A stretch of 34,903 nucleotides of DNA from Thiohalobacter sp. (GTDB lineage: Bacteria; Pseudomonadota; Gammaproteobacteria; DSM-19610). Made by a program: the position numbers and the translations under genes. Position 1 is the stretch's first letter; every line of letters starts with the position of its first letter. Under the pieces are notes generated by a model. That model saw only the letters and a list, made by a program, of their open reading frames with translations, was not told the origin of the DNA and searched no databases. The stretch spans positions 1 through 34,903 of the forward strand of contig JALSRZ010000165.1 of NCBI GenBank assembly GCA_026984515.1, given 5' to 3'. Of the stretch, positions 1 to 34,903 are shown piece by piece.

Positions 1-405
1 GCGGGCACGATCGTGGCGATCAACCCTGGTATCGACCCCGGTACCCGCAGTGTACGCCTGCGTGCGAAGCTGGATAACCCTGAACACCGACTGCGTCCCG
101 GTATGTTTGCCGAGGTGCGTACCGGGCTGCCGAAGCGTGACGGTGTGCTGACCCTGCCGCGTACGGCGATTACCTATAACCCGTACGGTGAGTCGGTTTT
201 CATCATCCAGGAACAGGATGGCGCGCAGCAGGTACAGCGGCGCCGGGTGAAAACCGGTGCCGTGCGTAACGGCCGCATCGAAATCGTGGAGGGCCTGCAG
301 GCAGGTGATACGGTAGTGGCCGCCGGCCAGGTAAAACTGCGTAACGGGCAGAAGGTGGTCATCGATAACCGCGTGGAACTCGACGCCGGAACCATCGGCA
401 AATGA
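1..405 (+). CDS. RND efflux periplasmic adaptor (membrane fusion protein), C-terminal part
   Basis: This is the 3' end of a HlyD/AcrA-type periplasmic adaptor; the reading frame is open at the first base of the window, so the N-terminus lies upstream. The visible 134 residues match the end of the family: a beta-barrel portion with RLRAKLDNPEHRLRPGMFAEV, where 'LRPGMFAEV' is a hallmark, then a membrane-proximal domain reading 'LTLPRTAITY', 'VKTGAVRNGRIEIVEGLQAGD' and 'VVAAGQVKLRNGQKVVID'. Such adaptors bridge the inner-membrane RND pump to an outer-membrane TolC-type channel. The stop TGA at 403-405 overlaps the ATG of the pump gene at 402, so the two are translationally coupled. No outer-membrane channel gene is visible; it would have to be upstream or elsewhere. 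The family assignment is firm; the substrate is unknown. Confidence 0.9.
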   Translation, partial: AGTIVAINPGIDPGTRSVRLRAKLDNPEHRLRPGMFAEVRTGLPKRDGVLTLPRTAITYNPYGESVFIIQEQDGAQQVQRRRVKTGAVRNGRIEIVEGLQAGDTVVAAGQVKLRNGQKVVIDNRVELDAGTIGK

Positions 406-3400
406 AGTTTACCGACCTGTTCGTACACCGCCCGGTACTGGCGAGTGTCATCAGCCTGCTGATCCTGCTGGTCGGCCTGCGCGCGCTGGGCTCGCTGGAG
501 GTTCGCCAGTACCCGGAAACACGCAATACCGTGGTGACCGTCACGACGGTCTACCCGGGCGCCAGCAGCGAACTGGTCAAGGGATTCATCACTACACCGC
601 TGCAACAGGCGATTGCCGAAGCAAATGGCATCGACTACCTTTTTTCGCGCTCCGTGCAGGGCCGCTCCACCATCGAAGCGCACATGGAACTCAACTATGA
701 CCCCGATGCCGCGGTCGCCGAGATCCAGGCCAGGGTAGCCAGTCAGCGCAACCTGTTGCCGGAGCAGTCCGACGACCCGGTGATCGATTCGACCACCGGT
801 GACCGCACGGCGCTTATGTACCTCGCGTTCTACAGCGACAGCATGCAGCCTGCACAGATCACGGATTACCTGCTGCGCGTAGTGCAGCCGCAGTTGCAGG
901 CGGTACCCGGTGTTGCGCGCGCCGAACTGATCGGCAACAGGATTTTCGCCATGCGTATCTGGCTGGACCCGCAGCGCATGGCAGCACTGGGAGTGACAGC
1001 CAACGATGTACGGGAGATGCTGCGCGCCAACAACTACCTTGCCGGGGTGGGGCAGACCAAGGGCGCCTATACCGCGATCAACCTGACAGCGACCACCGAC
1101 CTCGCCAGCGAAGAGGATTTTCGCCGGCTGGTGCTGCGCTCGGCCAACGGCACGCTGGTGCGTTTGTCGGACGTGGCCAGCGTCGAGCTGGGTACAGAGG
1201 ATTATGATTCTACCAACTGGTACAAGGGCAAGCCGGCGATTTTTGTCGGTATGGAGCAGGCGCCGGGCGCAAACCCGCTGACGGTGGCGCAGAAGATTCG
1301 CGATCTCATGCCGGAAATCCGCAAACAGCTGCCCGAAGGGTTGCAGGCGCACATTCCCTATGACGCCAGTGTGTTCATCGAGGATTCCATCGACGAAGTG
1401 TTCCTGACCCTGGTCGAGGCGGTGGCGATCGTGTTGCTGGTGGTCTACCTGTCGCTGGGATCCATGCGCGCAGCGGTGGTGCCGGCCGTGGCGGTGCCCC
1501 TGTCGCTGGTAGGCGCCGCGTTCCTGATGCTGTTGATGGGCTTTTCCATCAATTTACTGACCCTGCTGGCCATGGTGCTGGCCATCGGGCTGGTGGTCGA
1601 CGACGCCATCATCGTGGTCGAGAACGTGCACCGGCACGTGGAGCAGGGTCGGTCACGTTTCGACGCGGCGCTGAGCGGTGCCCGCGAACTGGCCCTGCCC
1701 ATTATCGCCATGACGACCACACTGGTGGCGGTGTATGCACCTATTGGTTTCATGGGCGGGCTGGTGGGTACGCTGTTTACGGAATTTGCCTTTGCGCTGG
1801 CCGGTGCTGTGGTGGTGTCCGGGATCGTGGCGCTCACCCTGTCGCCCATGCTGTCCTCCCGTGTGCTCAAGCCGTATGGACAACAGGGCCGTTTTGAAGC
1901 ATGGGTCGAGCACTGGTTTACCCGCCTGGCGGGCCGTTACCGCGCACTGTTGCACGGCATGCTGGACAGCCTGCCGGTTACCCTGGCGTTTGCAGCGGTG
2001 ATCCTGGTATCGATCGTTTTCATGTTCGTGACCAGCAAGAGTGAACTGGCACCGGTAGAGGACCAGAGTATCCTGTTTTTTCAGGCCACCGGTCCGCAGA
2101 CCGCGACCATCGAGTACAACGAGGCCTATACGCGACAGATTGTGGAGGCCTTCGAGAGCATTCCGGAGTATCACGAAAGTTTTTTTCTGCTGGGCCGTGG
2201 TGAACCGACCACTACCTTTGGCGGTTTCAAGATGCAGCCCCCTTCCTCCCGGGCGCGCTCACAGATGCAGGTGCAGCCTGAACTGCAGGGCAAGCTGAAG
2301 AAAATCGCCGGTTTCCGGATCGCGGTGTTCCCGCGCCCCAGCCTGCCAGGCTCGGGCGGCGGCCTGCCGGTACAGTTCGTGATTACCAGTGAAGGCGGTT
2401 ACCGTGAGCTGGACCGGGTCGCGGACCAGTTGATCGGCCGTGGCATGGCCAGCGGCCGCTTCATGTTCCTGATGAAAGAGATACAGTACAGCCGGCCACG
2501 CACCACCCTGGTGATCGACCGCGACCGGGCCGGTGACCTGGGTATCAGTATGCGCGACATCGGCCGCAACCTGGCGACCCTGCTGGGTGGTAACGATGTC
2601 AATCGCTTCAGCCTGGAAGGGCGCAGTTACAAGGTGATCCCGCAGGTGCTGCGGGACTACCGGCTGCAGCCGGAACTGCTGAAGGACTACTATATTCGCC
2701 CTGGTTCGGGAGAGCTGGTCAACCTGTCGGCAGGGCTGTCCGCGACCGACCTGGTGCGTGACAACGGCGCCGCGGAACTGGTGCCGCTGGATTCCCTTGT
2801 GCAGCTGCAGGACAGCGTCGAGCCCAGCCAGCGCACCCAGTTTCAGCAGCTCAACTCGCTCACCGTCATGGGCGTCATGGCGCCGCGCGTGCCGCTGGGG
2901 GATGCGCTGGGGTTCCTGGCGTCCACCGCACGGGAAATTTTCCCACGCGGTTTCGGCTGGGACTTCGCGGGTGGCTCGCGCCAGTATGCGCAGCAGGGCA
3001 GCGCCTTGCTGATTACCTTTTCCCTGTCCATCCTGGTCATCTACCTGGTACTGGCCGCCCAGTTTGAAAGCTGGCGTGACCCGCTCATCATCCTGGTGTC
3101 GGTGCCCATGTCCATTGCCGGCGCGCTGGCCTTTATCACCACGGGTTTTGCTACCATCAATATCTACACCCAGGTTGGCCTGATCACGCTCATCGGGCTG
3201 ATTGCCAAGAACGGCATCCTGATCGTGGAGTTTGCCAACCAGTTGCAGATCCGGGAAGGGCTGGAGCGGCGTGCCGCCGTGGAAAAAGCCGCTGCGATCC
3301 GTTTGCGGCCGATCCTGATGACCACGGTGTCGATGGTGGTGGCCATGGTGCCGCTGCTGATGGCGAGCGGCCCGGGCGCGGTCAGTCGTTTTCATATCGG

Positions 3401-3527
3401 TTTGACCATTGCCAGCGGGCTGGGCATCGGCACACTGTTTACGCTGTTCGTGGTGCCGGCGGTGTACGTGGTGCTGGCGAGGGAGCACAGTGCGACTGAG
3501 GGTGATCTGTCTGGTGTGGAGGCGTGA
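402..3527 (+). CDS. RND family multidrug efflux permease (AcrB/MexI-like)
   Basis: A full-length 1041-residue resistance-nodulation-division inner-membrane pump, the usual size for HAE1-type drug exporters. It opens with the typical 'MKFTDLFVHRPVLASVIS' first helix, followed by a large periplasmic porter domain. TM4 carries the proton-relay aspartate pair in 'AIGLVVDDAIIVVENVH' (D400, D401, equivalent to AcrB D407/D408), and TM10 carries the relay lysine in 'IGLIAKNGILIVEFANQ' (K936). A second periplasmic half and C-terminal helices complete the pseudo-repeat. The drug/proton antiport mechanism follows from family knowledge. The sequence resembles the MexI/MuxB branch more than AcrB itself, but I cannot fix the substrate. 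It overlaps the adaptor stop by four bases, so the pair forms one operon. No rho-independent terminator is evident just downstream. Confidence 0.95.
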   Translation: MKFTDLFVHRPVLASVISLLILLVGLRALGSLEVRQYPETRNTVVTVTTVYPGASSELVKGFITTPLQQAIAEANGIDYLFSRSVQGRSTIEAHMELNYDPDAAVAEIQARVASQRNLLPEQSDDPVIDSTTGDRTALMYLAFYSDSMQPAQITDYLLRVVQPQLQAVPGVARAELIGNRIFAMRIWLDPQRMAALGVTANDVREMLRANNYLAGVGQTKGAYTAINLTATTDLASEEDFRRLVLRSANGTLVRLSDVASVELGTEDYDSTNWYKGKPAIFVGMEQAPGANPLTVAQKIRDLMPEIRKQLPEGLQAHIPYDASVFIEDSIDEVFLTLVEAVAIVLLVVYLSLGSMRAAVVPAVAVPLSLVGAAFLMLLMGFSINLLTLLAMVLAIGLVVDDAIIVVENVHRHVEQGRSRFDAALSGARELALPIIAMTTTLVAVYAPIGFMGGLVGTLFTEFAFALAGAVVVSGIVALTLSPMLSSRVLKPYGQQGRFEAWVEHWFTRLAGRYRALLHGMLDSLPVTLAFAAVILVSIVFMFVTSKSELAPVEDQSILFFQATGPQTATIEYNEAYTRQIVEAFESIPEYHESFFLLGRGEPTTTFGGFKMQPPSSRARSQMQVQPELQGKLKKIAGFRIAVFPRPSLPGSGGGLPVQFVITSEGGYRELDRVADQLIGRGMASGRFMFLMKEIQYSRPRTTLVIDRDRAGDLGISMRDIGRNLATLLGGNDVNRFSLEGRSYKVIPQVLRDYRLQPELLKDYYIRPGSGELVNLSAGLSATDLVRDNGAAELVPLDSLVQLQDSVEPSQRTQFQQLNSLTVMGVMAPRVPLGDALGFLASTAREIFPRGFGWDFAGGSRQYAQQGSALLITFSLSILVIYLVLAAQFESWRDPLIILVSVPMSIAGALAFITTGFATINIYTQVGLITLIGLIAKNGILIVEFANQLQIREGLERRAAVEKAAAIRLRPILMTTVSMVVAMVPLLMASGPGAVSRFHIGLTIASGLGIGTLFTLFVVPAVYVVLAREHSATEGDLSGVEA

Positions 3528-3817
3528 CAGGGATGCCGGTGAAGGCGTCGTCCTGTTACAATGTAGCTGAACATATTGAGGGAACCCCCGATCGATTCCT
3601 TAATACTGTCATCCCGGCGCAGGCCGGGATCCAGGGAGTTCAGCGACGACACGGATGCTCTGCGTTGCAACCATAGTGAAGCGCTTCCTTTTCGGGCCGC
3701 CTGCGGCGTTGAATGCGCAAGCACTTTTGTCCGGCCTTCGCCGGAGTACGAATTGATCAGGGGTCTTTCAACAAAACAAATGGCTGGTGTCATGGAAAGA
3801 GTAACGGGGGTTCCCGC
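3528..3817. other. Intergenic region before dsbB, with a REP-like palindrome
   Basis: About 290 bases without a convincing gene. It holds a REP-like palindrome at 3608-3635, described separately, and a second short palindrome near 3725-3737 ('CCGGCCTTCGCCGG'). Short open frames cross it but have no ribosome binding site and no recognisable product. A promoter for the dsbB cluster probably lies here; TTGATC at 3754-3759 with an AT-rich segment 17 bases downstream is a weak candidate. Confidence 0.5.
3608..3635. repeat. REP-like extragenic palindrome
   Basis: The core 'ATCCCGGCGCAGGCCGGGAT' is an imperfect palindrome preceded by GTC and followed by CCAGG. This is the form of the dispersed 'GTCATTCCGGC...GCCGGAATCCAG' palindromes common in gammaproteobacterial intergenic regions. 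A sister copy in the opposite orientation lies at 10063-10091. It may form a stem-loop in RNA; function here is unknown. Confidence 0.6.
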
Positions 3818-4333
3818 ATGCTGAACAGACTGGCCCGCATGGGCGGCAGTGCCTGGTACTGGCTGGCTGTGCTGGCAACCGGACTGTCACTGGATGCAGT
3901 GGCGCTCTACTACCAGTATGCACTCGATTACTACCCCTGCGTACTGTGTATCCATGTGCGTATCTGGGTGCTGGGATTTGTTCTGGTTGCTGCGGTGGCC
4001 CTGCTGGTGCGTGGTTCCCGTCTGCTGCTGGTGTTGTCACATGTGTTGACCGTTGCGCTGAGCATCGGCTTGCTGGAACGTGCCTGGATGCTGCTCGGTA
4101 TCGAGCGCGGTACCGTGGAGGGCAGCTGCAGTTTTGATTCCGGCCTGCCGGCCTGGTTTGCGCTGGACCAGTGGTTCCCGCTGCTGTTCAAGGTCTGGGA
4201 AGCCTGCGGGTATACGCCGGAACTGCTGTTCGGGGTCACCATGGCGGAAGCCCTGGTGGCACTGGGTATGGTCGCGCTGCTGATCACCGCAGTGATGACC
4301 GTGGCGTCACTGGCCGGGAAACCCGGCCAATAA
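3818..4333 (+). CDS. dsbB: Disulfide bond formation protein B
   Basis: DsbB is the inner-membrane quinone reductase that reoxidises DsbA. Starting at ATG 3818 (GGGGG at 3806-3810 as ribosome binding site) the protein has 171 residues. Its four functional cysteines fall exactly at the E. coli numbering: C41 and C44 in 'CVLC', C104 in 'GSCSF' and C130 in 'EACGY'. Four hydrophobic segments are visible, at about residues 12-30, 48-64, 69-87 and 140-162. That is the DsbB topology, with both cysteine pairs in periplasmic loops. No dsbA is present in the window, so its partner is elsewhere. The frame stays open upstream to 3713, but that extension lacks a ribosome binding site and crosses a palindromic intergenic region. 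An LCAT-like hydrolase gene follows 15-18 bases downstream and is probably cotranscribed. Confidence 0.92.
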   Translation: MLNRLARMGGSAWYWLAVLATGLSLDAVALYYQYALDYYPCVLCIHVRIWVLGFVLVAAVALLVRGSRLLLVLSHVLTVALSIGLLERAWMLLGIERGTVEGSCSFDSGLPAWFALDQWFPLLFKVWEACGYTPELLFGVTMAEALVALGMVALLITAVMTVASLAGKPGQ

Positions 4334-4351
4334 CACAGGGAGTAGTGTGTG

Positions 4352-5524
4352 ATGAGTGCGGATGCAGTGGTGTTTATACCCGGGATCAAGGGGACGACCC
4401 TGGTCGAGACCAACAAGGCTTCCTTTGACACTATCTGGTCCGGGGTGCAGTACAACTTCGAGACGATCGAAGACCTGGAGCTGACCCGTTTCCAGGCGGG
4501 TGAATATTTCGACCACCGGCTCGACTCGCTGATCCGCGCCGGTGAAATCGAGGACCTGGCCTACGCGGAGTTTCTGCGCGACCTGGATACCGATCGGCCG
4601 GTGTATATCTTCAATTACGACTGGCGGCATTCGGCCCGCGAGAACGGCCGGCGTTTGCGGGATTTCCTGGCCTATATCCGGCGTAAATCCAGGGCGCTGG
4701 GTGCGGAGCTGAAAAGTTTTGATTTTATCACCCATAGCCTGGGCAACGCGGTACTGCGCAGCTACCTGAAACAGTACGGCAGTACCGGTGTGCATCGCAT
4801 CGTGTTCGTGGTGCCCCCTTTCGATGGCTCGCTGGACATCACCAGTGCGGTACTGGTCGGGGAAGGATTTTTTTCCAGTGTGAAGGCAAAATTCCGCAAA
4901 CTGGTACGGACTTTCCCCGGCGCGCTGGAGTTGTTGCCGGTCTACGCGGGTAGCAGCCGCTTCGACAGCGGCAGTGCAAGGCACAGTTTCCTGAATTACC
5001 GGCACTGGCAGTCCAATATCACTGAGCCGGGTGATGCGCTGGCGGAGAAGTTCCGCATGGCGCTGAAGGATGCGCGTAGCACGCTGAACAATGACCTGGC
5101 CGACATCGCAAAGCTGTCCGAATCCCTGCGCAAGCGTATCCTGGTCATTGTGCGTCATGGTTTCGAGACCTGGCAGTCTGTTGAGGTCAGGCGCAACCGC
5201 GGCAGGAAGCCGAAAAACTTCGTCGATTTCGAAAACGGGATGCGCAGTGTCGATGGTGACGGCCGGGTGCCGCACGTCAGTTCCTGCAAGTATTACGCAT
5301 CGGTGCGTACCCTGCTGATCGACGATGCTATCTTCTTCCGGGACTACGACCACGGTTTTATCCTCAAGGATGAACGGGTGCAGAAACTGGTCAACCGTTT
5401 TCTGTTCCGCAAATCGGGGTCTTTCCGGGCAGGAATCCCGGGCGGCAGTATCAAACGGGTCAAAGGGCTGCAGGAGGTGAGCGACAGCAGTAGCGGCCTG
5501 CCTGTATGGAAAGCGCTCGTATGA
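4352..5524 (+). CDS. LCAT-like alpha/beta hydrolase (putative acyltransferase/lipase)
   Basis: A 390-residue protein resembling the lecithin:cholesterol acyltransferase group of alpha/beta hydrolases. Near the N-terminus 'VVFIPGIKGTTL' matches the LCAT 'vPGigGS' oxyanion-loop region. The nucleophile elbow is the variant 'THSLGN' (S129). The rest of the triad appears in family order: aspartate in 'GDGRVP' (compare LCAT 'GDGTVP') and histidine in 'DYDHGF' (H334). No signal peptide or membrane segment is evident, so it is probably cytosolic or peripheral. Substrate unknown; acyl transfer or hydrolysis on lipids or polymers is possible. ATG 4352 is preferred because CAGGGAG lies 8 bases upstream; a GTG immediately precedes it. 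It sits between dsbB and ppnN on one strand. Family assignment is good; function is inference. Confidence 0.75.
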   Translation: MSADAVVFIPGIKGTTLVETNKASFDTIWSGVQYNFETIEDLELTRFQAGEYFDHRLDSLIRAGEIEDLAYAEFLRDLDTDRPVYIFNYDWRHSARENGRRLRDFLAYIRRKSRALGAELKSFDFITHSLGNAVLRSYLKQYGSTGVHRIVFVVPPFDGSLDITSAVLVGEGFFSSVKAKFRKLVRTFPGALELLPVYAGSSRFDSGSARHSFLNYRHWQSNITEPGDALAEKFRMALKDARSTLNNDLADIAKLSESLRKRILVIVRHGFETWQSVEVRRNRGRKPKNFVDFENGMRSVDGDGRVPHVSSCKYYASVRTLLIDDAIFFRDYDHGFILKDERVQKLVNRFLFRKSGSFRAGIPGGSIKRVKGLQEVSDSSSGLPVWKALV

Positions 5525-5588
5525 ATGCAGCTGATCCGCTACAGTCTGCGTGTGGCGGTGTTCGCCATGCGAGGTGTGTGTAATCGAT

Positions 5589-6959
5589 ATGAAATATGAG
5601 GTAGTGGATGCCCTGGTAAACCCCGAAGGAGGGCTGGAGATTCTCTCCCGGGTCGAGGTCAGCCGGCTGCTGGATACCAGTCACGGCGGCCTGTACGAAC
5701 TGCTGCGCAGTTGTTCGCTGGCGGTGCTCAACAGTGGCAGTGCGCTGGATGACGGCAAGGAACTGCTGGAGCGCTACCGGTCTTTCAGCATCCGGGTGAT
5801 CCAGACCGAGCGTGGCATCAAGCTGGAACTGAAGGGTGCTCCCGCCCACGCCTTTGTCGACGGCACCATGATCAAGGGGATCAGTGAGCACCTGTTTGCC
5901 GTGCTGCGCGACATTGTCTATGTCAGCGACGAGATCGATGACAACCCGAAGTTTGACATGAACAGTTCGGACGGGGTCACCAACGCGGTGTTCCACATCC
6001 TGCGCAATGCCCGTATCCTGCGCCCGATGAGTGATCTGAACCTGGTAGTGTGCTGGGGCGGGCACTCGATCGGACGGGAGGAGTACGACTATACCAAGGA
6101 GGTGGGGTATCAACTGGGCCTGCGCGGCCTGGATATCTGCACCGGCTGTGGTCCGGGCGCCATGAAGGGCCCCATGAAAGGCGCCACCATCGGTCACGCC
6201 AAGCAGCGTATCAACGACGGCCAGTACCTGGGGATCACCGAACCCGGCATCATTGCAGCCGAGTCACCCAACCCGATCGTGAATGACCTGGTCATCATGC
6301 CGGATATCGAAAAACGCCTGGAGGCCTTTGTGCGTACCGGGCACGGCATTGTGGTGTTCCCGGGCGGCGCCGGCACGGCAGAGGAAATCCTGTACCTGCT
6401 GGGCATATTGCTGCATCCCGACAATGCGTCCATTCCTTTCCCTCTGATCTTCACCGGTCCGGAAACGGCGGCCGAGTATTTTGAGCAGATCAACCACTTT
6501 ATCGCGGATACGCTGGGGTTTGAGGCGCAACAGCGTTACCGCATCATTATCAACGACCCGCAACGGGTGGCCCGGGAGATGCACGCGGGCATCCAGCAGG
6601 TGCGGGATTTTCGCAAGGAGCACGGCGATGCCTACTATTTCAACTGGATGCTGAAAATAGACGCCGAGTTCCAGCAGCCCTTTATCCCCACCCACGAGAA
6701 CATGCGCAGCCTGGAGCTGGGCAGGGACCAGGAACGCCACACCCTGGCCGCGAACCTGCGCCGTGCCTTCTCCGGTGTGGTGGCCGGGAACGTTAAGGAT
6801 GAAGGTATCCGCGCGATCGAGGAACACGGTCACTTCGAGATCCGGGGGGATGCCGAGATCATGGAGCCGATGGATGCGCTGTTGAATTCGTTTGTTGCCC
6901 AGCATCGCATGAAACTGCCCGGCAAGGAGTACGTACCCTGTTACCGGGTCATCAAATAA
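5589..6959 (+). CDS. ppnN: Pyrimidine/purine nucleotide 5'-monophosphate nucleosidase
   Basis: PpnN (formerly YgdH) cleaves nucleoside monophosphates to base plus ribose 5-phosphate. In E. coli it is stimulated by (p)ppGpp. From ATG 5589 the product is 456 residues, against 454 in E. coli, and aligns over its full length. Shared features include 'CSLAVLNSGS' in the N-terminal domain, 'VVCWGGHSI', 'ICTGCGPGAMKGPMKGA', the LOG-fold nucleotide motif 'PGGAGTAEEILYLLGIL', and the C-terminal 'LRRAFSGVVAGNVK' and 'FVAQHRMKLPG'. The open frame begins earlier at 5550, but 5589 fits the family N-terminus and has GAGGTG 12 bases upstream. It lies 64 bases after the LCAT-like gene and 14 bases before the DUF1415 gene. 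Identification is firm. Confidence 0.95.
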   Translation: MKYEVVDALVNPEGGLEILSRVEVSRLLDTSHGGLYELLRSCSLAVLNSGSALDDGKELLERYRSFSIRVIQTERGIKLELKGAPAHAFVDGTMIKGISEHLFAVLRDIVYVSDEIDDNPKFDMNSSDGVTNAVFHILRNARILRPMSDLNLVVCWGGHSIGREEYDYTKEVGYQLGLRGLDICTGCGPGAMKGPMKGATIGHAKQRINDGQYLGITEPGIIAAESPNPIVNDLVIMPDIEKRLEAFVRTGHGIVVFPGGAGTAEEILYLLGILLHPDNASIPFPLIFTGPETAAEYFEQINHFIADTLGFEAQQRYRIIINDPQRVAREMHAGIQQVRDFRKEHGDAYYFNWMLKIDAEFQQPFIPTHENMRSLELGRDQERHTLAANLRRAFSGVVAGNVKDEGIRAIEEHGHFEIRGDAEIMEPMDALLNSFVAQHRMKLPGKEYVPCYRVIK

Positions 6960-6973
6960 GCGATTCCGCCAGC

Positions 6974-7516
6974 GTGATAGCGGGTTTTCGCTGCTGGATC
7001 GAGCAGGTGGTCATTGGCCTCAATCTGTGTCCCTTTGCCCGCCAGCCGTATGAGGGAGGCAAGGTGCGCCTGGTGGTAAGCGCTGCCGGTGAACCGGGGC
7101 AACTGCTGGTCGACCTGGAGCAGGAACTTGCGCAGCTGCGCGCAGTTGACCACCAGGAGATCGAGACCACCTTGCTGATCCATCCGCATGTGCTCGCGGA
7201 TTTCCTCGACTACAATGACTTCCTTGCCGTGGTCGACGACTTCCTGGAGCAGGGCGGTTACGCGGGTGAATTCCAGGTGGCAAGTTTTCACCCGGACTAC
7301 CGCTTCGCCGGTACCAGCAGTAGCGACGCGGAAAACTACACCAACCGTTCCCCCTGGCCGGCGCTGCACCTGTTGCGCGAAGCCAGTATCGAACAGGCGC
7401 TGGCGGGGTATGGTAACCCGGATGATATACCGGCGCGCAATATTCGCACCATGAACAAACTGGGGGCGCAGGCGATGCAGGCCCGGCTGGCCGATTGCCT
7501 GCGGTACACGGCATGA
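6974..7516 (+). CDS. DUF1415 domain-containing protein
   Basis: A 180-residue protein of the DUF1415 family, widespread in proteobacteria and of unknown function. Diagnostic stretches are 'VVIGLNLCPFA' near the N-terminus, 'FQVASFHPDYRFAGT', and 'ENYTNRSPWPALHLLREASI'. No membrane segment or signal peptide is seen. The conserved Cys in LCPF and the invariant His/Asp/Asn residues could be catalytic, but this is not established. GTG 6974 is chosen as start because it leaves a short N-terminus like that of relatives; no strong ribosome binding site is visible, so translation may be coupled to ppnN, which ends 14 bases earlier. Its stop overlaps the ATG of the GST-like gene by four bases. Confidence 0.85.
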   Translation: MIAGFRCWIEQVVIGLNLCPFARQPYEGGKVRLVVSAAGEPGQLLVDLEQELAQLRAVDHQEIETTLLIHPHVLADFLDYNDFLAVVDDFLEQGGYAGEFQVASFHPDYRFAGTSSSDAENYTNRSPWPALHLLREASIEQALAGYGNPDDIPARNIRTMNKLGAQAMQARLADCLRYTA

Positions 7517-8175
7517 GCACAGCAACACCACGACTTCCGGTACTCTATACCTTCCGCCGCTGTCCCTACGCCATGCGCGCCCGGCTGGCGCTATGGTACA
7601 GCGGCATCACGCTGGAACTCCGCGAAGTGGACCTGAAAAATGTACCCGCCAGCCTTGCACAGGCCAGTGACAAGGCAACGGTGCCGGTGCTGGTGTTGTC
7701 CGATGGGCAGGTGCTGGATGAAAGCCAGGATATCCTGCTGTGGGCGCTGCGCCAGAATGACCCGGACGGCTGGCTGGGCGAGGATGCGTGTTACCTGGGA
7801 CCTGCCGACCAGTTGATCGAGATGAACGACTACTCCTTCAAGGAGGACCTGGACCACTACAAGTATGCGGACCGCCACCCCGAGCACCCGGTAGAGGAAT
7901 ACCGCGCCCGCTGCGAAGAATTTTTACAGGAACTGGAAGACCTGCTGGTGGAGCATCCGTACCTGCTGGGAGAACGCCTTTCGCTGGCGGACATCGCCCT
8001 GTTCCCGTTCATCCGGCAGTTTGCGTACGTGGACCGGGACTGGTTTGACCGGAGTCCTTACCCGCGGCTGCGGCACTGGCTGGACGGCCTGCTTCGATCC
8101 GCCCTGTTCGAAGCGGTAATGGTCAGGTACCCGGTGTGGAAACCGGGGGACGATCCGGTGATCCGGCAGGGATAA
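7513..8175 (+). CDS. Glutathione S-transferase-like protein
   Basis: A 220-residue GST-fold protein. The N-terminal thioredoxin-like domain begins 'LYTFRRCPYAMRARLAL', with a CPYA active-site motif (C17, no second Cys) typical of the omega-like or glutaredoxin-like GSTs. 'ATVPVLVLSDGQVLDES' follows, with the cis-Pro and the glutathione-binding E-S pair. The helical C-terminal domain carries 'LLGERLSLADIALFPFIRQFA', the usual GST N-capping segment. It probably acts on glutathione adducts or mixed disulfides in the cytosol; the substrate is unknown. ATG 7513 overlaps the DUF1415 stop (ATGA). Its last 53 bases overlap the 3' end of the opposing glutaredoxin-like gene. Confidence 0.85.
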   Translation: MSTATPRLPVLYTFRRCPYAMRARLALWYSGITLELREVDLKNVPASLAQASDKATVPVLVLSDGQVLDESQDILLWALRQNDPDGWLGEDACYLGPADQLIEMNDYSFKEDLDHYKYADRHPEHPVEEYRARCEEFLQELEDLLVEHPYLLGERLSLADIALFPFIRQFAYVDRDWFDRSPYPRLRHWLDGLLRSALFEAVMVRYPVWKPGDDPVIRQG

Positions 8176-8554
8176 CCTGTTCCTCCAGGTGCCGGATGAT
8201 GGCGGCGGATTCATACATCCAGGTGGTGTTGCCCTGTGCATCGGTAATTTTCAGGCACGGCACCTTGATTTTCCCGCCACCTTCCAGCAACTGCCGGCGA
8301 CTGACCGTATCCCTGAGTGCATCGCGGGTCTCGATATTGAGCGAGTGACGCTTGATTGCGCGGCGCACGCGGATACAGAACGGGCAGCTGCGGAACTGGT
8401 ACAGGGTCAGCCGGCGGGTTACAGCGTCGATCCGTTGCTGTTCCTGCGCGGGCCGCTGCACACCCTTCGGACTGGTCAGCCAGTCCCACAGCAGTAATAG
8501 CGGGCCGACCACGAGGTGAACCAGTTTGAAAAAGTACTTGAAGAAGAATTTCAT
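8123..8554 (-). CDS. Membrane-anchored glutaredoxin-like protein
   Basis: A 143-residue protein with one hydrophobic N-terminal segment (about residues 9-27, 'FKLVHLVVGPLLLLWDWL') and then a glutaredoxin/GST N-terminal domain. It has the dithiol active site 'SCPFCIRVRR' (C57, C60), the cis-Pro in 'KVPCLKI' and the glutathione-binding 'MYESAAIIRHL'. The basic residues after the segment suggest the redox domain faces the cytosol, which is inference. It likely reduces disulfides or glutathionylated proteins near the inner membrane. ATG 8554 is preferred over an in-frame TTG at 8569. Its 3' end overlaps the GST-like gene by 53 bases on the opposite strand, so the last codons of both use the same DNA. 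Confidence 0.8.
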   Translation of the reverse strand: MKFFFKYFFKLVHLVVGPLLLLWDWLTSPKGVQRPAQEQQRIDAVTRRLTLYQFRSCPFCIRVRRAIKRHSLNIETRDALRDTVSRRQLLEGGGKIKVPCLKITDAQGNTTWMYESAAIIRHLEEQVIPAGSPDRPPVSTPGT

Positions 8555-8609
8555 GCTATTGAGAATCAACGAACGACAAGAGCTCGTAGTCTAGCATTAT
8601 TCAGGCTCC

Positions 8610-8791
8610 TAGCCCGCATTTCTCACCGGGTTCCGTAGCGAGGCGGTGGCAGGTCGTGTGATCAGCGGCGTTCGCGACCGAGGGCCGCACAGGCGTAGTC
8701 GACACGATGTCGAGCAGCCCGACCGAGTGAACGCCGCCTGGCGCGCGGCATGACGCCGCCGCAGCAGGAAGTCGGTGAGCAATGCGGGCTA
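8610..8791 (-). mobile_element. 182-bp MITE-like palindromic element, copy 1 (full length)
   Basis: A 182-bp unit bounded by inverted repeats, TAGCCCGCATTTCTCACC at the left and its complement with one mismatch (GAGCAATG) at the right. It is the reverse complement of copy 2 at 15846-16027, with about seven mismatches by eye. The interior contains nested inverted repeats and a central hairpin TCGACA-CGA-TGTCGA. It has no credible coding frame, so it looks like a non-autonomous, MITE-like element. It sits between the patatin gene, whose stop is 13 bases from the right end, and the glutaredoxin-like gene. Both ends terminate in TA, which would fit a TA-target element, but no longer target duplication is obvious. 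Confidence 0.8.
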
Positions 8792-8804
8792 GTGCCTGGC
8801 GGGC

Positions 8805-9974
8805 TTATTCACTCAGCAGCAGTTCCCGTATTTCCTCCTGTGCGGTCAGGCCGTCCCGGTAGCCCAGTTCCATCAGTTCCCGGCAAAAACCGGGTTCAAA
8901 CAGCAGGTAACTGACCAGTGGCCGGCCTTCCTGCGTCAGTGCGCCGAGTCCCTTGAGCAACAGCCGCACCGAGCGCGGGAAATCGACGGCGTGGCGCTGG
9001 GCAATCTCGCGCACGTCCCGGCTGGGCGAGATGGCGAGGAACTCGATCGGGCGCAGGGTGGTGTCGTCCAGTTCGACGCGTTTGTCCGGCACTTCGGTGA
9101 GCATGTGGTTGATGCGGTTCATGCGTTCGATGTCGGCATCCAGGCTGTCCATGAACAGGGTGTCGAGCATATAACCGGTAATCTGCCCGATGCTCGGGTA
9201 GGGGACGCTGGCCCCGGCCAGCGGCGCGGTGTCCGGCGTCGGGTTGCGCACTCCGATGATCAGCAGACGGTTGGCGCCCAGGTGCAGGGCCGGGCTCAGG
9301 GGGGTGCTTTCGCGCATGGAGCCGTCACCGTGGTATTCATTGTTCAGCCACACCGCGGGAAAAACCAGCGGGATGGCGGAGGAGGCCATCAGGTGATCGA
9401 TGCTGATTTCTTCTTCGATACCGAAACGGCGTGTGCGCTGCCAGGGCAGCAGACCATCGACGCCCTGGAAGTAGCTGATGGAATGGCCGCTGCTGTAGCT
9501 GGACGCCGTGATGGCCAGCGCCCGCAGCGCGCCGGAGTCAATGGCATGCTGGATACGCGCCAGCCGGATATGGCTTTCGATAAAGCTGCGTTGCGGGCTG
9601 TTGTCGAGCAGTGCGCGCGGCGAGGAGGTGCCCAGGCTGGCGGTAACAAAAGCGGCGGCCCAGCGTGCGCCGCTTTTTATGGCGGTCCAGGCGTCTGTGT
9701 AGAAAATCTTGTCGCAACTGAAGTTCTCCCAGATCCCGGTCAGGCGCGTGACGCCCTCGGAAAAGCGGGTGGCGTTACTGGCCAGTATGGCGGCGTTCAG
9801 CGCCCCGGAAGAGGTTCCGCAGATGACCGGGAAGGGGTTGGTGGTATCGTCCGGCAGTATTTCCGCAATGGCCTTGAGTACGCCGGCCTGGTAGGCGTTA
9901 CGCGCACCGCCGCCGGGAAGAATCAGCCCCGGCATGGCCGGTTCGTTTTTCTTTTTTCGTGAAAACCAGTACAT
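8805..9974 (-). CDS. Patatin-like phospholipase family protein
   Basis: A 389-residue patatin-like acyl hydrolase. The oxyanion motif is 'LPGGGARNAYQAGVLKAI' (residues 19-36), the nucleophile elbow is 'CGTSSGALNAA' (S55 in GTSSG), and the catalytic dyad aspartate lies in 'YHGDGSM' (D217-G218). The MASSAIP motif preceding it is also typical. Such proteins hydrolyse phospholipids or neutral lipids; substrate and target are unknown. There is no signal peptide, so cytosolic or membrane-peripheral action is expected. The short N-terminus is rich in lysine (SRKKKN). ATG 9974 is the start, with only a weak AGAG upstream. It is monocistronic in appearance: a REP-like palindrome lies upstream and a MITE-like element 13 bases downstream. 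Confidence 0.88.
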   Translation of the reverse strand: MYWFSRKKKNEPAMPGLILPGGGARNAYQAGVLKAIAEILPDDTTNPFPVICGTSSGALNAAILASNATRFSEGVTRLTGIWENFSCDKIFYTDAWTAIKSGARWAAAFVTASLGTSSPRALLDNSPQRSFIESHIRLARIQHAIDSGALRALAITASSYSSGHSISYFQGVDGLLPWQRTRRFGIEEEISIDHLMASSAIPLVFPAVWLNNEYHGDGSMRESTPLSPALHLGANRLLIIGVRNPTPDTAPLAGASVPYPSIGQITGYMLDTLFMDSLDADIERMNRINHMLTEVPDKRVELDDTTLRPIEFLAISPSRDVREIAQRHAVDFPRSVRLLLKGLGALTQEGRPLVSYLLFEPGFCRELMELGYRDGLTAQEEIRELLLSE

Positions 9975-10062
9975 GAACAGACTCTTTGCTGTATTTCAGT
10001 CCGGCAGGGCGCGGATCAACACATTGTTCCGGCGCTTTCAGGATGCCGGCAGGGTGAGTGTA

Positions 10063-10091
10063 CTGGATTCCGGCAGGCGCCGGAATGACGG
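10063..10091. repeat. REP-like extragenic palindrome, inverted copy
   Basis: The core 'ATTCCGGCAGGCGCCGGAAT' is an imperfect palindrome; read on the minus strand it gives GTCATTCCGGC...GCCGGAATCCAG. It is the same family as the palindrome at 3608-3635. A weaker relative ('CCGGCGC...GATGCCGGCAGG') lies just before it at about 10029-10053. It lies just beyond the stop of the conserved unknown gene ending at 10101. Confidence 0.6.
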
Positions 10092-10100
10092 CTAAACGGG

Positions 10101-11081
10101 TTAGTTGGTGCGGGTGACATTGAGTTCAATATAGTAGGTCGCCATGGTTTCGTCCTCCCGTTCGGTCCGCGCTTCGTCGCGCCGCAGCGCGGCCTCGACA
10201 CGCGCCGCCTGGATAGCGTCCCGGTCCAGTATTTGCGGGTACAGGCGGAAGTGCCGGTCCACCTCCAGCGCACGCGCTGCAGCCAGCTGTTCGAAGCGTT
10301 CGCGCGCCGGGCGGTCGAGGTCCTGCAACAGTAACTGGCAGGGCGCCTGCCAGGCGAGGAAATCCCGCACCAGCCGCTGCTGGGGCGTTGACCAGCCATC
10401 TTCCTGCAGGAAGTAGCGGGGAAAGTCCGTGGCCGGCAGGGTGCGTTTTTCCAGCCCGGCCTGCAGGTGAATGCCTTGCAGGCCGATACCGGATCCATCG
10501 GGACAACGCCTGAACCACTGGGCTGCAGGCGTTTGCCCCGCGCGTTCGTTGACCAGTTGTGTCAGGTACTGCCCTGCCTGGCAGTCCGTCCCGGCGAGAC
10601 CGGTCAGCGTTTCCGTCGCCGAAGAACGGAAATGCCTGTGGCAGGCCTGGCCGGCCCGCCAGTCGATAAAACAGTCCAGTTCGAGCAGGCTGTGTTCGGT
10701 TGCGCTGTTCAGCAGTGCGAGCGGCCTGTCCTGCTGGTCCAGCAGCCAGAGTTCGGTCGTGTCCCGCAGTGGAAAAGGTACGTCGGTATGGTGCTGTAAC
10801 AGGTATTCATAGACCTGTGCGCCGCACTGTTCCAGGACCCTGAAATCTTCCGAGGGGTAGATGGCGCCGCGCTTCAATCCGGCCTGTTGTGACCAGCTGC
10901 CGTAGCGGATTTCGCTGGTCTGCACCGGGATATGGTCGTCGATATCGCTGACCAGTTCCGGGTCCCGTACATAGATGTCCCAGTGCAGGCCGTCGGTGGT
11001 CACCGCTTCGGCGCCCGCGTGGGTGATGATGTTCATTACCCCGCGGAACGGGTTGAGGAGTCGTTGTGAGTGACACTCCAA
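10101..11081 (-). CDS. Conserved protein of unknown function
   Basis: A 326-residue protein I do not recognise as a named family. It begins with a segment reading 'NPFRGVMNIITHAGAEAV' followed by 'DGLHWDIYVRDPEL', continues through a mixed region rich in Leu, Gln and Arg, and ends in a charged, probably helical tail ('ALRRDEARTERED') plus a short beta-like end 'YYIELNVTRTN'. It has seven cysteines, no signal peptide and no membrane segment, so it is probably cytosolic. The start is uncertain: TTG 11081 keeps the 'NPFRGVM' segment, and ATG 11036 is the alternative; neither has a clear ribosome binding site. It is the last gene of an apparent operon after rluA and the DUF3581 gene, 10 bases behind the latter. 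Confidence 0.6.
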   Translation of the reverse strand: MECHSQRLLNPFRGVMNIITHAGAEAVTTDGLHWDIYVRDPELVSDIDDHIPVQTSEIRYGSWSQQAGLKRGAIYPSEDFRVLEQCGAQVYEYLLQHHTDVPFPLRDTTELWLLDQQDRPLALLNSATEHSLLELDCFIDWRAGQACHRHFRSSATETLTGLAGTDCQAGQYLTQLVNERAGQTPAAQWFRRCPDGSGIGLQGIHLQAGLEKRTLPATDFPRYFLQEDGWSTPQQRLVRDFLAWQAPCQLLLQDLDRPARERFEQLAAARALEVDRHFRLYPQILDRDAIQAARVEAALRRDEARTEREDETMATYYIELNVTRTN

Positions 11082-11091
11082 GGCGGGTGAA

Positions 11092-11814
11092 TCAGCTTGC
11101 CAGGTTCTGTTTGCGAGAGGTGTAGCTGTCGACCATGTCCTGTACCCGGTCGGCGTCGTAGGCGCGTAATCCGCTGATCACCATTGCTTTCTCGCCCCGG
11201 CCCACTTCTTCGCCGTCGGACTTCAGGCAGAATTCCAGGCGCACGTTGCCGCGTTTGCCGTCGACTTCGAGGACGGGCCGGGTCAGCTCGAGTTCAGGGT
11301 CGCTGAAATCCAGCCGGTCCAGGTCGATGGCCATGCTTTCATAGATGACCAGCGGACGATCCGGGTTGATCATCACCTGCTGTTCCGCCATCAGGGGGAC
11401 CAGGATATGCGGAAAGGTCTGCCCGGAAAAGCGCACGTAACGGCTGGTGAGGTCGCGAATCAGTTCGCGGTCACGGGTGGTTTCGCCGGAGCGTTCCAGG
11501 CTGAGATATTTCCTGCCGTTGCCGTCGACGATATCCAGCGTTGCAGCCGTGGTGTCCGGGAAATCCAGCGCCACCCCGTCATTGACCATACCGGAGAAGA
11601 CAAAGCGCATTTTCTGGCTCAGCCCGCACTTTGCCAGTACCAGTGAGAACAGCAGGTCACCGGGGACACAGAAACGTTTTGCATCCGGGTCGTGGATGGG
11701 GTTGAAGTCGCCGGCGATGTGCTTGGCAAAATCGCTGGCCTGCTGGCGCGAGAAGCTGACCCTGGAATGGTCTTCCGAGTAATAGTCTTCCAGTAACATG
11801 GGTTTCTGTTTCAT
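11092..11814 (-). CDS. DUF3581 family protein
   Basis: A 240-residue protein of the DUF3581 family, found mainly in gammaproteobacteria, function not established. Diagnostic text is 'FAKHIAGDFNPIHDPDAKRFCVPGDLLFSLVL', followed by 'GLSQKMRFVFSGMV'. The 'DFNPIH' motif recalls the MaoC/hot-dog hydratase active site, where Asp and His act on acyl-CoA. A hot-dog acyl-thioester enzyme is therefore possible, but unproven. No membrane segment is seen. ATG 11814 begins one base after the rluA stop (TAG-G-ATG), indicating translational coupling; ATG 11799 is a second possible start. The conserved unknown gene follows 10 bases downstream. Confidence 0.75.
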   Translation of the reverse strand: MKQKPMLLEDYYSEDHSRVSFSRQQASDFAKHIAGDFNPIHDPDAKRFCVPGDLLFSLVLAKCGLSQKMRFVFSGMVNDGVALDFPDTTAATLDIVDGNGRKYLSLERSGETTRDRELIRDLTSRYVRFSGQTFPHILVPLMAEQQVMINPDRPLVIYESMAIDLDRLDFSDPELELTRPVLEVDGKRGNVRLEFCLKSDGEEVGRGEKAMVISGLRAYDADRVQDMVDSYTSRKQNLAS

Positions 11815-11815
11815 C

Positions 11816-12478
11816 CTAAAAAGGTGTCGTACATTCAAAGTTCATGAATTCCCGGGTTTGCGGGTGCGGGAAGGCCAGTGCTTCCGCGTGCAGCATCAGA
11901 CGCTCGCTGCCGTCCTCTCCATCTGCGTACAGCCGGTCACCCAGGATGCCGTGCCCCAGGGCCCGCAGGTGGACGCGCAACTGGTGCGTGCGGCCGGTGC
12001 GCGGCCGGAGTTCGACCCGGGTCGAGTGCCGGTTACGTTTGATAACCCTGAAACTGGTGGTGGACGGTTTACCGTTTTCGCGGTCGACCTTCTGCCGGGG
12101 CCGGTTGGGCCAGTCGGCGGACAGGGGCAGGTTGATTTCACCCTCGGCCGCCTGCATGCAGCCGGCAACCACCGCGATATAGCGTTTCTGCACCCTGCGT
12201 TCCTGGAACAGCAGGCTGAGTTTGCGGTGTGTCGCCCGGTCCAGTGCCATCACCATGATCCCCGATGTCTCCATGTCCAGGCGGTGCACCGTGACGGCGT
12301 CGGGACAGGCGACCTGTACCCTCGTGGCCATGCAGTCCTGCCTGGAGGCGCCGCGGCCCGGCACCGACAGCAGGCCGGCGGGTTTGTTCACTACCAGCAG
12401 GGCTTCATCCCGGTAAAGGAGGTCCAGTCCGGTATCCGCCGGGGGGCTGTACGGCTTCAATGTTCTTGATCCTGGCAT
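11816..12478 (-). CDS. rluA: Dual-specificity tRNA/23S rRNA pseudouridine synthase RluA
   Basis: RluA isomerises uridine to pseudouridine in 23S rRNA (U746 in E. coli) and in tRNA anticodon loops (U32). The 220-residue product matches E. coli RluA (219) throughout. It has 'VVNKPAGLLSVPGR', the catalytic motif 'VHRLDMETSGIMVMAL' with nucleophile D68, 'LPLSADWPNRPRQKV', 'TGRTHQLRVHLRALGHGILGD' and the C-terminal 'LLHAEALAF'-type segment ('MLHAEALAFPHP'). There is no S4 domain at the N-terminus, as expected for RluA rather than RluC or RluD. ATG 12478 is the start. It heads an operon with the DUF3581 gene and the conserved unknown gene, and is divergent from yheS, whose ATG is 90 bases away. Confidence 0.93.
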   Translation of the reverse strand: MPGSRTLKPYSPPADTGLDLLYRDEALLVVNKPAGLLSVPGRGASRQDCMATRVQVACPDAVTVHRLDMETSGIMVMALDRATHRKLSLLFQERRVQKRYIAVVAGCMQAAEGEINLPLSADWPNRPRQKVDRENGKPSTTSFRVIKRNRHSTRVELRPRTGRTHQLRVHLRALGHGILGDRLYADGEDGSERLMLHAEALAFPHPQTREFMNFECTTPF

Positions 12479-12568
12479 CGCGTCTGAACAGGCACGGCCA
12501 GTTTATCCCGCTGCGCCGTTATTCTCCAGTGATAACGCAGCTTGCAGAGGCCGGGTTACAATCACGGC

Positions 12569-14476
12569 ATGTTAAATTTCAGTGATCTTGCCTTGCGGCG
12601 CGGTACCCGCTTGCTGTTCGAGCACGCCAGCCTGCAGATCCATCCCGGGCAGAAAGTCGGGATTACGGGTGCCAACGGTTGCGGCAAATCGAGCCTGTTT
12701 GCGCTGCTGCTCGACGAGCTGCATGCGGATTCGGGGGACCTGCGGCGCCCGGCGGACTGGGTCATCGCGCACGTCGCACAGGAAACCGCTGCGGACGACC
12801 AGGCCGCGATCGACTACGTGCTGGACGGGGATGCCGAGCTGCGCGCGGTCCAGGCCCGGCTGGCACAGGCGGAGCAGGATAACCAGGGTGCACGCCTGGC
12901 GGTGCTGCACGAGCAGCTGGAAGGCATCGGCGCCTATACGGCACACAGCCGAGCCGCGCAGCTGCTGCACGGCCTGGGGTTCAGCAGTGCCGACGAAACC
13001 CGGCCGGTGCGTGAATTTTCCGGCGGCTGGCGCATGCGCCTCAGCCTGGGTCGGGCACTGATGTGTCGTTCCGACCTGTTGTTGCTGGACGAACCCACCA
13101 ATCACCTGGACCTGGACGCGGTCATCTGGCTGGAAGGGTGGATGCGCAGCTACCGTGGCACCTTGCTGCTGATATCACACGACCGCGACTTCCTGGATAA
13201 CGTCTGCGGCCACATCCTGCACATGGAGCAGCAGCGCATCACCCTGTACAGCGGTAACTATTCCGCCTTCGAACGGGTGCGCGCCGAGCGCCTTGCCGCC
13301 CGGCAGGCTGAATACCGCAAACAGCAGCGGGAGGTCGCCCATATCCGTTCCTATGTCGAGCGCTTTCGCGCCAAGGCGACAAAGGCGCGCCAGGCGCAGA
13401 GTCGCCTGAAGGCCTTGCAGCGTATGGAGCAGATCGCCCCGGCGCACGTGGATTCACCGTTTCATTTCAGTTTTCGGGCGGCCGAAAAAATGCCGGCCCC
13501 GTTGCTGAAGCTGAATGAGGTTGCGGCGGGCTATGCCAGCGAACGTATCTTCCAGCAGGTGAACCTGGTGCTGGCACCCGGTGATCGCATCGGTCTGCTG
13601 GGTCCCAATGGCGCGGGCAAGTCCACACTCATCAAACTGCTGGCAGGCGCACTGCCGGCGCAGCAGGGCGAGTACGTTGCCGCAAAAGAGCTGAAAACCG
13701 GGTATTTCGCCCAGCACCAGCTGGAGCAACTGCAGGCCGGGCATTCAGCGCTGGAACACCTGCAGCAGCTGGACCCGCAGGCGCGTGAACAGTCGCTGCG
13801 CGATTACCTCGGCGGGTTCGGGTTTTCCAGTGAGCAGGCACAGATGCCGGTGGGGCCCTTTTCAGGTGGTGAGAAAGCCAGGCTGGTGCTGGCGCTGCTG
13901 GTATACCAGCGTCCCAACCTGTTATTGCTGGACGAGCCGACCAATCACCTGGATCTCGACATGCGCCAGGCACTGGCCCTGGCCCTGCAGGAGTATGGCG
14001 GTGCCGTGGTGCTGGTGTCGCACGATCGCCACCTGCTGCGCATCACCTGTGACCGACTGGTGCTGGTGCACGATGGATGTGTGGACGATTTCCCGCTCAG
14101 CCTGGACGAATATCCGCAGTGGCTAAGCGAACAGGGACGCGCTGAAAAGCGTGTGCCGCAGCAGGGCAACCGCCCCGGGGGCGCCGCTACACGGAAGGAA
14201 ACCCGGCGCCTGCAGGCCGAGCAGCGCAAGCAGTTGCAGCCGCTGCGTAAAAAAGTAAGCGAGGCCGAGACCGAGCTGGAGCGTCTGCACGCCCGGCAAC
14301 AGCAGCTGGAGAGCGAACTGGCCAGTCCCGAACTCTACGACGGGGAAAACAGGGAGCGCCTGAAAACGCTGTTGCTGGAGAAGGCGGAACTGGATGGCCG
14401 TTGCGCGCGCGTGGAAGCCGACTGGCTGGAAGCGAGCGAACAACTGGACGTCCTGCGGACGGAGCTGGCGCTGTAG
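12569..14476 (+). CDS. yheS: ABC-F family ATPase YheS
   Basis: ABC-F proteins are soluble twin-ATPase factors that bind the ribosome E site and influence translation. The 635-residue product aligns with E. coli YheS end to end. The first nucleotide-binding domain has Walker A 'GANGCGKSS' (34-42), signature 'FSGGWRMRL' and Walker B 'LLLLDEPTNHLDLDAV'. An inter-domain linker follows with 'YVERFRAKATKARQAQSR'. The second has 'GLLGPNGAGKST', 'FSGGEKARLVLALLVYQRPNLLLLDEPTNHLD' and 'SHDRHLLR'. The C-terminal 100 residues form a charged coiled coil. ATG 12569 is chosen because the protein then starts 'MLNFSDLALRRG' like relatives, although a TTG frame opens 27 bases earlier. Confidence 0.94.
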   Translation: MLNFSDLALRRGTRLLFEHASLQIHPGQKVGITGANGCGKSSLFALLLDELHADSGDLRRPADWVIAHVAQETAADDQAAIDYVLDGDAELRAVQARLAQAEQDNQGARLAVLHEQLEGIGAYTAHSRAAQLLHGLGFSSADETRPVREFSGGWRMRLSLGRALMCRSDLLLLDEPTNHLDLDAVIWLEGWMRSYRGTLLLISHDRDFLDNVCGHILHMEQQRITLYSGNYSAFERVRAERLAARQAEYRKQQREVAHIRSYVERFRAKATKARQAQSRLKALQRMEQIAPAHVDSPFHFSFRAAEKMPAPLLKLNEVAAGYASERIFQQVNLVLAPGDRIGLLGPNGAGKSTLIKLLAGALPAQQGEYVAAKELKTGYFAQHQLEQLQAGHSALEHLQQLDPQAREQSLRDYLGGFGFSSEQAQMPVGPFSGGEKARLVLALLVYQRPNLLLLDEPTNHLDLDMRQALALALQEYGGAVVLVSHDRHLLRITCDRLVLVHDGCVDDFPLSLDEYPQWLSEQGRAEKRVPQQGNRPGGAATRKETRRLQAEQRKQLQPLRKKVSEAETELERLHARQQQLESELASPELYDGENRERLKTLLLEKAELDGRCARVEADWLEASEQLDVLRTELAL

Positions 14477-14540
14477 GCCGGGCCGAGCCGCTTGTACCGC
14501 AAACCGTGGCGGGGTAAGCGCGGACGCTGACCGACCGGAT

Positions 14541-15044
14541 TTACAGGATGTCTTCTATAAACCACGCTGAAAAGGCATGTCGACCGCTGACGCCTGATTT
14601 TCTGTAGATGGCCGAAGCCTGCTGCCGAACCGTTTTTTCCTGTGTGTTCCTGAGCATGGCAATTTCCTTCAGGCTAAGGCCTTTCAACAGTAACCAGCCG
14701 ATCTCCGCCTCGCTGTCCGTTAGCGCCCACTCGGCAAACTGCCGGCTGACTACATTCCCCAGGTTTTTGCGGGCTTCGAGCACATATTTCCGGGGTGGCG
14801 TACGGGGGTTACCGATGCTTTCCAGTTCCTGGTGCAGGGACAGGATTTTCAGACGCTGCTGTCGCAGCCCCCATAGCAGCCAGGCAATCGCGAGCATCGA
14901 TATCGCGACGATCAGGGCTTCCTTGAGCATATGCCCGCGGTCGGCGCCGTGGGCGAGATCGGCCACCAGGTCAAGCCCGTTGGCAGCCGCGACGATGAAA
15001 AAGACAAAAATCAGGACGGTTTCCCGGGTCCGGGCGCTGTACAT
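14541..15044 (-). CDS. Membrane-anchored LuxR-type transcriptional regulator
   Basis: A 167-residue protein with two predicted membrane segments (about residues 9-27, 'TVLIFVFFIVAAANGLDLV', and 42-60, 'EALIVAISMLAIAWLLWGL'), a short linker helix, and a C-terminal LuxR/GerE helix-turn-helix (about 105-167). The HTH is recognisable from 'LTDSEAEIGWLLLKGLSLKEIA' and 'NTQEKTVRQQASAIYRKSGVSGR', the usual LuxR pattern. There is no receiver or autoinducer domain, so signals would be sensed in the membrane or by the short loop between the helices. ATG 15044 has no strong ribosome binding site. It is divergent from the cytochrome b-like gene, and a perfect inverted repeat lies between them; regulation of that neighbour is a reasonable inference. 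Confidence 0.8.
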   Translation of the reverse strand: MYSARTRETVLIFVFFIVAAANGLDLVADLAHGADRGHMLKEALIVAISMLAIAWLLWGLRQQRLKILSLHQELESIGNPRTPPRKYVLEARKNLGNVVSRQFAEWALTDSEAEIGWLLLKGLSLKEIAMLRNTQEKTVRQQASAIYRKSGVSGRHAFSAWFIEDIL

Positions 15045-15091
15045 ATAGTGGTGGCCTGTTAAAACAATGGCTTATGATATCGGGCATTTGT

Positions 15092-15118
15092 CCCATGCGG
15101 TAGCATTTATCGCATGGG
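15092..15118. promoter_or_regulatory. Perfect inverted repeat in the divergent LuxR/cytochrome b intergenic region (candidate operator)
   Basis: Arms CCCATGCG (15092-15099) and CGCATGGG (15111-15118) are perfectly complementary and separated by 11 bases. The arm centres are 19 bases apart, about two helical turns, which suits a dimeric HTH regulator. It lies in the 140-base divergent region, 48 bases upstream of the regulator ATG and 67 bases upstream of the cytochrome ATG. That it is the operator of the adjacent LuxR-type protein is inference. Confidence 0.45.
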
Positions 15119-15184
15119 TCCGATGATTCCTGACCAATAATACCGGATAGTAGCCGCAACACTGCAATCAACGAGGACGACAGG

Positions 15185-15841
15185 ATGACTCAGGAAATTC
15201 GGGTTTGGGATCCACTGGTCAGGATTTTTCACTGGAGCCTGGTGCTGGCCTTCACCATCGGCTACCTGACCGGGGAAGAAGAAAGCAACTGGCACATCTA
15301 CTCCGGGTATGCGGTGCTCGGACTCATCAGTTTCCGGGTGCTCTGGGGCTTCATCGGTACGCGTCACGCGCGTTTCAGTGATTTCATGGTGTCGCCGGGC
15401 ACAGCTGTGCAGTACCTGAAAGAGCTGCGCGCACAACATCCGCAACGGTATATCGGCCATAACCCGGCGGGCGGCTGGATGATTATGGCCCTGCTGGCGA
15501 CGCTTTTCGTGGTCAGCATCAGCGGACTCAAGGTATACGCCATCGAGGAAGGACTGGGTCCACTGGCCGGTGCGCCCTCGACCCTGGCAGTGATCAGTGT
15601 GGCCCGCGCGGATGATGACGATGACAGTGCGGACGAGCCATCAGTGAGCGGGCACAGTGGGGAATCGGCAGGGGAGGAGTTCTGGGAGGAAATTCACGAA
15701 GCCTCGGCAAACTTCATGCTGTTGCTGATTTTCCTGCACGTTGCCGGGGTCATCGTTTCCGGGCGACTGCACCACGAGAACCTGATCAGGGCCATGTTTA
15801 CAGGAAAGAAAAGCGCCGGGAGTGCTGCGCCCGGGGAATGA
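15185..15841 (+). CDS. Cytochrome b561 / b-type dihaem membrane protein
   Basis: A 218-residue protein of the prokaryotic cytochrome b561/Ni-Fe-hydrogenase cytochrome b fold: four membrane segments carrying histidine haem ligands. It begins with 'IRVWDPLVRIFHWSLV' (H16), then 'NWHIYSGY' (H37), and the last helix has 'FLHVAGVIVSGRLHH' (H185); H171 lies at the helix entry. Such proteins pass electrons between quinol and soluble or periplasmic cytochromes; the partner is not in the window. Between helices 3 and 4 is an unusual acidic insertion, 'RADDDDDSADEPSVSGHSG' (about residues 139-158), possibly a metal- or cytochrome-c-binding loop. ATG 15185 has GAGG about 8 bases upstream. A MITE-like element begins five bases after its stop. 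Confidence 0.85.
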   Translation: MTQEIRVWDPLVRIFHWSLVLAFTIGYLTGEEESNWHIYSGYAVLGLISFRVLWGFIGTRHARFSDFMVSPGTAVQYLKELRAQHPQRYIGHNPAGGWMIMALLATLFVVSISGLKVYAIEEGLGPLAGAPSTLAVISVARADDDDDSADEPSVSGHSGESAGEEFWEEIHEASANFMLLLIFLHVAGVIVSGRLHHENLIRAMFTGKKSAGSAAPGE

Positions 15842-15845
15842 TGTC

Positions 15846-16027
15846 TAGCCCGCATTTCTCACCGACTTCCTGCTGCGGCGGCGTCATGCCGCGCGCTAAG
15901 CGGCGTTCACTCGGTCGGGCTGCTCGACATCGTGTCGACTATGCCTGCGCGGCCCTCAGTCGCGAACGCCGCTTATCACACGACCTGCCACCGCCTCGCT
16001 ACGGAACCCGGTGAGAAATGCGGGCTA
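15846..16027 (+). mobile_element. 182-bp MITE-like palindromic element, copy 2 (full length)
   Basis: A complete copy with perfect 19-bp terminal inverted repeats (TAGCCCGCATTTCTCACCG). Internal inverted arms 'TAAGCGGCGTTC' and its near-complement flank a central hairpin TCGACA-TCG-TGTCGA, so most of the element could fold into one long imperfect hairpin. It fills the convergent space between the cytochrome b gene, whose stop ends at 15841, and the SlyB-like lipoprotein gene. The last three bases (CTA on this strand) are the TAG stop codon of the lipoprotein gene. Same length as copy 1, opposite orientation. Confidence 0.82.
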
Positions 16028-16483
16028 GTGCGCAACGCGGGCATTTTGCCCGCTGCGGATCAGGCGTACGCGCTCACCGACGGTAAAGCGTTCATTGGGG
16101 GACAGGGCCTGTACGATCGCCACGCTCCGGCCGTTGTCCAGCCGGACGGTGATTTCCACACCGCTGGTCCGGGTTACACCCTCTTCGATAGCCGCGCCTG
16201 CCAGCCCACCGGCTACCGCGCCAATGACCGCCATTACGCTGCTGGTGGTGTCGTGACCGATGCTGCTGCCGGCAAGGCCGCCGATCAGCGCCCCCGCGCC
16301 TTTGCCTACCGGTGTTTTGGTGCCTTCAATATTGACCGGCCGCAGTTGTTCGATTACGCCGTATTCGACCTGCTGAACCGAGCGTGCCTCGGAGCGGCTG
16401 TAGGTGTCGCCGGACAGGCTGGATGCACAACCGGCAAGACCCGTTGCGACCGCCAGCATCAACAGAAAGAAACTGAATTTCAT
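16025..16483 (-). CDS. SlyB-like outer-membrane lipoprotein (glycine zipper 2TM domain)
   Basis: A 152-residue lipoprotein. A signal peptide 'MKFSFFLLMLAVATGLAGC' ends in the lipobox LAGC, so the mature protein begins at C19 and is lipidated. 'DTYSRSEARSVQQVEYG' and 'VNIEGTK' match SlyB/PcpY. The central glycine zipper region ('GALIGGLAGSSIGHD', 'IGAVAGGLAGAAIEE') forms the 2TM domain, and the end 'GVEITVRLDNGRSVAIVQ' plus 'FTVGERVRLI' is the usual SlyB C-terminal domain. SlyB supports outer-membrane integrity in E. coli. ATG 16483 has GAGG 8 bases upstream; a longer frame to 16558 is rejected. Its TAG stop coincides with the terminal TAG of the MITE-like element, so the original C-terminus may have been altered, although the length is close to E. 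coli SlyB (155). Confidence 0.88.
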   Translation of the reverse strand: MKFSFFLLMLAVATGLAGCASSLSGDTYSRSEARSVQQVEYGVIEQLRPVNIEGTKTPVGKGAGALIGGLAGSSIGHDTTSSVMAVIGAVAGGLAGAAIEEGVTRTSGVEITVRLDNGRSVAIVQALSPNERFTVGERVRLIRSGQNARVAH

Positions 16484-16596
16484 CGGGATGGCCTCATGGT
16501 TTTTACCTTTGCGCCTGATTAATTGACTGCGACCGCAGGGATAAGTTCTCACCGGCATATTGCGGACAGTGTATGCGAAATAAACATGCGCGGAAA

Positions 16597-16622
16597 CCGG
16601 TGCCGGAACCCGGTGCCGGAAC
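16597..16622. repeat. Tandem 13-bp duplication
   Basis: Two perfect adjacent copies of CCGGTGCCGGAAC, followed by CCG. It lies in the 158-base gap between the sucrose synthase stop and the lipoprotein start. Each unit is itself partly palindromic, so a weak RNA structure is possible. No T-run follows on the minus strand, so it is not a clear terminator. Confidence 0.6.
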
Positions 16623-16641
16623 CCGCGGCAGCGATTTCAGA

Positions 16642-19047
16642 TCACTCCAGCATGGCCTTCGCCAGCGGTCGGTACTGCAGGCTGTAGAACATTTCCAGGT
16701 AGCGTCGCAATTCATCACGTTCCAGGTCGGTTACGTAGTGCCAGAACCCGTACACGCGCGACAGGGTCATAAGCCGTTCCGCGTAGCCTTTCCAGGTATA
16801 ACGGTTACTGACGCGCGCCAGCGCCCCGGTCGAGATGCGTTGCCATTCTTCCGGGTTGTCCCGGCAGCGCGCAAAGAAGTCTGCCATACGTTGTGCTGCG
16901 CGGTCGCCCTGGCTGGGATTGATGTGAAAGCCGGAAACCGTGTCCTCGATGATCTCCAGCGGTCCACCGAAGCGGGTAGCGAAAGTGGGCAACCCGGTGC
17001 TCATGGCCTCGACGACCGTCAGGCCAAAGGCTTCGAACAGGGCCGGTTGCACGAAGGCCCCGCCCGAATCGGCGATAAACCGGTATAACTCTCCGGCAAA
17101 CGTCTTGTCGAGGTACATGCCGAGCCAGCGCACCTGGTCGTCCAGGTTGTGCTGGTTCATCAGCTGGTGCATGTGCCGGATCTGCTCGTACTCTTCCTCG
17201 TTGCTCGACAGGGCCGGGTCCAGGTGGCCGGCCACTACTACCAGGTTGGCTTCGTCCCGCAGTGCCGGGCAGTTTGCATACCATTCCACCAGGCCGGTGA
17301 TGTTCTTGATCCGGTCCATGCGCGCCATGGTGAACAGCAGGGGCTTGCCGGTATCGGCCAGGACCCCGCGTTTGTCCGTGCCATCAGCTCCATACAGGAG
17401 TTCGCGAATCTCCTCGTCGTAGTGCGTAAGACGCCGCCCGGTGTCTGTGTACGGGAAATAGATATCCTCGTCCGCGCCGGGCGAAACAATATTGAACTTG
17501 GGATCGAACACGTCGATGCCGTGCACTACCCGGTACAGGTCGGGCATGGTGTAGGCGCCGTGCGCTTCATATTGGCCGACCGTGTCCGTGGTGCCCGCGA
17601 TTTCCTGGTAGGTCGAGGTGATAATGAAATCGGCGGTGTTCATGGCAATCAGATCGGCGGTGAACTGGCAGGAAAAATGGTAATGTTCCTCATTTTCACG
17701 CCAGTACAGGTCGGAATACAGGTACTTGGTTTTCTCCAGGGCGTGCGCAATGTTGCACTGGGTGACACCGAGTCGCTGCGATAGCAGTGAGGCCACCAGG
17801 TTGCCATCCGAATAGTTGCCGATGATGAAGTCCGGGCGGCCGCCGAGTTCCGCCAGTAACTCGCGCTCCACCTCATGACTGAAGCGTTCCAGGTAGGGCC
17901 AGATCTCGAAGCGCGATATCCATTGCGGTAACACCTGTCCGTCCGCGTCGAGGAAAGGCACGCGCAGTATGCGCGCATTGCGCGTGCCTTCCACAGTTTC
18001 GATGCGCTGGTCGCAGCTGGTGCCCTCGGCATCCGGGATCAGGCGTGTAACGATCAGTATCTGCGGGTCGATGTCCAGGCCCTGTTCCTGCAGGCTGTAG
18101 TGCATGGCACGTTCCAGCGCGCGCACCTGGTCCAGGATATAGACTACCTGTCCGCCGGTGTCGGGACGACCCAGTACATCGCTCTGCCCGAACCAGCCGT
18201 GCGGTGACAGGATCGCGATGGAAAAAATCATCGGGATGTTCTGCAGGAACTGCTCCAGGCTGGACGGCGACGGGGCTTCGAGGATATCCAGCAGCAGCTC
18301 CATGTAGGACTGGATGCGGGTGGCATCCCTGCCCCAGCCGGGCTCAAAACCCAACTCGCGCAGCTCCGGCGCCAGTTCCTGCCAGGGGGTGCTGGATGCT
18401 ACCGATTGCAGGCGCTCATTTGCGCGCCGCAGTGCCGTGCGCAGGGCGTTGACGTTGTTCACCGTCTCGTTGAGCATCAGTGTCTGTTGCCGGTAGCGGT
18501 GCACGCGCAGGAAGTCCAGCAGCAGGCGGTTACCCTTTTTACTGTCCGCAAACAGCTGGCTGGACAGGCGCCGGTTGAGGAATTCCACCCCGCGTCCGAT
18601 GGAATGGGTCTCCTGCATTTTCGGGAAACCGCGCAGGAAGGGTTCGAGATCGATTTCCAGAATAGAGTCCGTATCATCGCGGCGCCCGTCCACGAGGCGT
18701 TCCTTGGTGTACAGGAATTCGCTGACCGCTATTTCCTCGGCCAGCATCAGGTTGCTGTTCAGGCGCAGGTACATCCAGCGCCCGACCCGGATGCGCAGGG
18801 CGAAATAAAACCGGTCTGCTTCGACCACGGCTTCCTGTGTCGCCTGCAGCATGCGGGCCAGCGGCGTGTCCGTGAGTTGCTCGTTACCGGGTGATGCGCA
18901 CAGGCGGGCAAAGGCGTCCTGCACTTCGTCGCGCAGCAGCAGGGGTTTGCCGAGATCCCCCAGCTGGTGGAGTACGAGGTGCGCGTGGTTACGCTGTTCC
19001 CGGAAGTAGCGTTGCAGGGCGTCCAGTAATTCCTGTGCCAGTGTCAT
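16642..19047 (-). CDS. Sucrose synthase
   Basis: Sucrose synthase reversibly converts sucrose plus NDP to NDP-glucose and fructose. The 801-residue GT4 (GT-B) protein has the long N-terminal regulatory region of the family. The glucosyltransferase core reads '[18 protein letters not shown]' (about 296-313), '[33 protein letters not shown]', '[16 protein letters not shown]' with the phosphate-binding R576 and K581, and 'EAFGLTVVE' with the EX7E pair E672/E680. The length matches plant and cyanobacterial enzymes (about 800). Bacterial homologues often prefer ADP; that preference cannot be read from this sequence. ATG 19047 overlaps the fructokinase stop by four bases (ATGA), so it is the last gene of the sucrose operon. 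Confidence 0.94.
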
Positions 19048-19934
19048 GCCAGGCCCCATTCGTTCATGAAAGGTTGGTAAAACCCGGCATCCTCGACGAT
19101 GGCGCCGCGCCGGCCGACAATGGCGGAAGCAAAAGTCTGGGCGCGTTCCAGCGCCTGCTGGTACGGCCAGTCCTGCAGCAGGGCCAGGATCAGCACGCTG
19201 GTCAGTGCGTCACCGGCACCGACCGTATCGACCACGGCAGTCACCGATTCCGGCTGGACACGGTAATGCCCTGCATTCGCGGTCAGCAGTTCCGCACCTT
19301 CTGCACCGCGGGTAACCAGCAGCAGTTGCAGGCCTGCACGCTCCATCAGTTGCTGTATCCGGGTCGTATCATCAGGCGCGTCCGGGACCAGTTGCAGCAG
19401 TTCTTCGTCGTTGAGTTTTGCCATCCAGGCCCCGTCGATCAGTTGCAGTGCTGCCTGCCGCTGCCACCAGGGTGTGCGCAGGTTGATGTCGACCAGGCGC
19501 CGGCCACGGCTGTGACTGCGCAGGGAGGACAGCGCCTGCGCGGAAACCGGGTTCCTGGCTGCCAGGCTGCCGTGGTAGAACAGGGCGTTTTCCGGCAGGG
19601 GGGGCAGTGCGTCCCGGTCGATATAGTCGTAGGCCTGGTGCGGCAGAATGTCGAAGCTGTGGCCGTCATCGTTCAGGGTGATGTTGACCTTGCCGGTGGG
19701 ATGCGATGGGTCCGTTTGCAGACCGCTGCAATCCATGCCGTGTCCGAGCATGGCCTCCCGGACCTGCCGGCCGAGTGCATCGTCACCGATCCGGGAGATG
19801 AACAGCGGTGCCTGACCGAATGCCTGCAGGTGCCAGGCGACGTTGAATGGTGCGCCGCCGAGCACGGACTGCCCGTCCGGGAAGCAGTCAAACAACACCT
19901 CGCCAAACAGGACCGGTCGTTGCTCAGCAGCCAT
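19044..19934 (-). CDS. PfkB-family carbohydrate kinase (probable fructokinase)
   Basis: A 296-residue ribokinase-fold (PfkB) sugar kinase. The start reads '[14 protein letters not shown]', followed by the substrate-binding GG in '[16 protein letters not shown]'. Near the end is the PfkB signature '[17 protein letters not shown]', with the catalytic Asp and the GAGD anion hole. Its place between sucrose-phosphate phosphatase and sucrose synthase points to fructose as substrate: it would phosphorylate the fructose released by sucrose cleavage to fructose 6-phosphate, the acceptor used by SPS. The specificity is context-based inference. ATG 19934 overlaps the upstream gene by 11 bases; the frame is open to 19973, so a slightly longer form is possible. 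Its stop overlaps the sucrose synthase start. Confidence 0.85.
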
Positions 19935-20790
19935 CTGTATACACCGCATCCGTGTCCTGCAGCAGCCAGTCACGGACTTCCGGACGGTAATGTACGACCC
20001 CCTCCAGTACGCCCGCTGTGTAATTGCCGTTCATGCCCATAAAGTCTCCCTGTGCGATATACAATGCATCCGCGTGCCCCTGTGCCCTGGCCAGCGTCAG
20101 CGCCTGGTGACGAACTTCCGCGCTGGCATTCGCAACCAGTACGGCCGGTATGTCGCCGGCCAGCACCGGCAGGTCGTTGCCGCTGTCGCCGGCAAATACG
20201 GTATCGGCGAGCGCGAAGCCGTTGCGTTGCATGAGAAATGACACCGCGTGCTGTTTGCTGGCGCCGGCCGGCAGTATATCCAGCAAACCGCTGTCGCGTG
20301 CTTCGTCGATGCTCCACACCAGGCTGGCCCGGATGCCGGCGCTGTCGAGCTGCCGGCGGATGTCACGGGACAGGCTTTCGGTATCGGTCTGTAGCGGCAC
20401 GTAGAAGCTGGCCTTGTGCCGGTTCTGTCTGGTCGCTTCCTGTGCCTGCAGTGCTGTCATGTCATGTAACAGTCGGCGGATATCCGCATGTTCCAGCCCG
20501 GCCCAGTCCGGCGCAATCTCCCGTTCCCAGTCCGGCCATGGTTGCCAGTCTTCAGCGCCGACCTCGTAGATGGTGGTGCCGACGTCACCGATGACGAAAT
20601 CCGGCGTCGGCAGGCTGTATTCGTTCATGGCTTCGCTCACCAGTTGCCGGTCACGCCCGGTCACGTACACCAGTGTTACTTCCGGGCGCCTGGCCAGGGC
20701 CGCGAAGCGACTGCGCGCCTGTTCCGATTCGGGTTGCGGCCCGTTCGGTAACAGGGTGCGATCCAGGTCTGTGCACAGCAGCAGGCGCAT
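19924..20790 (-). CDS. Sucrose-phosphate phosphatase (HAD-IIB family)
   Basis: A 288-residue HAD-superfamily phosphatase that would hydrolyse sucrose 6-phosphate to sucrose. Motif I is 'CTDLDRTLL' with nucleophile D8 and general acid D10. Motif II is 'YVTGR', the lysine of motif III is in 'GASKQHAV', and motif IV is the intact 'FAGDSGNDLPVL'. The order and spacing fit the sucrose-phosphatase group of HAD-IIB. It begins two bases after the SPS stop and its end overlaps the fructokinase start. Because the HAD domain fused to the adjacent SPS has a degenerate motif IV, this free-standing enzyme is probably the active phosphatase. ATG 20790 is the natural start. Confidence 0.9.
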   Translation of the reverse strand: MRLLLCTDLDRTLLPNGPQPESEQARSRFAALARRPEVTLVYVTGRDRQLVSEAMNEYSLPTPDFVIGDVGTTIYEVGAEDWQPWPDWEREIAPDWAGLEHADIRRLLHDMTALQAQEATRQNRHKASFYVPLQTDTESLSRDIRRQLDSAGIRASLVWSIDEARDSGLLDILPAGASKQHAVSFLMQRNGFALADTVFAGDSGNDLPVLAGDIPAVLVANASAEVRHQALTLARAQGHADALYIAQGDFMGMNGNYTAGVLEGVVHYRPEVRDWLLQDTDAVYTDGC

Positions 20791-20792
20791 GC

Positions 20793-22979
20793 TTACATCC
20801 CGGACAGGTTGCAGTTACCCAGGAAGTCGTAGTGTTCGATGGCTTCCAGTATGCCGGCGGCAAAGGGTTCCCTGGCGAAGTAGATGTTTTCGAAATCCTC
20901 CAGCCCGGACAGTTCCTCGTGGTGGCGGTTGGCGACCACCACGGCCATGGTATTGCCGCGCATCATATCCTCGTCAGCGCCCGAACCGCCCGCGACCAGG
21001 ATGTTTTCCAGCGGGATATCCCACTGGTCGGCAAACCAGCGCAGGGCAAAGCCCTTGGAGGCGCGCACCGGCACGATATCCAGGAACTGGCCGAACGACA
21101 GGAAGGTGTTGGCGGTCAGTTCCTGCTGGTGCAGCAGGCGGTTGATCTCGTCCAGGCCGGGCGCCTGCTCCGGGTCGATGTAGTAACTGATCTTGAAACG
21201 GCTGCGTTCCATTTTGGGTTGCAGCTGGATGCCCGGCAGGTCGGCCAGCGCACGCACGATCGCCCGGGGTTTCCAGAGATGGTCGATATGTTCGGCCCAG
21301 GCGCTGTCCCTTGTCAGGCGCGGGGCATAGCAGATTTCGGTGCCCAGGCTGGTAATCAGGACGTCCGGCTGCGGGATGCCGTAGCGTTTCATGATGCGCA
21401 GTGCCGAGTCGAGGCGCCGGCCGGTGGCGATACCGAAGGTCGTGCACTTGCGGTAGGTCTTCATGATTTCCAGGAAATCGGCCAGTGGTCCGGCGTCGCC
21501 GAGCAGGCTCTGGTCCAGGTCGGTGAAGATCGCGCGGTCGTGGTACAGGCCGGCACGCCGCCGCAGCTGCGCGGGTGGTGTGGTGCTGGTCGAGGCCAGC
21601 AGGCGGTGCAGGGCGGAAACGTAGGTCTGCGTGTGGGCCTGCCACGAGTAGTGTTTCCGCACACCTTTCAGGCCGCTCTGCGCGAGCCCCCGCCAGGCAT
21701 TGGCGTCGCTGAGTATTTTCAGCAGGGTTTTGGTGATGTCCTGTTTGTCCAGCGGGTCGATCAGGTAACCGTTGTGACAGTTGGCGGTGATATCGCGCGG
21801 GCCACCGTCCTCGGTGGCTACGATGGGCAGACCACTGGCTGCCGCCTCGATCAGGGTCAGGCCGAACGGTTCGGTCAGTGCGGGATTGATGAATACTCCC
21901 TGGGTAATGGCGGCCAGGCGGTACAGGATCGGTACATCGTCGGGCCGGTGCGACTTCGGATAGGCGACCTTGCCGTACAGGTTGTACTGGTCGATGGTCA
22001 GCAGGAGCTCGGTCAGCACCTCCTGCGCCTCGTTGTCCAGGTCGCGGATATCCTCGCGGGTACCGGCCACGATCACCAGGTTGGCCGCGGCCTGCAGCTC
22101 CTGTGATTCGCCATAGGCTTCCAGCAGCGAGATGATGTTCTTGCGGGTGTCCGGTCGTGACAGGGCCAGTATGATGGGGCGGTCCGGGTTCAGCAGGAAG
22201 CGGCCCAGTTCCCGGTAGATGGCGCTGTCCCGTTCGTTGCCGTCGGCCGGGTGGAACTTGTCCAGTTCGGTGCCGGGCGGGATAACCCGCATGATGTCCT
22301 GCTGGTAGTGATCGTAGAGACCGTACTGTTGTTCGATTTCCTGGTGGGTGCTGGTGATGACCAGTTCCGCGGCCGCCAGGATATCTTCCTCGACCTCGAT
22401 GCGGTGCGACATGTTGTAGCGTGCCTCGATCTCGTCACGGCGCAGTCCGCGCGCCAGCAGACGCCGGCGTTTGACACGACCCAGCGAATGGCCGGTGTGT
22501 ACCAGCGGTACGCCCAGTTGCGCGGACAGGCGGATACCGACATAGCCGGCGTCCGCGTAATGGCTGTGCACGATGTCGGGTCGCAGGTCCTGTTCCCGTA
22601 ACCATTGCAGAGCGTTGTCGGCAAATACATCGAGGCAGTCCCAGAGCTGCTCCTTGGGGATATAGGCATCTTCACCGCAGTCGAAGCGGACAATGCGCAC
22701 GCGCTCGGACAGCGGTTCCACGTGGCGCGCATAGCCGGCACTGACCGAGGGATCCAGTATCCGCCGGGTGATCAGGTCGACGCGGGCGATATCAGGGTGT
22801 TCACCCAGTACCCGGGCCAGCTCGACGACATAGCGCGTCTGGCCGCCGGTATCGGCATCGTTGCCCAGTTCGAGATCCTGTCCGCGGATCAGCCCGTGTA
22901 CGCTGATCAGCACGATGTGCAGACCGGCTGCCTCGTCCGGATTGCCTGCGTGGTCCCCTGTGATGGTTGACTGGTTCAT
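20793..22979 (-). CDS. Sucrose-phosphate synthase with fused HAD domain
   Basis: SPS transfers glucose from an NDP-glucose to fructose 6-phosphate. Of 728 residues, about 20-460 form a GT4 (GT-B) glycosyltransferase: 'LISVHGLIRG' and 'DADTGGQTRYVVELARVL' at the N-terminus, 'HSHYADAG', 'TGHSLGRVKRRRLL', 'SRPDTRKN' (R275, K280) and 'EPFGLTLIE' (E370/E378). Residues about 475-725 form a HAD domain like sucrose-phosphatase, with motif I 'FTDLDQSLL' (D487, D489). In motif IV the canonical GDSGND reads GGSGAD (664-669), losing the first Asp and the Asn, which suggests weak or absent phosphatase activity. ATG 22979 has only a weak ribosome binding site. It is the first gene of the sps-spp-fructokinase-sucrose synthase operon. 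Confidence 0.93.
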   Translation of the reverse strand: MNQSTITGDHAGNPDEAAGLHIVLISVHGLIRGQDLELGNDADTGGQTRYVVELARVLGEHPDIARVDLITRRILDPSVSAGYARHVEPLSERVRIVRFDCGEDAYIPKEQLWDCLDVFADNALQWLREQDLRPDIVHSHYADAGYVGIRLSAQLGVPLVHTGHSLGRVKRRRLLARGLRRDEIEARYNMSHRIEVEEDILAAAELVITSTHQEIEQQYGLYDHYQQDIMRVIPPGTELDKFHPADGNERDSAIYRELGRFLLNPDRPIILALSRPDTRKNIISLLEAYGESQELQAAANLVIVAGTREDIRDLDNEAQEVLTELLLTIDQYNLYGKVAYPKSHRPDDVPILYRLAAITQGVFINPALTEPFGLTLIEAAASGLPIVATEDGGPRDITANCHNGYLIDPLDKQDITKTLLKILSDANAWRGLAQSGLKGVRKHYSWQAHTQTYVSALHRLLASTSTTPPAQLRRRAGLYHDRAIFTDLDQSLLGDAGPLADFLEIMKTYRKCTTFGIATGRRLDSALRIMKRYGIPQPDVLITSLGTEICYAPRLTRDSAWAEHIDHLWKPRAIVRALADLPGIQLQPKMERSRFKISYYIDPEQAPGLDEINRLLHQQELTANTFLSFGQFLDIVPVRASKGFALRWFADQWDIPLENILVAGGSGADEDMMRGNTMAVVVANRHHEELSGLEDFENIYFAREPFAAGILEAIEHYDFLGNCNLSGM

Positions 22980-23445
22980 GTATAGCCCGTGATGCTATCA
23001 ACATTATCTTTAATAAACAATCAGCTATAAATCGTATTTTATGATGAATGTTAGGGGGCGGAATCGTACTGTTCGTACCAGGTGCCTGACGCTGTGCTGC
23101 GCGGCCGTAGCGAAGCGCGGGAAGCAGCTGTGGAGCACCGGGGGTGGTAGAGTACTTCGCAGTGACAGGATTTTCCGGTAGCCTGCGGGCGCCCGCGTCA
23201 ACACGGCAGTCTGTTGTTACTGGCCAACTTCGATGAAAACGTGCAGTCGGTACAGGGAGATCTGCCACGACATGCCGGTATTACAGGTTGTGTGCATAAC
23301 CTGCTGGCAGAGTCGGGGGTGTTTGCAGACGTGGATGGACGTATTGTTCCTCAGGCTTGCCAGACCTGCTGGTTGGCGGGTGAGAAATGCGGGTTAGCGA
23401 CAGCAGTGTAGCCCGGCAGCAGGCTGTGGTTCCGGCGCCCGGTTT
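22980..23445. other. Long intergenic region upstream of the sucrose operon
   Basis: 466 bases without a supportable gene. The part nearest the sps start (22980-23050) is strikingly AT-rich for this genome and should hold the operon promoter. On the minus strand, GATAAT at about 23006-23011 is a possible -10, but no convincing -35 is seen. The middle (23090-23150) is GC-rich with imperfect inverted repeats. A 65-codon open frame at 23214-23411 lacks a ribosome binding site and runs through the solitary element end at 23379-23396, so I do not call it. No terminator was recognised. Confidence 0.5.
23379..23396. repeat. Solitary terminal inverted repeat of the 182-bp element
   Basis: GGTGAGAAATGCGGGTTA matches the right-end inverted repeat of the 182-bp family at 17 of 18 positions (T in place of C near the end). 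The rest of the element is not present on either side. It lies about 50 bases beyond the 3' end of the anchored-protein gene at 23446, again next to a gene end. It is either a decayed copy or an unrelated site that the element recognises. Confidence 0.55.
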
Positions 23446-24105
23446 TTACCTCTGTCCCCGCAAGGGGTCGCGCAGGCGGAAGAACTCGCGTGGTGCTACG
23501 TACTGCAATACGCTTTTGCCATCTTCGTTGAGCATCAGGTCCAGGCCCTTGTCCGGGTAGAGCAGGTGTGTCTTTGAGCCGTCGGCAATGGTTTCCGCAG
23601 GTGTGCCGAAACGCCGGATGGCGGTCGGCCGGTCAAGCCTGGCGGCGGGGATAAAGGCAATGGCCTGTACCGGTGCCTGCCAGGCCCGTGGCAGGTCGTC
23701 TGCGTGCAGGCGCAGTTTGCGCGCACCGGTTTTCAGGTGGCCGGTCCTGGTCGAGCGTTCGGCCATCTGCATCAACTGTTCAGCCGGCAGCTGTCCCGTC
23801 AGTACCAGTTTCCCGGACAGCACGCCGGCCGTGTAACGATCGTAATACATCTCCAGGCTGTAGTCTTCGGCGCCGCTGCTGATGATCGCCAGTTGCGGGC
23901 CCGGCCCCAGTTGTGCGCGCGCCTGCTCCAGTGTGTCTTCACCGGGCCGGATGCCGAATACCTTCGAGTAGCCGTCCGGCAGGGTCTCTATCTGCCAGGG
24001 AAACCCCTGCACAGTGGTGGTGTAGGATTCGCCCCGGGGTTTAAGCGACAGGTAGGCGCCGATGATGAGCGTCAGGAACAGCAGCAGTGAGAACAGTCTG
24101 GTCAT
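23446..24105 (-). CDS. Conserved membrane-anchored protein of unknown function
   Basis: A 219-residue protein with a hydrophobic N-terminal segment (about residues 4-22, 'LFSLLLFLTLIIGAYLSL') and no cleavage or lipobox site. It is probably a single-pass inner-membrane protein with the bulk in the periplasm. The soluble part has no motif I can assign. Readable features are 'VFGIRPGEDTLEQARAQLG', reminiscent of small periplasmic proteins with a SmpA/BamE-like 'G-x-t-x-x-e-v' turn, and 'RRFGTPAETIADGSKTHLLYPDKGLDLML', where a similar beta-strand pattern recurs. A BamE/SmpA-like fold is a guess. ATG 24105 is the start, with no strong ribosome binding site. It is monocistronic by appearance and divergent from the PilZ gene. 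Confidence 0.65.
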   Translation of the reverse strand: MTRLFSLLLFLTLIIGAYLSLKPRGESYTTTVQGFPWQIETLPDGYSKVFGIRPGEDTLEQARAQLGPGPQLAIISSGAEDYSLEMYYDRYTAGVLSGKLVLTGQLPAEQLMQMAERSTRTGHLKTGARKLRLHADDLPRAWQAPVQAIAFIPAARLDRPTAIRRFGTPAETIADGSKTHLLYPDKGLDLMLNEDGKSVLQYVAPREFFRLRDPLRGQR

Positions 24106-24360
24106 GGTCGGAAATCGTGTGGTGGTGTGTCACTGTAGCAATCCCCGGCCCGCGCGGACAGGCCCGGCTGGCGGGCCAGGAGTGTAAGGTTATCCGAAAA
24201 AAGTCGGATAATTTTACGCTCGTAGTTAATTTCGTGATCAGGAATGTTCTGTAATTGACTGAAAGTTATCAAAGTGGATTTCGTGCACGAACCTTGCAAA
24301 CAGAACTGGTATCGGGAGGCGACAGGCCTCACCATGGGTACCATCAGCGGGGGAAGTATT

Positions 24361-24660
24361 ATGGAACGCAGGGCATCAGAACGCAGGCTGGTCGAGGTCA
24401 GTGTGTACCTGTCCGACACTGGCAACCAGATCGGGCGCTGCATGGCGAGTGATATCAGCAACACCGGCGTGTACCTGAAAACCAACCCGCTCTACCTGCC
24501 GAGAAACCGGCGCCTGGACCTGACCTTTGCCCTGCGCCTCAAATCTTCCAATGTCGTTCGCCTGCGGCGTCTGTCGGCCGTCGTCAGTCATACCCGGGAA
24601 GACGGTGTGGGACTCAAGTTCTGCACCCGAAACACAAGCCGCTCCGGCGCCCGTCCCTAA
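24361..24660 (+). CDS. PilZ domain protein (c-di-GMP effector candidate)
   Basis: A 99-residue single-domain PilZ protein. Both c-di-GMP contact motifs are present: RRxxxR near the N-terminus ('RRASER', residues 3-8) and D/NxSxxG in 'SDISNTGVYLK'. It ends with the expected beta-barrel strand 'VSHTREDGVGLKFC'. PilZ proteins of this kind sense cyclic di-GMP and act on motility, pili or polysaccharide machinery; the target is unknown. ATG 24361 is chosen because GGGGGAAG lies just upstream; the frame is open to 24274, but those residues do not look like PilZ sequence. Its stop overlaps the 3' end of the opposing arfB gene by three bases. Confidence 0.85.
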   Translation: MERRASERRLVEVSVYLSDTGNQIGRCMASDISNTGVYLKTNPLYLPRNRRLDLTFALRLKSSNVVRLRRLSAVVSHTREDGVGLKFCTRNTSRSGARP

Positions 24661-25073
24661 TCGAAGACTTTAGCGCGTAACGCCTTGGTGCGGCCGTGCC
24701 GGCTTTTCCGGTCCAGGCGCTTTTGCTGTGAGCTGCGCGTAGGTTTGGTGGCCCGGCGTTTCTTTACCCGGACATTGGCCTGCTGAACCAGTTGTCGTAA
24801 ACGGCTGATAGCGGCCTCGAGGTTTTTCTCCCGGGTGCGGTACTGCTGTGCCTTGATGACGATGACACCGTCATTGGTGATGCGCCGGTCGCGCAGCGCC
24901 AGCAGGCGTTGCTTGCAGTCTTCCGGCAGGGAGGACGCCCTGATGTCGAAACGCAGGTGGATGGCCGAGGACACCTTGTTCACGTTTTGCCCGCCGGCGC
25001 CCTGTGCGCGCACCGAGCTGACCGTGATTTCACGGTCCGGGATGCCTGGCTGTCTGGAAATCCGGATACTCAT
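24657..25073 (-). CDS. arfB: Alternative ribosome-rescue factor ArfB (peptidyl-tRNA hydrolase)
   Basis: ArfB (YaeJ) releases peptides from ribosomes stalled without a stop codon. The 138-residue product (E. coli 140) has the release-factor GGQ motif in 'VRAQGAGGQNVNKVSSA' (G27-G28-Q29), the domain-3-like fold 'AIHLRFDIRASSLP', and the basic tail that enters the empty mRNA channel ('KKRRATKPTRSSQQKRLDRK' onwards). The absence of a stop-codon recognition domain separates it from RF1/RF2. ATG 25073 is the start. The cold-shock gene lies upstream on the same strand, with a strong terminator between them ending 20 bases before the start, so arfB must use its own weak promoter or readthrough. Confidence 0.94.
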   Translation of the reverse strand: MSIRISRQPGIPDREITVSSVRAQGAGGQNVNKVSSAIHLRFDIRASSLPEDCKQRLLALRDRRITNDGVIVIKAQQYRTREKNLEAAISRLRQLVQQANVRVKKRRATKPTRSSQQKRLDRKSRHGRTKALRAKVFD

Positions 25074-25092
25074 TACCGCGTCTCAATTCAAT

Positions 25093-25119
25093 AAAAAAGC
25101 CCTGCCGAGGCAGGGCTTT
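25093..25119 (-). terminator. Rho-independent terminator of the cold-shock gene
   Basis: On the minus strand AAAGCCCTGCC, a 2-3 base loop and GGCAGGGCTTT form an 11-bp GC-rich stem followed by a run of T. It lies 25 bases after the cold-shock stop codon and directly upstream of arfB. Confidence 0.88.
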
Positions 25120-25144
25120 CGGGTCGTGCCGGTACGGGTGCCGC

Positions 25145-25348
25145 TTACTGGGGAACGACCTTGGCAGCCTGCAGGCCCTTGGGTCCGTTCTCAACCTCGA
25201 ACTCGACCGTCTGTCCTTCAGCCAGTGATTTGAAACCACCGCCCTCAATGGCCGAGAAATGCACGAATACGTCAGCGCTGCCATCGGAAGGAGCGATAAA
25301 GCCAAAACCTTTTGCGTCGTTGAACCACTTGACGGTACCTGTAACCAT
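25145..25348 (-). CDS. CspA-family cold-shock protein
   Basis: A 67-residue cold-shock domain protein, the standard single-domain length. '[18 protein letters not shown]' carries RNP1 (KGFGFI) and 'DVFVHFSAI' carries RNP2; both are nucleic-acid-binding strands of the OB fold. It probably acts as an RNA chaperone. ATG 25346-25348 is preceded by AGAGG. The 245 bases upstream to rapA are AT-rich and would allow a long untranslated leader, as in cspA genes. A strong terminator follows. A second family member is encoded at 33232-33435 with about three quarters identity by eye, differing mainly in the loop after RNP1 (PSDGSAD versus QDEGGDD). Confidence 0.95.
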
Positions 25349-25593
25349 AATTTAGTAACCTCTAAAATTTGTATGAAAAATGTGTACTCAATTGCAGAAC
25401 GTTAAAGGCGATGTACAGGAGTTACCGTGTGGAGCTTCCGAGTAGACCTATAGAACGTGCAACGATTTTTTATATAAGCTGCTCATTAATTAGTAATATG
25501 GGATTCCGTTGAGCCAGCCTATGCGAGAAAGTATATACCAAATTCCAAAAAAAACATCCACCCCTTTGTTACACAGAATATGCTGCACGCGGA

Positions 25594-28467
25594 TCAGGTG
25601 GAAACAATGACCCGGACGGCATCCAGGCGCAGGGTGGCGGATGCCAGCAGCTTGCCCAGCAGGGCGTGTTGCTGTTCGAGGTATTCGATTTCCTCGTCGC
25701 GGACATTGGGGTTGATCAGTTGCAGTGCCCTGAGCCGATCGATTTCTCCCTGCAGGGCATCCTGTGTGCGCTGCCTTGCACCGTCGAGCAGTGCCGGCAC
25801 CTGTCGTTCGGCATGTGCCTTGCACGCGCTGACGAGGTCGCGCAGCTCCTTTTCCTTCGCGCGCACAATACGGGTAGCCGTATCGGCCGGCACCGTTTCA
25901 CGATGCCTTTGTATGAAATCATGATCCAGGTCGCCGGCATGATCGTGACCCTGTTCATCCAGGATGACCCGTATGGTGGTGGCCGGCAGGTAGCGATTGC
26001 TTTGCAGTGATGCACTGGAGGCACTGTCCAGCAGAAACACGCATTCCAGCAACAGGCTGCCGGGCGGGGTGCCACGGTAGCGGAGCGAGGTGAGCGCGGT
26101 ATTGCCGGTTTCGTTGCCGAGCACCAGGTCCATGGCGCCGGTGACCAGCGGGTGTTCCCAGCTCAGGTACTGGGTGTCTTCATAGGCCAGTGCGGTTGCG
26201 CGGGCATAGGTAATGGTCATGCCGTCGTCCGGCAGGCCGGGGAAACGGCCCGGCATATGGTCACCCGGCCGGATGATCTGGCAGCCGTCGCTGTGTTCTT
26301 CGCTGTTGACGCCAAACGCATCGAACACCGCCTCCATGTAGGCGGGCAGGGTGCTGTGCGCATCTTCTTCCAGGGCGCGCTGTTTCAGGTCGTTGGCGAT
26401 GTGCGGACGGCAGGAGTTGTACTCCAGCAGCTTGTCGCGGCCGCGCTGCAGGTCTGCGTTGAGTTGCTGGTGCGCGTGGCGGGTGGCCTCGATCAGGTCT
26501 TCGATGTCCTGTTCCGGGTGGGCCAGCGCTGTGTGCAGCGCGTCTTCCAGCCGGGTGAAGACGGTGTGTCCTGCCGGACAGGTATGTTCGAACGCCGACA
26601 GGCCTTCGTGATACCAGTGAAACAGCACGGCCTGGGCGCTGTGTTCCAGGTACGGAACATGGATCTGTATGGCAGCCTGCTGACCGATACGGTCCAGGCG
26701 TCCGATGCGCTGCTCAAGCAGGTCGGGGTTGAGTGGCAGGTCGAACAGGACCAGCTGGTGTGCGAACTGGAAGTTGCGGCCCTCGCTGCCGATTTCGGAA
26801 CACAGCAGCACCTGGGTGCCGTAGTCGGTATCCGCAAAAAAAGCCGCGGCGCGATCACGCTCGACCAGACCCATGCCTTCGTGAAACACGGCCGCGTGAA
26901 TACCGCAGCGGATGCGCAGGTGTTCGGCCAGGTCCAGTACCGTGGCGGCGCTGGCGGCGATGACCAGCACCTTGTGCGGTTTCAGGTCAGACAGTGTGTG
27001 ACTGAGCCACTCAACGCGGGGGTCCAGTTCAGTCCAGGTGGTATCGTTGCCTGTCTGTGCCGCCCGCCAGGTCAGCTCCGGTGTCAGCTGGCGGGCAGCC
27101 TGACCGGACTGCGTGAGTTCCCGGTACGCTGCGGGCAGCGGCAGGGGGTATGCAGTGACCTGGCGTTGCGGAAAGCCCTGAACGGCCGCACGCGTGTTGC
27201 GGAACAGCACGCGGCCGGTGCCGTGCCGGTCCAGCAGATGCTCCACCAGTGCCTGCCGGGCGGCGGTATTTTCCGCGCTGCCGGTGTCGGTGTGCTGCAG
27301 GCGGTCGAGTAACGGCCGGTTATCCGTTTCATTCAGTGACCCGGCCAGGGTGTTCAGCGTGCTGTCATCCAGTGGCGCGTCTTTCTGCAGCTGTTCGACG
27401 GCGCGGGCGATCGGTTCGTAGCGCTGTTCTTCCTCGACAAAGGTATCGAAATCCGGGAAGCGGTCGGGATCGAGCAGCCGCAGGCGGGCAAAGTGCCCGG
27501 CCTTGCCGAGTTGTTCGGGGGTGGCCGTGAGCAGCAGTACCCCGCGGGTATGTGTGGCCAGTTGTTCGACCATGCGGTACCCGGGGCTGGCCTGTTGCGG
27601 CGACCATTGCAGGTGATGGGCTTCATCGACCACCAGCAGGTCCCAATCGCCTGCGCTTGCCTGCTGCGCGCGCTGCGCATGGCTGTGCAGGAATTCCTGC
27701 GTACAGAGTACCAGCTGTTCGCCGTGGAAGGGGTTGTCCAGCTCGCTGCTTTCGGTAATAGCCTGGCAGCGCTCCTCGTCGAAGATGCTGAAATACAGGT
27801 TGAAGCGTCGCAGCATTTCCACCAGCCACTGGTGCAGCAGGCTCTCCGGCACCAGGATCAGTACCCGGCTGGCGCGTTCGGTCAGCAACTGGTGGTGCAG
27901 GATCAGGCCGGCTTCGATGGTTTTGCCCAGGCCGACCTCGTCAGCCAGTAACACGCGCGGCGCGTAGCGGTTGGCCACCTCGTGGGCGATGTACAGCTGG
28001 TGCGGGATCAGGCTGGTACGGCAGCCGATCAGGCCATACAGGTCGGAATGCGCCAGCCGGTTCAGCTGTTGCAGGGACTGGTAGCGCAGCTCGAACCAGG
28101 CGTCCCGGTCGATCTGCCCGCTGAACAGGCGTTCACCCGGGCGGTTCAGCTGAATGAAGTTGCTGAGTTTGCCTTCTTCGAGCCGAACCGTCCGGCCGTC
28201 TTCATCGATGCCGTGATAGGTCAGCAGGCCGTCCTGTTCGGAAACGGAGGCTACCCGCAGGCCGTGGTCTTCGTGATCCAGGATGGTATCGCCGGGTACA
28301 AAGCGGACCCGTGACAGCGGCGCCGTCTGCCGGGCATAGGTGCGGATGTCGCCAGTGGCGAGAAACAGCAGGGTCACGGTACGGTGCTCCACTTTCATGA
28401 CCGTACCCAGGCCCATTTGCAGTTCGGCGTTGCTGACCCAGCGCTGCCCGGGGATAAAGTCCTGCAC
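25594..28467 (-). CDS. rapA: RNA polymerase-associated protein RapA (Swi2/Snf2 ATPase)
   Basis: RapA (HepA) recycles RNA polymerase after termination. The 957-residue product (E. coli 968) aligns throughout. It has the N-terminal Tudor-like region 'PGQRWVSNAELQMGLGTV', helicase motif I 'LLADEVGLGKTIEAGLIL' (K182), motif II 'DLLVVDEAHHL' (281-284), motif III 'LLLTATPEQLG', motif IV-V 'LLCSEIGSEGRNFQFA', motif VI 'LLEQRIGRLDRIGQ', and the RapA-specific C-terminal region. The start is GTG 28467, giving 'MQDFIPGQRW' as in relatives. It is divergent from efpL, with 85 bases between the start codons that must contain both promoters. No clear terminator was recognised in the AT-rich 245 bases after its stop. 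Confidence 0.95.
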   Translation of the reverse strand: MQDFIPGQRWVSNAELQMGLGTVMKVEHRTVTLLFLATGDIRTYARQTAPLSRVRFVPGDTILDHEDHGLRVASVSEQDGLLTYHGIDEDGRTVRLEEGKLSNFIQLNRPGERLFSGQIDRDAWFELRYQSLQQLNRLAHSDLYGLIGCRTSLIPHQLYIAHEVANRYAPRVLLADEVGLGKTIEAGLILHHQLLTERASRVLILVPESLLHQWLVEMLRRFNLYFSIFDEERCQAITESSELDNPFHGEQLVLCTQEFLHSHAQRAQQASAGDWDLLVVDEAHHLQWSPQQASPGYRMVEQLATHTRGVLLLTATPEQLGKAGHFARLRLLDPDRFPDFDTFVEEEQRYEPIARAVEQLQKDAPLDDSTLNTLAGSLNETDNRPLLDRLQHTDTGSAENTAARQALVEHLLDRHGTGRVLFRNTRAAVQGFPQRQVTAYPLPLPAAYRELTQSGQAARQLTPELTWRAAQTGNDTTWTELDPRVEWLSHTLSDLKPHKVLVIAASAATVLDLAEHLRIRCGIHAAVFHEGMGLVERDRAAAFFADTDYGTQVLLCSEIGSEGRNFQFAHQLVLFDLPLNPDLLEQRIGRLDRIGQQAAIQIHVPYLEHSAQAVLFHWYHEGLSAFEHTCPAGHTVFTRLEDALHTALAHPEQDIEDLIEATRHAHQQLNADLQRGRDKLLEYNSCRPHIANDLKQRALEEDAHSTLPAYMEAVFDAFGVNSEEHSDGCQIIRPGDHMPGRFPGLPDDGMTITYARATALAYEDTQYLSWEHPLVTGAMDLVLGNETGNTALTSLRYRGTPPGSLLLECVFLLDSASSASLQSNRYLPATTIRVILDEQGHDHAGDLDHDFIQRHRETVPADTATRIVRAKEKELRDLVSACKAHAERQVPALLDGARQRTQDALQGEIDRLRALQLINPNVRDEEIEYLEQQHALLGKLLASATLRLDAVRVIVST

Positions 28468-28552
28468 AATCCAGTCCTGCGTAGTTTAAAACCGGCGCTA
28501 TGGTAGTGGAAAGCGTAGGTCTGTGAAACGTTTGTTGCTAGAATGCCTGCGC

Positions 28553-29116
28553 ATGAAAGCGAATGAACTGAAAAGAGGCCTGGTATTCCGCGTGGGCGGG
28601 CAGAATATCATGGTCAAACAGGTACAGGTGCAGGCGCCTTCCTCGCGCAGCGGCAACACGCTCTACAAGGTGCGCGGCCAGGATGTCGCCACGGGACAGA
28701 AATTCGAGCGCAGTTTCAAGGGCGAGGAGAACATCGAGCCGGTCGACATCGCCCGGCGCGCCGTGCAGCTGCTGTACCGGGATGCCGACGGCTGCACTTT
28801 CATGGATACCGAAAGCTACGAACAGTACACACTGGACGAGGCCGCCGTGGCCGATGAACTGCCGTTTTTGAGTGACGGCCTGGAAGGCCTCTCGGCATTG
28901 ATCAGCGACGGTGCGCTGTTGGGCATCGAGCTGCCCGCCACGGTGGTGCTGGAGATCACCGAGTGTGCGCCGGGTATGAAGGCGGCGTCTTCGTCAGCGC
29001 GCACCAAACCGGCGACACTCAGCACCGGCCTGGTGGTGCAGGTGCCCGAATACCTGACGCCGGGTGAGAAGATCAAGGTGAATACCGAAAGCCGCGAGTT
29101 CATCTCCCGCGCCTGA
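28553..29116 (+). CDS. efpL: Elongation factor P-like protein EfpL (YeiP)
   Basis: A 187-residue EF-P paralogue. The N-terminal KOW-like domain ('MKANELKRGLVFRVGGQNIMVKQ') is followed by an extended loop 'VQAPSSRSGNTLYKVR' with arginine R32 at the tip. This matches YeiP/EfpL ('SPTARGAATLYK' in E. coli, R33) rather than EF-P with its modified lysine. The OB domains then read 'ERSFKGEE', 'FMDTESYEQYTLDE', and the strongly conserved end 'GMKAASSSARTKPATLSTGLVVQVPEYLTPGEKIKVNTE'. EfpL relieves ribosome stalling at certain proline-containing motifs. ATG 28553 is the family-consistent start; the frame opens 30 bases earlier. It converges with glgA, the stops being 17 bases apart. Confidence 0.93.
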   Translation: MKANELKRGLVFRVGGQNIMVKQVQVQAPSSRSGNTLYKVRGQDVATGQKFERSFKGEENIEPVDIARRAVQLLYRDADGCTFMDTESYEQYTLDEAAVADELPFLSDGLEGLSALISDGALLGIELPATVVLEITECAPGMKAASSSARTKPATLSTGLVVQVPEYLTPGEKIKVNTESREFISRA

Positions 29117-29133
29117 ACCCGCGTCACGCGCGA

Positions 29134-30675
29134 TCAGTGGATGCGGCTTTCGGGGGTCAGGGTGTCCAGCAGCGCTGTGCCGTGCGCGATCGAGTCCAGC
29201 TGCGGTGGTGCTTCCACGTCGTTTTCGATACCGCACATAGCGCGGTACAGGTCGAGGTAGCGCGCTGCGCTCGCCGGCCAGGAGAAATCCTTTTTCATCC
29301 CGGTGATGACCAGTTTCCACCAGTCGATCCGGCTGGCCTGGAAGTAGGACAGGGCGCGTTCACAGGCCTCCAGCACCGCCTCCGGTGTCGTGTCGTCGAA
29401 ACAGAAGCCGGTGGCGCTGTAGTCGCGGGCGCTGCGTTCATTCAGGTCCACGACCGTATCGGCCAGGCCGCCGGTGCGGTGTACGATCGGCACGGTGCCG
29501 TAGGCCAGGCTGTACATCTGGTTGAGCCCGCAGGGTTCGTACCGTGACGGCATCAGCAGGGCATCGGCGCCGGCTTCGATGCGGTGTGCCAGTCGTTCGT
29601 CATAGCCAGTGTGCACCGCCAGCTGGTGCGGGTAGCGTTGCGCCGCTGCCTCGAGCTGCTGTTCCAGCGCCTGCTCGCCACTGCCCAGCACCACCAGCTG
29701 GACCGGGTGCCGGAACAGGGCATCGAGTATGGCGAGCATCAGGTCGACGCCTTTCTGTTCCACCAGCCGGCCGATGTATCCCAGCAACAGGGGTTGCGCA
29801 CCCCGGGGCAGGCCGTGGTCGCGTTGCAGTGCCAGCTTGTTGGCCAGTTTGTGTTGCAGGTGGTGGACGTTATAGGTGCGCTCGATAAACAGGTCGGTAG
29901 CGGGATTCCAGGTGTCACTGTCCATCCCGTTGAGTATGCCGATCAGGTCGTTCGATCGGTACTGCAGCAGGCCTTCCAGCCCGTAACCGAACGCGCTGGT
30001 GCAGATCTCCTTCGCATAGGTCGGGCTGACGGTACTGATGTGGTCGGCACAGGCGATACCACCCTTGATGAAGGACAGCTGGCCGTGGAATTCCACGCCG
30101 TCGATCGACCACAGGCTTTCCGGCAGCCTGAGTGTGCGGAAGGTCTCGGCGGGAAACAGCCCCTGGTAGGACAGGTTGTGGATGCTGAACAGGGTGGCGG
30201 GGCGTTCCCGGTGCAGTGACAGCAGCGCGGGCACCAGGCCGGTCTGCCAGTCGTTGCAGTGCACCAGTTCGGGTTTCCAGTCGCGGTCGGCCTGGCCCAG
30301 CGCCAGCGCCACGATGGCGCGCGCAAACAGGGCGAAGCGCTCCGCGTTGTCCGGCCAGTCACTGCCGTCGTCCTGTAGATAGGGGTTGCCCGGTCGGCGG
30401 AAGTGCGCCGGTGAGTTGACCAGGTAGAGGCCGACCTCGCTGCCAGCCAGGTGGCCGGCGAGGATCTCCACCGGCTCGGTGGCGCCGACCAGGGTGAGTT
30501 CGGCGACGGTGGTGAGTCCGGCCGAATGCTGCAGTACTTCAGGGTAGGCCGGCAGGACAATACGTACATCGTGGCCGAGCGCGTGCAGCGCTTTGGGGAG
30601 ACTGCCGCTGACATCGGCCAGGCCGCCCGTCTTGATGAGGGGGTAGGCCTCGCTGGTGCAAAACAGTATGTCCAT
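29134..30675 (-). CDS. glgA: Glycogen synthase
   Basis: GlgA extends alpha-1,4-glucan from ADP-glucose. The 513-residue GT5 enzyme begins 'MDILFCTSEAYPLIKTGGLADV', with the ADP-glucose-binding K15-T-G-G. It continues with 'HCNDWQTGLVPALL', 'LFSIHNLSYQG', 'TVSPTYAKEI', 'YIGRLVEQKGVDL' (R303, K308), 'MPSRYEPCGLNQMYSLAYGTVPIV' (E380) and 'TGGLADTVVD'. Start ATG 30675 is fixed by an excellent AGGAGGG six bases upstream, although the frame remains open to 31458 inside ygiQ. No other glg gene is in the window. It could share an ADP-glucose pool with the sucrose synthase encoded at 16642-19047. Confidence 0.95.
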   Translation of the reverse strand: MDILFCTSEAYPLIKTGGLADVSGSLPKALHALGHDVRIVLPAYPEVLQHSAGLTTVAELTLVGATEPVEILAGHLAGSEVGLYLVNSPAHFRRPGNPYLQDDGSDWPDNAERFALFARAIVALALGQADRDWKPELVHCNDWQTGLVPALLSLHRERPATLFSIHNLSYQGLFPAETFRTLRLPESLWSIDGVEFHGQLSFIKGGIACADHISTVSPTYAKEICTSAFGYGLEGLLQYRSNDLIGILNGMDSDTWNPATDLFIERTYNVHHLQHKLANKLALQRDHGLPRGAQPLLLGYIGRLVEQKGVDLMLAILDALFRHPVQLVVLGSGEQALEQQLEAAAQRYPHQLAVHTGYDERLAHRIEAGADALLMPSRYEPCGLNQMYSLAYGTVPIVHRTGGLADTVVDLNERSARDYSATGFCFDDTTPEAVLEACERALSYFQASRIDWWKLVITGMKKDFSWPASAARYLDLYRAMCGIENDVEAPPQLDSIAHGTALLDTLTPESRIH

Positions 30676-30698
30676 GAATACCCTCCTGACCGCTTGGT

Positions 30699-30727
30699 AA
30701 TATACACCCATAGGGGGAGAGTGCCAG
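30699..30727 (-). promoter_or_regulatory. Candidate sigma-70 promoter of glgA
   Basis: On the minus strand CTGGCA (30722-30727) and TATATT (30699-30704) are separated by 17 bases. Transcription would begin near 30692, giving a leader of about 17 bases that just includes the AGGAGGG ribosome binding site. Confidence 0.4.
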
Positions 30728-30800
30728 TGGGGAGTGTCGGCCTGGCCGGTAAAACCGTACGCCTGGTCCGGCAGTTGTTCCGCTCCGGCTGACGCCGGGC

Positions 30801-30809
30801 TGGTATACT
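30801..30809 (+). promoter_or_regulatory. Candidate extended -10 promoter of ygiQ
   Basis: TGGTATACT is a good extended -10 element (TGn plus TATACT at 30804-30809), about 50 bases upstream of the ygiQ start. No good -35 lies at the usual spacing, which extended -10 promoters tolerate. Confidence 0.4.
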
Positions 30810-30858
30810 CGGCCGGGAGGATTCCCGACCGCGGCCCCAGCCGCGCAGGTCTTACGCA

Positions 30859-33027
30859 ATGCACATGGCAAAATCCCTGTTCTCCTGGCGCCCGTACTGG
30901 GCGCGGCGTTTCGGCGTGGCACCGCAGTTGCCGTGTTCGCGCGAGGAGATGGATGACCTCGGCTGGGATTCCTGCGACATCATCCTGGTGAGCGGCGATG
31001 CCTACGTGGACCACCCCAGTTTCGGCATGGCGGTGATCGGCCGGGTACTGGAGGCGCAGGGGTTCCGGGTCGGCATCATTGCCCAGCCGGACTGGACCCG
31101 CGTGGACGACTTTGCCCGGCTGGGACGGCCCAACCTGTTCTGGGGGGTCACCGCGGGCAACATGGATTCCATGGTCAACCGCTATACGTCGGACCGTAAG
31201 GTGCGCTCCGATGATGCCTATACGCCGGGTGGCAAAGGCGGCAGCCGCCCGGACCGCTCGGTGCTGGTCTATGCGCAGCGCTGCCGCGAAGCATACCGGG
31301 ATGTGCCGCTGGTGATCGGCGGCATCGAAGCCAGCCTGCGGCGTATCGCACACTATGACTACTGGTCTGACAAGGTGCGCCGCTCGGTACTGCTGGACGC
31401 CAGGGCCGACCTGCTGGTGTACGGTAACGGCGAACGCCAGGTCGTGGAGATTGCCCACCGTCTGGCGGCGGGTGAACCGGTCACGCAGTTGCGGGATATA
31501 CGCGGTACCGGTTTCATGACCGGCACGATTCCCGAAGGCTGGACGCAGATCGATTCACAGCAGATCGACACGCCGGGCAGGGTGGACCCCCACCCGGATC
31601 CCTACGCTGCGCAGGGGCCGGGCAAACCCTGCGCCACACCGGAAAACAGTAGCGGCGAAGTGGCGGTGCCCCTGTTGCGGAGGCCGCGTATCGACCGCGC
31701 GCACAGTTTTGTCCGCATGCCTTCCTACGAGGCTGTCAAACAGGATGCCGTGCTCTACGCGCACGCCTCGCGCGTCATGCACCTGGAAACCAATCCCGGT
31801 AACGCGCGCGTGATCGTGCAGCGCCACGGTCAGCGCGACCTGTGGCTCAATCCCCCACCGATTCCGCTCACCACCAGAGAGCTGGACCGCGTGTTCGAGT
31901 TGCCCTATACGCGCCGGCCACACCCCGTGTACGGCGATGCGCGTATTCCTGCGTACGAGATGATCCGGTTTTCGGTCAATATCATGCGCGGTTGTTTCGG
32001 CGGCTGTACCTTCTGTTCCATCACCGAACATGAAGGGCGCATCATCCAGAACCGTTCGGAAGACTCCATCGTGCGCGAAATCGAAACCATCCGCGACACC
32101 GTGCCCGGTTTCACCGGGGTGATTTCCGATGTCGGCGGTCCAACCGCCAACATGTACCGGCTGGCCTGCAAGAGCCCGAAGATCGAAGCTGCCTGCCGAC
32201 GGCCTTCCTGTGTCTACCCCGGCATCTGTTCCAACCTTAAAACCGATCATGCGCCACTGGTGCGCCTGTACAAACGGGTGCGCGAACTGCCCGGCATCAA
32301 GAAGGTGCTGGTAGCTTCCGGGCTGCGCTACGACCTGGCCGTGCGCTCCCCCGAGTACGTTCGGGAGCTGGTGACCCACCACGTTGGCGGTTACCTGAAA
32401 ATCGCGCCGGAACACACCGAAGACGGTCCGCTGTCGAAAATGATGAAACCCGGCATGGGCGCCTACCACGACTTCAGGGCAATGTTCGAAAAGTATTCAA
32501 AAGCAGCGGGCAAGGAGCAGTACCTGATTCCCTATTTTATCGCTGCGCACCCCGGTACCAGCGACGAGGATATGATGAACCTCGCCCTGTGGCTGAAGCG
32601 TAATGGTTTCCGCGCCGACCAGGTGCAGAACTTCCTGCCGTCTCCCATGGCTACCGCCACCGCCATGTATCACTCCGGTAAAAACCCCTTACGTCGCGTG
32701 CGCCGCAACAGCGAAACCGTGCCCATCCCCAAAGGGTTGCGCATGCGCCGCCTGCACAAGGCGTTCCTGCGTTACCACGATGCCAACAACTGGCCGCTGT
32801 TGCGCGAAGCCCTGCAGCGCATGGGCCGGACTGATCTGATCGGCAATGGAAAGAAACACCTGGTTCCCGCCTGGCAACCGCGCGGTACCGGCGATGCGCA
32901 GGAGGGCCGGCGTGGCAGGGGCGGGTCGTTCCGCACCCGGCACACGGGCCTGCCGGATGCGCCGGCTGCGGAACGACCCGGGCGGAAAGGCGGTCGCAAG
33001 CGCCGCGGCCGACCGGGTGCCGGGTAG
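30859..33027 (+). CDS. ygiQ: YgiQ family radical SAM protein
   Basis: A 722-residue member of the YgiQ/UPF0313 radical SAM family, whose reaction is not established. The N-terminal B12-binding-like region ('[18 protein letters not shown]', '[19 protein letters not shown]') is typical. The radical SAM cluster motif is '[19 protein letters not shown]' (CxxxCxxC), which binds a 4Fe-4S cluster and S-adenosylmethionine. Further family blocks include '[18 protein letters not shown]', '[14 protein letters not shown]', '[20 protein letters not shown]' and '[17 protein letters not shown]'. The last 50 residues are a basic, low-complexity tail rich in Arg and Gly. Start ATG 30859; ATG 30865 is equally possible. 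It is divergent from glgA. Confidence 0.92.
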
Positions 33028-33079
33028 CACCCGTCTGCAGGGTTCCGGTTTATCCCCCTGAAAAATAAAATTATATTTC

Positions 33080-33108
33080 TTGCATTCCCGTCCGGCATCC
33101 TTTATGGT
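33080..33108 (+). promoter_or_regulatory. Candidate sigma-70 promoter of the second cold-shock gene
   Basis: TTGCAT (33080-33085) and TATGGT (33103-33108) are separated by 17 bases and preceded by an AT-rich tract at 33061-33078. Initiation near 33115 would give a leader of about 115 bases, comparable to the long leaders of cold-induced csp mRNAs. Confidence 0.45.
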
Positions 33109-33231
33109 GTTTGCAGCTACAGATATTGTTATTCGCAGTTTTGGTTGTCTCCTTCGTGTTTCCCCATGTATTCCTCGTTTCATTACCTGTACGCAAACGC
33201 TGTTTTTTTAATTGATGAAGGTATAAGTGAT

Positions 33232-33435
33232 ATGGCTACAGGTACTGTAAAGTGGTTCAACGAAGCCAAGGGTTTCGGTTTTATTTCCCAGGATGAAGGC
33301 GGCGACGACGTGTTCGTGCATTTCAACGCGATCCAGGGCTCGGGTTTCAAAACCCTGGCCGAAGGCCAGCCGGTTACCTATGAGATCGAAAAAGGACCCA
33401 AGGGCCTGCAGGCAGCGAACGTTACTGCCGCCTGA
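33232..33435 (+). CDS. CspA-family cold-shock protein
   Basis: A second 67-residue cold-shock domain protein, with RNP1 in '[13 protein letters not shown]' and RNP2 in 'DVFVHFNAI', ending '[13 protein letters not shown]'. It binds single-stranded RNA/DNA and probably acts as an RNA chaperone. ATG 33232 is chosen over the longer frame to 33145 because GAAGG lies 9 bases upstream and the protein then has the standard family length. The leader of about 115 bases after the proposed promoter is U-rich in its second half and may be a temperature-responsive leader; that is inference. A strong terminator follows 31 bases after the stop. Confidence 0.95.
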
Positions 33436-33465
33436 GCAAGATCTCGTCGGGTAACCGATGTGAAG

Positions 33466-33490
33466 AACCCCGCTTCGGCGGGGTTTTTTT
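33466..33490 (+). terminator. Rho-independent terminator of the second cold-shock gene
   Basis: AACCCCGC, a TTCG tetraloop and GCGGGGTT form a perfect 8-bp stem, followed by an unbroken T-run. It separates the cold-shock gene from the methyltransferase-like gene. Confidence 0.93.
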
Positions 33491-33555
33491 ATGATGCCTG
33501 CCTGGAACGATAAAAGAATGCCACCGCAGGGCGATAACCGCCCGGTCAGGCAACC

Positions 33556-34233
33556 GTGAACCCCTGGCTTCTGGTCGACAGTGCACCGGTGCCTGGTAAT
33601 GGAGGTGAATTGCGCCTCTACCGGCGCGGCGATGAGTACTCCATCAAGCTGGCAGGCGGCAGCGAACTGATGAACAGCCGGGTGCATGGCTCTGAAGATG
33701 CGCTGGCGGAGCATGCCTGTGCGCGACTGGGCGATACCCTGGAGCCGCGACTGCTCATCGGCGGACTGGGTATGGGGTTTACCCTGGCGGCCGCACTGCA
33801 ACAGGTCGGTAACCAGGCACAGGTGGCCGTGGCAGAAGTCGTACCGGCCGTGGTGGCCTGGAACCGGGAATGGCTGGGCATATACGCCGGCCATCCGCTG
33901 CGCGACCCGCGCGTGAACGTGCAGGAAACGGACGTCGCTCACCTGCTCAGGCGCGGCCGGCAAACCTGGGACGCCATTCTGCTGGACGTGGATAACGGTC
34001 CCGAAGGGCTCACCCGCAAGGAAAACGACTGGCTCTACAGCCTGAACGGATTGAATGCTGCGTATGCCGCATTGCGTCCCCGCGGCGTGCTGGCAGTCTG
34101 GTCAGCCGGCCCGGACCAGCGCTTTTCACAGCGGCTGCGAAAGACCGGGTTCAGGGTAGACGAGACCCGTGTCCGGAGCCACGGTTCCAAAGGTGTACGC
34201 CATATGATCTGGATCGCCAGGCGCGGCGCCTAG
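33556..34233 (+). CDS. Spermidine synthase-like methyltransferase-fold protein
   Basis: A 225-residue Rossmann-fold protein of the spermidine synthase-like/methyltransferase group. The nucleotide-binding loop is 'PRLLIGGLGMGFTLAAAL' (about 65-81), a following acidic strand end is 'VAVAEVVPAVVAWNREWLG' (E94), and the motif after strand 4 is 'DAILLDVDNGPEGL' (D144, D146). It lacks the N-terminal beta domain of true spermidine synthases, so polyamine synthesis is unlikely and the substrate is unknown. The start is GTG 33556, with AGG six bases upstream. The stop TAG at 34231-34233 is exactly the first three bases of the truncated 182-bp element, so the natural C-terminus may have been replaced. 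Confidence 0.75.
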   Translation: MNPWLLVDSAPVPGNGGELRLYRRGDEYSIKLAGGSELMNSRVHGSEDALAEHACARLGDTLEPRLLIGGLGMGFTLAAALQQVGNQAQVAVAEVVPAVVAWNREWLGIYAGHPLRDPRVNVQETDVAHLLRRGRQTWDAILLDVDNGPEGLTRKENDWLYSLNGLNAAYAALRPRGVLAVWSAGPDQRFSQRLRKTGFRVDETRVRSHGSKGVRHMIWIARRGA

Positions 34234-34366
34234 CCCGCATTTCTCACCGACTTCCTGCTGCGGCGGCGTCATGCCGCGCGCTAAGCGGCATTCACTCGGT
34301 CGGGCTGCTCGACATCGTGTCGACTATGCCTGCGCGGCCCTCGGTCGCGAACGCCGCTTATTACAC
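34231..34366 (+). mobile_element. 182-bp MITE-like element, copy 3 (truncated after 136 bp)
   Basis: The left 136 bases match copy 2 (15846 onwards) with about three mismatches by eye, starting with the perfect TAGCCCGCATTTCTCACCG end. Similarity stops at 34366, and the right end with its inverted repeat is missing. Different, more AT-rich DNA follows directly. The first TAG is the stop codon of the methyltransferase-like gene. Confidence 0.82.
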
Positions 34367-34473
34367 AGTAATCACCCCGAAAAGTAGCTGACACCAGAAG
34401 TAGAATTTTCTCATAATTGTTCAGTGAAAACAGGAACGCGGCGGCAATCTGGATGTTTGCCGCCGCGAGCGTG
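34367..34473. other. Unassigned DNA between the truncated element and the integrase tail
   Basis: About 107 bases of lower GC content. The part reading CCCCGAAAAGTAGCTGACAC at 34376-34395 resembles an insertion sequence terminus, possibly IS3-like; this is from general impression and unverified. Near 34441-34463, GCGGCAA and TTGCCGC form a short hairpin that could end transcription from the right on the minus strand. No gene is supported. Confidence 0.35.
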
Positions 34474-34569
34474 TTACAACTCTACTTGTTCGGCAATCCG
34501 TAAAGCGTCATCAACCTCGACACCCGGATAACACACGGTGCTTTCCAGTTTGGTATGCGCCGGGATGAA
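34474..34569 (-). pseudogene. Tyrosine recombinase/phage integrase, C-terminal remnant
   Basis: Thirty-one codons plus TAA, reading 'IPAHTKLESTVCYPGVEVDD' and ending 'ALRIAEQVEL'. This matches the common tail of site-specific tyrosine recombinases, 'GHTKLESTVRYLGIEVDDALEIAEQTEL', which follows the last active-site histidine (here the H of AHTKLE); the catalytic Tyr of this region reads as CY-P. The frame has no start and upstream sequence is unrelated, so only the tail survives. It marks the scar of an integrated element, and is too short and truncated to be functional. Confidence 0.72.
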
Positions 34570-34595
34570 GTTTCAACAAGTTGTAAGTCAGACAT
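34482..34595 (-). CDS. Possible 37-codon chimeric small ORF
   Basis: ATG 34595 is preceded by an excellent GGAAGGAG ribosome binding site and reads 'MSDLQLVETSSRRIP' before running out of frame through the integrase remnant to a TAG at 34482. The first eight or nine codons look like the start of a real gene in the operon after the toxin; the rest is frame-shifted integrase sequence. Translation is plausible, but a function is doubtful. It may be the broken first exon-like piece of the integrase or of a third toxin-operon gene. Confidence 0.3.
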   Translation of the reverse strand: MSDLQLVETSSRRIPNWKAPCVIRVSRLMTLYGLPNK

Positions 34596-34655
34596 GATGG
34601 GCTCCTTCCCGATACCACCGACCCGAATATTCAGCCTGTACAGAACGATCAGGAT

Positions 34656-34903
34656 TCAGTCCTGAAGGTTTCGGTCAGCATCCATGCGCTTATGAAGAAT
34701 CCGGACAATCAGGACATCCCGCGTACGCGGTGTATAAAAAATCGAGTGGCTTTCATGCAGGAAACAGCGGTAGCCGGGGCGGATTTCATCCACAGAACTG
34801 CCCATTTCAGGATTATCACCGAGCAGTTCCAGGCATTGGGTGAGAGATTGAAGGTAGGTTTCCGTGCGTTCTACGCCAAAATCCAGCAGGGGGCGCTCCA
34901 GAA
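34656..34903 (-). CDS. RelE/ParE-family toxin, C-terminal part (runs off the window)
   Basis: The last 81 codons of a type II toxin; the N-terminus lies beyond the right edge. Visible text is 'LLDFGVERTETYLQSLTQCL', 'LGDNPEMGSSVDEIRPGYRC' and 'HESHSIFYTPRTRDVLIVRI', ending 'LHKRMDADRNLQD'. The motif 'EIRPGYRcF-H-SH-IFY' followed by 'vlIVRILHkRMD' is typical of ParE/RelE-fold plasmid-stabilisation toxins. ParE proteins inhibit gyrase and RelE proteins cleave mRNA; which applies cannot be told. ParD- or RelB-type antitoxins are normally encoded just upstream, here outside the window. Its setting amid mobile-element debris is usual for such modules. Confidence 0.82.
   Translation of the reverse strand, partial: LERPLLDFGVERTETYLQSLTQCLELLGDNPEMGSSVDEIRPGYRCFLHESHSIFYTPRTRDVLIVRILHKRMDADRNLQD

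Follow-up and report, generated by a model that had tools for sequence, protein, structure and literature searches.

A candidate bipartite operator between the gene of a small membrane LuxR-type regulator and divergent cytochrome b or heavy-metal efflux genes

Membrane one-component regulators and LuxR-type helix-turn-helix (HTH) domains are both known kinds of regulatory protein. In the ToxR/CadC type, a sensor and a DNA-binding part are held within one membrane protein, which consists of an N-terminal winged helix, one transmembrane segment (TM), and a large periplasmic domain. The regulator described here shares this one-protein layout, but it has two TMs, no periplasmic domain, and a C-terminal LuxR-type HTH. 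It is like the NarL/FixJ/GerE regulators (NarL, VraR, LiaR, and DosR) in the HTH fold, the profile matches, and the dyad-type site, and differs from them in the input part, which is a membrane hairpin. The Czc/Cus heavy-metal RND operons are controlled by two-component or anti-sigma systems (CzcRS, CusRS, and CnrYXH); operons of the same type are the putative targets in relatives of the present locus, where a one-component membrane LuxR-type protein adjoins the operon instead. The cyanobacterial PedR is also a small LuxR-type one-component regulator, to which the present protein gives a very weak NCBIfam match (E 0.077). In the part of the PedR literature available, PedR is a redox regulator that senses through Cys80 and is discussed as cytosolic, whereas the present protein is membrane-bound and has no conserved Cys. 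As for the gene context, the available portion of a report on the SHP/DHC/CytB cluster of Allochromatium vinosum describes a di-haem cytochrome b near CzcD/CzcABC genes, as in the relatives here; that cluster differs in also having genes for diheme cytochromes c, for SHP, and for a sensor kinase and response regulator (PMC2909971). Searches of an open-access library turned up no description of a hairpin of the present type, of its operator, or of its connection with cytochrome b and czc operons.

The locus lies in a contig of Thiohalobacter sp., whose whole analyzed stretch of 34,903 nucleotides is referred to as the window hereafter. A 140-bp gap separates the regulator gene (14541-15044, minus strand, 167 aa) from the cytochrome b gene (15185-15841, plus strand, 218 aa), and the latter is preceded by a likely Shine-Dalgarno sequence, GAGGA, at 15173-15177 on the plus strand. 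Protein and family searches found one copy each of the regulator and the cytochrome b in the own genome. Four CusA/CzcA genes above the cut-off also occur there, all on other contigs; within the window, a 1041-aa open reading frame at 402-3527 shows partial RND-type matches, with 214 bits to TIGR00914, below the cut-off. Directly after the cytochrome b gene lies a 189-bp element (15842-16030) with 26-bp terminal inverted repeats (92%). This element was found at 97-100% identity in at least 40 places in the own genome, that place included (40 of 149 candidates were scored), and resembles a miniature palindromic (MITE-like) element that has been amplified recently.

The first-pass annotation, made from the window alone, had described the regulator as having two membrane helices and no known sensor domain, and both statements agree with the present results. 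The hydropathy profile contains two hydrophobic segments, and Pfam finds no receiver, PAS, or autoinducer domain; the GerE match (PF00196, 19.8 bits) lies under the curated cut-off of 23.5. In the AlphaFold2 model (pLDDT 86.5, pTM 0.53), helices at residues 2-32 and 36-78 form the predicted TM hairpin, a linker helix spans residues 86-105, and the LuxR/NarL-type HTH occupies residues 110-166. When the model was compared with the PDB by Foldseek, the matches listed (50 of 242) were LuxR/NarL-type HTH proteins such as NarL, VraR, LiaR, and DosR. The top matches align over the HTH, with target TM-scores mostly of 0.7-0.8 and up to about 0.8 for isolated HTH domains; the best E was 0.011 and none was 0.001 or lower. 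Residues 107-155 gave profile matches to GerE and VraR with E of 1e-6 to 5e-5. The model thus points to a NarL/GerE four-helix HTH fold and, as in a membrane one-component regulator, to membrane helices and a DNA-binding domain in one chain. No relative of the membrane hairpin was found among the listed matches of the profile search and Foldseek. The best NCBIfam match of the regulator is NF047608 (LIC13292 family transcriptional regulator), which is nearly full length (residues 12-167, 79.8 bits); five relatives gave 77-87 bits, so that all six proteins scanned are below the curated cut-off of 200, which was reached in none of 200 genomes. For the locus name LIC13292, no paper was found in the open-access literature.

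H38 and E42 do not vary among 48 regulator sequences, of which the window's is one; D25 and D29 are conserved in 90% or more, and no Cys occurs among the invariant or nearly invariant columns. The pattern D-x3-D...H-x3-E is present in 67 of 83 loci, and the misses include truncated and unrelated rows. Because the HTH should be cytoplasmic and two membrane helices precede it, the hairpin would present these four residues at its tip, on the periplasmic side.

The divergent partner had been called a cytochrome b, and this assignment was confirmed: it matches PF01292 (prokaryotic cytochrome b561) with 104.5 bits against a cut-off of 30.1. H16, H37, H92, H171, and H185 are invariant in 33 sequences, and an acidic and His-containing stretch lies ahead of a conserved EEFWEEIHE. 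The sole solved relative found by sequence is the hydrogenase-1 cytochrome b (E 1e-6); a superoxide oxidase of the CybB type was also considered for this protein.

We then examined how widely the gene pair occurs. The genome scan gave 52 regulator relatives. Within 369 sampled gammaproteobacterial genomes, the regulator was found in 29, the own genome included (E 1e-20 or better), and a cytochrome b of this PF01292 family in 135 (E 1e-30 or better). Its distribution within the own genus is uneven: of the 16 genomes compared besides the own one, 4 gave a match with E of 0.001 or better, and one of these matches is weak. For the tree and the counts, 67 of 83 regulator loci were kept; the other 16 were dropped as truncated, remote, or unrelated (L035, L043, L048, L050, L052, L057, L059, L060, L091, L094, L095, L096, L098, L099, L124, and L127), and the cytochrome b of L030 was labelled by hand. 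In 45 of the 67 rows, a cytochrome b gene is divergent from the regulator gene: alone in 40, and together with a czc operon in 5. A divergent czc operon without cytochrome b occurs in 10 rows, a codirectional cytochrome b upstream in 5, and none of these partners within the distances used in 7. Thus, the pair is syntenic in many gammaproteobacterial loci, as the proposal of a shared regulatory region demands.

The composition of the divergent operons is informative as to the metal link. In Methylophaga L033 and L051, and in L041, it consists of cytochrome b, CzcB, CzcA, and DUF3240; in L034, L039, and L047 (Pseudohalioglobus, Halioglobus, and Seongchinamella), of CzcC, CzcB, and CzcA; and in L044, L045, L049, and L053, it starts with CzcB-CzcA. 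The CzcA of L033 reaches 1042 bits for TIGR00914 (CusA/CzcA) against a cut-off of 701, and it was the only one scanned with this model, the other CzcA proteins being assigned by similarity to it. The CzcB of L033 passes the general RND adaptor model (117.1 vs 94.9) but not the CzcB model (125.5 vs 319.3). Two further proteins, the DUF3240 protein of L033 (70.6 bits) and the outer-membrane efflux protein of L034, score above their Pfam cut-offs, and the CzcB-like protein of L034, which has no family match, was named by position and similarity. On a Pseudoalteromonas megaplasmid, the regulator gene is divergent to genes for a hypothetical protein (29% to CzcB), CzcA, and DUF3240. Paracoccus and Thioclava plasmids carry the order PepSY-cytochrome b-regulator, with VIT downstream in Paracoccus; one of them is a 7.5-kb mobilizable Paracoccus plasmid on which PepSY-cytochrome b-LuxR-type regulator-VIT spans 2184-4303 (NZ_CP067138.1, L097). 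VIT1 (238.5 bits) lies downstream in L079, and remote homologues of the regulator (33-34% identity) adjoin VIT-family transporters in two lineages. Regions from 9 of the 13 plasmid records were examined; in 6 of them, no such cytochrome b or metal pump was found beside the homologue, and one of these six is unannotated. Close cytochromes b that lack a neighbouring regulator of this kind were examined at 20 loci: czcA and DUF3240 adjoin two of them (L131 and L132), and a two-component pair is also present in L131. In the window, as in most loci, the cytochrome b is not accompanied by a metal pump; the metal link therefore rests on other branches.

Some further neighbours were recorded. For one cluster of proteins (c4), an identity as a transporter was rejected, since the four members scanned are GGDEF/EAL proteins. 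In L011 a gene for such a protein directly follows the regulator gene, as it does in L023, where the assignment is by clustering only; in L009 it lies one gene further downstream. In L077, L140, and L149, the cytochrome b genes adjoin cytochrome c-like genes (CxxCH, by eye), that of L140 being beside a second cytochrome b; this arrangement is reminiscent of the SHP/DHC clusters.

As for the gap itself, a perfect 8-bp inverted repeat, CCCATGCG-N11-CGCATGGG, had been put forward as its regulatory feature, and it does lie there, at 15092-15118. However, its conservation in relatives keeping the gene pair, on which the proposal had been staked, was not found: among 28 aligned genomes, it is perfect only in the window (8/8 pairs), and the other 27 loci show a mean of 2.8/8 pairs in its register. 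With spacers of 3-20 allowed, perfect 8-bp inverted repeats number 37 in the window, three of them with a spacer of 11; five shuffles of the window gave 10-24. Because the register is not conserved and comparable repeats are common by chance, the 8-bp repeat was rejected as a functional site. It nevertheless overlaps both boxes of a larger conserved element that contains it, whose symmetry axis is 3.5 bp off that of the repeat. It is therefore very improbable that an RNA hairpin, a terminator, or mere chance accounts for this site, even with 37 comparable repeats in the window: the repeat overlaps conserved DNA, and the sole terminator-like site found in 14400-16100 falls outside the gap, for which reason a terminator or RNA hairpin within the gap was also rejected. 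The perfect 8-bp pairing itself, unlike the conserved element, is likely due to chance.

The conserved element is a candidate bipartite operator at 15078-15125, quasi-palindromic about an axis at ~15101.5. Intergenic comparison defined a left box, GGGCATTTGTCC, at 15082-15093 (family consensus GGRCATATGTCC) and a right box, CGCATGGGTCCGATG, at 15111-15125 (family consensus GrCATTTGCCCGATG). Of 38 non-redundant regulator-cytochrome b intergenics, 28 have the two boxes at a start-to-start distance of 29 bp, a spacing to which the search gave one extra point. Five columns do not vary across these 28 intergenics. Each box is a dyad, and both together form the quasi-palindrome: on the conserved axis, a mean of 7.0 of the ten outer positions are paired, vs the 2.8/8 in the register of the 8-bp repeat over 27 loci.

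A weight matrix was built from the 28 intergenics with the 29-bp spacing, and 16 bits was set as the threshold of presence. Within the window, only the element at 15078-15125 scores 5 bits or more, with 39.7 bits (33.1 bits leave-one-out), and the top score in 537 kb of shuffled sequence was 11.6 bits. Since the motif is nearly self-complementary, the strand of a match is uninformative. In the own genome (3.37 Mb), the full operator occurs once, allowing up to 3 mismatches, and in 60 loci scanned, every match of at least 16 bits sits upstream of the regulator gene. These results bear on the possibility that a different transcription factor uses the bipartite site and the membrane regulator acts elsewhere. 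With a single site in the own genome, there is no regulon from which the binder could be deduced; nevertheless, the constant position of the matches upstream of this regulator, across the swaps of the partner, and the boxes themselves, which resemble the dyads of the NarL/DosR type, make another factor quite unlikely.

Scored leave-one-out, with near relatives kept in the matrix training and rows that are related rather than independent, the operator reaches 16 bits in 38 of 40 rows with the regulator divergent from cytochrome b alone, in 3 of 5 with divergent cytochrome b and czc, and in 8 of 10 with divergent czc only. It does so in none of the 7 rows with neither partner and none of the 5 with a codirectional cytochrome b. 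The czc-only rows are the fairest test of the matrix, because none was used in building it, whereas other rows have near relatives in it. Six loci with a divergent partner fall below 16 bits (L017, L121, L120, L125, L038, and L092). When the left box alone was scored, with the shorter copies L073 and L074 standing in for L120 and L121, it was strong in L017, L120/L073, L121/L074, and L092, where none of 200 shuffles reached the score, and weak in L038 (11/200) and L125/L079 (104/200). A box read by eye in L038 was thus withdrawn, as the left box was not borne out on scoring. A right box was not separately found in the low-scoring loci. L013, L028, and L031, at two separate places on the tree, have neither a divergent cytochrome b or czc nor the operator within clades having the operator, and constitute natural controls. 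Two loci dropped from the counts may also be mentioned: L127 has a 23.7-bit operator match and no recognised partner, whereas in L035 the cytochrome b match is a fragment and the motif is absent.

The position of the boxes provides a clue to the sign of control. In 21 of 36 intergenics, the best -10-like hexamer, searched up to 40 bp beyond the right box, is placed at 19-21 bp; in 500 shuffles, the corresponding count averaged 2.8 and never exceeded 8 of 36. In the window, the putative -10 hexamer of the cytochrome b promoter is GATAGT at 15146-15151 on the plus strand, 20 bp past the right box, a position conserved in the relatives; it is a weak match (4/6), and the automatic best hexamer for the window lies elsewhere (offset 10). 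This geometry would place the right-box dyad at about -42 and the left-box dyad at about -70. Class II activators usually bind around -42. Based on this position, we propose that the bound regulator activates the cytochrome b gene. The left box is 37 bp from the start of the regulator gene, for which reason the regulator probably also controls its own gene. The opposite sign, namely repression of both divergent genes by the regulator until the signal lifts it, could draw on the same left box, which may cover the regulator promoter; however, the activator-typical position of the right box renders it unlikely. The failure to find a sigma-70-type promoter at 14400-16100 has little weight for either sign, since 0.6 were expected by chance from the shuffles.

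With moderate confidence, we regard the protein as a membrane one-component activator, which would sense an envelope signal and act via the operator at 15078-15125 on a metal or envelope-stress module. In this mechanism, the helical hairpin, presumably facing the periplasm, would sense the signal, and the cytoplasmic NarL/GerE-type HTH would bind 15078-15125, probably as one dimer per box; dimers on both boxes would then switch on the divergent promoter and thus the cytochrome b gene. The module operated would be cytochrome b alone in the window, and cytochrome b with czcBA/czcCBA, or the czc operon alone, in relatives. One feature counts against this explanation: the box centres are ~28 bp apart, which is not an integral number of helical turns. 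The most likely signal, judged from residue conservation, would be an excess of a periplasmic divalent metal bound by D25, D29, H38, and E42.

The locus had originally been proposed to be a compact one-component redox switch, with a regulator sensing a membrane or redox state. The compact regulator on the shared region fits the present data, because the operator there is conserved, whereas a specifically redox signal is not supported by them: in sister lineages, heavy-metal efflux operons stand opposite this regulator and its operator, whether or not the cytochrome is there, and the best conserved polar residues of the hairpin are D, D, H, and E, not Cys. A redox or quinone switch was nonetheless weighed as a whole. 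In it, the hairpin would sense the redox or quinone state of the membrane and control an electron-transfer cytochrome, and the metal pumps would have been recruited secondarily, since metal stress disturbs the respiratory chain. Cytochrome b is indeed the commonest divergent partner (45/67 rows), cytochrome c-like genes adjoin it in the three loci described above, and PedR, as far as its available account goes, provides a precedent for a LuxR-type one-component redox regulator. However, that precedent relies on a cysteine in a protein discussed as cytosolic, the invariant or nearly invariant columns here contain none, and the regulator and the operator persist where a metal pump replaces the cytochrome (10 rows, 8 with the motif). 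We therefore consider the redox or quinone switch fairly unlikely. Metal sensing is favoured over it because of the metal-pump neighbours and the ligand-like hairpin, even though D, H, and E residues near the membrane could alternatively serve a proton, quinone, or haem site.

More tentatively, and as a possibility rather than an expectation, the metal-sensing reading may be extended to a class of membrane-embedded metal sensors, absent from the results of the open-access literature searches, in which a minimal two-helix hairpin (D-x3-D, H-x3-E) on a NarL-type HTH activates a haem-b electron-transfer protein or a Czc pump from a conserved two-dimer operator, with the cytochrome as part of metal tolerance. 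The role of the cytochrome in such a class would be, e.g., quinol-driven metal reduction or repair of a metal-damaged envelope redox centre. Earlier hints of a tie between PF01292 cytochromes and metal tolerance are found in the available parts of two reports: the Allochromatium vinosum gene context, where the di-haem cytochrome b is near the CzcD/CzcABC genes (PMC2909971), and the Geobacter cobalt transcriptome, in which czcABC rises and so does cbcB, a further cytochrome of PF01292 (PMC7726332). The defined operator, the sensor hairpin, and the swap of the partner between cytochrome b and a czc pump make the signal testable with one reporter. If the hairpin binds metal, this protein would represent a membrane metal sensor of very small size and would link the PF01292 cytochromes b to metal tolerance.
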